Assembly: GCA_900095095.1 (NCBI GenBank)
Contig: FMBT01000366.1
Span: 1 to 64,000, forward strand
Direction: 5' to 3'
Length of the DNA stretch: 64,000 bases
Source: Fragilariopsis cylindrus CCMP1102
Lineage: Eukaryota > Bacillariophyta > Bacillariophyceae > Bacillariales > Bacillariaceae
The notes beneath the pieces are model-generated. The model made no database searches and was not told where the DNA came from. It was given only the letters and a program-made list of their open reading frames with translations. Positions 1 to 64,000 of the stretch are shown here, in pieces. Positions within the stretch are counted from its first letter, which is position 1, and the number at the start of each line of letters is the position of its first letter. The translations under genes were made by a program, and so were the position numbers.

Positions 1-7
1 TCTAGAT

Positions 8-3000
8 TCAAGAGCTCTGCCTGTTTGCATTCATTATTGGGGATGTTTCAACTTCGTATAGTTTTAATCCAAAATTTCCTGTCCTTCCTCTACGACCGGT
101 CACAAGGATATAGTAATCGATTCCTTCTTGTGTCTTGAAGTTGACGGTAGATGCTTTATCTGCCTCATTCGGATCCGAACATAGTACCTCATTACCACCT
201 TCGTAATCGATACAGGTTAGACTTCCACACTGCCCAGCATATACATACATCGAAGTTTGACTATCAGTCTTATCAGAACAAGTCGTTGCTTGGAATGTAG
301 AACCATTTCCAGTTACCCGGTACTTTCAAAACAATGAGATTGAAGGAAAGAAAATTAGGTGAGGATGACGTACATGACAATATTCAGATAATAGTCTACA
401 AATGAAAATAATACAAGGATATATATATATATATATATATGTCATTGAATACAATACATACATTAACTTACCCATGCACCAGCACCACCTATTCCACACG
501 ATGATCCGCTAATAGAAGCCATATCGGGCTTGTTACCATCGGTAGATCCCGTTAATTCATCTTGATTGACATTGATTGGAATAGCGGTACCACACTGGTC
601 ATTTCCTCTTCGATCTGCATAACTTATATCCATACTAAAATCACCGGCATCGACATTATTACTATTACTATTATTTTCTACTCCATGGACAAAAATATGG
701 AATTTTTCTTTTATACTAGTCGTCCAATATGCTATTCCACCGTACTCGCCAGTCTTTGACATGGCATGACGTCGATGTTGACACATTCTAATGAATCACA
801 ATCATTACCTCTATATACACTTATCTCGTTGTTGAAATTAGTTTCAGTACTACATGTATTGGCTTGATAAACAAGGATTCCGTCTTTAGGTTCGCCATCC
901 GAAAATGTATACCATACACCTGACCTTTTTGTTTCCTTGCAGGTATCATAAACCGTAGCAATAGAATCATCACCTACGGTCTTTCCTTCGACTGGTTCTT
1001 TGAATGGAACAGGAAACGAAAGCTTACATTCAGTATTGAGGGGAATCTCTTCTTCTGAAAACTTTAATTCATAATCGTAATCGTCTTGATTTGATTCTAA
1101 GTTGCGACGACTGCTGCTGCTGCTGCTGCTGCTGCTGCTACTACTTACTGCTACTGCTGCTACTACTGCCGACACCGATTGGTAATCCCGATACAAACAC
1201 ATGATACGTTTTTTTCGATTCGGAAACCCAGGATATTTTATACCCATTATTAATGCTACCATCATCTCCACTACCACAATCTGCAACTTGTCGTGATTGG
1301 TTCTCGATACAAATTAAATCAGAACATTTATCGTCATCAGCATTATTGTTGTCTCCAGCAGTGAAAACGTTAATGCCAACGCTTTTAGATGGATCCATAG
1401 AACACGCAGATAATGTGTAAATATTCCCATTGCCAACCATCTCGTACCATCCCCCGACAGTTTCAAGTCCTGATAGACACGTTCCTTCTACCTCTACCAC
1501 TGGTGGACATTTAGTAATATTCCCCTCCATAATAGTATTAGAATCTATAGAGAATGCTTTTTCACATGATACATTTTCAATTGTTGCACATGTTAATAAT
1601 AGTTCTGGCTGTTCTTCTTCTTCTTCATCCTCCCCGCCGATACCCGGGGTAGGTGGAGCGACGGGTTGCATTATGGGTTCTCCAATAGGCTGGTTTTCGT
1701 TATTGTTACTGTTATCATTGTTACTGTCATTGTTGTTGACGTCTTCGTCCTCGTCCTCATCGTCTCCAACAAATTGTTCCCCTGTAGGTGGAGCGAGGGG
1801 TTCCATCACGGGTTGTCCTACAGGTTGTCCACTTGGTGGTTTTGGTTGTTGTTCCTCTAATTCTTCATCTTGAGATTTAATTATATCAGTATTTTTTGTT
1901 GGTGAACTCGTAGGATCTGGATTGATAATTAGTACATCCTGCTTCGTTGGTGATACAGTGGGTGGTTCCGTAGTTTTTGGTGCTTTACTTGGATTTAAAG
2001 TTGGACTGACTGTCGGTACCTTCGTAGTCGTAGGTGCATCAGTTGGAGATTTCGTAGGAGGGAAAGTAATTTCTAAAAATGGTGTAGATCCATTACATTT
2101 CCCATCACAATCAAAGGATAGACATTCATCGACAATCGGTTTATTACAACTATATGCAGTAAGTAATTTCGATCCGGTAGGACAAACGGAACAGTCACAA
2201 TTTAATTCTTCATCATACGTGATTTCATCACAATTGGTATCATATAATGATAAGTCACATCCACATAAACCTTTTTGGGATGCAACTGCATAATCAATAT
2301 TTTGTTCTAATGTAATATCAAGTGGACAAACTATATTTGCATCGACTGTACGACTTTCTTCTCCGAATGATAAAACAGTACCAGCTGGACATGAAGTATT
2401 CCCATCAGATGTTATACTACAATCATATACTGATGTTGTGCCACTTTTTTGATCGAGACAAAATTGATTGCCTCTTTTTTCTTCTTCCGGTTCCATATCG
2501 CCACCAACACCATTATTTGCAGATGTTGATATTGATCGACCATAAACAATCAATTTCCATTGACGGAAGATATTTTCATCAATATATTTGGATTATTACT
2601 ACGATCCACTAAATCACGAACACTTAATGACCAAACACCGATTGGACTTTCACCGGTATTACGTACAGACATTAATTTCCACCGTTCTGATTTCTTTAGT
2701 TGTGTATTTTCAGGTGTATTACCTGTATGGAGTAAACTTTCTGTACCACTTGGACTTGTTAATATAATTTCTAAATCACCACGATTATAATGTTTTAAAT
2801 CTAATAACACGACAGTTGATTCTGATATAAAATCTTGTGCAGAATCTTCTGCTGTTACTTTAATTGTGGATGTATATATATTATCTTTTGAATTAGGATC
2901 ATCATTTAATATAACATTTTCTTCCTTTGACATGCCAATAACCTGTTCTTCTTCTGTATATAATTCCCATTCTAATGCAGCCTCAACTGCTGCTAATGCA

Positions 3001-5485
3001 TCAATAATACCAAATCCATACCAACGTGAATGCCAATATCCAGCACCATTTATAACAACAGAATCATCTAACGGATCATTCACAACACGTTGCGATGTTT
3101 TGCTATTATACCTTGTACCTGTTTGTTGTATTTGTTGTTTGTTGTTGTTTTTGATTGTGTTTGTGTTTGGTTTCGTTCGTAGAAGGAAAGAAGGAATGCA
3201 TATAAGTTAGTGAAGCAAAAAAACTCGAATCGATAATATGCACACATCAAAATACAGTAGTAAGGACAAAGACAAGAGACACAAACAAACAAAAACAAAA
3301 CAAATATCTTAAACTTACATCTCTCCATGATAATTCAGACCGTGCTTCTAACATTAATGCAATAACACCAGAAACAACAGGAGTTGCAAATGATGTACCT
3401 TGTCCAGAATCAGCACACGTGTCAACACCCAGTCCTGCTGTCATTAAATGACCAACATCTTTATTACCACCACCAGGTGCAACCACAATTAATGCAGAAC
3501 CCTCTGTTGAATAATCCGCGTGTAATTTATTTTTACCTATCGCACCAACGGTAATAGTAAATCTGGAATTAGTCCAACCACTAAAATTAACATCATCACC
3601 TTTAATAAAATCATTCCCTGATGCAAATACAAATATAGTACCTTTCCCATTCCGACCATTTTTAATCCCTAATTCTATTGCTTGGACTGCACTTTGTGGT
3701 AATTTATTATAATCACAAGAACCACCAATAATAATTTCAGGAAAATCTCGACAGGCATCTTCATCTAATTTATAGTATTCTTTACAATGATAGGCAATTG
3801 AATTTTCACATTCAATACTTAATGGTTCATCCACTAAAAATGTATCACCACATATATCACATGGATTTTTATATTTTTCTTTACCTTCTTCTTTTTCTTC
3901 ACTATATGTAAATGGACATTGTTCATATATACGTATTGGATCAGCAATACTATTATTTGGATTATCATTCTCATTTTGGTCTTCATTTGCACCAGTACCA
4001 AAACCAGCATCACTACATGCCGGCATACCAATTGAATTTTGGGATATATCAAATGTATTTAATTTATAGGCTAACGATGAATATGGTACATTCTTTGCAA
4101 AAAAATTACACGAACTAAATTTGGATTTGGAGGCAATACCAGCGGAACATAAATTATTATCAGAATTGCCTACTGCAATTCCTGCCACTGCTGTACCATG
4201 CCCATCTAAATCTTGATTTTGTGATAGAGGTAAATATTCAATACAGGAATTTTCTACTGAGTCAAACCGTCCATCAAATTCTTGATTAGTAACATCCACA
4301 CCATCATCATTAATACGTATCACAATTCCTGTACCTTCTAAATTATATTTCGACCATACTTTTTCCACATTAATTAGATTATAGACCCATTCATTACCAT
4401 CCCATAATGGATCTTGATAATAAGCATCCTCCGATATACATTCGTCTGGACTATTTTGACCTTTGATCATCGAATAATAATCATTGGGCGTAGTACATTG
4501 TCGATCTTTATTAGTGGATGAATATTCATCAAAATTTTCACATGTACCATCTTCTGGACAATAATAACATCCTTTGGCATTTAAACATCCATAACAATCT
4601 GTATCAAATTTTTGACCTATTTTGATATAGTATAGTCAGTAATACGTTGTGTGTTGAGTAATGAAATAGTAGATGAGTAGATGAGAGAGTGTGTATGAGA
4701 GAGAGATAGAGAGAGAGAGTGCGTGTTAGTCCTTATAAGTCTCGGAGAGAGAGATTGGAATTTGATTTCTGAGCGAACGAACGAACGAACAAACAAACAA
4801 ACAAAAAAGGCAACAAAAAAGAGAGAGAGAGATGGAAAGATAGACTTCCAGCACAAAAACAACCACCTTCTCCTCCGATCTGTTCTATTCTGTAATCCTC
4901 CCAACAACAATGAAATGGGAGAGCACCCCACCCACCCACCCAAAAATCCATTCTATTCTATTCTATTCTATTCTATTCTGTTCTGTTCTACTTTTAAGAA
5001 TCAGCTTCTCCTTTGTTTTTGCTTCGCTTCACTTCACTTCACTTCACTTCAGTCGTTTGTGTTTTTAATATCTTATTATTCTCTCACTTTCTCTCAATGA
5101 CAAACTACTGAATACAAACGTAGACTAGTAAACGTAAACATAGACACAAAAATTAAACGTAGACAATAATAGGGATAATATATATGTACTGTACTGTACA
5201 AGTACTGTACAAGTACTACTTACATTGAATATTACAATCAATACAATCTTGATTGATACATAATTCTTCTTTTCCACCAAACTTTGGATCATCACATTTA
5301 CCATCTTGTATTGTTGGACATTTATTATCGTCTGCATAATCTAGTCTTGGATTACAGGTATAATCAATACCATCACCTTGTGCTGTTGCAGATTGTATTT
5401 GCAGTATTGATATTGTTGCAATCAGCAGCACTACTAACAGTAGGTGGCGTTGTTGTTGTTGTCGACGCTTTTGTTGTTGTAGCAT
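8..5485 (-). CDS. Kexin/furin-like subtilase with P domain, PT linker and Cys-rich tail (frameshifted)
   Basis: Secreted or endomembrane serine protease. I place exons at 5485-5224, 4616-3319, 3118-472 and about 322-8, with GTAAGT donors at 5223, 3318 and 471; exon phases agree. A signal peptide (residues 1-35) is followed by a Cys-rich pro-region. The catalytic domain shows Asp in INDDGVDV (about residue 192), His in DLDGHGTAVAG (about 227), the oxyanion Asn in FASGND and Ser in GQGTSFATPV (about 495). A P domain ends in RQWKLIVYG. A TKSPTDAPT-type linker and three related Cys modules follow, ending at a TGA at 8-10. Four frame breaks lie in exon 3: A-run at 3098-3101, AT repeat near 2582-2586, Ser-triplet repeat near 1145, and 745-785. 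Each side of a break keeps conserved sequence. The family is clear; whether the gene is functional is not. Confidence 0.8.
4617..5223 (-). repeat. Long first intron of the subtilase, full of simple repeats
   Basis: This 607 bp intron runs from a GTAAGT donor (5223-5218) to an ATAG acceptor (4618-4617). On the + strand it holds a GA-rich run (4685-4755), GAAC/AAAC tetranucleotide repeats (4773-4805), a TTCTA pentamer array (about 4951-4985), a CACTT array (about 5027-5052) and GTACTGTAC palindromes (5185-5215). The open frames inside it come from repeat composition and I do not treat them as genes. Confidence 0.7.
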
Positions 5486-5534
5486 TTTAAATGGTTATTT
5501 ATTTTTCCTTTCCTTTCCTTTCCTTTCTTCTTTC

Positions 5535-5570
<36 letters not shown>

Positions 5571-6169
5571 GCTTATTTATTATAGTGTAAACAAACAAGT
5601 CACAACTTTGTGCAAGGTAGATCGAGTGTTGCTTTGTTCAAGTACTGTAGAGGAAAATGGATTGCGATACTATTAGCGAAGCAAGATTTGATTTTAATAT
5701 CATAAAATAATATGTAGTCGTACCTGGTACAGTAACTTATCGTGCTTTCTTCTTTGTGCCTGCCATACAAGATAGATTTTTGCTTTTATTACTACTGTAT
5801 GGCGGTTATTGGTGTCAATGAGGGTGCGCGTACCTACATAATAATATAAAGGAATGCGTTGTTGTCGTTTGTCGTGTGTCGTGTTGTAAAAGTCAAAAGC
5901 GAAAAAGTCTTCTACCAGTTTGTTAGTACGGGGCATATGCCAGTTAGTACGGGGCATCTGACCCAAATTATAGGGCACATAAGTAAAGTCATTTTCAATT
6001 TTTCAATTGATTTAAAAAATATATATTAAAAAATACATCGTACTGTACTAACTTACTGTAGCTAGCTCTCAACTAAAGGTATTCTTGGTGTATGGAAAGC
6101 AAACTGATTTTGAATTCAAAAACAACTGAGATGGAAGTATTTATTATGCGGTCTAGATGGATGCTGTAC
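5486..6169. other. Intergenic, CT-rich microsatellite
   Basis: Just upstream of the subtilase start lies a pyrimidine-rich stretch of TTTCC and TTTC units (about 5502-5570), which could be promoter-proximal. The rest, including a local repeat of GTTAGTACGGGGCATNTG at about 5923-5960, shows no convincing gene. Confidence 0.5.
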
Positions 6170-6690
6170 AAAAACACATAATGACAAAAGTCTAACTATA
6201 AGCACAAATAAAACAGAAGAGTTTCATGCATTCTTTCAAGCCATTGTACCAGACAGGTGCATTGATCAAAATAGACCAGTTTTAGGAGGCAGAATAGCAG
6301 CAGAATATGACTCATTATCTCTCATCTGTATACATTGAGGGAAATGGTACTACCAGAAGATGAACTAAAGATATACAATGAATCGCTAGATTGAAGATTA
6401 GAAGATACAAACCAACAAATGAAAAAAATGGTTAGACAGATGGAGACCGGTCATAGATCACAGCATGAAAAGAGTAAAGGAGCTAGCAAAAGACAACAAC
6501 AAAAACCCATATGGAATCACTTCACAGCATACAAACCAGCCAAGACTAAGGTATCAAGGAAAATAGCAACAAGAACACAAACAAAGAAAATGTCAAACAA
6601 CCCATTGTTGACAAATAAATGTGTACATCAGACTACAGAAGAAAAGATCATCAAGTAGAATATCACAGGTACTGAAGGCAAAATACAAAA
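6170..6690 (+). pseudogene. Decayed coding relic of unknown family
   Basis: Translating the + strand gives protein-like stretches that jump frame. One contains EEFHAFFQAIVPDRC and GGRIAAEYDSLS. A second, in another frame, contains LREMVLPEDELKIY and then a stop. A third contains KWLDRWRPVIDHSMKRVKE. The stretches are close together, in the same orientation and of mixed rather than low-complexity composition, as expected of an old gene or transposon fragment. I do not recognise the family. Confidence 0.35.
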
Positions 6691-7335
6691 CGAATAGTCT
6701 TATATCCACACTGTATACAAAATTGGGAAGAAAGAGATCAAACAGCAGAGCAAGAACTATATTGGAAGTAGAGATAACAAACTATTGAGGATAGATCTGG
6801 AAATGAACCAATGTAAACAAAGAAATAATATAGATACATAATAGGCAGGGCAAATGCTGACTCTTCTGTCTTTCTAAGACGTTGAAATCACAAGTTATAT
6901 ATAAATATACATCCCCAGACATGGATGGAAGATGGAAATATTGAAACAGTCCCTTCACTATGCTAGTCATCCATCTAGAGATAGATGGATCCTAGGTAAA
7001 TACATAGAAGAGAGAGAGAGAGAGAGAGGGGGGAGGCAAAAATTCTTCATGAGGGAAGAAATGGGACGGCAAGAACAAAAAATAGAGCAAACAAAAACTT
7101 ATAAATGAAAAATGCACAATTTGATTTGAAGACACAGTCTGCCCAACCAGCAAGAAGTGTGGATTGTGAATTACAATGATCACAAAGCTGTGCAGATACA
7201 ATATGCAATTTGATTTCATATACTTAGTTTGCTTTGCTTTGGATGGAAGCACTACTACTACTACTACTACTATGCAATGAATTAAATATTTATTACTGTA
7301 CACAGTTTTCCTTTTGTGCCTGACATGATATATTA

Positions 7336-7728
7336 TCAATATCTCAATAGATTATAGACTATACCATAAACAAAGATCTGCATGATGCTATCAGTTGGTG
7401 TTAGAGTGTAGATTGTTCCATGCTGAGTTACTATCTCATCATCTCCTTGTCGTACGACTTCAAAAGGGAGATTGAATGATTCAATGGTAGAGTGCTGTGT
7501 GTTGCAGTATTCAAGGATTGCATCATATGCAATGAGATACTGATCATCATCATCTTGATCATCCAATTCAATAAACCATTTTTGATTCACCATATCAAAC
7601 GACATTATCTTACCATCATGTTTATATGATCCAGTATAACCAACCCACCAGTGGTCGGGTATCTTCACAGGTAGTCCTACTAGTGAATCGGCCCATTCTA
7701 TATCAATTTTCTTTGTTCTAGGAGCCAT
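7336..7728 (-). CDS. Small Trp/Asp-rich protein of unknown function, possibly transposon-associated
   Basis: About 130 residues starting at MAPRTKK (ATG at 7728); an in-frame upstream Met at 7785 exists, but MAPRTKK gives the more natural start. The sequence is compact and globular: EWADSLVGLPVKIPDHWW, YKHDGKIMSFD, KWFIELDDQDDDDQYLIAYD. The pattern of aromatic residues and short beta-like segments resembles small Tudor/chromo-like folds. I have an impression, not a verified match, that similar proteins occur beside diatom retroelements. No intron is needed. It stands alone between non-coding stretches. Confidence 0.5.
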   Translation of the reverse strand: MAPRTKKIDIEWADSLVGLPVKIPDHWWVGYTGSYKHDGKIMSFDMVNQKWFIELDDQDDDDQYLIAYDAILEYCNTQHSTIESFNLPFEVVRQGDDEIVTQHGTIYTLTPTDSIMQIFVYGIVYNLLRY

Positions 7729-9245
7729 TCTAATCCAAATATTTTGATTATATTTCTTATGGAATTGTAATATTATGAAAATCAACCAAAACGCGTGGTA
7801 AAGTTACGAAAACAGCTAGTAACTAAAATATCTTCACTAGTAGTTAGTGTGTGTGAAAATTTGAAAACACAAGTTTTGAAAAAGAATTTGTTAGTAAATT
7901 TGCTAGTAAGTTTACAAGACTGACCATTTGATCCATATTTTCCATGCGTTGATCGCCTCTTTTTCGTGTGACTTCAACAATTTTTCAAATTTTGAGTCTT
8001 GGACGCGAGTCACATCAGAATATTTGACCAAAAATGGCCGTTGCGCGACACATTTTTGCGTCTCTCCGATTCAAACTGTTCTGGTCACTAATTAAGTAAG
8101 TACGGGCACGTGAGGGTATCCGTTGGGCTGTTACAAACTCCTCGGGAGTAGTATTAAGTATATAAAAAGACACGTGCCCTTGAACGGAGATGCACTGTGT
8201 CTCAATAGGGGGGATAAGTCCATTTTTTTAGGGAGAAACACCCCAAAGAAAAAAGGGGCTCTTTTTCCTATAATAGTAGTAGGCATCCTTCTCTCCGCTC
8301 TTATTCAGATTCTTCATTCATTCAGACTGATCAGAATTTCTGATGATGCATGGACGGGCAAGATGATGATACACCGCACTACTGTAACTTAGTATCATTG
8401 TTGGCTGGTTGATAAAAATGCTGATTGTATTATAGTACTGTACATACGTCACTGTACTACGTATTGTTCAGGCTTGAAAATTTCAGACGATCAAATCGAA
8501 TCAATCGAATCAAGGAGACATGTGTTAACTTACGTCGTCGCCAATAAGAGATTATAAGTAACACGTGTTTAACTACGTACACGTACTGTAGTTCTCAAAT
8601 CTACAGTGCTTGAAGTGTTAAGTAACTAATGTTTTGACTTACTGTTAGTAAACGTTATATTTCACTCGAATCTAAATTGCTTTACTGCACATAAATTAGT
8701 CCACGTGGAAGATTTTTTTTCTAATTCGATTCGTTTGAGTCGAGTCGAATTTTTTTTCTTAACCGGGGCGGTTAGTTACACGTTACGTACTGTACTAGTA
8801 GATAGATGTGATGTAAGCAATAACGATGGTCACGTTTGCTTTTTTTGTGGATTTGCTCCGATTGCTTATGCATGTGTCTATTAAATAATCAACAAACTGA
8901 GCGATGATGCACACTTTTACTTATGCTTTGATCTTCTCAAAAATAATGAGGAGACATGCGTTATTTCGTCCTTGTCATTTATTTTCATTAAATATACTAA
9001 CTAATAAAACGGTACAAACCGACTCGACTCTCTAGATTCTCTCTCTCAAATACTCTACACATAAATTTTAAAGACTTAAAAAGGAGTTACGTTACGTTAG
9101 ATTGATTGAAAGGAAGGAAGGAAATAGGTAACCACCGGAAGCAAAAGTAAGGTAAACCCGGTCAGTCAATAAGGCAGGTCAATAGCTTAGGCAGCTCTAT
9201 CTCGCTCAGCTAGCAAATTGATTGCTGGAATAAAAAATCAAAAAA
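7729..9245. other. Intergenic region
   Basis: About 1.5 kb with no supported gene. An 89-codon + ORF at 8123-8392 has a hydrophobic segment (ALFPIIVVGILLSALIQIL) but no other support, so I leave it out as a gene. GTACTGTAC-type palindromes occur near 8436, 8584 and 8788. The last 200 bp probably holds the promoter of the polyamine synthase gene at 9246. Confidence 0.4.
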
Positions 9246-9799
9246 ATGGAATACAACTTCTCTAAAGCATCATCATTGCAATCATCATCGTCATCATCGT
9301 CATCAAGATCCTCATCACCACAGCAGTCACCTATAGTATCATCATTAGATATCAATATGATGAACAGCATTGAAGAAAGTGTCGTTGTAGTTGACACCAG
9401 CAATAACACCGCCAAGAACAACAGCAACGGCGGCAGTAATAGTAATAGTGATAATAACAATGCCGATGACAATGATAGTGACACATCTGGTACGAGTGGA
9501 ACTACTGATAGTACAGATAGAAGTCACCCACAATCAACAACATGTATGACGACGCCTACGACGACGCCTAGTACACCAGGTGCGCCAGGTGCGCCAACGA
9601 AAGATTCTTCTCAAAATAAAAGGAAAAGAAGAAATGGTGTTTCTTTAGTAACAACTGTTATATCAATTTTACTAGCAGTCTTTGTTGGATTGTCAGCAGG
9701 AATGAAATATTCGAACGCTGTCGTTACAGTCATGAATAATAATAGTAATAGTCCTAGTACTGAAGAAGCTCCTCAATGCGACGACGACGATAATGATGC

Positions 9800-9830
<31 letters not shown>

Positions 9831-12800
9831 ACAACTACGCAACAATTCTTTCTTGAAAAGAATAATAAAATTGAATTTAAATACGTAAAAATCAAACCGG
9901 ATGAGGACGAAGATGATGATGAGAATAACAAAGATGATGATGAGGAGGATGAAGATGATAATGATGAAGATGAAATCATTTATGATGAATACGGAAATCA
10001 AATATTTCAAGGGGTTGGAAAAATAATCCAATTTTTTATTAATGCCTATGATATTGACTATTTTGATAATGATACTGAAAATCAAGATACTAATACTGAT
10101 TTTGAAAATAATGGTGAAGAAATTGTGACAGAATTATTAACTGATTTAATAGAAGCATCAGATGAATGTGAAGATATTATTGATTTATATGGATTTTTCG
10201 TTCATGATTCATCCAAGATTAGGAAAAAAGAAAAGAATATAAATAAAAATAAAACATTGAATATAGTAGGTATGTTACGAGATGGAAGAGGACATATTTC
10301 CTTAACATTATGGCCCTATCAAAAAAAACTGATGGCGGATTTCTTTATTGGTCCATCACGACAAGTAGCTACAGAAGAAGAAATTGATGACGACGATGAT
10401 GACGATGACGATGAGGACGAAATTGAGGATGGAATACTATTGACCTGTATCTCCTCCATGGCCAAAGTCTTATATCCAACTGTGAATGATCAGATTATAC
10501 CTAATAATATTCCAGGTTCGATTGAGGATGTATCACATTCGACACAATTAGGGTTATTTGAATCTTTAAGTAAATACAATCAAGATCCGTACCGGTATCG
10601 ATGGAAAATAGAAAAATTACGTGGTTTTTTACCCTTAAATTTAAATGATGCCGATTTAATTGGTGAAATGGGTTCGTTAATCACATGGAAAAATCGTGTC
10701 GTTTCGATCCAATCTAATTTTCAACAAATTGATATTGTCGATGGTGAAGATGATTTTTCAACACTGGGTTGGATGGAATCTTATAATGGTGACAACGACA
10801 AAACAGATCCAAATATAAATAAAAATATTCGTGAGTATATGGATAAACCATCCAATAAACAATTTTTTCAACCAGATCGTCTATTATACCTAGATGGGGT
10901 GATACAAAGTACCAGACAAGGATTAGCGGCGTATCATGAAGCATTAGTCCAACCGGCCATGTTTGCACATCCCAATCCCAAACGGATTGCTATTGTAGGT
11001 GGTGGAGAATGTGCTACCTTGCGTGAAACATTAAAACATTCGACTGTCGAAAAAGTAATCATGGTCGAAATTGATCCTATTATTGTCGATGTGTCGAAAA
11101 TATATTTAGAAGAATGGAATGATTGTTCTATGTTTGGGGATGGATCTATCCGATATTGTATGGACGATCCACGTGTCGAAATGTATCATTTAGATGCATT
11201 GCAATGGTTCCGTGATCGATATTCCAATGAAAGTCAACAGGAACACAATATCTTATTTGGTACCGAAGAATTATTTGATGTGGTTATATTAGATGCATTG
11301 TAAGTGTTTTGTTTATTGATTATTATTGTTTATTTATCTTTCCTTTTCTTTTTATTCTTTTTGTTTTATTCTTTTTATTGTATTTTGGTGGTTTTCGTTC
11401 AAATCCTCTTACACACACACAATTTGTATTCCCATCCGTTTCCCTCTTACTCAAATATTATTAGGGATCCACAAAATGCCGTTGACTTTGTTGAGGCATT
11501 ATATGGGGATGGTCCATTTATGAATTCATTGTACAATTCCTTAACAGATAATGGTGTACTATTAACGCAAGTCGGAGAGGCTGTCAGCGTGGGTGATATA
11601 TCAGAAACATACCCCGGTAATTTCAATTATCAACGTGCACAATATGAAAGTGGATTGATCAATCAAGGGTTTGAAGTGGTTATGCAATACGATGAACCCC
11701 GTGCTGGATTTGATGGTATCTGGTCATTTTATGCGGCATTTAAAGATGATTCGATCCGTGAACGCTGGTTAATGAATGAGGCACAAATTGATTTAGAAAT
11801 CCATAAACGATCCATCCGACGAACACCACGAGATGAAGATGAAGAAGGTGGTGGTGAAATGAATAGTTTGTTTGATGTATTTGATGGACCGACAATGGCA
11901 ACGTATCGGTACCCATCCAAGGCGGCACAGGTTATATATTGCTTACGTAATCCTAAACCGTATGGTTGTGTTACAGACATCAATAATAAAGACCATCATA
12001 CACCCTACGGTGATGCTGACTACAAAACCAGCAAAGAACGGCCGTATTATGAACCATCAGGATTCGATCCAGAAATTCCAAATTTTAATGCTGCTAATTT
12101 TATTGTAGACAGCAGCAACAGCAGCAACAACAGTAACAACAGCAACAATTTAGTTTCTCGAGTAACAATACCAGAAAAGTCGTATCTAATGTTAGAACAA
12201 TCAATTCATGACGTACGGGTTGCTCCCGCAACGTCATCGATTGTTGATAGGAGTAGTAGCAGTAGCAACGATGCCCTTAGCACCATTATCAATCCGGTAA
12301 AGGAATTTGTTTCCGGTGATAGAGAAGGCTTGTCCATTCCAAGACGGGTAAGTTATAACAATGAAATTCCAAAGCACCATCCATGTTTATTGCTATTATT
12401 ATTATCGGAATTTTTCTCTCTTTTTCTACTTCTTGTTCTTGATCTAATAACAACTATTTTTTGTTTTGTTTTGTTTTGTTTCAACATTCGACAAATTTGA
12501 TAATATCAACAGGGAGACATCCATACCACATACGGTGTTGATAGTGGATTACTTTCTTTCCTAAAACACGGATGTAATGGAAATTTTAACACTGGTACTT
12601 CCCAGTCGTCTCTAACCGAAATGACGACCGATCCGGATTCTATTCCAGACGTTCTTGTTGACGAAGAAAAGGAGGAAGGAGACGACGGTCAACTATTGTT
12701 ACGAGTTGCCAGATCCTACCAGAAGAATGGTACTAATAATTCAAAAAAGATGATGACGATGGAGAACGGTTTGCCGAAAGAATTGGTGTTTAATCCTTCT

Positions 12801-12953
12801 TTTACTAGGAATTCACATCAACCAGAATCTATGATAAGTTCTCGCACGATATCACAGGGAGAAGAAATCTCTTCCAACTTTGTTCCTTGGTACGATCAGG
12901 CTGGATGGAACCATCATATTTCGACGTTACGAGATCAATGTCAACAACAGTAA
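9246..12953 (+). CDS. Membrane-anchored AdoMetDC-like/aminopropyltransferase fusion with SET-like tail
   Basis: About 1125 residues. Exons are 9246-11299, 11465-12347 and 12513-12953; both introns are 165 bp with GTAAG donors and AG acceptors, and phases match. A low-complexity N-terminus precedes one transmembrane segment (about residues 131-153). Near residues 341-370, GRGHISLTLWPYQKKLMADF aligns with the bacterial SpeD core, but the pyruvoyl-forming Ser, the downstream His of the HTWPE motif and the catalytic Cys are replaced, so self-processing is unlikely. The aminopropyltransferase domain (about residues 545-720) has LLYLDGVIQST, IVGGGECATLRETLKH, VEIDPIIVDVSK, DDPRVE and, across the first splice, ILDALDP. 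GGGE-AT-LRE is closer to thermospermine-synthase-type motifs than to GGGDGG spermidine synthases. Exon 3 carries LLSFLKHGCNGNFNTG and QGEEISSNF, resembling a SET C-terminal half. Product specificity is not known. Confidence 0.8.
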
Positions 12954-13991
12954 AAAAAAGTTACGAAGAAGAAAAGAAAAAAACAGAATAAATTAATACA
13001 AATACAAGAAAAACTTCCTGTACATACACACCAAACTGCAGTGATACTATAAAGAAAAAGAAAAAAGATGCTGTGAAAAGTGCTATTGATATTTCCTGCA
13101 CACCAATGAATGAGGTTTTTTGTTCATGTACGTATGTTAATGTACGGGTGGAGCGTATGGTTCAAGAAATAACACAATCAAATACATGTTTTCATAAATC
13201 AATCAATAAAGTGTTAAGACGTTAGTTATACTATATTATTTTATATTTATTCTCTTATCATTCATTAAAAAACAACAGCATATATGCATAGTATTATTAC
13301 TGTAAACAGGCAAAACATGAGCCCGAAAGTTTATCACTATTATCTGATGCTTGTACTGCTGTGCGTCTATCTCCTCAACAGCAAAACAATTTGAGTGATG
13401 GTTTGTTTCAATCCGCATCGAATCGAATCGAATCCATATCGCTTCACAAGATTTTGCTTGTTTTCCTTCCTTCCTTTTCAGCTTCTGAAGCCATTTTTTT
13501 TTTCGACACGGCGAAAGGAAGGGACAACAGTTAGTAAATTAATAACTTCTTGAAATTGTATGTTAAGTTAGTACTGTATGCAATATGGCATTCACAGCTT
13601 TCAATCTTATAAGGATTTTTGTGTTACTTTGTTTGATGACATGATGCTGGCATGATGCTGACACGATGATGATGACCAGCAGCTGTCTCATCTTGTAAGA
13701 AGAAGAAAAAGAAGAAGAAGGAGAAATGTATTAACAGTAATTAAAGGAATTATTTTTAAATTTACCTTTAATTACATTACTCAACAACAACAGCAACAAC
13801 AGCAACAAAAACAAAAACAACAGCCAAACGTCTCTTCATCATCATCATCATCATCATATGCTTAATTTAAATCAATATTATTTAATTTAGACCCCAATCG
13901 TTCGAATACAAGTGAATACCTCATCGAAGGGCCAGGCAATACAGGATCTAGCAAAAAGTCGAATGAATCATAATATGCCATGAGCTGGACC

Positions 13992-14011
13992 ATTCAGCTC
14001 ATAAGCTGAAT
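13992..14011. repeat. Short perfect inverted repeat
   Basis: ATTCAGCTCATAAGCTGAAT has two 8 bp arms around a 4-base loop. No poly-U tract follows and no gene adjoins it, so its role is unknown. Confidence 0.4.
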
Positions 14012-14559
14012 GAATCATCTATCAGTCTATTGTAGAGTCTCCACTCACGTAGGATCACCTCCGCATCACATTCATTTATAAACCGAATGCTTACAGTATT
14101 TTCGCTAGAATATTTACAAATCTAACTGTCACTTTTTCAATACAGTAGAATTCAATAAAATAGGATTAGAAACAGGTTATTAAACGCGTGCACTTTCTGA
14201 CACATCCTAGATTGCTCTTTAAAGTAGAAGGGTTCCACAAAAGCGCATGCGGTTAAACCGGTTTCTAATATGACATTCAACGATCACTTTATCGGCATAA
14301 ATGGTTGAAATAACGTTTTTATCGCTAAGATGACGTTTTTTTAAAAGATATATTGTTTGTATGCTGTTTATTGGAAAACCATTCTTCTAATCATTTAATG
14401 ATAATTGCTTAGCTCCGTCACTCTTTGTCATGGTACGACGTATTTGTTTTCGTTTTGTCCCTGGGATTAAACTTATATAATTATTACTTAATACTATTGG
14501 CTTCAGCTTAAACTGCATTATTTAACGAATTTTCGCTCTGTTTTTGGGATTAGACATGT

Positions 14560-14790
14560 TTTGTAAATCGTTTTTTTTTTTAAAGCAGCAGCTATTCGAT
14601 TCCATTATTATAAGGGCTTACAGTACTGTTGCATCTATATATCAGTTTGTTCTTGTTCTAGCTAAGGATGTTTGCTATTCAGTCAGGATGCATACCTACG
14701 GGTATATCGTTTGAATTGTAATGTGGTAGTAGTAGTAGTAGTAGTAGAATTTGTTTTAATATATGTGTGTGATACGTATGTCCTACATTA
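14560..14790. repeat. Segmental duplication, 3' flank copy 1
   Basis: This block and 18780-19030 share, in the same order, a poly-T then AAGCAGCAG, TTCCATTATTAT, CAGTTTGTTC, GGATGCATACCTACG, a GTA microsatellite and TTTTAATATAT. Each block lies just past the stop codon of a minus-strand ShK gene, so the duplicated unit includes gene and 3' flank. Confidence 0.7.
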
Positions 14791-14874
14791 TTCTAAAAGT
14801 TAATCGAGTCCAGGGAAAGAAGTTGCAGGGGGGACGAACATAAAATAGATTGGGGGTTTTCAGTTAGTTCCGGT

Positions 14875-15756
14875 TCAAGAACTACTTCCGCTTCCAGAAC
14901 TACTTCCGCTTCCAGAACTACTTCCAGAACTACTTCCAGAACTACTTCCAGAACTGGTTCCGGATCCAGAACTAGTTCCAGTAGCAGATTGAGCAGGAGT
15001 AGGAGGTGTAGTAGGCGATTCAGTAGGCGATGCGGTAGGAGATGCGGTAGGAGATGCAGTAGGAGATGCAGTAGGAGATGCGGTAGGAGACGCAGTAGGC
15101 GTTGCGGTAGGTGGTTCAGTAGAACCACACTGTCCACACGATGCGGGGCAAACTTCGGATAAAACCATCGTTTTCTTATTCATTCCCTTCTTCTTCCTAT
15201 CCTTTATACCCCTAATCTTTGCCCTTTCATCACAAAATCCACCAGTCTTAATTTTTTCACACGTAGTTTTCCCCTTGATAAGTCCTTTATTACCCTTACC
15301 CTTAACCATAGCCTTGAATTTACCTTCCGTATCCTCACATGGCTCTGCCGTAGGTGATGCAGTGGGCGTTGCAGTGGGCGATGCAGTGGGCGTTGCAGTA
15401 GGTGATGGGGTAGGAGAAGCAGTAGTTGGACAGTTTCCACAGGATGCTTCACAATTTTTTTTCACCGTTTTATTGATTTCACAAAGGTTTCCTTCTTCAT
15501 CGATCCATTCGGAGCATGTTTTTTTGTCTCCCTTACTTTCAATACTGAATGTCTTGCTATTCTTCTTCTTGTCTTCGCACTTTTTATCCTTCAGAGCACG
15601 ACGTTCTTCGGCAGCGATGGAACTACCACTACTTTTGAGAGCACGACGTTCTTCGGCAGCGATGGAACTACTACCACGAATCATAGCTGCATCAGCATTA
15701 TTCGCGGTGATGGTGAAAACCACAGCAAGAATGAGTAAAAGTTGTTTCGAAAACAT
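14875..15756 (-). CDS. Secreted protein with two ShK-like Cys modules and PT-rich linkers (paralog 1)
   Basis: 293 residues, one exon. A signal peptide (MFSKQLLLILAVVFTITANNADA) is followed by a short duplicated AAEERRALK segment. The first Cys module has CEDKKKNSK, CSEWIDEEGNLC and KKNCEASCGNC. A PTASPTATP linker leads to a second module with CEDTEGKFK, GKTTCEKIK and VCPASCGQCG, then a longer PTASPTAS linker and a Gly/Ser tail. The C-x(n)-C-x-x-W-C-x(n)-C-x3-C-x2-C layout fits the ShK fold, a small disulfide module often linked to extracellular enzymes or adhesins. No catalytic domain is present. Closest relatives are the genes at 19201 and 22601. Wall or matrix placement is inferred. Confidence 0.8.
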   Translation of the reverse strand: MFSKQLLLILAVVFTITANNADAAMIRGSSSIAAEERRALKSSGSSIAAEERRALKDKKCEDKKKNSKTFSIESKGDKKTCSEWIDEEGNLCEINKTVKKNCEASCGNCPTTASPTPSPTATPTASPTATPTASPTAEPCEDTEGKFKAMVKGKGNKGLIKGKTTCEKIKTGGFCDERAKIRGIKDRKKKGMNKKTMVLSEVCPASCGQCGSTEPPTATPTASPTASPTASPTASPTASPTASPTESPTTPPTPAQSATGTSSGSGTSSGSSSGSSSGSSSGSGSSSGSGSSS

Positions 15757-15882
15757 TTTCTTTTTTGGTATGATGTTTTTCGTATTGAATGGTATGTTAG
15801 AGGAAAAAATAATTGTGAGTACAATGATGAATTGATAAAAAGTCGATGATAAAAAAAAAATACATCGATTAGACGACTACGC

Positions 15883-15926
15883 GACTACGTCTACGTCTAC
15901 GTCTACGTCTACGTCTACGTCTACGC
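15883..15926. repeat. TACGTC hexamer minisatellite
   Basis: About seven units of GTCTAC upstream of the first ShK paralog. A shorter degenerate version (acgtctacgtctatctagacg) occupies the same place upstream of the second paralog, at about 19890-19912. Confidence 0.7.
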
Positions 15927-15989
15927 ACACATAAGTTGGTGGTTGGGAATGATTGCGTTTGTGAAGTGGCCTACCACACTACTCAGCAC

Positions 15990-16205
15990 CGACGTAAATG
16001 TCGAACCATGCCAAGACTATCGGCGCTATTGTTTTATCAACGACGTAAATGGCGAACCATTTTTAAGACCAACGCTTTAAGTATAAGACCAACTCCAAGA
16101 CTATCAGCGCTATTCTTTCTCCCTTTCAATCGACGTAAATGTCGAACCATGCCAACAAGACTATCGGCGCTATTCTTTCATCATCGACGTAAATGGCGAA
16201 CCATG
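15990..16205. promoter_or_regulatory. Tandem upstream elements shared by ShK paralogs, copy 1
   Basis: The element CGACGTAAATGKCGAACC occurs four times, at 15990, 16041, 16131 and 16185. Between copies lie AAGACTATCGGCGCTATT spacers and an AAGACCAACGCTTTA segment. The array is 230-450 bp upstream of the ShK start at 15756, and related elements sit at a similar distance from the paralog start at 19782. Conserved element, order and distance suggest a cis-regulatory array; this is inference. Confidence 0.45.
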
Positions 16206-17487
16206 TAAGACCAACGCTTTATCATTGTAACATATGCTTGGCATGGTTCTTTCCTCTGTCATTAAAAACATTAATTTGTGCTTAATATTAATCCTTCGAC
16301 TAATTAGATAATTTCACACATCACAACACACTTCTTCTTTAACTCCAAAATCTATTATTCTGTTATATTATAATTACATAGAGGGATTATTATTTGTATA
16401 TTGACAGGGTGGTGGTAATTCGGCGATAAATAATATAATGAGCTGGTAGCGCGAAATACGTAGGAAAGAGAAGATTTGGTAGAGAAGATTTGAAAAAGAA
16501 AAAATTGCAGTGGTGCCTGTTTGAAAATTAATTTTTTATCAAGCGCGAAAAATAATGTCCCCCCCTCCGCCCAGCTCTATTTATGTCAGCCAATCAGCTA
16601 GCATTAACCGGAGAAATCATGTTGTTCTTTGTCGTTCGGCATTTTTTGTAAAGATTTGATTCATTCGTTACAAAATGGTCATGCTTGCTTACAAATCAAT
16701 GTGGCCGGCATTACTCTCCTCTTTAAATTTCAAAATTCTTGCTTTATCGGTTACAATCAATCCTTCACAACGTACTTTACTTGCACAGCATATTATATCA
16801 AACGAAGAAGCAGCTCTACAGTAGTGCCTACCACCATGTAAGTTAGAAGCGACACAGTACTGTACGACTTAAATCGATCTCAGCAGAGCATCTCCACTAT
16901 CTCTCATAAGAACACACACACACACACACACAGGCAGACTACCCGGTAGTAACGTAGTATTTATTGGACAAGAAAAAGAAAGAAGATATATAAATAAATA
17001 AACTACCTTTTTTGTTTGTTAAGAACTTATTGATAAGATAATAAAAAACAGTACAAGAAATAAACTAATACAATCGTGCAGTATTAAACTAACTAAATGC
17101 TGAAAGGTCTATGAATATGAACTAATTAAAAAGAGTGAGCCTGTGTGGTTCTTATTCTAGGCCTCCTACAAGTCTCCTTACACTCACTTACACCTTATAT
17201 CTACTACTAATTCCATTATCAATCATACGGTATGTATCAAATAATGAGCTCCACTCGCTAATTCTATACTGGTTACTGACAGACCTCATCCTTATTATTC
17301 TTTATCGATATCGTATTGAATCTCTAGTGACGTCACTCATTCTAATTTTTCCAGTCGATTATTTTTGAATTCTGACTTTTACTAGATATTCATTTAAGAA
17401 TTGCGTTGCCGTTTTACGAACCGCAATTTTGTTACGTAGATGACGTGATAATGCCGATGGAATGGCCATGTCAACAATTTAGGATAC
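16206..17487. other. Intergenic region
   Basis: About 1.3 kb with no supported gene. It includes a C-rich stretch near 16558, a CA microsatellite (16913-16931) and several short unsupported ORFs. Confidence 0.4.
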
Positions 17488-17745
17488 GTGGCAGGTTTCA
17501 TGTCCTTCCCTGTATGTGGGACTTTCCAAATTGGCAAGCTGATGTTGTTTTACAATCTGCATTTCGGGAATCCAACCCAGCAGCAGTTTTACGAGAATAA
17601 GCTAGGGTACTTGTCTTTCATTCAAGACGTTCGTGTACAACATCCGAATGCATCAATTGCATGTATTGGACCCCTTCAATATTCATGTCACGAAAAAATT
17701 ATACCCAACTTAATAATCAGCATATCCGATTGTCTGTGGCAATAG
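17488..17745 (+). CDS. Possible small CDS or gene fragment, unknown
   Basis: 85 codons with mixed, globular-looking composition (FPVCGTFQIGKLMLFYNLHF, KLGYLSFIQDVRVQHPN, CIGPLQYSC), unlike the low-complexity shadow frames elsewhere. I recognise no family and see neither a clear promoter nor an intron. It could be a fragment of a larger decayed gene, or chance. Confidence 0.25.
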   Translation: MAGFMSFPVCGTFQIGKLMLFYNLHFGNPTQQQFYENKLGYLSFIQDVRVQHPNASIACIGPLQYSCHEKIIPNLIISISDCLWQ

Positions 17746-19200
17746 CAAATTTTGCTACGCGATTGCTCGAAATAATCTCATCGGTTGTGAAACCGACGAA
17801 AGAGGAGGAGGAGAATCTTACTATAAGGAGATAGGATCACGATAGTTTTTCGATGCGGTATTATTGTTGGAGTACTGTAGTTCATAATCTACGAGGATGA
17901 AGTTAGAGGGTTAACTTTAGGATCTCTTGTCTTGGTTTTGTACTGCTGCATACTTGTCCAAAACTACAAGAATGCTAGATAAACAAAATTATTACTATAG
18001 GTATATTATTGCATCAAGGATGACATAACTCCAGATAGCTAACAATGATGATACTCATTAATAAGTGTAGCAGCTATAATAGCTCGTCACCTGTAGGATC
18101 TATATTATTGTCATCATCACAGCTGCTGCTGCTGCTGCTGCTGTCGCCGCTATTAGTAGCAATAGATATACCCCATGATTCATGGTTACATCCGTAAACC
18201 TCTACATATAGCAGCACAGGTATACAATAGAAAGGATCTTAGTTTTGTTCCTACTGCTAAACTAATTGCCATCGTTAGTTTCTTCTTCATCATCCTCGTA
18301 TTCTTCCTCGTATTCTTCCTCATCATAATCATCATTATCATCATCATCGAAATCGGATTGCTTAATAATTTGCCTTGTTTTACCGTTGTTGTTATTATAA
18401 TACTATAAAAAATGTGCATCTATGTTCTTTAATGATATTCTGTTGTTAAATGATAGAACTGCACATCCTGTACACTTTCTCTTAACATTGTATATTATAT
18501 GATCCAGCTTATTGGATATCTATAAAAGTAATTAATCAACGACCAGCACTATCACCAAAAGTACTTGTATTCACATAAAATTTATTCAGTGGTATCTTAT
18601 ATATGGATTATATATTCACCACCACCATATTGTTGTATACAATTATTTAAATGGTCTTTCTCTTTCTCTTTGTTATTATTACTATCATTATTATCATTTT
18701 TATTATTCATTAGATCATTAGCAATCGCAATATGACTATTTGTTGGAAGTTCTCTCTAAAGAATAGATAACATATTCTGCAAATCGTTTTTTTTTAAGCA
18801 GCAGTTATATTCGGCTCGCTTCCATTATTATGAGGGGCTTCTTCAGCAGTAGCATTATAGAAGCAAATGTTGAAAGAGATATCTCAGTTTGTTCTAGCTA
18901 CTAAGAATGTTTGCTACAGTATTCATTCAGGATGCATACCTACGTGTATATCGTTTGTATTGTGGTAGTAGTAGTAGTAGTAGAATTTGTTTTAATATAT
19001 ATGTGTGTGATACGTATGTCCTATATTATTTTATTACTGGTATTTATTTATACTATTTACAGTACTGTGCTGTATATCATTTTGTTTATTTTTTGGTTGA
19101 CTTTCTTCTACCCCCTTTCTGATACTGTTTCTAATCTACACGCTGATCCAGATGCTGATAATAGGAAGGAGGAACATAAAATAGATTGGTTTTTTTTTAA
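17746..19200. other. Intergenic region
   Basis: No supported gene. It contains a CTG triplet run (18121-18143), ATC/CTC-rich triplet tracts (18280-18350) and the second copy of the duplicated 3' flank (18780-19030). Confidence 0.4.
18780..19030. repeat. Segmental duplication, 3' flank copy 2
   Basis: Partner of the block at 14560-14790, direct orientation. Similarity includes poly-T AAGCAGCAG, TTCCATTATTATGAG, CAGTTTGTTCTAGCTA, AGGATGCATACCTACG and the GTA microsatellite. Small insertions separate the copies. Confidence 0.7.
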
Positions 19201-19782
19201 CTAGTTCAAGGTTACAGTACTAAAGGTTCCAGTACTACTTCCGCCTTCGGTTCCAGTACTACTTCCGGAATCAGAATCACCTCCGGTTCCAGTACTAGAT
19301 GAAGCAGAAGATGGCGGAATAGTAGGAGCAGCGGTGGTAGGAGAAAAGGTAGGAGAAGAGGTAGGCGATGCAGTAGGAGAATCGGTAGGAGATGCAGTAG
19401 GAGAAGCAGTAGGTGGACACTTTCCACATGATCTGGGGCAAAGTTCGACTAATTCTGCACACGTAGTTTTACCCTGAACCTTGAATTTCCCTTCCTTATT
19501 CCCTTCCTTATCCTCACATGTCGCATCCGTTGGAGATTCAGTAGGTGATGCAGTACACTTTCCACAGGATAGTTTACAATTTTTTTTCACTTTTTTACTG
19601 TTTTTACAGAGAAGTCCTTCTTCACCGATCCATTCGGAGCATGTTTGTTTACGAGTATCAGTCTTTTTTTCAATTTTGAATTCCTTATTCCCCTTCTTGT
19701 CTTCGCACTTTTTAGCATCAGCATTATTCGCGGTGATGGTGAAAATCACAGCAAGAATGAGTAAAAGTTGTTTCGAAAGCAT
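19201..19782 (-). CDS. Secreted protein with two ShK-like Cys modules (paralog 2)
   Basis: 193 residues starting at MLSKQLLLILAVIF (ATG at 19782). I chose this Met because it begins a signal peptide nearly identical to paralog 1; the in-frame upstream codons lie in the duplicated 5' flank. Two Cys modules: CEDKKGNKEFK ... TCSEWIGEEGLLC ... NCKLSCGKC, then CEDKEGNKEGKF ... TTCAELVELCPRSCGKC. The second module is much shorter than in paralog 1, with the basic FCDERAKIR... stretch missing. A PTASPTDSP linker and a Ser/Gly/Thr tail follow. Confidence 0.8.
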   Translation of the reverse strand: MLSKQLLLILAVIFTITANNADAKKCEDKKGNKEFKIEKKTDTRKQTCSEWIGEEGLLCKNSKKVKKNCKLSCGKCTASPTESPTDATCEDKEGNKEGKFKVQGKTTCAELVELCPRSCGKCPPTASPTASPTDSPTASPTSSPTFSPTTAAPTIPPSSASSSTGTGGDSDSGSSTGTEGGSSTGTFSTVTLN

Positions 19783-19984
19783 CTTTGTTTTGGGTATGTT
19801 GTTTTTATTTAGTATTTGAGTGGAAAAAAATAATTGTGAGTACAATGCTGAATTGATAACAATCGATTATAAAAAAATTCATCGGTTATTACGTCTACGT
19901 CTATCTAGACGTACTGTAGAGGTATTTGTCTGGTTGGTAAGGATTGCTTACCGCATTACTCAGAATATAAAAGACCCCCCCCGC

Positions 19985-20101
19985 CAAGACTATCCATTTC
20001 ATCTTTCGACGTAAACGCGAACCCTGTAAGAACTAACGCTTTATGTATTTAAATGTTAGTGTTCAGTCCGTTGAATTTTATTGGCGTCAACGCGAACCAT
20101 G
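19985..20101. promoter_or_regulatory. Upstream elements shared by ShK paralogs, copy 2
   Basis: CGACGTAAACGCGAACCC at 20007 and GCGTCAACGCGAACCATG at 20084 are degenerate versions of the element array upstream of paralog 1. CCAAGACTATC precedes the first and AACTAACGCTTTATG follows it, the same order as at 16141-16220. They lie 200-320 bp upstream of the start at 19782. Confidence 0.4.
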
Positions 20102-22180
20102 AGGGTCATTCGGCTGGTGGATATATATATAATATTATAATATTATGGTACTATTGTTCTATCTTTATTTTACGAATTGCGTTACGTACTAACGTTACTG
20201 TGATTTACATAATTATGGTGTTGTCAGGTGATCTGGAACATGCAGTCATCAAGTTTTATTATATATATTATATATTAGCGAACTTCTTCGAGAATTTCTG
20301 CAGCCATTACTGTGCCCGTAACTTATTACTAAAGAATCAAGTTCTATTGGATTTTACATAGGGTATGAAATAAAGAAGTATATAAAAAGGTATCAACCCA
20401 AAACACTAAATACCTTACACTAAAGAGCTTAAACAAAGTATTTAATTGTCAACAACTGATATCAATTTGCGAAGGAAAGCGGGACTAAACCTCAAGTTGA
20501 ACGCTATGAAATATAATAAAATAATACAGCCCAATATTTTACTTGAATTCTGTGCATTACTGTAGGGTTCTATTTTTTGCGTTACGTACTACAGTACTGT
20601 GATTAAAATAGTGTGATAGTGGAACAGGAACATGCAGTTATCAAGTTATATATGACCGTTCGGCTATATAATAATATATCGTCTAGTGGAGGTACTTAAG
20701 CTCTTTAAGTAACTTGACTAGATGCGCAAAGTAGTGCTATCGAATCTGTGGTTAGAGGGCATTTTACTAGTGCTGATAGATTCTACCCTATGACTGTAAG
20801 TAGTTGAATCTTCGGTCATGCCTATGTCCTTGTTCTTTTTTGGACTAGAATTGGGCCCAGATTTCGATCTTGGGGAGTCGCACATCAACGCGGGCCCTTG
20901 CAAGTCTGCTACTGCATGCAGTTTGGATCAAATAAATAATACAATCAGCATGGACGTAAAGCTCGAATGATGGACATTTAATCTTGCCATGATTGAAATA
21001 ATGCGAATTACGGATAAAAAGAATTTACAGTGTCATGCTCATGTTTATCATCTATAATTACTTACTAGTACAGTAGATTTTTTTTAATGTTGGTCAGCGC
21101 AAAGTGTATGTTGCAGCTCAAGCAGACAGTATAATGAACCAAATAATAATACTCATGAACATGTACATCATAAATACATCATAGAACCAACAATCCATGA
21201 CATTGAAAAAGTTCCTACATACTCAATTCTATTCCAGATATATTACTTATTTCTCTCCTTCTATATATAACTTTCTTTTTCTTTATGGTTGTTTATTTTT
21301 ATTCTATAGAATATGAAACAAACCGAGTTTTAGAGGAAACAGCACGGCAAGTACTTCAAAATGCAAGTGACTATGAATTTGGTCTTTGTACATGCAGCTA
21401 CTGTAAAGTTTACAATATTATACATAGTGGACAGTAGGTATTAGTACATCTCAAAAGGTAAGAAAAAAGACAATACAACCGTACGAAAGGAAAGGTAAAA
21501 AAAAAGAGAATATATGTAGTCCAGCCATTCTATAGACATATGTAAATATATAGCTGTTGGTAGCTATCACAAACGGCTTTTTGGAACGAGGTATTACTGT
21601 AGAACACCACTAATATATACAAGTGAAACTCTTTCTCTTTTCATTATTTTTCATGGTTGAATTATCATCGTATTGTCTTTCTTCCTCCTAATACTGCTGA
21701 ACTCACTTGATTTATTACTATAGCCTACATTGTATCTTATTATTAGTTTTGGTTATTGCCAGCTTTTTACCGTTTTTGCTGATGTCTTCTCCACCATGCA
21801 CTGATACTAATGAATCATATATACAAACTTTTTCATTTCTGTACCATTGCCTTCACTATTGGCCTTGGCAGCTATTGATTTAATTGGTAATGTCATTTTG
21901 ATTATGATTAATTTGGAACTAAGAAGTAACAACGGCCAACGAAGATAGTGCATCTACACTACTACACGTAGCGCATAAAAAGAAGAAGAAAATTATATGG
22001 TGAGCAAAAACGGCATGTTCAGTCGTGCGCGCCTGTGTTGCGAGAAATTTCTTTTATGTGCTATCGAAATAGTCGAACCTATTGTGTTGAATCAATCATC
22101 CTCAACCCTGTACAGTACTGGATAAATAATTATTAGTCGAGCCTGTCGACAAATTGACATCAAGAAGGACCTAAGGCATC
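20102..22180. other. Intergenic region
   Basis: About 2.1 kb with no gene I can support. It has AT dinucleotide tracts and a second, diverged stretch (20570-20670) repeating parts of 20175-20245 (GTTACGTACT, GGAACATGCAGT, ATCAAGTT), so another local duplication is present. Confidence 0.4.
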
Positions 22181-22544
22181 GCGTAAATGAAACGAATTGA
22201 GAAATAAGACAGAATATGACCGTTAGATAATGAAGGCACGGTATTACTTCTACAGTAGAGTGATACAGATAACTTTTTAAATCATTTCTCCTTTTTTAAT
22301 TGTATAATTATTATTGAATAGTATTTAAGCGTATATCATGCATTTAGAATTTGGTACTGTCGCGTAAATGAAACGAATTGAGAAATAAGACAAAATATGA
22401 CGGGTAGATAATGAAGGCACGGTATTACTTCTACAATAGAGTGATACAAATAACTTTTTAAAGCATTTCTCCTTTTTTTATTATATAATTATTATTGAAT
22501 AGTATTTAAGCGTATATTCCATGCATTTAGAATTTGGTACTGTC
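22181..22544. repeat. Direct tandem duplication, 181 bp period
   Basis: Two adjacent copies start with GCGTAAATGAAACGAATTG at 22181 and 22362 and end with TTTGGTACTGTC. Differences are few substitutions and small indels, so the duplication is fairly recent. The array ends about 55 bp from the stop codon of the third ShK paralog and may cover its 3' region. Confidence 0.85.
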
Positions 22545-22600
22545 CTACGACGACGATAGACGATCCGAAGGATGATGACGAATCCGAGTAATTCATCAGA

Positions 22601-23350
22601 TTAATCGAATGATGAATTGAGAGTTGTAGGTTCTCCAGTTGGACTTCCATCTGCCTCATCAGACGAATGATTTGATGAATTGATAGTTGTAGGTTCTCCA
22701 GTTGGACTTCCATCTGCCTCATCAGACGATGATGATGAAGAATTGAGAGTTGTAGGTTCTCCAGTTGGACTTCCATCTGCCTCATCAGACGATGATGATG
22801 AAGAATTGATAGTTGTAGGTTCTCCAGTTGGATTGCCATCTGCCTCATCAGACGATGATGATGAAGAATTGATAACTGTAGGTTCTCCAGTTGGATTGCC
22901 AGTTGGCTCTAACGTAGGAGATTTAGTAGGAGATTTAGTAGGAGGTTTGGTCGGAGATTTAGTCGGAGATTTAGTAGGAGATTCTGTAGGAGATTTTGTA
23001 GGAGATCTTGTAGGAGATCTTGTAGGAGATTTAGTTGCTGCTGCAACAGATGCGGTAGAACACGTATCACAAGATTTTTTGCATACATCCGACACTGTTT
23101 TCTTACTGCCCTTAAGTGTATCACCACAGAAACCTTTTCCTGCCCATTTGCCACATTTCCATTTCTTGGTATTATTCTTGATCTTGAATTTACCATTTTT
23201 TTTGTTCTGACATTTTTTTTTCTTAAGAAGGCGTTCTTCTTTGTCGTTACTACCATCGTTCTTGATGATGAGAGTTCCCCGAATGGTGGCTGCGTCAGTG
23301 GTGATGACAATTGCGACAGCAAGAATGAGAAAAAGTTGTTTTGAAAGCAT
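22601..23350 (-). CDS. Secreted protein with one ShK-like module, SPTK linker and 21-residue repeats (paralog 3)
   Basis: 249 residues from MLSKQLFLILAVAIVIT (ATG at 23350). The signal peptide and following ATIRG match paralog 1. One Cys module: KKKKCQNKKNGKFK, KCGKWAGKGFC, VCKKSCDTC. A linker of PTKSPTRSP units leads to five tandem copies of a 21-residue unit (SPTGEPTTINSSSSSSDEAD), visible in the DNA as a 63 bp period between about 22601 and 22890. The last copy is cut short as NSSFD. The acidic, Ser-rich tail could be heavily phosphorylated; that is inference. Confidence 0.8.
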   Translation of the reverse strand: MLSKQLFLILAVAIVITTDAATIRGTLIIKNDGSNDKEERLLKKKKCQNKKNGKFKIKNNTKKWKCGKWAGKGFCGDTLKGSKKTVSDVCKKSCDTCSTASVAAATKSPTRSPTRSPTKSPTESPTKSPTKSPTKPPTKSPTKSPTLEPTGNPTGEPTVINSSSSSSDEADGNPTGEPTTINSSSSSSDEADGSPTGEPTTLNSSSSSSDEADGSPTGEPTTINSSNHSSDEADGSPTGEPTTLNSSFD

Positions 23351-23627
23351 TTTGGTGTTGGTTTTGTGGTGGGATGTTTTTGCTTTGTTTTTGTTTTGGA
23401 ATTCTTTTGAAGTCGAGAGGAAATTGAAATTATGAGAATGAAAGTGAAAGGAAACAAAAGGATTGATTCTGATCGATTCGGATTCGATAGAAAATATCAG
23501 ATGAAAAATGTGGGCAACAACACATCTTGATACCGAGCGAAAGGTTGGAGAAATAATTGTACCGAAATGTCTGATATTCGGTCGGATTATTAGCACTCGT
23601 ACCACGTACCATGCCCACTGTGTACCA

Positions 23628-23645
23628 CCGAATGTTAGCATTCGG
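23628..23645. repeat. Perfect hairpin upstream of ShK paralog 3
   Basis: CCGAATGTTAGCATTCGG has 7 bp arms and a 4-base loop, about 280 bp upstream of the start at 23350. It could be an operator-like site; nothing else supports a role. Confidence 0.35.
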
Positions 23646-23714
23646 TTTCGCGATTTATATCATATCGTCAGGTTAGCGATTGAACTCGTCATCGTCGACG
23701 ATCATCTACAGTAA

Positions 23715-23915
23715 TACAAAATGGAGTATCATCGTATCATTCATCGGCGGAATTTTAGTACTCGTGCAATTTTTGTTAAGAGCCCAAACTCTTCGCCCAT
23801 CTTCTAATACAAAATGCAGTACAGTGGTATCATCGTATGATCCATCGTGAACGTAAATAAATCAATTTATCGGCGGAATTTTATTACTCGTACAACTTTT
23901 GTTAAGGGCCCACAT
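23715..23915. repeat. Diverged direct repeat upstream of ShK paralog 3
   Basis: Two units begin with ATACAAAATG (about 23715 and 23808), share ATCATCGTAT, then CGGCGGAATTTTA, TACTCGT and TTTTGTTAAG. All three ShK paralogs therefore have tandem repeats within 600 bp upstream, though this array differs in sequence from the CGACGTAAAT arrays. Confidence 0.6.
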
Positions 23916-24189
23916 TTTCAAAATGAAGTGTGCGCCCTTCTTCGATATTGCCCTTTTGGGCCAAGGGCATATTTTGGCAACAATGTTTCGCTGCGCGAAG
24001 AACATTCGTCAACGTTTAAAATAATAGATGTACCGAATTAGTTGAACAGACTGACTCTCATTTTTTGAAAAGGATTAAGTAAACGAATATGACGAAGTTG
24101 AGGGACTTATGCCGATCGATGCGTTTGAGTATAGCAAATTTATTAGAGCGCAGCTACCGGACTGTAAGCATAAATGTCAATCATGTATG

Positions 24190-24410
24190 AGAAAAAGTAG
24201 GGATCTCGGTTAAAAGTTAGATAAGTTTCTAAAAATGCACATAGCCTTTCCGGAGAAGATATTCTTCTTTGACTCTCACTGTTACTCTGGTAGGCCTAAC
24301 TGGAAATAAAGTATGAGAAAAACTAGGAATCTCGGATAAAAGTTAAATACGGTTTTTTAAAGCATAGGGCCATTCCGGAGAAAATATTCTTGACTCTCAC
24401 TGTCACTCTT
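24190..24410. repeat. Diverged tandem duplication, about 126 bp
   Basis: Two copies of a segment with TGAGAAAAA-TAGG, ATCTCGG-TAAAAGTTA, TTCCGGAGAA-ATATTCTT and GACTCTCACTGT. No reading frame is kept between copies. Confidence 0.65.
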
Positions 24411-24511
24411 CTATCGAGTAGTTTCCTCCTAAATACGTATTGTACCGTAGTAGAATAAAGCAGAAGTGACGCACCTGATGTGACGATAAAATATGCAAAG
24501 AAAGGGATTTT

Positions 24512-24769
24512 CCCGGAGATGTTACAATCAATTAAGGCGTCCTTCCCATCTTCTTTCTTTCCGAGATGTATGGTTTAGTTTGATGTCACATTCAATTAAG
24601 TGGTTCTTCCGATGTGATGACGCAACAGAGTAAGATTTTTCCCGGAGAAATTACAGTCAATTATGGCGTCCTTCCTATCTTCTTTCTTTCCGAGATGCAT
24701 CGTGTAGTTTGATGTCACATTCATTTAAGAGGTTCTTCCGATATGATGACGCAACAGAGTAACCTTCTC
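24512..24769. repeat. Tandem duplication, 129 bp period
   Basis: Copies start with CCCGGAGATGTTACAATCAA (24512) and CCCGGAGAAATTACAGTCAA (24641) and end with GATGACGCAACAGAGTAA. Both carry TTCTTTCTTTCCGAGATG and GTTTGATGTCACATTC. Together with 24190-24410 this makes a nested, locally duplicated non-coding block. Confidence 0.8.
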
Positions 24770-25455
24770 TTCTACAGAATCGTGATTTTTAGGGGATTGA
24801 GCCAATCGAATGAGTCAATCAGCTTTCGCTTCTCTCTCTTTAGCTAACTATTTAAATTGACTATAATAATATATATATATATATATGTATAGATAGATAG
24901 ATTATATATATATCAACGATCGGTACTTTATACACTTATTCTCTGTATGCTCAATTTACTTCAGTTGCAGATATAGGTCACTTTTATTTGTATTCAACAA
25001 CTTCGTGTATTTCTCTCTCTCTCTACTTTCGCTTAATGATAATTCTACACTATAATATTACTATGCATCATATATATCGTAGACTTAAATAGTAATGTAC
25101 AATTATTTGTTAACAGCTAACGATGTATAATATGTAGATTAGATACACCAGCATGTATGCGTGTATCTGTAGAGATGTAAAAGCAGATAAATAAATTGAG
25201 GATAGCGCGTCATAGAATGTGCTATTTATAGAAGCAACATCAGTCGAGCGTGTAGTGTGTACAGGGAGAAAACATAGAAAATGAAGGTAGACGTACGTGC
25301 GAAGACTAAATGGGAAATATATCACCCAATGAAATCCAAACCAAATGCACCAATTTCATTTCAGAATAATTTTGGGATAGTTCCATTGAGCCGAACAAGT
25401 GATTATCGAATTTTGAGTTGATGTTGTTGTTGTTGACTTCTTTAACTGGAGAGGA
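24770..25455. other. Intergenic region with AT microsatellites
   Basis: AT dinucleotide tracts at about 24872-24912 and AT-rich DNA lie downstream of the gene ending at 25456. No supported gene. Confidence 0.4.
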
Positions 25456-28329
25456 CTATGGAGATGTCAGTATTTTATCTTCTTCTTCTTCGTCAACTTT
25501 ATTACTTGGGAAAGAAACCGTGTCAAGTGATGTCGTTACTGTACCTTCATCTTCTGCAGAAATGGCATCAAGTAATGCAGTTGTTGCTGCCACAGGTTCC
25601 GATTCTGATTGTTGTAATTCTGTATCTATATCATCAACACGATTATTGCTAGGATCGTACAATGGTGCTACTTGTCTTTTTCCACCAATTTCAACTGCAG
25701 CATCGACAGCTTCTTCTTCATCATTCTCAGAGATAACAGTACTGGCCTCGGAAGTGCTAGTAGTAGCAGTAGTAGTAGAAACCTGTTTAGGACGGTTATT
25801 GTCTGGATCATGAAGTGGGGATATTTCTCTCTTTCCATCACTTTTAACTATACTCGATGGTGGCGTTGGTGTATCATCGATAGTACCCGCTTCACGACCT
25901 GCAACAGCAACGTCAGCATTAATATTAAAAACTTCTTCTTTATCATTCTTATTCTCTGTATTTACTGTGCGGTCCTCGGTATTAGTGGTAGTAGTAGTAG
26001 TAGTAGTAGTAGTGACTTGCTTAGGTCGGTTGTTGTTCGGATCATGAAGTGGAGATATGTCTCTCTTTCCACCATTTGCCAAAGTCGTGTAGGGTGATGA
26101 TGATGATGATGATGATGATGCTGATACTCTCTCATCACGTTCATCAACACCTGTGGTAGAAATGGCAGTTGTAGCGGTTGTAGAAATTCTACCAGATGAT
26201 TCGTTGCCTTCCCGTGTAGCGTTTGGATCGAATTTTCTTTCAATATCCCGTGTTCCACCTTCTTTGATTGTAGAAGGTTGTCCCTGCTTCTGATTGTTAA
26301 TACTACTGTCAGTAGTAGTAGTAGTAGAATCCTTTACTTCAGCGTGGCTGTTAGATTCTTCTTCTCCTACCATAGTCGACTCGTTTTCTAATTCTTCTTC
26401 TTCTTTTGCTGCTGCTGCTGCTTCCTCAACGATAACGTTAGGACTGTTCTGATTCTGCTGACGATCAAATTCTTCCGGATCAATCAATACAATAGTTTCG
26501 GGTAGTACAGAAGTAGGATCGTTTACTTCTTCAACGGCGGCATCGGCTGCAATCGGTGTTGATGTTCCAACTAATTTTGTTGCTGCTGGTATGACAGTAG
26601 CCGCTGGACGATCCTCTGGTTGTACTGCTGATCCTGCTTCAACAAATTCTTCTGGTGGGACTAAAACAATAGTAGTACTTTTATCTGTGACTGTTGTTGT
26701 TGTATCCTCAACTTTTGCTGATTTTTCCTCTGCTTTGACTACCTCTTCTGTCGTCGTGTCAACTTCAACTACGGATTCAATTTCCGCCTTGATATCATCA
26801 ACAATAACGATAGGAGTAGGTGCTTTAGATATTTTGCTAGATGATGGAGATGGTGTAAGCGAAAAAAAATTGTTTTTCTGTTCCGCTTCCACTTCCGCAA
26901 CTACTACTTCATCGTCTTCGTCATCTTCTACTTCTTCTTCTTCAACAGCAACAACAACAGGATCCGATACCGCCACCGTCATCGTCATCTTCGTCTCTGT
27001 GGTAGAGGGTGATGCAGACGACGATTTAGATGACAACGAGCTGGTAGGGAAGGTCGAAGGCGATAAACTTGGAGATGCGCTTCTTGAAGAACTTGGACTT
27101 GAGGATGATGTTGACTCCAATTCCGATTCCAAAGTACTAGTACTAGTACTATCATTTGCAGTTGCAATTGCAGTTGCAACACCACCACAACATGCTTTTT
27201 CAATAGCATTTCTTTCAATATTACAAAAGTTTTCAGATAATCCAGATTGTGCAATTTGTTTAAATCCTATACATGATACTGTATCACTGCCATTTGAAAA
27301 TGTTATAATGTTATTCCATATAAATTCTCTATTGATACAAAATGTACATGGATTATTATCATCGTCATCATTATCATCATCATCAAATCGACTACTAATT
27401 GGACTAACAGCTTCTTCTTCTTCTTCAACAGCAACAGCAACAACAACAGCAGGATCCGATATCGTTGTCGTTGTCATTGAGCTAGTAGGGGAAGTTGAAG
27501 GCGATAAACTTATAGAAGCACTTCTTGAAGAACTTGGACTTGTAGATGATGTTGACTCCAATTCCGAAGTACTAGTACTTGTACTAGTAGTACTAGTACT
27601 ATCAATTGCAGTTGTTGCAGTTGCAATTGCAGTTGCAACACCACCACAACAAGCTTTTTCAATAGCATCTCTTTCAATATTACAAAAGTTTTCAGATAAT
27701 CCAGATTGTGCAATTTGTTTGAATCCTATACATGATACTGTATCACTACCATTAGAAAATGTTATAATATTATTCCATATAAATTCTTTATTGATACAAA
27801 ATGTACATGGATCATCATTATCATCATCATTGTCATCAAATCGACTACTAATTGAAGTAACAGCTTCTTCTTCTTGTGTTGATGCTATTATTGATGATGA
27901 TGTCGATGTCGATGTCGATGTTGACGTTGCTGATGTTGATGTATTATTAGAATTACAATTAGTTGTCGGACAACATGTATCTTCAATAAGACTACGTTGA
28001 ATTTCACAAGCTGATATACTTAATGTATATGCCTTCGATTGTATTAATTTACATGTTAATTGTGATTGTGACTGTGATTGTCCAAAAAAGGTTTTTTCAT
28101 TGAAACAATTGCTATCACTATTACTATTGGTAGAAGAAGAAGAGGAACAATATTCACATACGCCTCCTCCTCCTGACGAACGGCTACTAGCATGATCAAG
28201 ATGACGATGATGATGGTGATGTGTACCTCGAAGGGATCCTCCTGCTGCTGTTGCTGCTGTGTTGGTTGCAACAGAAGCGACGAGAACAAAGAGGAGGAGA
28301 TGGACTGATGATGATGATTGTATCTTCAT
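25456..28329 (-). CDS. Large secreted protein with three Cys modules, acidic middle and KRxISPLHDP repeats
   Basis: 957 residues, one exon, with a signal peptide at residues 1-30. Three copies of a Cys module follow. The last two are almost identical: PCTFCINKEFIWNNIITFSN, SCIGFKQIAQSG, NFCNIERDAIEKACCGG. The first is diverged (CEYC ... CKLIQSKAYTLSIS ... CEIQRSLIEDTCC). C-x2-C ... C ... C ... CC is a pattern I associate with diatom secreted proteins. Ser/Thr-rich linkers separate them. The middle is Glu/Val/Ala rich. The C-terminal third has repeats of GGKRDISPLHDPNNNRPKQV, KREISPLHDPDNNRPKQV and KRQVAPLYDPSNNR, plus a diverged RDIERKFDPNATRE; each begins with a dibasic pair. The long + strand frame at 26591-28000 is the antisense shadow. 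Function unknown. Confidence 0.8.
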   Translation of the reverse strand: MKIQSSSSVHLLLFVLVASVATNTAATAAGGSLRGTHHHHHRHLDHASSRSSGGGGVCEYCSSSSSTNSNSDSNCFNEKTFFGQSQSQSQLTCKLIQSKAYTLSISACEIQRSLIEDTCCPTTNCNSNNTSTSATSTSTSTSTSSSIIASTQEEEAVTSISSRFDDNDDDNDDPCTFCINKEFIWNNIITFSNGSDTVSCIGFKQIAQSGLSENFCNIERDAIEKACCGGVATAIATATTAIDSTSTTSTSTSTSELESTSSTSPSSSRSASISLSPSTSPTSSMTTTTISDPAVVVAVAVEEEEEAVSPISSRFDDDDNDDDDNNPCTFCINREFIWNNIITFSNGSDTVSCIGFKQIAQSGLSENFCNIERNAIEKACCGGVATAIATANDSTSTSTLESELESTSSSSPSSSRSASPSLSPSTFPTSSLSSKSSSASPSTTETKMTMTVAVSDPVVVAVEEEEVEDDEDDEVVVAEVEAEQKNNFFSLTPSPSSSKISKAPTPIVIVDDIKAEIESVVEVDTTTEEVVKAEEKSAKVEDTTTTVTDKSTTIVLVPPEEFVEAGSAVQPEDRPAATVIPAATKLVGTSTPIAADAAVEEVNDPTSVLPETIVLIDPEEFDRQQNQNSPNVIVEEAAAAAKEEEELENESTMVGEEESNSHAEVKDSTTTTTDSSINNQKQGQPSTIKEGGTRDIERKFDPNATREGNESSGRISTTATTAISTTGVDERDERVSASSSSSSSSPYTTLANGGKRDISPLHDPNNNRPKQVTTTTTTTTTTNTEDRTVNTENKNDKEEVFNINADVAVAGREAGTIDDTPTPPSSIVKSDGKREISPLHDPDNNRPKQVSTTTATTSTSEASTVISENDEEEAVDAAVEIGGKRQVAPLYDPSNNRVDDIDTELQQSESEPVAATTALLDAISAEDEGTVTTSLDTVSFPSNKVDEEEEDKILTSP

Positions 28330-28485
28330 CCTGTTTGCTTTCTGGCGTTTTTTTGTTTGTTGTTGTTGTTGTTGTTTACCTTATCGAGAATTAATTGTAT
28401 AGGAGAGGCAAATGGTAATTTATATCAATGATGAGCTGATTCTAGATTCCATCTATTATTATTTCTTTCCTTTCTATTTTGAATG

Positions 28486-28519
<34 letters not shown>

Positions 28520-28563
28520 GTACAAAAGAATGAAAGGTGAAATATTTCAAAAAAATAACATGC

Positions 28564-28640
28564 ATGCGTTATTATGTACGTTACATTATAACGCATTACA
28601 TACATTCCATGCGTTATATGTACGTTACATTATAACGCAT
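28564..28640. repeat. Two adjacent stem-loops that are direct repeats of each other
   Basis: Arms ATGCGTTAT (28564) and ATAACGCAT (28588) enclose GTACGTTACATT-type loop sequence. The next 45 bp repeat the structure with ATGCGTTATA (28609) and TATAACGCAT (28631). The two units are near-identical direct repeats, each an imperfect palindrome. Candidate protein-binding array or tiny element remnant. Confidence 0.6.
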
Positions 28641-29044
28641 GACATACATTGTTGCTTTAACAGCTGTTACCATCAATTCGGCGTACCGTATATACGTGAG
28701 CTATGTCAACTCCGGTATCATCCAAGAATGAAATCAAATTATGTGTAGTATCAATATAGGTAAAGTATTTGTCGGAGTAGGAATGTTTTATGTGTTTAGG
28801 CGGTGCACCGTATTCGAAGTAACGGTTGAAAAGAAGTGCAAGCAAGGCAATATCATTCATACTGTACAAACATTTGATAATACAGCAGTAGAACAGCAAT
28901 AATAATCTTCCGTTTTAGTAGATCTGGCGATTGATGAAGAGGCTGTAAATAAATGGAGGAGTGATATACAATCGGCGATGTTGTTGACCTCGTCCAACTC
29001 TTAAAAACTTCTTTTTTTTTTCTGCTCTCGATTATTGATTGATT

Positions 29045-29250
29045 CATTCACGTGTGCTAAACTGATTGAAACGACTCACTCGATTTCTCATTCACGGACG
29101 GACGATATGATGTTCGCTCCTTTTAAAGCAAATTACAGAGGACATAAAAAAGTCCTACTGTAATAACAAAAATCTTGTTTGTCAAAAAATCACATCTCAC
29201 ATCATCACACAACGAACGCACACCGATATCCAACACCCAGTGGTGCAGTA
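29045..29250. repeat. Flanking direct repeat, copy 1
   Basis: Shares with 32258-32395, in order: CGACTCACTCGATTTCTC, ATTCACGGACG, AAATCACATCTCACATCAT and ACACCGATATCCAACACCCA. Together the copies bracket the gene at 29449-31434. Confidence 0.75.
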
Positions 29251-29448
29251 TATATTTAGTATATACGAATTCTTGGAAGTAGATGAGAATTTATATAACC
29301 TAAGTACTACATATGATATTAATAATGAGTCTAGGCTATATTCATCTATTTGATTGTTATGCATTATACCAACGTTGCGGTAACAACAGTAACGACAACA
29401 ACCGCAGCAATTGCAGCACCACCAGAATCAGGGGATGAAGAAGAATCA

Positions 29449-31434
29449 TCACCACCACCGCCCTTTGGTTTTTACGTAATAGATCAACATTGCTGTAATG
29501 ACAATAACAGCAGTAGCAGTTGTAAGACCAATTGCAATCGCAAAAGAATTAGTAGAGCCACCACTACTACAAATGTATACAGAAGTAGAAGAAGATACTA
29601 ACAGAACATTACCACCATTAACACATCTACATGTACCATTAAGAATTTGATTGTTTTGTGATGGATCATTCACATCAACATCAACATTTTGTGGACCAGC
29701 ATTACATGTACTATCATCACTACTGTCAATATTGTCACAACTTGGTGCATTCACAATAGAATCGTCGTCACAAATAATGGTTCCTGTAATTGTTCCTGTT
29801 ACCGTTAACTGTGAATCATCACTAACACTTGAGAGAAATTTATTACGAACATCAACATCACCTATAATACTAAGTTTGGCATCATCCCAAACATAAATAT
29901 CATTATAGGATGGCGTTTTTACCCAACTTTGACCTCCCCTATTAACACTACCGACAGTCACTGGAACATTTGTTTCAACATACATCTGTCCTCCATAATT
30001 AATTAATTCTAATTCAGTTGAAACCAAGGAGGTCATTGATGCATGAAGAATCGAACCTTTTTCGACTGTTACCCTAATAATATCAGTAAATCCATCTACT
30101 ATTTGTACATTGTATCCATCATGCACCCATACTTCTTTTAATTGATTGGATGGGTAACCAATACGAACACCAGCACCACTAGTTGCAGTAGAAGCAATAG
30201 TTGGATTCCATTTAAAACCGAAATCCCCATACTCGTCTATTCTAACAGTAACTAAATTTGCCGGTGATGTTTCAACAGTCACATCATTCCCATCTTTAGA
30301 AGGAAAGATGGTGAACATCGTATTAGGAACACTACTACTTTTACCATCACACGATATGTCAATAGAAATTCTATGATAACCTTGATACTTAACATTGAAC
30401 TCAATAGGAGTGAAAGTAATAGCACTGTCCTCATCTGCTAATACTGTCAAAGCAACATCTGGTGCTGAAGAAGTAGGAAGAGGAGAAGAAGGAGGAGGAG
30501 AAGGAGAAACCTCATCACCACATATATTATATGTACCATTAAGAGTTTGATCGTTTGGTGTTAATTTACGAACATCAACATCAACATCAACACTTTGTGG
30601 ACCAGCATTACATGTACTACTATCATCAGTATAAACATTGTCACAACTTGGTGCGTTAACAGTAGAATTTTTTTCACAACTGATAGTTTCTTTAATTGTC
30701 CCTGTTACAGTTAATTGTGCACCAACATTAACTCCAGTTCCAAAATCACCAAAATCAACATCACCTTTAATATTAAGTTCCGAACCATTCTCATAAACAC
30801 GAACTTTATTAAATGATGGTGTTTCAATCCAACTTTGACCTCCAGCAACACCACCACTAGTCACTGGTTTATTCGTTTGAACATACATTTGTCCTCTCAC
30901 ATTACTTAAATGTAATTCAGTTGAAATCAAGGAAGTCATTGATGCACGAATGACGCCTCCACGTGATACTTGTAATTCAGTAATGTTAGTAAATCCATCT
31001 AATATCTGTGCATTGTTTCCATCAGATACTGTAACAGTCTTTAATTGACCTGGTGGGATACCAATACGAATACCACCACTCGTTGCAATAGAAGAAACAT
31101 TTGTGTTCCATAGAAACTGAAAGTGACTACACTTATGACATACTCGAACAGTAACTAAATTCGGCGGTGATGTTTCAATAGTTACACCACTATCATCTTT
31201 GGACGGAAAGATAGTGAATATAATGTTAGGAATAATGCCATCGTCACACCATCTACTAATAGTTAATCCATCAATATTTTGGTCGACATCTGAATCGATT
31301 GGAGTCATAATAATAGAATCATAAGCATTGTCATCTTCTAAAGCAACATCAGCCTCAGCAGAAGTGACGGCGAATACTTGTAGAATGAAGACGAAGACGA
31401 CGATAGGAGAAGAGAATAATAATACCATATTCAT
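29449..31434 (-). CDS. Type I membrane protein with duplicated beta-solenoid-like ectodomain
   Basis: 661 residues, one exon. A signal peptide (residues 1-26) precedes two homologous halves of about 290 residues. Each half has FTIFPSKD, NLVTVRV, ATSG-G-RIG-P--QLK-V-V-DG, Q-LDGFT-I, ASMTSL-STEL-L, GQMYV-TN-PVT, GGQSW--TPS, QLTVTGTI, C---S-VNAPSCDN and STCNAGPQ-VDV. Short hydrophobic strands with regular spacing suggest a beta-solenoid, like the GIN/DUF2807-type adhesin folds; that family call is a guess. A Pro/Ser hinge separates the halves. The second half ends in a transmembrane helix (SFAIAIGLTTATAVIVITAM) and a short basic tail. Likely cell-surface. Confidence 0.75.
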   Translation of the reverse strand: MNMVLLFSSPIVVFVFILQVFAVTSAEADVALEDDNAYDSIIMTPIDSDVDQNIDGLTISRWCDDGIIPNIIFTIFPSKDDSGVTIETSPPNLVTVRVCHKCSHFQFLWNTNVSSIATSGGIRIGIPPGQLKTVTVSDGNNAQILDGFTNITELQVSRGGVIRASMTSLISTELHLSNVRGQMYVQTNKPVTSGGVAGGQSWIETPSFNKVRVYENGSELNIKGDVDFGDFGTGVNVGAQLTVTGTIKETISCEKNSTVNAPSCDNVYTDDSSTCNAGPQSVDVDVDVRKLTPNDQTLNGTYNICGDEVSPSPPPSSPLPTSSAPDVALTVLADEDSAITFTPIEFNVKYQGYHRISIDISCDGKSSSVPNTMFTIFPSKDGNDVTVETSPANLVTVRIDEYGDFGFKWNPTIASTATSGAGVRIGYPSNQLKEVWVHDGYNVQIVDGFTDIIRVTVEKGSILHASMTSLVSTELELINYGGQMYVETNVPVTVGSVNRGGQSWVKTPSYNDIYVWDDAKLSIIGDVDVRNKFLSSVSDDSQLTVTGTITGTIICDDDSIVNAPSCDNIDSSDDSTCNAGPQNVDVDVNDPSQNNQILNGTCRCVNGGNVLLVSSSTSVYICSSGGSTNSFAIAIGLTTATAVIVITAMLIYYVKTKGRWW

Positions 31435-32257
31435 TGTTTTCCCTTTTTATATAACTTTTCTTTTCTTTGTATTTAGGTGTTGGGTCGTTGTGTTGTGTTG
31501 TATTTTTATGACTATGAGTTGTGTTGTGCCGTTCCAAAACGGATGTTAATCTCACCTTTTAATCCCACATTATAATTCTTTTCATTCATTACCGCTTCAT
31601 CAAGTCGTGTCGGGTAATGAATCGAATCCTTCTTTTAGCATACACTTCTACGCTATCCTTACGATCATGATGTGTTATTGCATACAGTATACACTGTCGT
31701 TGTGGAACCATCCCTCGTGTCATCGCGTCTGGATTGATTAATTTGACTATTTCGATTGATTCGTTGATTGATTCATTCGGCTTCTTGGGCTGTAGTGAGG
31801 TTCTTGCTCATGGTCGGTCAGATTTGTTTTTATTTATGATGCCTGTCTGACGAATTATTAATGAGAATGGTATCTTTCCCTTCAGAATGCACTGCAACAA
31901 TGATAACCACCAGCCACAACCAACAATTTTGAGTTCAAATTGAACTTGGATCTTCATCATCTACCAATCATGTCACGGTTGTATCATTAGATTGATTTGA
32001 TTGATTGATTCGATTTGTTCGCTTCTTTGCTTGATTGATTGATTGATTCATTCAGAGTGATATTGTGTATGCATTATTGATTGGCTGTCACACTTCATGA
32101 CAACTGTTAGTACGGTAGATTCGCGTACGGTATCAAAGAATGTTACTTAATGTCATTGTACAAGTTTTTAAGTACAGTACATGAGTACTCTCCTTTTTAC
32201 TCGTGCATGCGTGCGTTCAATCGACTGACTCGACTCGACTCTTCTCTTAATTGATTC
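31435..32257. other. Intergenic region
   Basis: No supported gene. It carries many GATTGATTGATT and CGACTCGACT type simple repeats. Confidence 0.4.
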
Positions 32258-32395
32258 ATTCATTCACGTGCGTTTAACTCATGATACGACTCACTCGATT
32301 TCTCATTCACGGACGAAAAAATCAAACGTGTGCTTTTAAATTCCCAGCGGACATAAAATCACATCTCACATCATAAACACACCGATATCCAACAC
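32258..32395. repeat. Flanking direct repeat, copy 2
   Basis: Partner of 29045-29250, same orientation, somewhat shorter because of internal deletions. It lies about 360 bp upstream of the methyltransferase start at 32759, so it may contain or derive from promoter sequence. Confidence 0.7.
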
Positions 32396-32758
32396 CCATC
32401 ACACAGTACAGCACATCACCACGACACATCCTCACATATTTCTCTCAATTGAATAATCATATGATCCTCTCTCATATCCTCTCCACTAATAACATCTCAA
32501 TGAAATCGAGACTGTGACCCTTTAATATTGTAATAAGCGTGGCACTCCTCTCCTCTCCTCTCAACAAAAAACAACACCATAATTTCAAGAAAAGAGCAAT
32601 ATATAATAAGACCACTCGTCTCCATAGTGAATTAATTCACACCAAACAAAAACGATAGAGAGTTAAATTTTGCGGAGTCGAGTCGAGTCAAGTCAAGTCT
32701 ATTGCTTCGACTACTAGAATTAGATATCTTCTCGATTCTGATTCGTCGGTGAAGAGAT

Positions 32759-33694
32759 ATGAAACAGGCATCATCGTCGTTAGTATTATGGCTGGGCTAT
32801 TATTTCTTTATAATTGCACTATTACTACTTGTGATCTCCACTACTACTACTACTACTACCGCTTGGTTGCCGGAGCAAACAGGTCTTATTAAGCAACGTA
32901 GTAGTGGTTTAGTAGCGCTTCGACGATCGTCATCATGGATGCTACGGAACGAAGACAATGATGAAGTTATTGGCATGGACAACACTACTCGTCCAGAGGA
33001 TATCATCACAGCTCCGTGTTCGGTGGTTGTGTCGTCGCGCCGTAATCTGTTTCGTCGTAGTGCTCTCTCGGTGTCGTCGGCCATTATCGGCGGCGTGTGC
33101 TATGATAATGGAATACAGGCAGTACACGCAGCTTATACGATTGATAAGGTAGAACCGAATGAAAATGATATTTATGCCACGGCACAGAATTGTTGGAATT
33201 TACTACCGGGTGGTGGCAATCCTCATAATAATCTTCGTGTTCTCTGGATCGGTCCGGGTGACATGAAGATCCGTACTGGTGTAGCACGAAATGGTGTGTA
33301 CAAAGATCTATTCAAGACCGGTTCTGATGTCACGGCATTCGATCTACTTACACCGACAGTCGCCGACTTGACTGATGCGCAACAATATGCATTCGACAAG
33401 GGATATACATTGCGATTTCAACAGGGTGATGCTACTAAATTGCATACGATATTTGCAAATAATTCCTTTGATGTTGTCGTGTGTTCGTTGTTTCTATGTC
33501 AAGATTTTGATCCGGTCGTGGTAGTGCAAGAAATACGACAAGTCCTTAAACCCGGTGGTCGATTTGGTTTTTATGAACACATCGAAGATATTGATACAGT
33601 GATTGTTGGCAAAGTATTTGGTGAATCTTCAATCATCAAGATCGAGGCCTATCCCGAAATGGTCAACATATTGGCCGGAGTTGTACAGAAGTAG
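32759..33694 (+). CDS. Class I SAM-dependent methyltransferase with plastid-lumen style leader
   Basis: 311 residues, one exon. The N-terminus has a signal-anchor-like hydrophobic stretch, a Thr run and TAWLPEQ, which could serve as the ASAFAP-type site of a diatom plastid leader. A second leader has twin arginines and a hydrophobic core (SSRRNLFRRSALSVSSAIIG) ending in AVHAA, like a Tat thylakoid-lumen signal. The catalytic domain shows motif I as LRVLWIGPGDMKIRTG (modified from GxGxG), ACIDIC-loop TAFDLLTP, the post-motif GDATKL, NSFDVVVCSLFL and LKPGGRFGFYEH, in the order seen in Methyltransf_11/UbiE-like enzymes. The protein ends at ILAGVVQK, where this fold normally ends. Substrate unknown. 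Lumenal placement is inferred from the leader. Confidence 0.75.
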   Translation: MKQASSSLVLWLGYYFFIIALLLLVISTTTTTTTAWLPEQTGLIKQRSSGLVALRRSSSWMLRNEDNDEVIGMDNTTRPEDIITAPCSVVVSSRRNLFRRSALSVSSAIIGGVCYDNGIQAVHAAYTIDKVEPNENDIYATAQNCWNLLPGGGNPHNNLRVLWIGPGDMKIRTGVARNGVYKDLFKTGSDVTAFDLLTPTVADLTDAQQYAFDKGYTLRFQQGDATKLHTIFANNSFDVVVCSLFLCQDFDPVVVVQEIRQVLKPGGRFGFYEHIEDIDTVIVGKVFGESSIIKIEAYPEMVNILAGVVQK

Positions 33695-34482
33695 TAAGCA
33701 TTTTTAAGTTTTTTTTGGATAAAAAAGAGACAGAAACATCAACAGAACCAAAAGAGGACCTGTATAGTATATATAGAGGAGGTCTTTGTAGTGGTCGGTA
33801 CCTTTCAATGGCAATATATGGATAGTACCGTACTAAAAGTAACACTCATAGTTCTACTGTTCATCACAAAGATGAGAAAACCGAAAAACTGCTACTACTA
33901 CTACTAGTACAAGTATGACTTTAAATACTACTAACATTAAAAATAGAGACTACTCTACCTCGAACAATATATTGATACAATTTTTTTACGTCTAAAATAA
34001 TGGCGCCTGAAATATTATCCTAGTATCTGTTTTGATAGATTTAAGTAAGTATAGAAGTAAGTAGTGTCATCAGCTAGCTATAGCGAGCTGTATAGCTATC
34101 TACTACAGTAGTAGACTTGTGTTGTATTATTATTGTCTCGAAATCCTATTACGGTATGGGGCAGGGTACTGTATTGAGCTAAGATTAGATTCATTCATGA
34201 TGATCCAATCACGAACGATCGGAACTTCAAAGATCGTCTCCGGGAATGAATGAATCGAATTGAGTCGTGGGTGTGGATGCTGGTACGAACGATGGCCAAT
34301 AGATTTTTCAAATCAATCGTCCAACGCGAAAGCAAAAAATTATGCAAGAAAGCAAAGCAAAGAATTATTTATTTTTTATTCTTGCAAATAAACGAAGACA
34401 AAGACAACAAAACAAATGATACACAAGAAACAAAACAAAAAGATAAGTTAAGTTAAGTTAACATAGGTTTAAAAGTAGAATA
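33695..34482. other. Intergenic region
   Basis: No supported gene. CTA triplets (33892-33906) and a CTACAGTAGTAG stretch near 34111. Likely holds the 3' end of the methyltransferase transcript and the promoter of the gene at 34483. Confidence 0.4.
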
Positions 34483-35943
34483 ATGGGAAGACGTGCATCA
34501 AAAAATGTTGGTGGGAAACAAAAACAAGGTAAAAAGAAATCAAATAATTCAATTTTAGCAATCAAACGAAAAAGTAATATTGGCGGTGATGGAACAGTAA
34601 TAGTAGCACCACCACCGACTTCGTCGATATCACAACAGCAACAAAGAAGAGATATTATTGGTGGTTTTGGTGGTAACAAGCTCAAGAAGAAACTACAACG
34701 TCCACTACTACCACCGCCAAAAAATGAACAAGAAGATTTTCAACGACAAATGTCATCCTTATTAGAACGTTCCCAAGCAAATGATATGAAACAACAGACA
34801 CAACATAAAGTGAAGAAAAATAAAACTAGAATACAAAAACAAAAACATACATTATATCAAAAACAAAAAGAACAACGTATACAACATCATTTACAATTAC
34901 AACAGCAACAACAAAAACATCAGAATCAGAATCAGAATCTTCGAACAACAACAAATCCCCTCCATGAACAACAACAGATGATTCAACAGAAACAATTACA
35001 AGAACAACAAAGTATAATATATGGATTAAATTTAAAACCTGCATCATTTAATGTAATGAAAACAACAAATGAATTAATGAATGAAACAACAAATCAAATG
35101 GGAAAAAGTAATTTAATTATAGGTCAGAATCAACAAAATCAACACAATCAGAATCAACAACAATTATTATTCAATAGTGGTGGCATTGGTGGTACTACCG
35201 GTAACAGTAGTTTAGCTCGTGCAAGTAGAGCTGCTGCTATTGCTGACACTAAATTATTTTCAGGAACAACAATAATGACACCAATTGCAGATAACAAAAC
35301 AACGACAGCTAATCGTCGTAACAACAATAATGGCACAACAATGGAAAGTAGTTATATTAATCTTCCTACTATAAATAATGATTTTATGAATGAAGATGAT
35401 GATGATGATGACGATAACGAAGATGAAGTTGAAGGGAATGCAATGGTAGGACGGAGCAATAATAGGACCAGTATGAATCCATTTACTGCACTAGGTGATG
35501 ATGATGATGATGATGATGATGATGAGATTGACGATAACGTTACTGACAACAACAATAATGATAATACCAATACCAATGGATGGCAATCGTTATTAATTCA
35601 ACAACCGTCATCGTTATCAATACAACAACGAAGGAATGGATCTGCTAGTGGTGGTGGTGGTATGATACTACCACGATTCGCACCAGCATCATTTGCAGTA
35701 TCAACAGGAGGAGGAGGAGAAGAAGGAGGAAGTGGATCGTTGTCAACAACAACAACAACAACAACAACAAATGGTATCATAACACAAACACCACCACCAA
35801 CACCATCATCCTATATTAGTGGCGGTCAACAACAACACCAACAACAACAGCAGTCCCAACGACAATCATTTTTATTTGGTGGTATCAATGAAGAACAAGA
35901 AGAAATAGTATATAATGACGATGACGATGATCCTGATCTGTAG
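34483..35943 (+). CDS. Q/N-rich, basic-then-acidic low-complexity protein, unknown
   Basis: 486 residues, one exon. The first 30 residues are strongly basic (MGRRASKNVGGKQKQGKKKS), which could be a nuclear or nucleolar signal. EDFQRQMSSLLERSQA and KKNKTRIQKQKHTLYQKQKE form likely helical or coiled-coil segments, followed by long Gln and Asn runs. Two poly-Asp blocks flank NPFTALGDD, and the C-terminus is acidic (EEIVYNDDDDDPDL). The basic helical start and acidic end resemble ribosome-biogenesis accessory proteins, but I find no diagnostic domain. No signal peptide, unlike most of its neighbours. Confidence 0.65.
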   Translation: MGRRASKNVGGKQKQGKKKSNNSILAIKRKSNIGGDGTVIVAPPPTSSISQQQQRRDIIGGFGGNKLKKKLQRPLLPPPKNEQEDFQRQMSSLLERSQANDMKQQTQHKVKKNKTRIQKQKHTLYQKQKEQRIQHHLQLQQQQQKHQNQNQNLRTTTNPLHEQQQMIQQKQLQEQQSIIYGLNLKPASFNVMKTTNELMNETTNQMGKSNLIIGQNQQNQHNQNQQQLLFNSGGIGGTTGNSSLARASRAAAIADTKLFSGTTIMTPIADNKTTTANRRNNNNGTTMESSYINLPTINNDFMNEDDDDDDDNEDEVEGNAMVGRSNNRTSMNPFTALGDDDDDDDDDEIDDNVTDNNNNDNTNTNGWQSLLIQQPSSLSIQQRRNGSASGGGGMILPRFAPASFAVSTGGGGEEGGSGSLSTTTTTTTTNGIITQTPPPTPSSYISGGQQQHQQQQQSQRQSFLFGGINEEQEEIVYNDDDDDPDL

Positions 35944-36850
35944 TATATTAAAAAGGACAACGAATTGTGACGAATCAATTTCAATTCAATCTTATCTTCC
36001 ACGATCGATCGATCGATAGATCGACCGAATTTAAATTGATTCGATTCGATTCGATTCGACTCCAACAAGTTGATTGGACAATTTTTTGTCCGAATCGAAT
36101 CGGAATCGAGGTGTGTTTGTTGACAGAGACAAATAATAGTGTATGTAGACTTTATATATGTTTATTTGTGATTGATTATTTTTGAACGAAAGATTGATAC
36201 AAAACACGTCGGATGTCAGTTTTGAAGTCGATCTTACAAACGACAACAAGCAATAGTAAGTAAAATTTCTAATAATTAAAAATATACGGAAGGAAAAAAA
36301 AAAAACCTACAGATAATAGTATAGCTAATAATATACAGTACAGTTAGTTTTTTTCTCGCAATCACACCAAAGAATATACAGTATAGTAGGATACGTTTCA
36401 TTTTCTTCTTATTTTAAAATAGAAGGTGTACAGAAATGTATGTGTGCATTGATGAAAGTTGAAGATACGCTGTGCACCTAAAAGGAGAACTTGAAAGACA
36501 GAACATGATTCAAGAAGATATAATAATTATGCATTATCCTGAGTGTCGGTCACGAGTGAAGCAAATGAAAATAGTAGCGTGCAATCTATTAATTATTCTA
36601 GACTTCAAAGTCACATGAGACATCTTTCATAGAAAAACAAATCGTCACATCCTTTAGAATCTACTTTCATCCCGGAAACACCACCTCTACTGTCCTTATA
36701 ATAGACACGATTACTTAATGGCCACTCTTTGTTCTACAGCCTTTATTGGTACATAATGGAGTTTTTTATGTGGTGACGGTCGACAAATTATTTCTAGTAG
36801 GTGAATGGCTCGTTGACGGTGAACCAGTAGGTCCTAGGACTCTTCGAGCT
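35944..36850. other. Intergenic region
   Basis: No supported gene. ATCG and GATTC simple repeats (36001-36060). The end (36740-36850) already has the proline/glycine-codon rhythm of the following gene, which may be eroded coding sequence past its stop. Confidence 0.4.
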
Positions 36851-39800
36851 CTATATCCTACTCCTCTTGGGACTCTTTGTACTTTTAACACTCTTTGGTC
36901 TACAACCTTTACCAATACAAGTTGGGCGAAATGTAGTGGTAGGCGAATAAGTTACTGTAGGTGAAATGGTAGGCAAGGGGCTCCTTGATGGAGTCAGCGA
37001 ATTACTTTTGTCTTTTTTACAGCCTTTACCTTTACCACAACTTGGTGCAGAACTTGGTGAAGAAGTCGGTGAAGAAGTTGGTGAAGGAGTTGGTCGTTGA
37101 GTGGGTGAAGGTGTTGGTCGTTGAGTTGGTGAAGGAGTTGGTCGTTGAGTGGGTGAAGGAGTTGGTCGTTGAGTGGGTGAAGGAGTTGGTCGTTGAGTTC
37201 TAACCGGTGTTGGTTGTGGTGTTGGTCCGGGTGTTGTTTCTTCGAATGGATTGTTGCTTGGAATAGAACTGGGAACGGCACTCGGTTCCGAACTAGGAGC
37301 ACCACTTGGAAGACTAATAGGAACGGAGCTAGGAACAGAGCTAGGAAAAGCACTCGGATGAGCACTTGGAATGGAACTGGGTTCCCAACTAGGGACAGAA
37401 CTTGGGGGGAATCTTGGTGCGCTACTCGGATCAGTACTAGGAATAAAGCTGGGTACATCACTTGGTGAGAGGCTTGGCTTAAGACTAGGAACAACACTTG
37501 GTGAAAGACTGGGACCTGTGCTTGGGTCAAGACTTGGCAGCGAAATCGGAAGGGGACTTGATGAAAGACTGGGCATGAAGCTTGGTCTGGAACTAGGAGC
37601 AGTACTTGGGACAACACTAGGCAGAGAACTTGGTGTAAAACTTGGGACAGCACTCGGCTTGCTACTCGGATCCAGACTAGGAGCAGAGCTAGGAAAATCA
37701 CTTGGTAATTGACTAGGCTTAAGGCTCGGAACAGAACTTGGACCAGCACTAGGAACAACACTGGGCAAAGAACTTGGTGTAGAACTTGGGACAGCACTCG
37801 GCTTGCTACTCGGATCTAGACTAGGCATTAAGCTAGGACTGGAAATGGGAGAATCACTTGGGACAGTACTTGGCGCAGAACTAGGACCAGCACTTGGTGC
37901 AGAACTTGGCACAAAACTAGGCACATCACTCGGGATTGAACTTGGTGCTGAACTTGGTGCGCCACTCGGATCCAAACTAGGAGAAGAGCTGGGTAAACCA
38001 CTTGGTGTAAGACTTGGAATAGAACTAGGACCAGCACTTGGTGCAGAACTTGGCACAAAACTAGGCACATCACTCGGGATTGAACTTGGTGCTGAACTTG
38101 GTGCGCCACTCGGATCCAAACTAGGAGAAGAGCTGGGTAAACCACTTGGTGTAAGATTTGGGATGGAACTAGGACCAGCACTTGGTGCAGAACTTGGCAC
38201 AAAACTAGGCACATCACTCGGAATTGAACTAGGAGCTGAACTAGGAGCAGCACTTGGAGATAAACTTGGTTCTGCACTTGGTATAGCGCTTGGTACAGAA
38301 CTTGGGAGAGCACTTGGTTTAGAACTGGGTAAAAGACTTTGCAGTGAGCTTGGTTCTGAACTAGGCAAAACACTTGGTTCCCCACTCGGAATTACACTTG
38401 GAATGGAACTCTGAATGGAACTCGGATGAGCACTTGGAATTGAACTAGGCATTGAACTGGGTTCAAGACTAGGGAAAGAACTTGGTGCACCACTTGGATC
38501 AAGACTTGGGATGAAACTGGGTCCAGCACTTGGCATAGAACTTGGTTCTAAACTGGGCAAGCTACTTGGCGACTTACTTGGAATTGAACTAGGAGCTGAA
38601 CTAGGAGTAATGCTTGGAATCATACTGGGCTCCGCACTTGGTATAGCGCTCTGTACAGAACTTGGGAGAGCACTTGGTTCAGAACTGGGTAAAAGACTCG
38701 GTAGTGATCTCGGTTCTGAACTAGGCAAAGGACTTGGGATTGTGCTTGGAATGGAGCTTGGTGCACCACTAGGGTCAAGACTAGGAACATGACTAGGAGC
38801 AGAGCTAGGCGCACCACTTGGAACAGCACTGGGCAGTGAACTCGGGTTCAAACTTGGGGCGCCACTTGGATTGAGACTAGGATCAGAGCTAGGAATGGTG
38901 CTTGGTGAAAGACTAGGCTGAGGACTTGGTACAGCGCTGGGAACGAAACTAGGTTCAAAACTGGGGATTAAACTTGGAACAAAGCTAGGAGCATCACTCA
39001 GCGAAATACTTGGTAGGGAATTGGGTGCAAAGCTGACGCTTGGTTCATCAGTTGCAGTAGGATTAGAACTAGGTACAGCACTTGTGGTGGGTGCATTACT
39101 TAAGCTTGGTATAGCGCTCGGAATGGAACTGGGCATAGAGCTCGGTTCCCCACTCGGATCAGCACTTGGAATCAAACTAGGCATAGCACTCGGAACAGTA
39201 CTGGGGAGTTTACTCGGTTCTGAGCTGGGCAAAAGACTTGGAAGGGAGCTGGGTTCCGTACTAGGTAGAACACTTGGTTCCCCACTTGGTTTAGCACTTG
39301 GAATGGAACTCGGATTAGCACTTGGAATCAAACTAGGCATAGCACTCGGAACAGAACTGGGGAGTTTACTCGGTTCTGAACTTGGCAAAAGACTTGGAAA
39401 GGAGCTGGGTTCCGCTCTAGGTAGAACACTTGGTAACCCACTTGGTTTAGCACTTGGAATGAAACTCGGATTAGCACTCGGTTCTGAACTTGGCAAAAGT
39501 CTCGGAAGGAAGCTGGGTACCGCACTCGGATCAGCACTTGGAATCAAACTAGGCATAGCACTCGGAACAGAACTGGGGATTGTTCTCGGTTCTGAACTTG
39601 GCAAAAGACTTGGAAGAGAGCTGGGCTCCGCACTAGGAAGAAAACTTGGTTCCCCACTTGGTTTAGCACTTGGAATGGTACTTGGATCAGCACTTGGAAT
39701 GGAGCTTGGTTCCAGACTTGGGAGAAAACTCGGTGCACTACTCGGATGTAGACTTGGAATAAAACTGGGTGCAGCGCTCGGCAGGTAACTTGGTTCGACA

Positions 39801-42388
39801 CTTGATAAACTGCTCGGAGACTCGCTTAGCTCTGAACTAGGAACAACGCTTGGAAACAAACTTGGTTTTGTACTCGGTTCGAGACTAGGAGCGCCATTTG
39901 GCAAAAAACTTGGTGCTAAACTAGGGTCGGAACTTGGTATGGATCTAGGATTAAAGCTAGGAACATCACTTGATGCAAGACTAGGCTTGGAACTTATAAC
40001 AGTACTCTGTACTGCACTCGGTTTTGAACTCAAGGTAGAACTTGGAGTGGCACTCGGATCAAGACTAGGAACACCACTCGACGGAAGACTTGGAATGGAA
40101 CTAGGAGTAGCACTCGGTGGAAGACTTGGAATGGAACTAGGAGTGGCATTCGGTGAAAGACTCGGGATGAAACTGGGTGCAGTAGTTGGCGGTATCCTTG
40201 TTTGTAAAATGGGCGAACTACTCGGCGAGTCAGTCGGGAACTCACTCGGCTCTGAACTAGCGCTCGGAAAAGAACTGGGCACAGCGCTCGGATCAAGACT
40301 AGGGACATCACTCGGTGCTGCACTTGGGTCCACACTAGGACCTGTACTCGGTACAAGACTAGGGACAGCGCTTGGATCTAGACTAGGAGTGGAGCTAGGC
40401 AAAGCACTCAGATCATCACTTGTTGCTGTGCTTGGGTCCGCAGTAAGAACCTCACTTGGAGCGAGGCTATGTACAGCGCTCGGATCAAGAATTGGGATGG
40501 CACTGGGTGCAGCACTCGGCGATACACTTGGTTCCAAACTGGGTAAGGTACTCGGCAAGCTACTCAGCAAGCTACTCGGTACCTCACTCGGCTCTGAATT
40601 AGGAGCACCACTTGGAAACAAACTGGGCTCCGTAATAGTTGGAATTGTTGAATCTATTCCGTTTGATGGTGCTTGTGTTTTGGTCGACTTTTCACTTTTA
40701 CTACTACCGCTATTACCCTTTCCGCTTAACTTTTCACTTTTGCTATTATTGCCCTTACTTTTTCCGTCTGACTTTCCACTTTTGCTACTTTTACTGTTTT
40801 CGTTTGACTTTTCGCCTTTGTTACTGTCTAATCCCTTTCCGATCGACTTTTCACCTTTGCTGCTTTTCCTTTTTCCTATAGACTTTTCGCCTTTTCCGAT
40901 CGACTTTTCACCTTTGCTACTTTTACTTTTTCCTATAGACTTTTCGCCTTTTCCGATCGATTTTGCACCTTTGCTGCTTGTACTTTTTCCTACAGACTTT
41001 TCACCTTTGCTGCTTTTCCTTTTTCCTATAGATTTTTCGCCTTTTCCGATCGACTTTTCACCTTTGCTGCTTTTCCTTTTTCCTATAGACTTTTCGCCTT
41101 TTCCGATCGATCTTTCACCTTTGCTGCTTGTACTTTTTCCTACAGACTTTTCACCTTTGCTGCTTATACTTTTTCCGATAGACTTTTCGCAATTTCCGAT
41201 CGACTTTTCACCTTTGCTGCTCTTACCTTTTCCGATAGATTTTATGCTTTTGCTGCTACTGTCTGATCCCTTCTCTCCTTTTCTGATAGACTTTTCACCT
41301 TTGCGGCTGTCTGATGATCCATTTCCCTTTCCGATGGACTTTTCACCTTTACTGCCTTTACTTTTTCCGACAGACTTTTCACCTTTACCACCGTCGTCAC
41401 CCACGTCATCTTTGGTATTTTTTCTCGTCTTAGTACTTTTTCTTGAAACGTCCTTCAAATTATCTTTCTTCGAAGTCTTCGTTGTACCACTGTCTTCTTT
41501 TGAATTTGTCGTTGCAGTCTTGATGGGCATGAGTGCATCTTTATCACCGTCGTCACCCACGTCATCTTTGGTATTTTTTCCCGTTTTAGTACTTTTTCCT
41601 GAAACGTCCTTCAAATTATCTTTCTTCGAAGTCTTCGTTGTACCACTGTCTTCTTTTGAATTTGTCGTTGCAGTCTTGATGGGCATGAGTCCACCTTTAC
41701 CACCGTCGTCACCCACGTCATCATTGGTATTTTTTCTCGTTTTAGTACCTTTTCCTGAAACGTCCTTCAAATTATCTTTCTTCGAAGTCTTCGTTGTACC
41801 ACTGTCTTCTTTTGAATTAGTCGTTGCAGTCTTGATGGGCGCGAGTCCACGTCGTTGTCGTCGTCGTTCTCCGACGAAATCTTGAGTTGTTGTTGCATTG
41901 GACTTGGTATGATTGTCGTTAGTGGTGGTACTGGTACTGGTGGTCGTGGTTGTGGTTGTAGATGTGATGTGATTGTTGATGCTACTGCTGCTGTTACCTT
42001 TGTCATTGTCATCTCCAATTGATATTGCTTCTTTTGGATATTTAAATGCCGAATTATGAATAAAATCATTGTGCAAGTTACGAAGGAATTTAGTAGTAAA
42101 GAATGTCAATGTTCCAACAACTAACATCATCATAAGTAGTGCACGTAACTTATCATAATAATGATGATAATGACGATGACGATGACGATTTTGATTATGA
42201 TTTTGATCCTCTCTACTCTCGATATTAGCCCTAGCCTCAACTACATCATTGTGATCATCATCATCATCTTCTACTTCTACTACTACTACTACTAATTCTT
42301 CTACTTCTTCTTCCCGACTTGGAAAGACTGGGATGAAATTCATGACTGCTGTTGTTAGTGTTGTTACTATTGTTGTTATTGTAATCAT
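36851..42388 (-). CDS. Giant membrane protein with Lys/Ser repeats and PSxxPS repeats
   Basis: 1845 residues, one uninterrupted exon. An acidic N-terminus and an Arg/His-rich stretch precede one transmembrane helix (LRALLMMMLVVGTLTFFTTKF, about residues 83-102), suggesting type II topology. Then come three copies of a 52-residue Lys-rich unit (IKTATTNSKEDSGTTKTSKK ...), a Lys/Ser/Gly region of GEKSIGKGEKSIGKRKSS repeats, and about 1000 residues of PSxxPS. After that come RPTPSPTQ repeats and two Cys knots of the form CGKGKGCKKDKS and CIGKGCRPKSVKS. Clustered Lys with Ser recalls silica-associated wall proteins such as silaffins, but I see no verified silaffin signature. The stop-free LGxxLG frames on the + strand are mirror images of the repeat. 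Confidence 0.85.
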   Translation of the reverse strand: MITITTIVTTLTTAVMNFIPVFPSREEEVEELVVVVVEVEDDDDDHNDVVEARANIESREDQNHNQNRHRHRHYHHYYDKLRALLMMMLVVGTLTFFTTKFLRNLHNDFIHNSAFKYPKEAISIGDDNDKGNSSSSINNHITSTTTTTTTSTSTTTNDNHTKSNATTTQDFVGERRRQRRGLAPIKTATTNSKEDSGTTKTSKKDNLKDVSGKGTKTRKNTNDDVGDDGGKGGLMPIKTATTNSKEDSGTTKTSKKDNLKDVSGKSTKTGKNTKDDVGDDGDKDALMPIKTATTNSKEDSGTTKTSKKDNLKDVSRKSTKTRKNTKDDVGDDGGKGEKSVGKSKGSKGEKSIGKGNGSSDSRKGEKSIRKGEKGSDSSSKSIKSIGKGKSSKGEKSIGNCEKSIGKSISSKGEKSVGKSTSSKGERSIGKGEKSIGKRKSSKGEKSIGKGEKSIGKRKSSKGEKSVGKSTSSKGAKSIGKGEKSIGKSKSSKGEKSIGKGEKSIGKRKSSKGEKSIGKGLDSNKGEKSNENSKSSKSGKSDGKSKGNNSKSEKLSGKGNSGSSKSEKSTKTQAPSNGIDSTIPTITEPSLFPSGAPNSEPSEVPSSLLSSLPSTLPSLEPSVSPSAAPSAIPILDPSAVHSLAPSEVLTADPSTATSDDLSALPSSTPSLDPSAVPSLVPSTGPSVDPSAAPSDVPSLDPSAVPSSFPSASSEPSEFPTDSPSSSPILQTRIPPTTAPSFIPSLSPNATPSSIPSLPPSATPSSIPSLPSSGVPSLDPSATPSSTLSSKPSAVQSTVISSKPSLASSDVPSFNPRSIPSSDPSLAPSFLPNGAPSLEPSTKPSLFPSVVPSSELSESPSSLSSVEPSYLPSAAPSFIPSLHPSSAPSFLPSLEPSSIPSADPSTIPSAKPSGEPSFLPSAEPSSLPSLLPSSEPRTIPSSVPSAMPSLIPSADPSAVPSFLPRLLPSSEPSANPSFIPSAKPSGLPSVLPRAEPSSFPSLLPSSEPSKLPSSVPSAMPSLIPSANPSSIPSAKPSGEPSVLPSTEPSSLPSLLPSSEPSKLPSTVPSAMPSLIPSADPSGEPSSMPSSIPSAIPSLSNAPTTSAVPSSNPTATDEPSVSFAPNSLPSISLSDAPSFVPSLIPSFEPSFVPSAVPSPQPSLSPSTIPSSDPSLNPSGAPSLNPSSLPSAVPSGAPSSAPSHVPSLDPSGAPSSIPSTIPSPLPSSEPRSLPSLLPSSEPSALPSSVQSAIPSAEPSMIPSITPSSAPSSIPSKSPSSLPSLEPSSMPSAGPSFIPSLDPSGAPSSFPSLEPSSMPSSIPSAHPSSIQSSIPSVIPSGEPSVLPSSEPSSLQSLLPSSKPSALPSSVPSAIPSAEPSLSPSAAPSSAPSSIPSDVPSFVPSSAPSAGPSSIPNLTPSGLPSSSPSLDPSGAPSSAPSSIPSDVPSFVPSSAPSAGPSSIPSLTPSGLPSSSPSLDPSGAPSSAPSSIPSDVPSFVPSSAPSAGPSSAPSTVPSDSPISSPSLMPSLDPSSKPSAVPSSTPSSLPSVVPSAGPSSVPSLKPSQLPSDFPSSAPSLDPSSKPSAVPSFTPSSLPSVVPSTAPSSRPSFMPSLSSSPLPISLPSLDPSTGPSLSPSVVPSLKPSLSPSDVPSFIPSTDPSSAPRFPPSSVPSWEPSSIPSAHPSAFPSSVPSSVPISLPSGAPSSEPSAVPSSIPSNNPFEETTPGPTPQPTPVRTQRPTPSPTQRPTPSPTQRPTPSPTQRPTPSPTQRPTPSPTSSPTSSPSSAPSCGKGKGCKKDKSNSLTPSRSPLPTISPTVTYSPTTTFRPTCIGKGCRPKSVKSTKSPKRSRI
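37921..38350 (-). repeat. 144 bp tandem repeat within PSxxPS region
   Basis: GCACATCACTCGG recurs at 37921, 38065 and 38209, a 144 bp period. The repeat encodes 48-residue units containing SDVPSFVPSSAPSAGPSS. Near-identity between units points to recent unequal exchange or slippage above the basic PSxx rhythm. Confidence 0.85.
41376..41846 (-). repeat. 156 bp tandem repeat, three copies, near N-terminal Lys-rich region
   Basis: CTTGATGGGC recurs at about 41519, 41675 and 41831, giving a 156 bp period and three 52-residue Lys/Asp-rich units. All copies stay in frame and differ by few bases. Confidence 0.85.
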
Positions 42389-43831
42389 TGGCAGATAAAA
42401 TTACTGGGAGAATAATACGCAGCGAAATAATTCGACATGTATGAGTGGTATGAATGATTGCGATTTTGATTCTGATTACGATTTTGATTGTGATTGTGAT
42501 GTACCCCTTCCTCTTCCTATTGGTGGTGGTGGTGGTTGTTGTGCTTGTCTTTATTTTTGTCGGAATGAAAAGTACCGTATCGGAAAGGATGATGATGCAG
42601 TTTTCGTAGTTTTCATTTCTGATTATGTAGTTGCTTTCATCACTTGTGTGTATCTGGTCGACAACTAACTAATGTCAAGCAAGAAAGAACAATCGATGAA
42701 AGAGATCTTGTAACGAAAAGTGGTACTGTGTAATCGTAAAATCAATTAATTATCAAGTTCGGCGTTTTTTCGATTGATATTTGACATGGGGGCTATATTT
42801 TACTTATTACTTGGATCCTGGGGATTATTTAATATATTATGATAATTAATTGTTATATTTCAACTTTTAAGTAATTTATTTAAATATAAAAGAACGGACT
42901 ATCAAAATGTGAGAAGAAGTGTGAGTCTCATTATTCTCTCATCATTATACGCTACCAAAAATACGGGAGTATTCTTTTCTTAAGATTCGATTGATATTTT
43001 CATTTTGTGTGTGTGTTGTGACCGAAATCATTGTTATTTATTTAATATTAATGGTATTGAGGAGCTATCTACGGACAAATAAAAATTAGTGCCTATGATT
43101 AACCTACTTTACAGTCATTGAAAAAAAATGTTAAAATCAGTGCTGGTCGTAGTATGAGCAGCCGGACTGACGAATGCAATATTCAGCAGAGTCCAACGAG
43201 TGTTATTCATACAATAAAATGATAAAATTGGTACTGTAGTGGGAAAAAGTTGATACCAAAAAATGGTATGTAATGCCCCTTGGCAATAGAAAGTGACTGT
43301 TGATAACTGATAACCTTGTTGAACCCAATAACTCAACACTTATACTGTACTGTGCTATACTGTAGAGAAGATGTGGCCTGCTAAATTATGTGTAGTACTG
43401 CAGTTCATGGTAACTTAAACTCTACTTACCATGAGACTAGGAAAGAATTTAGAAAAAAAAGCTAAAATGTTAATCATACAATATAACTATTACGATTTTT
43501 ACTGTACTATTTAGATTTTTTTATCTATGAATATTTATTTATACGGTATGCCATTTGATTTGTATTATACACGAGCAACAACAACAGCAGCAATTCCTCT
43601 CTCTCTCTCATCATGCATGATCTATCTCAGAAAAGAAGGTCCGTTCGTTAATTCGTTAATCAATTACTTTCATCTTGGCTTACGTTCGCTAACGCAAAGA
43701 AGTCGGGATGTTTCGATGTTGAAAATATATATATTATTAAACCGTATACAAAGCATCTTGACTCTCTCGGCGATTACGATTTGTGTAAGCCTTATTTTTA
43801 TTTATTGCTTATATTATTTATTTATAATATC
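42389..43831. other. Intergenic region
   Basis: About 1.4 kb with no gene I can support. It includes short Asp/Gly-codon simple repeats (42460-42540) and AT-rich DNA. ORFs at 42441-42668 and 43527-43835 have no recognisable features. Confidence 0.4.
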
Positions 43832-45319
43832 TTAAAATAATTTTAATAATACATATAAGACAGGATTCCCTGCTGGATCAAATTGGACCATCGAATATCC
43901 TTTACTCATACTTGAGGCATTTGAACTTGATAATGAACCACCGGTACCAGTAATTAATAATCGTCCACCCACTTCATCTGCCGTACCTGCCACTTGAACG
44001 ATACCAAATCCACCAAAGTTATCGGTGTCAATTTTATGATATATTTCACAATATGATAATTCATTTTTGATATTACTAGTAACAGTACAGGTACCAACAG
44101 CGGTACCTAATTCTTCTGCCTTGGTCACAATCCGTCCTTGGAAGGCAAATTTTGTACCAATACCAATATCTTCCACATTTGCCGCATCATTGGAATAATT
44201 AAAATCATCCATAATCTGTTATGAATGAACATTATGAAGTATGCAAGTATGCAAGTATGCAAGTATGAATGTTGGAAGAAGGGAGAGAGAGAAGAAGAAG
44301 AAGAAACGATTTGGATTTGTTTTTGTTAGAAAATGAAGTGTGTGTTGTGTTGTGTGTCACACGTGTTGTTTTGTTATGAAAAAAAGATTGGAACAACAAA
44401 ACACAAAAGCTTATGACAAAAACACAAAACACAAATATAAAAGCTATATATTACTTACAATCATGAATGAAATTTCTGTTGGTTGTAAATTCGGTGATGG
44501 ATCTTCTTGACCACCTCTTGGTCCTGTATTCGCATTCGAATTCACTACGTTATTTTTACTGGCATTGTTATTGTTATTTTTGTTGGCATTGTTATTGTTA
44601 TTTTTGTTGGCATTGGCATTGTTATTGTTATTTTTGTTCGCATTGGCATTGTTGTTCACATTGTTGTTGTTATTCTTATTCGCATTGTTGTTGGCATTGT
44701 TATTCGCATTGGACGAGACCGTTGCACCTGCTGATGCTTGAATTTCTTTAAATTCATCCAAATTATCACGTTGTTGTTCGTTGTTATTCACATTGGACGA
44801 GACCGTTGCACCTGATGCTAGAATTTCACTTACTACTGGTATATCACTTCCAATTCCTTCGTCTTCATCTTCAATATCAACTTGATTCTCAATAGCAACA
44901 TCAAATTCAAATTCTTCTTCAGTCATATCTTCTACTTCAGGTGCTTCTTCTTCAGTCATATCTTCTTCAACTTCAACATCTTCATTATTGTCAAAAACTT
45001 CTACTTCAAATTCTTCTCCATCTTCTTCGCCAAATTCTTCTTGATTTTGATTTTGTTCTTGATTTTGTAAATGACGTTGTTCACGTTGTTTATGAAATAA
45101 TTGGGCACGATCAAATGTATGTAATACATCTTCCACATTTACTGGCATCTTATCTCTATTAAATCCTTTGATAATACCACCTTCCACAAACACCAAAAAT
45201 GATTGAAAAGTAGAGCAACATAGAACAGCTGCTGCTAGTATGACCAAAAGCATCGTCATAGTATCAGTGTGCTTGCCTTGTTGTTGCCTTTTTTGTCGTC
45301 GCTCTCTTATAAACATCAT
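43832..45319 (-). CDS. Membrane or secreted protein with C-terminal AOC/dirigent-like barrel (member A)
   Basis: Exons 45319-44459 and 44215-43832; intron 243 bp, GTAAGT donor at 44458, CAG acceptor at 44216, phase 0. The N-terminus is basic then hydrophobic (MLLVILAAAVLCCSTFQSF), a signal anchor or signal peptide. The middle is Glu-rich and then an Asn/Ala/Lys repeat (ANANKNNNNN). Exon 2 encodes a barrel-like domain: GTKFAFQGRIV, AVGTCTVTS, LSYCEIYHKI, FGGFGIVQVAG, GGRLLITGTGG. The order of short strands, the paired Cys and the LLITGTGG end fit allene-oxide-cyclase/dirigent-type barrels. Members B and C lie next to it. Activity unknown. Confidence 0.7.
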
Positions 45320-46562
45320 CTTTGTCTTTGTTTTTCTTTTCTTTTCTTTGGGTTATGCTTGAAGCGGTGTATGATTATTTATTTGTTTTGTTGTTGCTGC
45401 TAGATTGATGGCATGAAAAAAAAGGTATGAGCCTGCCTGGCGTAAATAATTTAAATTTCAAAAAAAAATATGCACGCTTACGGGGAATCAAACGAATCGT
45501 GAACGCGCAAAGCAAGCATGTTAGCAAGTTCGAGTTGTTGTTTTTTAATCGAAGAAATCAATCCATATTCTTGCGAGAACAAAAAATCTGAACAGGAAGA
45601 ATTTCCATGCTGTTACTTACGTAAAACTTCAGGGAGAATGCATGATCATGCCAGATTGCAACATCAAGCTGGGGGAAGGGGAGGGGGGGGGGGGGGGGGC
45701 TTTGTTTATAGAGGTTGCACAAAAACTATGTGTATCATGACACAACAAAGAGAGAGAGAGAGTGTAAAGTATTGAAATCAACACTGGGCACAAAACCAAG
45801 AAGATTAAAAGAGATGAAAGGCAAAGCAAGATTGAGTGGTATGTGTCTATTCCACTTGGCTCCAGCATGGAAGAATTCTATTTATTGAGCAGTCTACTGC
45901 ACAGATAGATAGTAGCAACATTTGTCAGCAGTCACCAACAATCCATCTTTATAGAGTAAAGAAAAGGACACAGGTAGGCATCACATGTGTGTATATATGT
46001 ACCAACAACAACAATAGTACAGTGTGGGTAAGATATAATACAATAGTTGACATAAAATACTAGGAAGCGCAATGCAATCAATTTCTAAATAATGGTAGGA
46101 AGAAAGAAAGACAACAGACTACTGCTACAATACTTACTATGCCCAATCAAATGATAAATGTACACATATACAGCAGCTGATAATATGGCTACAAAATTCC
46201 ACCACTATATTTGACTACTATGACTGATAATTGTTTATTTTGATACTACTGTATACTCCTGAAAAATAGTTAGTGCTTCTATTATTAATTTTAGAATTAT
46301 ATTTTTTATACGATGTATTATGATTCTTTAATTGTTTGCTCTAACAAGAATGTTACAAAAGCAAACAAAGGATAAATCATTCCTCCTTTACAGTTACAGT
46401 ACCACAGCAACAAAACCATACATAATTACTCTGACATCTCGATCATCCATCATTCTATCGCCGATATCTTTTTCCTTTCTCTTTCTCTCTTCCTTTTATT
46501 TTCTTTTATTTAGTTACATTATATTACTTTACTTACTATATAACTTACTTATTTTTTTATAA
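45320..46562. other. Intergenic region with poly-G tract
   Basis: No supported gene. An unusual uninterrupted G run of about 18 bases sits at 45683-45700 in otherwise AT-rich DNA, followed by GA dinucleotides (45748-45762). The G run could form a quadruplex on the + strand. Confidence 0.45.
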
Positions 46563-47753
46563 TTATAATAAATATAAATCAGCATATAAATATGGATTAA
46601 CTAAATCTTCTGTTGTTACTAATGTACCACCAGAATATTTAGAAAATTCAAATTCTGTACCAGTAATAATCATATAGTTTTCAGATTGATAATTTGGTCC
46701 ATTGGCAATCAATGCACCAATACCAGTTGCATCACTTGAATCCTTTTGTAATCCACCAATAACAATTTCATATTTACATAATAAGTCATCTTGTGCATTA
46801 ATACCTGTACATAATGTAACAAATGATCCAACAGATGTATCACTAATTAATCCACGTTCATAATCATCCCAGTAGTATATTTTTCCATTTAATGCAAGGG
46901 TATCACCAATACTAAAATCACCAGGAACAGGTGTACCTGCTTCCTCTCGAACCATAATAAATCTTAAAAAATCTTTTGGTGGATGTGGACTTGGTGGTTT
47001 ATTTACATTACCACCACTTGGTGTTGGTTGTGATTGAGATGGTGGTGATTGTGATGGATTTGCATTTTGATTACCATCTTTACCACCATCTTGTTGTTCT
47101 TTACATTCATAATCGTAATATTTTCCTTTCTTATCTTTCTTGGAATGATAGTAATGTCCTTTTTTACTCTTTTTATCCTTCTTACTTTTCTTATGTGATT
47201 TCGCATAAAAACTATCACACCAATAATCTTCAGGATTAGAATTTTTATTGTTATTATTAGAATATCCATCATAATACTTGTATCCATATTTACCTAATTC
47301 ACGTTCACGTTGTGTCTTAGTCGATACCACCTCTGCTTCGTCACTACTACTATCACGACTAAGAAGTGTTTTTCTTAAATTTTGTTTTTGCTCTACCGCT
47401 GATTCGTTATCAGTCTTTTCTTCTTCTCCTTCAATTCCATCATTATCATTAGTGAGTTCGTCGTATTCATCATCGTAATACTCTCCATACTCGTATCCTT
47501 CTTCCTCTTTCGCTTCCGCTTCTTCTATTTGTTTGTTTAGCTGCTGCCGAGAGACTCCTCCTACTTGTTTAGCAGCAACAAGACCACGTCGTCTTTGGTG
47601 TTGTTGTTGTTGTTGTTGTCCAGCGGCATCTTTCGTTGATACTCTGTAATTATAAAAGGGTGAGAGTTCCGCATTTACTACGAGTAATAGGCAGAACAAT
47701 GATCCTACGAGAATAGAAAGTTGTTGTAGTATCGAGTTGGAGTATTGCTTCAT
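46563..47753 (-). CDS. Secreted protein with C-terminal AOC/dirigent-like barrel (member B)
   Basis: 396 residues from MKQYSNSILQQLSILVGSLF (ATG at 47753). I prefer this Met to the one at 47801 because it directly begins a signal peptide ending in VVNA. An acidic middle is followed by a Lys/Tyr-rich stretch (KKSKKDKKSKKGHYYHSKKD) and a Pro/Ser linker. The barrel domain has FLRFIMVREE, IGDTLALNGKIYYWD, SVGSFVTLCTG, LLCKYEIVIGG, ATGIGALIANG and NYMIITGTEFEFSKYSGG. It lacks the intron of A and C. Lys/Tyr-rich stretches are common in mineral-associated matrix proteins; that link is inference. Confidence 0.7.
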   Translation of the reverse strand: MKQYSNSILQQLSILVGSLFCLLLVVNAELSPFYNYRVSTKDAAGQQQQQQHQRRRGLVAAKQVGGVSRQQLNKQIEEAEAKEEEGYEYGEYYDDEYDELTNDNDGIEGEEEKTDNESAVEQKQNLRKTLLSRDSSSDEAEVVSTKTQRERELGKYGYKYYDGYSNNNNKNSNPEDYWCDSFYAKSHKKSKKDKKSKKGHYYHSKKDKKGKYYDYECKEQQDGGKDGNQNANPSQSPPSQSQPTPSGGNVNKPPSPHPPKDFLRFIMVREEAGTPVPGDFSIGDTLALNGKIYYWDDYERGLISDTSVGSFVTLCTGINAQDDLLCKYEIVIGGLQKDSSDATGIGALIANGPNYQSENYMIITGTEFEFSKYSGGTLVTTEDLVNPYLYADLYLL

Positions 47754-48443
47754 GATTGATGGATGGATTGGTGGATGAATGAACTTTTGAAAAAGCTGCA
47801 AGATAAATGTAAAGAGTTATGGGGAGAGACTTCTCTTTGCGTTGTTGTGTCCTGTGTTTGAGGAGAAAGAGGACTGTTCGTTTGATTGAAAGATGTGATA
47901 AAAAATAATATTCGTGTGCTTAGCTCTACGGTAAGGTCTTGGAGGCAGGCATTGAATTTTTTGTGATATAATCGAAAGCAAAAGAATATCACGCATGTCA
48001 AAGTCGTAAACCCACATCATGTTGTTGTCAGTAAGAATGAATGCGGTTAGTTTATGCCCCAACGAAGATTCACATTAAATAATGTTGGTCGCGCTGTTAA
48101 GAAAGAAAGGAATTTGAATTTCAAATTTGTAGGAATACTAACGGTAAAAATATACATTCCTTCGCGCATTATTTTGTGTGTGATCTCAGTACTGGTACAG
48201 TACATAAACGAAATGCACATCTATCCATCCATCCAACACGACTTGTAAATCCAAAATACAACGGATTTATCTTTTGAAAGTGGATTGTGACACTAACAGT
48301 CGGGACTACATCGGTACAGTAAGTAGCATTGTAGTCCTGGCTTTTGTTGCACTTTTGTACAAGCACACAACCACAACCACAACCACAGCACAACATAACA
48401 TACTTTTAGATATTAAATATTCGATTCAATTCCTTCTTAAACC
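47754..48443. other. Divergent promoter region between barrel genes B and C
   Basis: About 690 bp separate the minus-strand B start and plus-strand C start. No gene is supported. It presumably holds both promoters. Confidence 0.4.
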
Positions 48444-49273
48444 ATGGCATGCGTACAACAACAACAACGTGCTTCGTTATTTTATCTTGTCTTTTGCTTG
48501 ATACTGGCAGTTGTAGCCGCTAGTTTAAGAGGTCAGGATGATACTTTACGAGAACGAGCAACAAATCCTACAATACGTGATGATATTCGTGGAAAGACAT
48601 TAAAAGAATTTGGTGTTGTTGCGTCAATAACAACAACAACGGAACAAAAACAACAACAAGGAAGAAGAAACACTCAAGAGCAATTGACATTCAATTATTT
48701 TTCGGTAAGTTTTTAAAAAAGAAAAGCTCTCTGTCTCTTTTGTTTTGAACCGGGACTTCTCCAGGCGGTGGAAGACAGTATTTTTTGATTCTAAAAAACA
48801 AAGTAAGAAACGCAACTAACCTAATCCATTCGTTCGATTTCTCCCTTCTCTTCTAATTGTTGTGCCGTATCAAACAACGAATACAGATTTATGATGAATT
48901 TGGTCCATTCTTTGTTAGTATGGGTGATACTGCTGGTTGTCGTGGAAATATTTATAATACCCAAGCCCGTGATGATGGACTATTAGAAGAATATGTAGAA
49001 GGTGCACTCCAGGGTACATGTAGTGTTGTTGCATCAAGTGGTAAACAATTTTGTTCCTATGAATTCTTTATAGTCGATGAATCAACTGGTGCCATGGGAA
49101 CAATTGTTGCAACTGGATCAGTATTAATGGAATTAAATAAATCGAATATATTAATTATTGAAGCAACCGGTGATGATTTTGTAGAATATAATGGTGGTAT
49201 GATTACATTATCATATACAGCAATTAGTGAACAAACTGTTATGGATATTACAGTTCAATTAGATCGACGTTAA
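48444..49273 (+). CDS. Secreted protein with AOC/dirigent-like barrel (member C)
   Basis: 215 residues in exons 48444-48704 and 48887-49273; intron 182 bp, GTAAGT donor at 48705, CAG acceptor at 48886, phase 0. A signal peptide (SLFYLVFCLILAVVAASLRG) and a short Thr/Gln-rich linker precede the barrel: FFVSMGDTAGCRGNIYN, LQGTCSVVAS, FCSYEFFIVDE, GAMGTIVATGSV and LIIEATGDDFVEYNGG. It is the most compact member and has the same intron position relative to the barrel as member A, supporting common origin. Confidence 0.75.
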
Positions 49274-49905
49274 ATAGATCAGTAGGAATTCGTGATGAGT
49301 GGACAGAATCTAATCTGATCTCATATCATATCACAACCACATATATTATTATCTATATGCCTGGTGCAACGCAACTTTATCGCGTTTTGTATAACGCACC
49401 TGGTAAATTAGTAAATAACTGTATACTGTAAAACACAAATTTTTAACATTATATTCAACAAAAAAGAAATCTAGAAAAATCTTATAGTAGTTTCTTCCAT
49501 AGTGATTACTGCGATAGTTTCCACCAACACCCCCGTTGTTCTCTTCGCCGTTATATTCGTTCAACCCTTTCATGTAAAGGTACCATACCATACACCATCA
49601 GAACTTTTTCCTCCTCCTCTCCCACAATCTCACCTCGACACGATGATAGATACATACCCATCATATTGCGTTCTGCGATCTCGTACTAGTAACTATGGGG
49701 TACTAGCTTGTTTAAACAAGATGATGATGTACATAAGGTTCTATCATTTAGAGGCCCTGAAATAATCATACATTATTCTATCTAACAAGTAGATTGTACA
49801 TTCAAATGATCAATACTAGAAAAGATTTAGTCCATAATAGAATAAATGCATTTTATCAATTACTACAATACTAGAACCGATGTTGTCGTGCCTTTTTCTT
49901 ACTAA
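49274..49905. other. Intergenic region
   Basis: About 630 bp between convergent gene ends. No gene, only short unsupported ORFs. Confidence 0.4.
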
Positions 49906-51028
49906 CTAACGACCAAATATCATTCGGATATAGTTCAATGGAAACAATTTCGACCAGCCTCCTCCTCCTTTTCCTTCTCCTCCTGATGCTACTGCTGGTG
50001 TAGTAGTAGTATATGATGATTGCGGTTTTGTGGTGTGACGACGTTTTGTCAATGCTTGAGTATGAGATAATTGATTGTCTGTACAAATTGCCGGAACTGC
50101 GACAGATCTACCAAAGACATAACTTTTAATCCAATCGACTGCTAATTCGTACCGTCCCGTTGTCGATTCAAGCATACCAAAGTAGGCAGCATGCCATACA
50201 AAATTAGTTGCCGTTCCTGCCCATGTAACATCGATGTCATTTGTTCCTGGCAATGCCATACTAGCGACATGTGCACCCACATAAACGAGTTGACCACGAT
50301 TCAAATATTGAAAGGATGTCGATTCATCATTGTGGTACATGTCAATGACGCTATTGTTCAAAAGATCGGCAACATAATGACCCTGTTGTTGAGCAACCTG
50401 TGCTGTTGGGGGGAGATGCTTTTGACGTGAACATCGTTCTTCGACAATTTTTTCAACGGTTTCAAAATCTAATTGAATGTTATTCTCAACAACGAGTTTT
50501 TCCAAATCAGCTAAAATCTTTTCCGCACAAACCCAACTATAATGTCCCCAACTTTCTTTTAATTCATTTAAAAATTCCATGTTTGCTTGTTCTGTCATGA
50601 GATGTGTCAATGGTGATGCGGGGGATGACATTCTTGTACTAAATACCGCTGTGACACGTTTTACCAATCGTTGTGTAGGCGATGATCGTGATAGTACTGG
50701 TGGCAGTGGTGGTGGTGGTGGATCTATAGCTTGTTGGAGTGTAAGTTTATTTTGAAACAAATCCGTTACATATTTCATATATTCTGGCAACATACGATGT
50801 CTGCACAATCTCCTACAGCAAAGATATCGGGTGCACCCAATACACGACAATGAGAATCAGTTTGTATCGCTCGTGTACTGTATTTTGTTTGATTCAATTC
50901 AATTTGATTCAATTTGATTCAATTGATTCGATTTAATTCGATTTGATTCGTATCGTATCATAGGTACATTATTCATTCGGGGAATGAAGGAAGGAATATA
51001 AGAAAATAGGTATAGCCGAAAATAATAA

Positions 51029-51059
<31 letters not shown>

Positions 51060-52375
51060 AAAAGACATATTCCGATAATCAGTTAGGTTTAAACGTAATT
51101 ATTTTTGAACAGAGAAAAAATAGTATAAGATGAATGAACGAAAGGAAAACCAACAACAAGAAAGAGACGTACGGTAATGATAAAATAGTTTATACGTACC
51201 TAGCTTGTACTAACAGGTTGCCTGTTTTTCACTACTCGTAGTACTCGTATCATTCAAGTAGTCACAGAATTAATTTCTTTAAAATGAGTGTGCTATATCG
51301 GTTGGTTGTACACCTGCCGTCCAAACAACTAATCCATAGGGGACATTTCTTGTTGTCTTTGTATGTTTGTCATACAATTCCATTGTAGTATCGGACACAC
51401 CCGTGACGCGTGTATTCAACATGACATCTACCTTGGATTCCTTGTTGAGGTGTGATTGACAAAAATCTTGTATCTGATGAGGAAAACCAGGTAGTAATTT
51501 CGGTGCACTTTGAACCAGCGTGACCGAGACATTCGACATATCAGCTTTGACACCCCGAAAAAAAGAATGCTGTTGATTGGCAATATCTTCATGTAATAAA
51601 TCAGATAATTCGGCTGCCAATTCAACACCGGTGGGACCACCACCAACAATATAAAATGATAGTAATCGATTCTTGTCGGCATCGGTCATGTTGGGTAACG
51701 ATGCTAATTCTAAATTTTCAATAATTTGTTGTCTCATTAATATAGCATCACCACTTTCTTTTAAATAATGACAATGTTCTTCGACACCGGGTGTATTCCA
51801 TGTATTCGTTTTACATCCCACACTCATTATTAATTTATCATATCCGATTGTAAATTCCGAAGAGTGGTTTGAAAATTGTCCGGAGTGTTACATTTGATTT
51901 GTTTAGTGAGAGGATCAATTTCGGATGCATACGCATAGGCATATTCAATGTGGGTGGTAAATATCCTCTCCACATATATTTGATACGTTCTAAGTACGAT
52001 CGACTTTTATAGGATGTTATATCACGAATTGGAATTGCCACAGATGTATGACTCAATGTACCAACTGCCGTACATGGCAACAATGGTGTAAATAAAAATG
52101 AATTCCGTGGACTAATAACTGTTATACTTTCGTACTTATCGCGATCGAGTTTGTTCAAGCTGCAATACTGCCCATCCTGTTCCTAATATAACAACCTTTG
52201 GTTTGTGAGTTACATACATATCATTATTATCTTCTTTATCTTTCACAACACGAGTATATGAACGTCGAAACCAATAGGAATCTTCTACATGAGGGAAAAC
52301 AATAACTGCCGTAGATGCTGCCGCAGCCGCAACAATAGTTCGTTTCGCAACATACTTGACTTGATTCATAATCAA
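49906..52375 (-). pseudogene. Type II NAD(P)H dehydrogenase (NDH2/NDB-like), reading frame broken repeatedly
   Basis: Family members are monotopic flavoproteins that pass electrons from NAD(P)H to quinone. Evidence in order: hydrophobic or mitochondrial-type N-terminus, FAD site VVILGTGWA, VISPRNSFLFTPLLPCTAVG, YDKLIMSVGCKTNTW, NAD site FYIVGGGPTGVELAAELSDL, VVWTAGVQPT, then after a 322 bp intron (51199-50878) LGAPDIFAVGDCA, LPPTAQVAQQQGHYVADLLN and a C-terminal membrane-binding segment. An insert of about 130 residues separates GDCA from TAQVA, where plant and fungal relatives can carry an EF-hand insert; I see no clear EF-hand here. Frame changes are needed near 52160, 51965, 51855, 51280, 51250, 51220 and 50815. 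Conserved sequence continues in a new frame after each, so this is either a very young pseudogene or an error-rich assembly. Confidence 0.75.
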
Positions 52376-52839
52376 TAACCAAAAACCAATATCGAATACT
52401 GTATATCGAATAGCAATAAATAATAGATCAAAAAGAAAACGGAGATTACACCCACGAAAACGAAATGATCTCTGGTGTTACTGTGATTCAACAACCAACA
52501 ACAGATCTCTTTTTTTTTTGGGTGTTCGCTTTAAAAATTCCAAAGATCCTAAAATGGCGAAGTTCTTTCAACATTTCGCGCGAACAAGCTTTCTCGGCGC
52601 GCGCAATTTGATGGTGCGAAGGGAAATTTAAAAAATTGTAGAAACTTGTTATTTCAAGATTATTGGAACATACCGTAACTCGGCGGGAAAAAATAATCTG
52701 ACCGTGACCTAGATCTCAAACGACTACTGTAGGAACAATGATTAGGACAGGAGATAATGTTTGATGTGTTACTCAAAGAACCACGATTCTACTAATAAGT
52801 AGACTAGTATTATTACTATTGCTATTATTACTACTATTA
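52376..52839. other. Intergenic region
   Basis: 464 bp upstream of the NDH2 start and downstream of the SYO1-like gene; no gene seen. Confidence 0.4.
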
Positions 52840-55542
52840 TTATTGATGTTGCTGCTGCTGCTGAAACATTTGTTTTTTGTATTCAACAAACCGTTCTGAA
52901 TTTGATAGGATCGTCATTTGTTCTTCATCGATGTCGGTATCGTTTATACCATTATTGTTTACTCCTGCTGCTGCTGCTGCTGCATATGAGATGATGCTAT
53001 TGATTGTAAGCATAATGTGATAGCATTGATACATTTAATGCATTGTACAATTGCGGATAAAAATCATCATTACCATACCAATTCATTAATGCTTGTAATA
53101 TTTCTATTTGTGTTTTTTGACGATTCATGTTTACGTCTTGTTGTTGTAGTAAAGAAATAAATTCTTTTGTAACAACACTTACAAGTAATTCTGCTCCTTC
53201 CTTTATTGCATGATTTTTGAATTCATCATGTCCTGATATGCATGACGTCATAGCAAGGATAGTTGAGTTTAGTAGTGGTACTGCATTTGCTTGCATGGTA
53301 ATAATCTTGTAAACCTTACAACAAAATGCTTAAACCATTGAATTATATCGGTCTGTAAGGAATGATCGAATACGTATGTTGGATGTGTTTGTGAAAGAAC
53401 AACTAATAATGAGGTAAGATTGTCAACAACAATCTCACTATTACCGTTGCTGCTGTTCCTATTGTTTTGATTTTGATAATAGAGATCACCACCCTTATCA
53501 AATACTTCCGATAATATATGGAACCATAACGTTTTAATTGATAGTTTTGGATCAGTGATACAACCCCCCAAAACACAATTTGTGAAACATGCAGATGCTT
53601 TTGATATTGATTCTTCAATATCAGTACGAATTGGATCATTATTTTGTTCTTCGTACGGAGTAACGCCACTAAGATCTTCATCTTCATACATACTTTCATT
53701 AGTCCAATTTGTATAACGCTCCTGCCCATTATTAATTGTTGGATTATTAGAATCTTTTTTACCACGTCGTAAATAATGACATAAAGTTTTTAATACTAAC
53801 AATGATTTTGCTGTAGTGTTATTTGTACTAATCATATTACGCAATTTATTGTTGCTGTTGGTGTTGTTATCCATACCCATCATCATCATATTATCACAAT
53901 CATCATCTTCATTATCATCATCAACAATCCATGTTGATACTAAATTCGTAACAATTTCTAATGCTAATTGTATTTGACCTATTTTTTCATTCCATTTCCC
54001 TAATGCTGCATTCATCGCTTCTTCGCCATTTTGCTCACGAATGATCTTACCACTATGTTTTTTCACTTCTTCTTCTTCTTCTTGTACAACATCCATCATC
54101 ATATCATCATTATCATCCTCCTCCTCCTCGTCTCCATTATTATTATTATCTTTTTCAGCATCCGCAATCATTTTTGCTTTTTGTTGTTCTTGAAACTCTT
54201 TCCGTTTTATATCCTTATTACTCTTTTGACGACGTGCAATATCTTTAGCTGGTTCCTTCCGTTCACGAACTTTTGCATCAATTTCTTCTTCCAGTCGTTG
54301 ATCCTCATTTTGTTTTTCAAATAAGACTTTTGCGGTACGGTACTTCATTTCTAATGTTGCTAATTCATGACCAAGTTGTTGTTCTTGTTTATTGTCATCA
54401 TCAGTACCGAACAAAGTCATAAATAATAATCCAACTGAAGAAGAAGATGATGATGATGATGCGATCCCATATTCTAATAATAAATCTTCTTGCCAAGAAG
54501 AAGATGATTCATCATCAGGATCGTAGGAAAGTTGATATAGATTCACAAGACAACCAAGTAAATGAAGTTTGGTGGTATTTGATAGAGTATTATTAGTACT
54601 AGTACTAGTAGAAAGTAATGTCTTCCAGGCATTACAATTATCACGATGTTGTAATACTTCTGCTAATTCATAATTATCATCTAATGCCGAATGTAAACAT
54701 CGTGCAGCATATAAGGATGTTAATTCACATAATTCTTTGGCAATTGCATCACTATCACTATGTGCAGCACTACGTTGTTGATCCTCTTCCTCTGTAGCAA
54801 CATCATCTGTCATCATTTCAGCAGTTGTTGTTGTGGTTGTTTGAACAACCTCTAACGAAAGCATACCAAAAATAACTTCGACAAAAGTTTTTTTTTGTAA
54901 ATTAATACGATCTAATGCTGGACCATTATCTTCAATTAGGCTACATAATGCTCGAAAGCATGGTGCCGATACCGCATACCATTGTTTACGTATCTTTTCA
55001 CGTTTCTTAATTTGATTTTTGGATTGTGGTAGTGATGCACTACCACCTTGTTGTTCTCCTAATTGTGATTGTGATGGTGGTGAAACCAATAATAATGCTT
55101 TACGACAATCATCCAGACGACCTAATAAAACTAATGCCCAACTTGCTGTAGTGTCTTTATGTTGCTGTTGTTCGTCGCTATTATCGTCCTTCTTAATTGA
55201 AGATGTTACCGATAAATATTGTGCAAGACAATCAGCAGCAACAGCACTACATTCTAAATCATTACTTGTCACTTGTTCACGTACAGCTTGAAGAACTTTC
55301 ATATTAATTGGACGTGATGAACAAGACAATTGTGATATAACAGAGGCTTGTAATGCCACTAATGCGGAATGTCTAATTTTTGGATCCGGATTTCTTAATT
55401 TTTGTACAGCCGAATGTGGATTTGCTATTGCTGATGCATCGGTTTTGGCATTAGCATCGTTGGCAACTGTTAACGAAATCGGATCATCACGTAATTGTTG
55501 CTTACGCTTTTGACGTTGCTTTTTACGACCTTGTTTTCCCAT
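52840..55542 (-). CDS. SYO1/HEATR3-like armadillo/HEAT protein (frameshifted near 3' end)
   Basis: 757 residues are open from MGKQGRKKQRQKRKQQ (ATG at 55542); the frame then shifts at a T run (53323-53326) into VYKIITMQANAVPLLN and on to about 52997, and again near 53010 into the final frame ending ERFVEYKKQMFQQQQQHQ at 52840. Known SYO1/symportin proteins escort ribosomal proteins uL18 and uL5 to the nucleus. Matching traits are the basic N-terminus, helical repeats (HSAVQKLRNPDPKIRHSALV, CFRALCSLIEDNGPALD), a charged Lys/Glu segment and acidic loop in the middle, QIQLALEIVTNLVSTW, and the C-terminal EEQ-LSNSERFVEYKK. The identification rests on layout and motifs, not an alignment. Confidence 0.6.
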
Positions 55543-56339
55543 TTTTATTACAAGTACACTTGTTTAGAAAGAAAGAAGCAACGGTCGGGTTTTACTTTGA
55601 ACGGCTTTGGAAAAAGGGATATGGACTATCTATCGGTGTAGCTATTATGCTCCTTGCATGCCCTTATAATTATTCTACTTTTCTTTCTCGCTTGAATTGT
55701 TTGACTGACAAAAAATGTTGTGAAACTTTTTTCATTCACAAGCAGTTCCATTGTGCGGCTAAAATGATGGCGAATGAAAATGAATGGCTCACACGCCGAG
55801 TCCTCGATTAGAAACTCTTTGAACGATCGTAGCGTAGGGCAGACGTAGATCGAGTTAGTCTTTAGTGAAAGCTTAAATTTTACTAGTATTTGTTAGTGTA
55901 GTATATAATAACAACTTTAGCATCAAGTATATACACCTAAAAAGTCATTTGTTTGGAAAATTAGACTATGAAGTTTACAATTGACCTATAGGATGGAGAA
56001 CTTTTATATTTCTTAGTCTTGTAAGCCTACTGGTATCTCTTAATGTAGGCTCACACACAGCACACATCAAATAACCCCCAAAAATGGCCCATTTGCAGTG
56101 TTTTGTGGACTTACAGTACATTCAAAAGGGTGAATAATCCCAAAATATATGGATGGGGTGCACCATATATACCAAAGGGAACTTGCTCCTGGTGCTTTGT
56201 GTTGATGATCCAGCTTAGGTGTGCACAAAAGTGGAAAACATCTGTTTGGGGGCCTAAATGGCCCATTTTGTGGTTAATGCAACCCTATACCTTCATAACC
56301 TCCATAGAAACCTAAGTATTGTAGGGACCTTGTAGGTAT
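55543..56339. other. Intergenic region
   Basis: No supported gene. AAAATGGCCCAT and related words (56085, 56258) recur, suggesting old repetitive DNA next to the tandem array that follows. Confidence 0.4.
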
Positions 56340-57000
56340 AGGTAGGATGGATGCTAGTACACCAAATCCATCTGGTTCTGTCCTCTGCAACCCTTTCAAA
56401 TAAGATATTTTGTTGTTCATTCTGATCAAAAATCATGTTTTTTTTTTTTTGTGCCTTCCACCACCATACCAGCAAAATGAATTTCATTCCACAACCACAG
56501 GAACAGAAAAAACAATGTTCTAGTACTCTATGTGGATGCTAGTGCACCTGGCCCATCTGGTGTTGTCCTCTGCAACCCTTTCAAATGAGATATTTTGTTG
56601 TTCATTCTGATCAAAAAACATATTTTTGTGCGTGCAACAACAGGTAACTGGATTTCATTCTGCAACCACAGGAACAGAAAAGTTGTAGGAGGCCAACACA
56701 ATGTTCTAGTACTCTATGTGGATGCTAGTGCAACCAATCCATCTGGTGTTGTCCTCTGCAGCCCTTTCAAATGAGACATTTTGCTGTTCATTTCTGATCA
56801 AAAATCATGTTGATGTTTTTTGTGCCTTCCACAACAGTGAAATGAATATCATTCTGCAACCACAGGAACAGAAAAGTTGTAGGAGGCCAACACAATGTTC
56901 TAGTACACTATGTGGATGCTAGTGCACCCAGCCCATCTGGTGTTGTCCTCTGCAACCCTTTCAAATGAGATATTTTGTTGTTCATTTCTGATCAATTTCT
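56340..57000. repeat. Tandem array, four copies of about 185-195 bp
   Basis: GGATGCTAGT marks copies at 56348, 56533, 56719 and 56914. Each is followed by CATCTGGT, TGTCCTCTGCA, CCTTTCAAAT and ATTTTGTTGTTCAT; complete copies also have CACAGGAACAGAAAA and AATGTTCTAGTAC. The last copy is cut after CATTTCTGATCA. It borders the 3' end of the copia relic and could be an LTR-derived or satellite-like repeat. Confidence 0.85.
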
Positions 57001-57079
57001 GTCTCTTACTGCTTTATTCATTATTCCATCTGCTGTACTGTTATCAGTTCTGATTGGTGTTGATGGTTGTGGGTGATTT

Positions 57080-58740
57080 AGTTCTCATAATGTTATTCTC
57101 ATTGGTACAGCTTCTTCTGCATTCATGTACAGCCCTCCACATTCTGCTTCAGCCGCTGATTGCATGACAGATTTGATTATTTTTGCTAATATGCATATTG
57201 CTCCAATGAACAATTTTCAGTCTAAATTGCCTAGATAGTGCTAACTGGATGCTCTGCTTCTTGATTTTGCTGCCACTTGCTTCCAGATGTGTTGCACAGT
57301 AGTTTAGAAAGTACACTAGTGCATCTTGTGTATCTTGTGTTCCTTTCGTTGCTGCTATACATAGTTCATTCAATGCATGTTGTATTGTATTGTCTATTGC
57401 TCAACTTACATATCTATTGTGTATTGTATTAATTTGTTTTGGTAAGAATGGTTTTGATTCATCTATGTTCTACTACTCATTCATACTGTACTTTCTGTCC
57501 AAATTCCGGCCTGTGGTATTTTGTAGGTGCATCAAATAGTTTTGATGGTGCTTTGTGTGGGTATTCTTCTAATAATAGTACTTTTTTACACATGCTTTCA
57601 CTGATAATTTTACTTCTATTTCTGTGTAGTTCCAATCTAAATTGATACCTATGTATTTTGATCCTGTCCAATCTGTTTTTACAGTTTTCTGTGGTCTGAT
57701 GTCACTACAGAATTGAGCACAGGTGATCTTCTTGTTCTTGGAGATGTCACACTTTTTGATTAGAAGATGCATGGTATCTGCTCCTCCTTGCGCATTGTTC
57801 TGCCAAATTCATTTGCACTTGATAGTTGCCATTTTCTTCCTACCTCAGGGTCCTCATTTTTGATTAAGTGTCTATATTCTAACATCTTTCCTGTTGTTTC
57901 ATCAAGTACAGCCATTGCATGGTGAGGTGGCAATTCATTTGTGGTGTTGGACGCCACTGTTGATGTAATATGAGTTGCAAGTTTTGCTTGTAACCTTGAT
58001 CTGGTTAGTTGTTGTAACTGATTGATTGCTGTGTCTGCTGTAAAACTATGATGATATCGTTTAGTGAGGGATTTTTGTGAGATGGGGGTAGCCGACGAGT
58101 TTTTTTTCTACGTGAAAATATTTGTGCACTTACAGCCGGGCTTATAAAATTTGAACCAATGGTATTCACTTAAACAATGAAATATGTCTGAAAAGCGGAC
58201 ATTACAAGCTTTCTGAAACTGTCTCATATATGTAACTTAATGTCTATTATTCGTTGAGTTATTATAGCCATAAAGTTACCCCCTTCCTGCACACCTCTTT
58301 TGTCGCGTTGTACAAACCAACCCCATACAAAAATTCGGGTCTGCACGCGCTTCAAAATTTTCTCATTTGCTATGTTTGACTAGGCTAACGGCGCACCAAT
58401 TCCTAAAAACATCAATCAGCGGTTGATCCCGTCTAAAATTTTGGCTAGAAATAAATGGGCGTATGTATCAAGAGGGTTCTCTCTTGCGCAGGCTGACAAC
58501 CAAAAACAACAAAAATTGAAACAAATCTACGAGGTACGAGGTACAGTTAAATTAAGACGGAAAAAGAGGTGTGCAGGAAGGGGGTTGGCGCAGGACTTTA
58601 CGAAAGCCCTCACTAAACAAGATATCTTTCAACTGTCTTGTGCCTAAGCTCTTCTGGATCATTGCCTTTTTATTCTACCATGTAGTACTCTCTCTGTGTA
58701 TCACTGTTGGTGACAACTCTATGCTATGACACAACTATGC
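57080..58740 (-). mobile_element. Ty1/copia retrotransposon relic with deleted RT core
   Basis: Read on the minus strand: VVTNSDTQREYYMVE, RHKTVERYHHSFTADTAI (split by an insertion), LTRSRLQAKL, HHAMAVLDETTGKMLEYRHL and SANEFGRTM, typical of the region before reverse transcriptase. The sequence then jumps near 57770 directly to KTDWTGSKYIGINLDWNY, which is the end of the RT domain, then an RT/RNase H linker, MNELCIAATKGTQDTQDALV, FLNYCATH and AAEAECGGLYMNAEEAVPMR of RNase H. The RT palm with its catalytic YVDD box is missing, so the copy cannot move on its own. Stops and frame changes are present. No LTRs recognised. Diatom copia elements are common; the subgroup cannot be fixed here. Confidence 0.8.
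58059..58620. mobile_element. 562 bp non-autonomous inverted-repeat element nested in the copia relic
   Basis: Ends are GTTTAGTGAGGG (58059) and CCCTCACTAAAC (58607), inverted. A second inverted pair lies inside: ACCCCCTTCCTGCACACCTC (about 58277) and GAGGTGTGCAGGAAGGGGGT (about 58566). GATATC flanks both ends (58053-58058 and 58621-58626). Removing the element and one GATATC restores an in-frame copia segment (VERYHHSFTADTA), which identifies the flanks as a target-site duplication of about 6 bp. No transposase is encoded. The superfamily is unassigned. Confidence 0.8.
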
Positions 58741-58789
58741 TTTAGTTTGGTTCTAAAAGATGCACCACTGGTTGGCTACAATATTTTTT

Positions 58790-58882
58790 AGGGTTCCGCC
58801 TTTTACAAAAGAAGTACTGGCTAAAAGTATTGATAGTGTAGTCTCACATGAGAGAAACTTGTAAAAGGGTGTCCTCCCACCA
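58790..58882. repeat. Short imperfect inverted repeat, possible MITE remnant
   Basis: CCTTTTACAA near 58798 and TTGTAAAAGG near 58859 face each other with further partial matches outward, about 90 bp in all. Terminal symmetry is weak. Confidence 0.3.
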
Positions 58883-60292
58883 TGTAATCCTCTCAACCAG
58901 GTACCTTGTGATGATGTTGTGCACCGGGACTGTATTCCCTCCAGTCACAGAATGTAAGCTTCCTCCCTATTAATAATAGATCACCACAATTTTAGCTCAG
59001 CCTTAACTATAGATCTATCCTATACTATCCTATACTATGTCTAGTCTATTGTAGACCCTTAGGGTGTGGCATACCTTGCTGCATGCCCCAAAAGAAGTTA
59101 GTTCCAAAAAAAGCACATGCTCTAATGAAGCTTTTTAAAAATGCTCCTGTAGGTATGCTACCAATTTTTCTTGTGTTGAAAATGATATGGCTTGCAATTC
59201 ATTGCTGACTTCAAAAAGCAGGAGGAGGAGTGCAGGGTACCCCAACTCAATCAATGAAAACATATAATAGATATCTCAGCAAACTGTTTATATTTCAATG
59301 CAAGTTACAAACACCACTACAGTTGTTTATGCTTGAATACCTTGAGTGGATTTTGTTGGAGTGAGAACACTTGAATATGATATAGAGCAGCTATACCTCC
59401 TGTGCTGTACCACTGCAAGGGGAAAGTGCACAGTTCTTTGAAAAGGACTCTAATCATCTCACAGTAGTAGTATAAGGCACATGGATTTCTATGCCACCCA
59501 CCTACCAATTTGACACAATTAAGTGGCGTGGGACACAAACACTGCTGGAAAATTGCACCACAATACCTTCATACTGATTCCACAATACCTTCATACTCAT
59601 TTTTAAAGTGCTTTTTAGACAGATCAGTATCTAGTCGTGCACAAGGGAGGTTGTGATGGAAATGATTTTTCATCAATCAAAGCAGTTACATACAGAGTAC
59701 TTAGTAGAGATAGAACTATGCGTGCTCTATTGTCATGTAATGATCAGCTTCTTAAGAGATGTATTAATCTTCTCACTTTTCATTCATACCACCATACCAG
59801 TTTATTCTGCTATTACATCATCTACATCTGTGCCTTCCCTTTTGGTTTTATTAGGTACTGTAGTTTACAAGTTACTACATCTATTGTATGTAGTGCTTGA
59901 CAGTTTCTTGTGTTCCGTGTGAGTCCGGGAAATTATTTGAAGGTTGTTGCTTCATTTTTCTTAGACGAGTTTTGGTCGCGGAGCACTGCATATCACCCTA
60001 TTTCCAACGGTCCCCTTAATTCAATTAATCTTAATTAGTGAATTTGAAATTTGAATTTTTGTTTGACATACTTTTCGGATGCCTTGGCTGGATACGACAA
60101 GTATGTAAAGTAAGCAAGTTGAAAGTACTGTATATCCCAATTTCTTTTCTAAAACGGATCGAAATACTCCTGGTTAACGTACAGCATCTCACAGAGATAG
60201 ATTATTGTGTCATTATTTAGACTTCCTTTGCGAAAGAAAAGAAAAGAAGACAAAACACAACGAAAGAAAACAGCACCCTACAATATACTACT
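58883..60292. other. Intergenic, probably old repetitive DNA
   Basis: No gene supported. The part next to the copia relic may be more element sequence, but I find no domain. The last 200 bp precede the LRR gene and probably hold its promoter. Confidence 0.4.
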
Positions 60293-62937
60293 ATGACGAT
60301 GTCTATTTACTCATCACCGTCGTCCAACAAGATTTCTAAATTGTCTCAAATTAGTATTCTATTACTGTCGCTTCTTTGTCTTCTTCTTCGTCCCGTTGAG
60401 GTCACAGCTAAGTTAGGTGAAGGTATAGTAGCTGTTACCGATGTGAATGAGAAAGATCTCACATCCATATCAGCATCGACTGTTGAATATTCTCGTGCTC
60501 GTACTACCGCTGCGATAGTGGTGGTGGGGGTAGTACTACTACTGATCGTTCATTAGGAGTGGGTTATAATAAGAAACCGTATCGGAAGCCTGCTCCTAAG
60601 ACCTATAAGAAACCATCTCATCATCATCCAAATCGAAGAAAGCCTGCGCCCAGTAATCGTCAATATTATGTTAAGAAACCAATCGAAACGCCCCCAGGAG
60701 GGAGGCATAATGGTCATTACTATATAAAGGTTCCTGTATCGAAGCCAACTCCTCACTATGATTATAACAATAACAATAATTATAACTATAATCCAAAAAC
60801 ACCAGTATACAAACCAAAACCGAATCCAACATCACAATCGAATCCAACAAAACGTCCAACGAAATCACCAACAAAGAAGCCAAAACCGACCAACAAACCA
60901 ACATCCTATTCTAATCCTACACCAAAGCCAACACAGTATTCACCTGTTTCGACTCCAACAAAGCCGCCAACAGCAACACCAAATGCGAAGACACCACAAC
61001 CAACAAAAACGTCCATCAACGAAGCGTCCAACGGTCAAACCAACTACAGACAAACCAACAACACGTCCAACAACAGATACACCAACGTTGGTGGTATGGC
61101 CAGTAACATCATCACCAACAACAGGTGCAATAGTAGAAGGAACAACAGATACACCAACGTTAGTTGTATGGCCAGTAACATCATCACCAACAACAGGTGC
61201 AGTAGTAGAAGGAACAACAGATACACCAACGTTGGTGGTATGGCCAGTAACATCATCACCAACAACAGGTGCAATAGTAGAAGGAAAGAAAATACCACCA
61301 ACATTTGCTCCATCCAGTACGACATCACCAACGATTAATTTACCACCTGCAGCTAGAACACCACCTGTACCAGAAAAGACACCGGTCGTAGTACAAGTAG
61401 AAGATACAGAACCATCTAAGATACAATTACGTATACAAGATTTTGTTCTAAGTGGTGGCGAAGAATTTAATGATCCGACGTCGTATCAATCAGTTGCATT
61501 ACGTAGAGTAGAAGAACAATTGAATGCAGATCAAATGACAACTATAAAATTATTACAATATTATTCATTATATTGTATTTATGAAGCAACATCTTCAAAA
61601 TCAAATGAATATATTATATCCACTGGTGCATTCCAAAATGATGATATTATACCTGGATGGAAAGTTTCAACAGGTTGGTTATCAAATAATTTAGATCCAT
61701 GTGATGGTGGCTGGTACGGTGTTGCTTGTGATACAACAGGACAAGAAATGGGCGAACAGTTTGATCAAGACGAGGGTGTTGGTGAAGGGAAGATTATTAA
61801 TTTAGACTTATTTGATAATAGTTTAACAGGAAATTTTCCACCGGAGGTTGTATTGTTGGCAAGTGATGGATTTTATGCAACTGGTGCTGGTTCATTAGTC
61901 TCATTAGATATATTCAATAATGATTATATGTCTAATAATAATGACAATTCATGGATACAAGATTTAGGATCACAACTTGGTAAGTTTTGTATATATTATG
62001 TGATTTTTACTGTTTGTCGTTCTGCTCTTTATCTTGTCGAGACACATACCCCTTCACCGACTCTCACGCCTCTCTTTCTCTTTGTCTCGTTTGCGTACTC
62101 CTTATATCTCCACACTCAGGTTATCTTTATCTCCAAAATACGATGTTTGCTGGGTCGTTACCATCAAAATTCCCTAATGGATTAATCGAATTAGATATTG
62201 CTAATAGTATGATAACAGGACCGTTGGACGGGAAAGCATTTGAAGGTCTGACTGCATTGCGATTCTTACTAATGGATGGTATACAATTTAATAGTTCGAT
62301 ACCAACAGAAATTGCATCGTTACCAAATTTGGAATACTTATTCGCAACCGATGCTATGATAACAGGTGATTTGTCATATATGGAAGATATGTCAGTCATA
62401 TTTGAACATTGGGTTGATCGTAATCCAATGCTGGGTGGAACGATTCCTAACTTTATTGGTAAATTAACAACTCTCCAATCCTTTTCGATAGCGGAATGTA
62501 ACTTTGTTGGTACAATCCCAGAAAGTATTGGTAACTTAGCATTGATGCAACAGATGTGGTTATATGGGAATCAATTATCAGGTGAAATCCCTGCATCGAT
62601 TGGTGACTTGAAATTTATCAGAATCTTTCAGGTAGAAGATAACAATTTAAGTGATAGTATGCCAGAATCAATTTGTGATAATTTTTCTACCGGTATGCTT
62701 GAAGTACTAGGTGCAGATTGTGAAGACGTTGATGTAAGTTAACACAGAATTGATACATACCTGCATAATACTATGCTTCAGTCGTTAACCGGTATTTATA
62801 TGTTCCGTATTCTATTTGGTAGTACCTTTACTAACACCTGCTCCAACACATTTCTCTTTCTCTCTATTCCCTCCTTTGTTTTTTAGTGTCCATGCTGTAC
62901 CTGCTGTACTGTCGAAGAGTGCCGAGAATTAAATTAG
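60293..62937 (+). CDS. Secreted leucine-rich-repeat protein with PT-rich N-terminal region (frameshifted)
   Basis: Exons: 60293-61979, 62120-62733 and 62887-62937; introns 140 and 153 bp with GTAAGT donors. A signal peptide (ISILLLSLLCLLLRPVEVTA) precedes Lys/Pro/Tyr-rich sequence (YNKKPYRKPAPKTYKKPSH), PTKKPKPTN linkers and three copies of TDTPTLVVWPVTSSPTTGA. The LRR cap has LQYYSLYCIYEAT and DPCDGGWYGVACD, then repeats such as LTGNFPPEV, FAGSLPSKFPNGLIELDI, LGGTIPNFIGKL, FVGTIPESIGNL and LSGEIPASIGDL. It ends in CEDVDCPCCTCC, a pattern I associate with diatom LRR proteins. Two frame changes are needed, at a G run near 60528-60535 and an A run near 61003-61010. Likely extracellular recognition or adhesion; ligand unknown. 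Confidence 0.8.
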
Positions 62938-64000
62938 AGAACGTACCTGCCGCAAAAAAAAGAAAAATCATGTAAAGTAAAGTAAATCTTGATGCATCGA
63001 TCCATTCGTCATATGCACACTAACCAATCAATAAGCATCGATGGATATCCCCTCGATCCTTACTATGCAACGTGTCATAAAAGAGATGATGGATGAATGA
63101 TGTTATTTTACCAAGTTCAATTCATAAAAAGAGTAGCCAGAATAAAATTTACCATGAGGTAGTTTAGTAAAAATAGGAAATGCTATCAGATAAAATAAAG
63201 CGTTTTCACATTCATAATATTATTCAATCTCAACTAGTTACAGTAGTTGTAGATGATGACCTTAGAATTTGGATGGAAATAATAGTTATAGTATTAGAAC
63301 TAATTTCATAGGACAAACAAATCTTATCATGCTGTGACAAACAAAAAGGGGGTACATACATAGCATATTTTACCAAGTAGGAAAGAGTAGACCAAAACTA
63401 AGAGCATGACAGCAATACATTTTTTGCATAAAAGGAGCTGCAGATTCAACTGACTCATCTAGCTAGAATGCCTTGTGGTGACTTGAAAAGCTACCCATTG
63501 ATGCGAATAGTGCAGCTTGACACAACATTTATTGCATTTAGATGAAAATAATGAGGGACACTGTATTGTACTAGAAGTATAATTAGAGTGTAATTTAATA
63601 GCTGCTACTCAAGTCCCAACTACCTCAACAGAGACAAGACAGTCACCAGCCAGCTCATCACTGCTGCCCCAACTCCTCGCAATGCTTTTTGTGTTACCTC
63701 TTATCTCTTGATTTTGAGCTAAAACAAGGATCTCTTTAGTGTGGGTAAATCCTATCATCAGTGGGGTCTAGGAACCCTAAATAGAAACCCTAAATAATTG
63801 AAAAGTGTCAACAAGATGCAAGTTTACCTACTTTCTAAAGAGTACGCACACACACACACATACACATCATTATATGATTTGTACGTGAGAACCAATTCAA
63901 ACAGTATGACCACAGACAACTGGAGATATCTTCTATTAGACCACCAACCACCAGCAACACAACTAACTACACAATCTAATAATTACCTAACATATCAATA
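62938..64000. other. Intergenic region to window end
   Basis: About 1 kb of AT-rich DNA with no supported gene and only a CA microsatellite near 63847. Confidence 0.4.

Follow-up and report, generated by a model that had tools for sequence, protein, structure and literature searches.

Fusions of an AdoMet decarboxylase (AdoMetDC) with an aminopropyltransferase (APT), some of which also carry a histone N-methyltransferase domain, have been described from diatoms (PMC3820600, PMC12029483); three such genes are reported from Phaeodactylum (PMC10968388) and 32 APT fusions from Nitzschia inconspicua (PMC12803844). Papers citing Michael (2011, FEBS Lett 585:2627) credit that work with proposing them as long-chain-polyamine synthases, their functions are described as still to be characterised (PMC6356823), and a 2025 paper on APT evolution names these very fusions as needing further study (PMC12803844). 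Diatom-specific SET methyltransferases are thought to be tied to the methylation of long-chain polyamines (Nemoto 2020, as cited in PMC11554505). How diatoms make and methylate these polyamines for silica is still an open question, and it is one on which the genome studied here bears. In animals, spermine synthase is reported to derive from a bacterial SpeD-APT fusion that lost its decarboxylase, the domain itself being needed for dimer formation and activity (PMC12803844).

The gene described here belongs to the diatom Fragilariopsis cylindrus CCMP1102 and lies in a 64,000-nucleotide stretch of DNA that was analysed as a whole and is called the window below (contig FMBT01000366.1; C47 in our numbering). 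It is a diverged member of a family that is present in several copies and is built as anchor, SpeD, APT, SET; judged by its residues, the APT looks active among the three fused enzyme parts, while SpeD and SET look dead yet kept. As the literature describes them, the diatom fusions have the same AdoMetDC and APT, sometimes a histone-methyltransferase-like part (which we read as SET), and occur in several copies; the window gene differs in that its SpeD and SET are without catalytic residues. With the diatom-specific SET methyltransferases it has a SET domain in common, in its case a degenerate one. The earlier note had looked to the inactive AdoMetDC paralogs of trypanosomes for a precedent, and the prozyme of Trypanosoma is indeed an AdoMetDC paralog that has no catalytic activity and is nonetheless retained (PMC5201418); we rejected it as the nearest precedent, since human spermine synthase likewise has an APT fused behind a kept SpeD without decarboxylase activity and is closer (PMC12803844).

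The three-part fusion is already known, and the dead-domain version kept by selection is an unusual twist on it, for which we make no claim of being unpublished. Human spermine synthase is not known to have a membrane anchor or a SET domain, and its APT is probably of a different lineage from that of the window gene; the trypanosome prozyme carries no fused APT and belongs to the eukaryotic class of AdoMetDC. A literature search on inactive AdoMetDC in diatoms gave a single match, on plant thermospermine synthase, with Michael 2011 outside its scope.

Results

Gene structure and a diverged copy

The window gene is a real gene, and the coordinates originally assigned to it are correct: it occupies positions 9246-12953 of the + strand, with three exons, GT-AG introns, open frames and a 1125-aa product, and strand, frames and introns all check out (Table 1). 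A second copy on another contig (G000:C171) encodes 1056 residues and has both introns at identical places, and reading through either intron there meets stops. The flanks of the two copies match in blocks that reach about 4 kb upstream and about 7 kb downstream, the downstream flank of C171 having about 4 kb of extra sequence relative to the window. The simplest reading of the C171 copy is a strongly diverged allele, with a segmental copy as the alternative.

Table 1. Features of the fusion gene, in window positions
Feature	Position	Strand	Basis and remarks
Exon 1	9246..11299	+	Residues 1-684 and two bases of 685; start codon ATG at 9246; splice donor GTAAGT at 11300, shared with C171
Membrane anchor, about residues 131-151	9636..9698	+	Kyte-Doolittle hydropathy; probably type II, with the enzyme side lumenal
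SpeD-like domain, residues 253-461	10002..10628	+	Spliced alignment to C265a and shuffle test; acidic loop at about 377-396
Gly349 in place of the pyruvoyl Ser (ESH)	10290..10292	+	Alignments; ESH register of C265a against solved SpeD
Thr354 in place of His (HTWP)	10305..10307	+	Alignments
Gly369 at the ungapped catalytic-Cys position (FTCG)	10350..10352	+	HMMER alignment
Cys401, the other candidate for the catalytic Cys, beyond a 32-residue insertion	10446..10448	+	Alignments
APT, first part	10692..11299	+	Tyr563, Glu588, Glu608, Asp683; Pfam PF01564 and 1uir alignment
Exon 2	11465..12347	+	Rest of residue 685 and residues 686-979; acceptor AG precedes 11465 and donor GTAAGT lies at 12348, both shared with C171
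APT, second part	11465..11810	+	Asp686 onward; Pfam, C265a and 1uir alignments
SET-like N-terminal half, no GxG	12087..12347	+	Pairwise BLASTP to C265a SET, E 1e-15
Exon 3	12513..12953	+	Residues 980-1125 and stop; acceptor AG before 12513, TAA at 12951-12953
SET-like C-terminal half and W...L..QC motif	12513..12950	+	Lys997 (NHGC to KHGC), Phe1102 (NY to NF)

A family of fusions with different domain losses

Profile searches of the genome gave 26 matches with PF01564, 11 with PF02675 (E up to 1) and 24 with the window protein. With allele-like doubles taken once, SpeD-APT fusions in the forward order occupy six loci (C47/C171, C265a, C262/C679, C265b, C90/C597 and C99), and the reverse order, APT then SpeD, is found at four (C253 twice, C767 and C587). 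Given the five further forward loci and the published diatom fusions (PMC3820600, PMC12029483), the SpeD-APT fusion itself is not unusual, in agreement with the earlier note, which had called such fusions known. C679 and C597, the doubles of C262 and C90, were omitted from the paralog alignment; the C679 model has a short extra intron that is absent in C262. A eukaryotic AdoMet decarboxylase is encoded at one separate locus, C384.

All three domains of C265a exceed their Pfam cut-offs (AdoMet_dc E 1.6e-22, Spermine_synth E 4.7e-30, SET 24.6 bits with a cut-off of 22.4), and its SpeD aligns to solved SpeD chains, ESH and TCG included. ESH, HTWP and TCG are kept at five of the six forward loci, the window gene being the exception for ESH and HTWP. 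In the SpeD of all four reverse-order loci, read by eye, the Ser, His and Cys positions hold Gly, Arg and Trp, respectively; from these residues, SpeD looks dead in half of the 10 fusion loci. Both C253 genes have a SET-like stretch upstream of the APT, again by eye, and one of them lies just under the Pfam cut-offs (SET 21.8 bits against 22.4, AdoMet_dc 20.7 against 25).

The APT core is kept in the window gene, in C265a (where Asp replaces the EID glutamate) and in C262, and most core residues are kept in C99 (GGAE; DAMEP). In C265b the GGGE position of the APT is occupied by Gly and the DP motif is missing; in C90 the Tyr and the glutamates of GGGE and EID are gone. These two genes combine a live-type SpeD with a degenerate APT and so mirror the window gene. 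The stretches searched behind C265b and C90 yielded no SET. The SET domains of C265a and C262 keep GRG, NHGC or NHAC, and NY, and in C99 the GxG, NHxC and NY motifs are all gone, as in the window gene. A tree of 18 APT rows (omitting C587 and the partial doubles C232 and C90b; some lone-APT spliced models have spurious far ends) split the reverse-order genes and C307 from all others (100/100) and left the forward-order fusions unresolved among themselves, with 4 of 15 inner branches starred and 8 open.

Aminopropyltransferase and membrane anchor

The APT is the sole domain of the three that Pfam and NCBIfam found over the whole protein. Spermine_synth (PF01564) matches residues 562-722 with E 1.2e-23, none of the NCBIfam equivalog cut-offs is reached, and the closest solved chain is 1uir, an aminopropyltransferase (E 2e-26). 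All core residues are present (Tyr563, Glu588, Glu608, Asp683 and Asp686), and the Glu at the GGGD position is likewise found in 1uir; the polyamine synthase part recognised in the earlier note is thus borne out. Throughout, positions come from our alignments, and the roles of the residues are those described for SpeD, for spermidine synthase and for SET enzymes.

Residues 131-149 are the sole strong hydrophobic stretch (Kyte-Doolittle 2.42; next best 1.23) and are directly preceded by KRKRR, with a net charge of +5 before and +1 after. A membrane anchor at the N terminus had been proposed before, and this arrangement fits it; the anchor would be of type II and would leave the enzyme lumenal. 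An N-terminal hydropathy peak is common to C47, C171, C265a, C262, C265b and C90; the C99 model, whose N terminus is wrong, has none. In this genome (67.9 Mb, 818 contigs) the silicon transporter family has 27 matches (best E 1.1e-226), and of 14 control genomes one responded to the same profile, under the cut-off. These matches point to a silica-forming alga as the host.

A SpeD-like domain without its catalytic Ser and His

The middle part is probably a SpeD homolog, a weaker identification than that of the APT and one that stays under database significance when taken alone. Pfam AdoMet_dc (PF02675) gave no match to it up to E 10, and it is absent from the 11 matches to that family in the genome at E up to 1. 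HMMER scored it at about 2 bits when intact-SpeD HMMs were made from five diatom rows or from the same five with seven prokaryotic rows, and hhalign gave E 0.065 and 0.031 for one pair. The spliced alignment with C265a runs over residues 155-1122 of the window protein and places the SpeD-like part at the location of the C265a SpeD. Its profile score was equalled or surpassed by 6 of 2000 shuffles (z 3.4) and, with the acidic loop removed, reached by none of 2000 (z 4.5); the C171 copy gave 6 of 2000 in the same test (z 3.2), and for two stretches elsewhere in the protein the counts were 1910 and 138 of 2000 (z -1.45 and 1.65). AlphaFold2 returned a mean pLDDT of 31.7 for exon 1 alone and 37.4 for the SpeD-like part when four archaeal SpeD rows were added, and neither model is counted as evidence for the fold.

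The earlier note had described this core as having lost Ser, His and Cys. The first two losses stand, with Gly349 and Thr354 in their places; loss of the Cys is not established, because the alignment methods disagree. Both HMMER alignments, and one of the pair made with hhalign, have no large gap, HMMER placing Gly369 at the position, whereas the C265a and paralog alignments, like the second one from hhalign, insert about 32 residues and arrive at Cys401, so that the catalytic Cys may correspond to Gly369 or to a displaced Cys401. Without the Ser there is no pyruvoyl group, whichever of these holds, and the view that the SpeD is dead rests on Ser and His and is unaffected by the choice. As to intact SpeD residues elsewhere in the protein, neither Ser nor His stands where the alignments place it, and a catalytic-type Cys may remain, namely Cys401.

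A complete SET footprint without working residues

The tail had been read earlier as half a SET domain in the last exon. Its SET homology is upheld, and the half domain is ruled out: the N-terminal half (LVSRVTIPEKSYLMLEQ) lies in exon 2 and the C-terminal half in exon 3, so that the footprint is complete across exons 2-3. It is 26% identical to the C265a SET (BLASTP E 1e-15) and matches the C262 SET with E 7e-12, both in pairwise comparison. The working residues are gone, with GxG missing, Lys997 for Asn and Phe1102 for Tyr. Pfam SET (PF00856) gave no match on this tail up to E 10, against the above-cut-off score of C265a, and a PDB search with the C265a SET returned two matches, E 0.45 and 0.75, both unrelated. 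The degeneration of the SET catalytic residues and the oppositely patterned paralogs had been overlooked in the earlier note.

Selection between the two copies

dN/dS was calculated by the Nei-Gojobori method from the window gene and C171 only, over 1043 codons, with the acidic loop (377-395) excluded from the domain counts. The degenerate SpeD-like domain is under purifying selection, with a dN/dS of 0.18 (24 non-synonymous differences over 518 sites and 30 synonymous over 133 sites; Fisher p 2e-9), and the 39 codons around the lost active site contain no non-synonymous and four synonymous differences. For the APT, which is 98% identical between the copies, dN/dS is 0.05 (Fisher p 9e-20). The N-terminal tail gave 0.45 and the linker between anchor and SpeD 0.46 (p 0.04), and the APT-SET linker, with one synonymous against seven non-synonymous differences, is without constraint. 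The SET-like part gave 0.32 (Fisher p 0.014), a weak test at the low dS found there: dS is 0.22-0.27 in SpeD and APT and 0.02-0.07 in the last third, as if sequence had been exchanged between the copies, and with dS so low the evidence for constraint on SET is modest.

Discussion

Our results suggest that the window gene encodes an anchored APT of the diatom long-chain-polyamine synthase family, in which SpeD and SET have structural roles and dcAdoMet is supplied by paralogs with a live SpeD; we put the probability of this reading, which is drawn from sequence comparison, at roughly 0.58. The APT would be the only part that is still enzymatic, with dcAdoMet as the donor of aminopropyl groups and a polyamine or polyamine chain as the acceptor. 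Lacking a pyruvoyl group, the SpeD part would be kept as a fold that stabilises the protein or joins it to other SpeD domains, and the SET part would be kept for binding or structure and not as a methyltransferase. The live-SpeD paralogs would be the source of dcAdoMet, perhaps within the same complex, with the eukaryotic AdoMet decarboxylase at C384 as a further candidate in the genome, and the protein would act on the lumenal side, with a presumed role in silica formation. Human spermine synthase, with the same arrangement, is the precedent for regarding the SpeD-like part as an assembly domain and other proteins as the source of dcAdoMet; a role of the dead SpeD as scaffold or regulator would fit the purifying selection on it, and a membrane anchor, which the earlier note had tied to polyamine supply for a silica-forming compartment, would fit a genome with silicon transporters.

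More speculatively, the paralogs might form a mixed membrane-bound complex with divided labour, in which C265b and C90 would provide decarboxylase only, the window gene APT only, and C265a and C262 all three activities. Cytosolic dcAdoMet would not be available in the secretory compartment, and pairing of SpeD with SpeD would hand it on there. The mirror-image paralogs C265b and C90 fit such a division without proving it. If it were true, dead domains would be assembly parts, and the mix of subunits could set species-specific long-chain polyamines.

It seems unlikely that the protein is chiefly a regulator of the prozyme kind, whose dead SpeD pairs with the live SpeD of a paralog and switches the decarboxylase on, with the APT secondary. 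Such a partner would be at hand in the live-SpeD paralogs of the same genome, where four of five models have an N-terminal hydrophobic stretch, and the trypanosome prozyme is reported as a dead AdoMetDC paralog in a functional complex with the enzyme (PMC5201418). However, conservation is by far the strongest in the APT (dN/dS 0.05, 98% identity), which points to it as the main function. The live paralogs here are moreover of the bacterial class (PF02675), whereas trypanosome AdoMetDC is of the eukaryotic class. Somewhat less likely again is an unrelated insert in the middle, resembling SpeD around GHISLTLWP by chance; the missing Pfam match up to E 10, the score of about 2 bits against intact-SpeD HMMs and a mean pLDDT of <40 in both AlphaFold runs would agree with this, but the part has the correct place and order between anchor and APT, keeps the W/RGF motif, and stands out from its shuffles with z 3.4-4.5, where two other parts of the protein gave -1.45 and 1.65.

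Whole-domain degeneration recurs in this gene family, and the protein could accordingly be pictured as having all three domains inactive, or an APT with a changed substrate, and as serving as a structural or polyamine-binding protein on the silica side; the intact and strongly constrained core residues of the APT make this improbable. Decay to a pseudogene, which two domains without catalytic residues and an unconstrained APT-SET linker might bring to mind, was rejected and has a very low probability: there are two diverged copies with intact frames and shared splice sites, and dN/dS is well under 1 in both SpeD (0.18) and APT (0.05). An anchored APT with structural SpeD and SET, the reading that we prefer, would add a further example, alongside animal spermine synthase, of an APT that retains a dead SpeD. 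The different domain deaths across the fusions, together with a dead domain under selection, predict an assignment of subunits to steps and a pairing of SpeD domains.

Bacterial SpeD-SpeE fusions, for example those of Pelagibacteraceae, have the same SpeD-then-APT order in one frame and, unlike the window gene, intact ESH, HTFP and TCG. A scan of viral contigs with the exon-1 protein found no relative among 600 pattern matches, and no SET was noticed by eye in nine of the SpeD-SpeE fusion ORFs. The scan of genome contigs gave at least 600 stretches and at least 580 relatives; the best 80 of these at least 580 are mostly from Pelagibacteraceae, the remainder of the 80 being archaeal except for one from Bipolaricaulota, and ORFs were read in 18.

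Fusions in both domain orders occur elsewhere in the source genome (see the table). In the reverse-order genes, SpeD lacks the Ser, His and Cys residues in all four, with an EG..R..W pattern recognized by eye, and a SET-like stretch precedes the APT in both genes of contig C253. The C termini of the C253 genes carry a further stretch of SpeD-like appearance, VLWDGREHVDLN. No SET was found in the stretches searched behind the forward-order genes of C265b and C90; with live-type SpeD residues and a degenerate APT, these two show the reverse of the pattern seen in the window gene.

Paralogous fusions and features flanking the window gene
Feature	Location	Strand	Remark
APT-SpeD fusions, two genes	G000:C253 (L052, L053)		
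APT-SpeD fusion	G000:C767 (L054)		
APT-SpeD fusion	G000:C587 (L055)		
SpeD-APT fusion	G000:C265b (L048)		SpeD residues intact, APT degenerate
SpeD-APT fusion	G000:C90 (L049)		SpeD residues intact, APT degenerate
Upstream stretch, ~0.93 kb	window 7347-8273		~1 kb upstream of window gene start codon
Open frame	window 14875-15876	-	neighbors polyamine gene; by eye

Between the window gene and its divergent syntenic copy on C171, dS was 0.22 to 0.27 in SpeD and APT and 0.02 to 0.07 in the last third (11826-12953, compared with 9246-11825), a drop such as gene conversion would leave.

The upstream stretch is missing in the C171 copy, where ~20 bases occupy its place, and most of it (7391-8268) recurs elsewhere in the genome as near full-length copies (at least nine at 89 to 92% identity among the matches listed); together, these findings mark it as a putative allele-specific, mobile-element-like insertion. 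A search for terminal repeats on this stretch revealed none that were clear.

By eye, the neighboring open frame begins with a signal peptide-like segment, followed by two stretches that are rich in Cys and ShK-like, along with extended PTAS repeats; its predicted product resembles a secreted cell wall protein.
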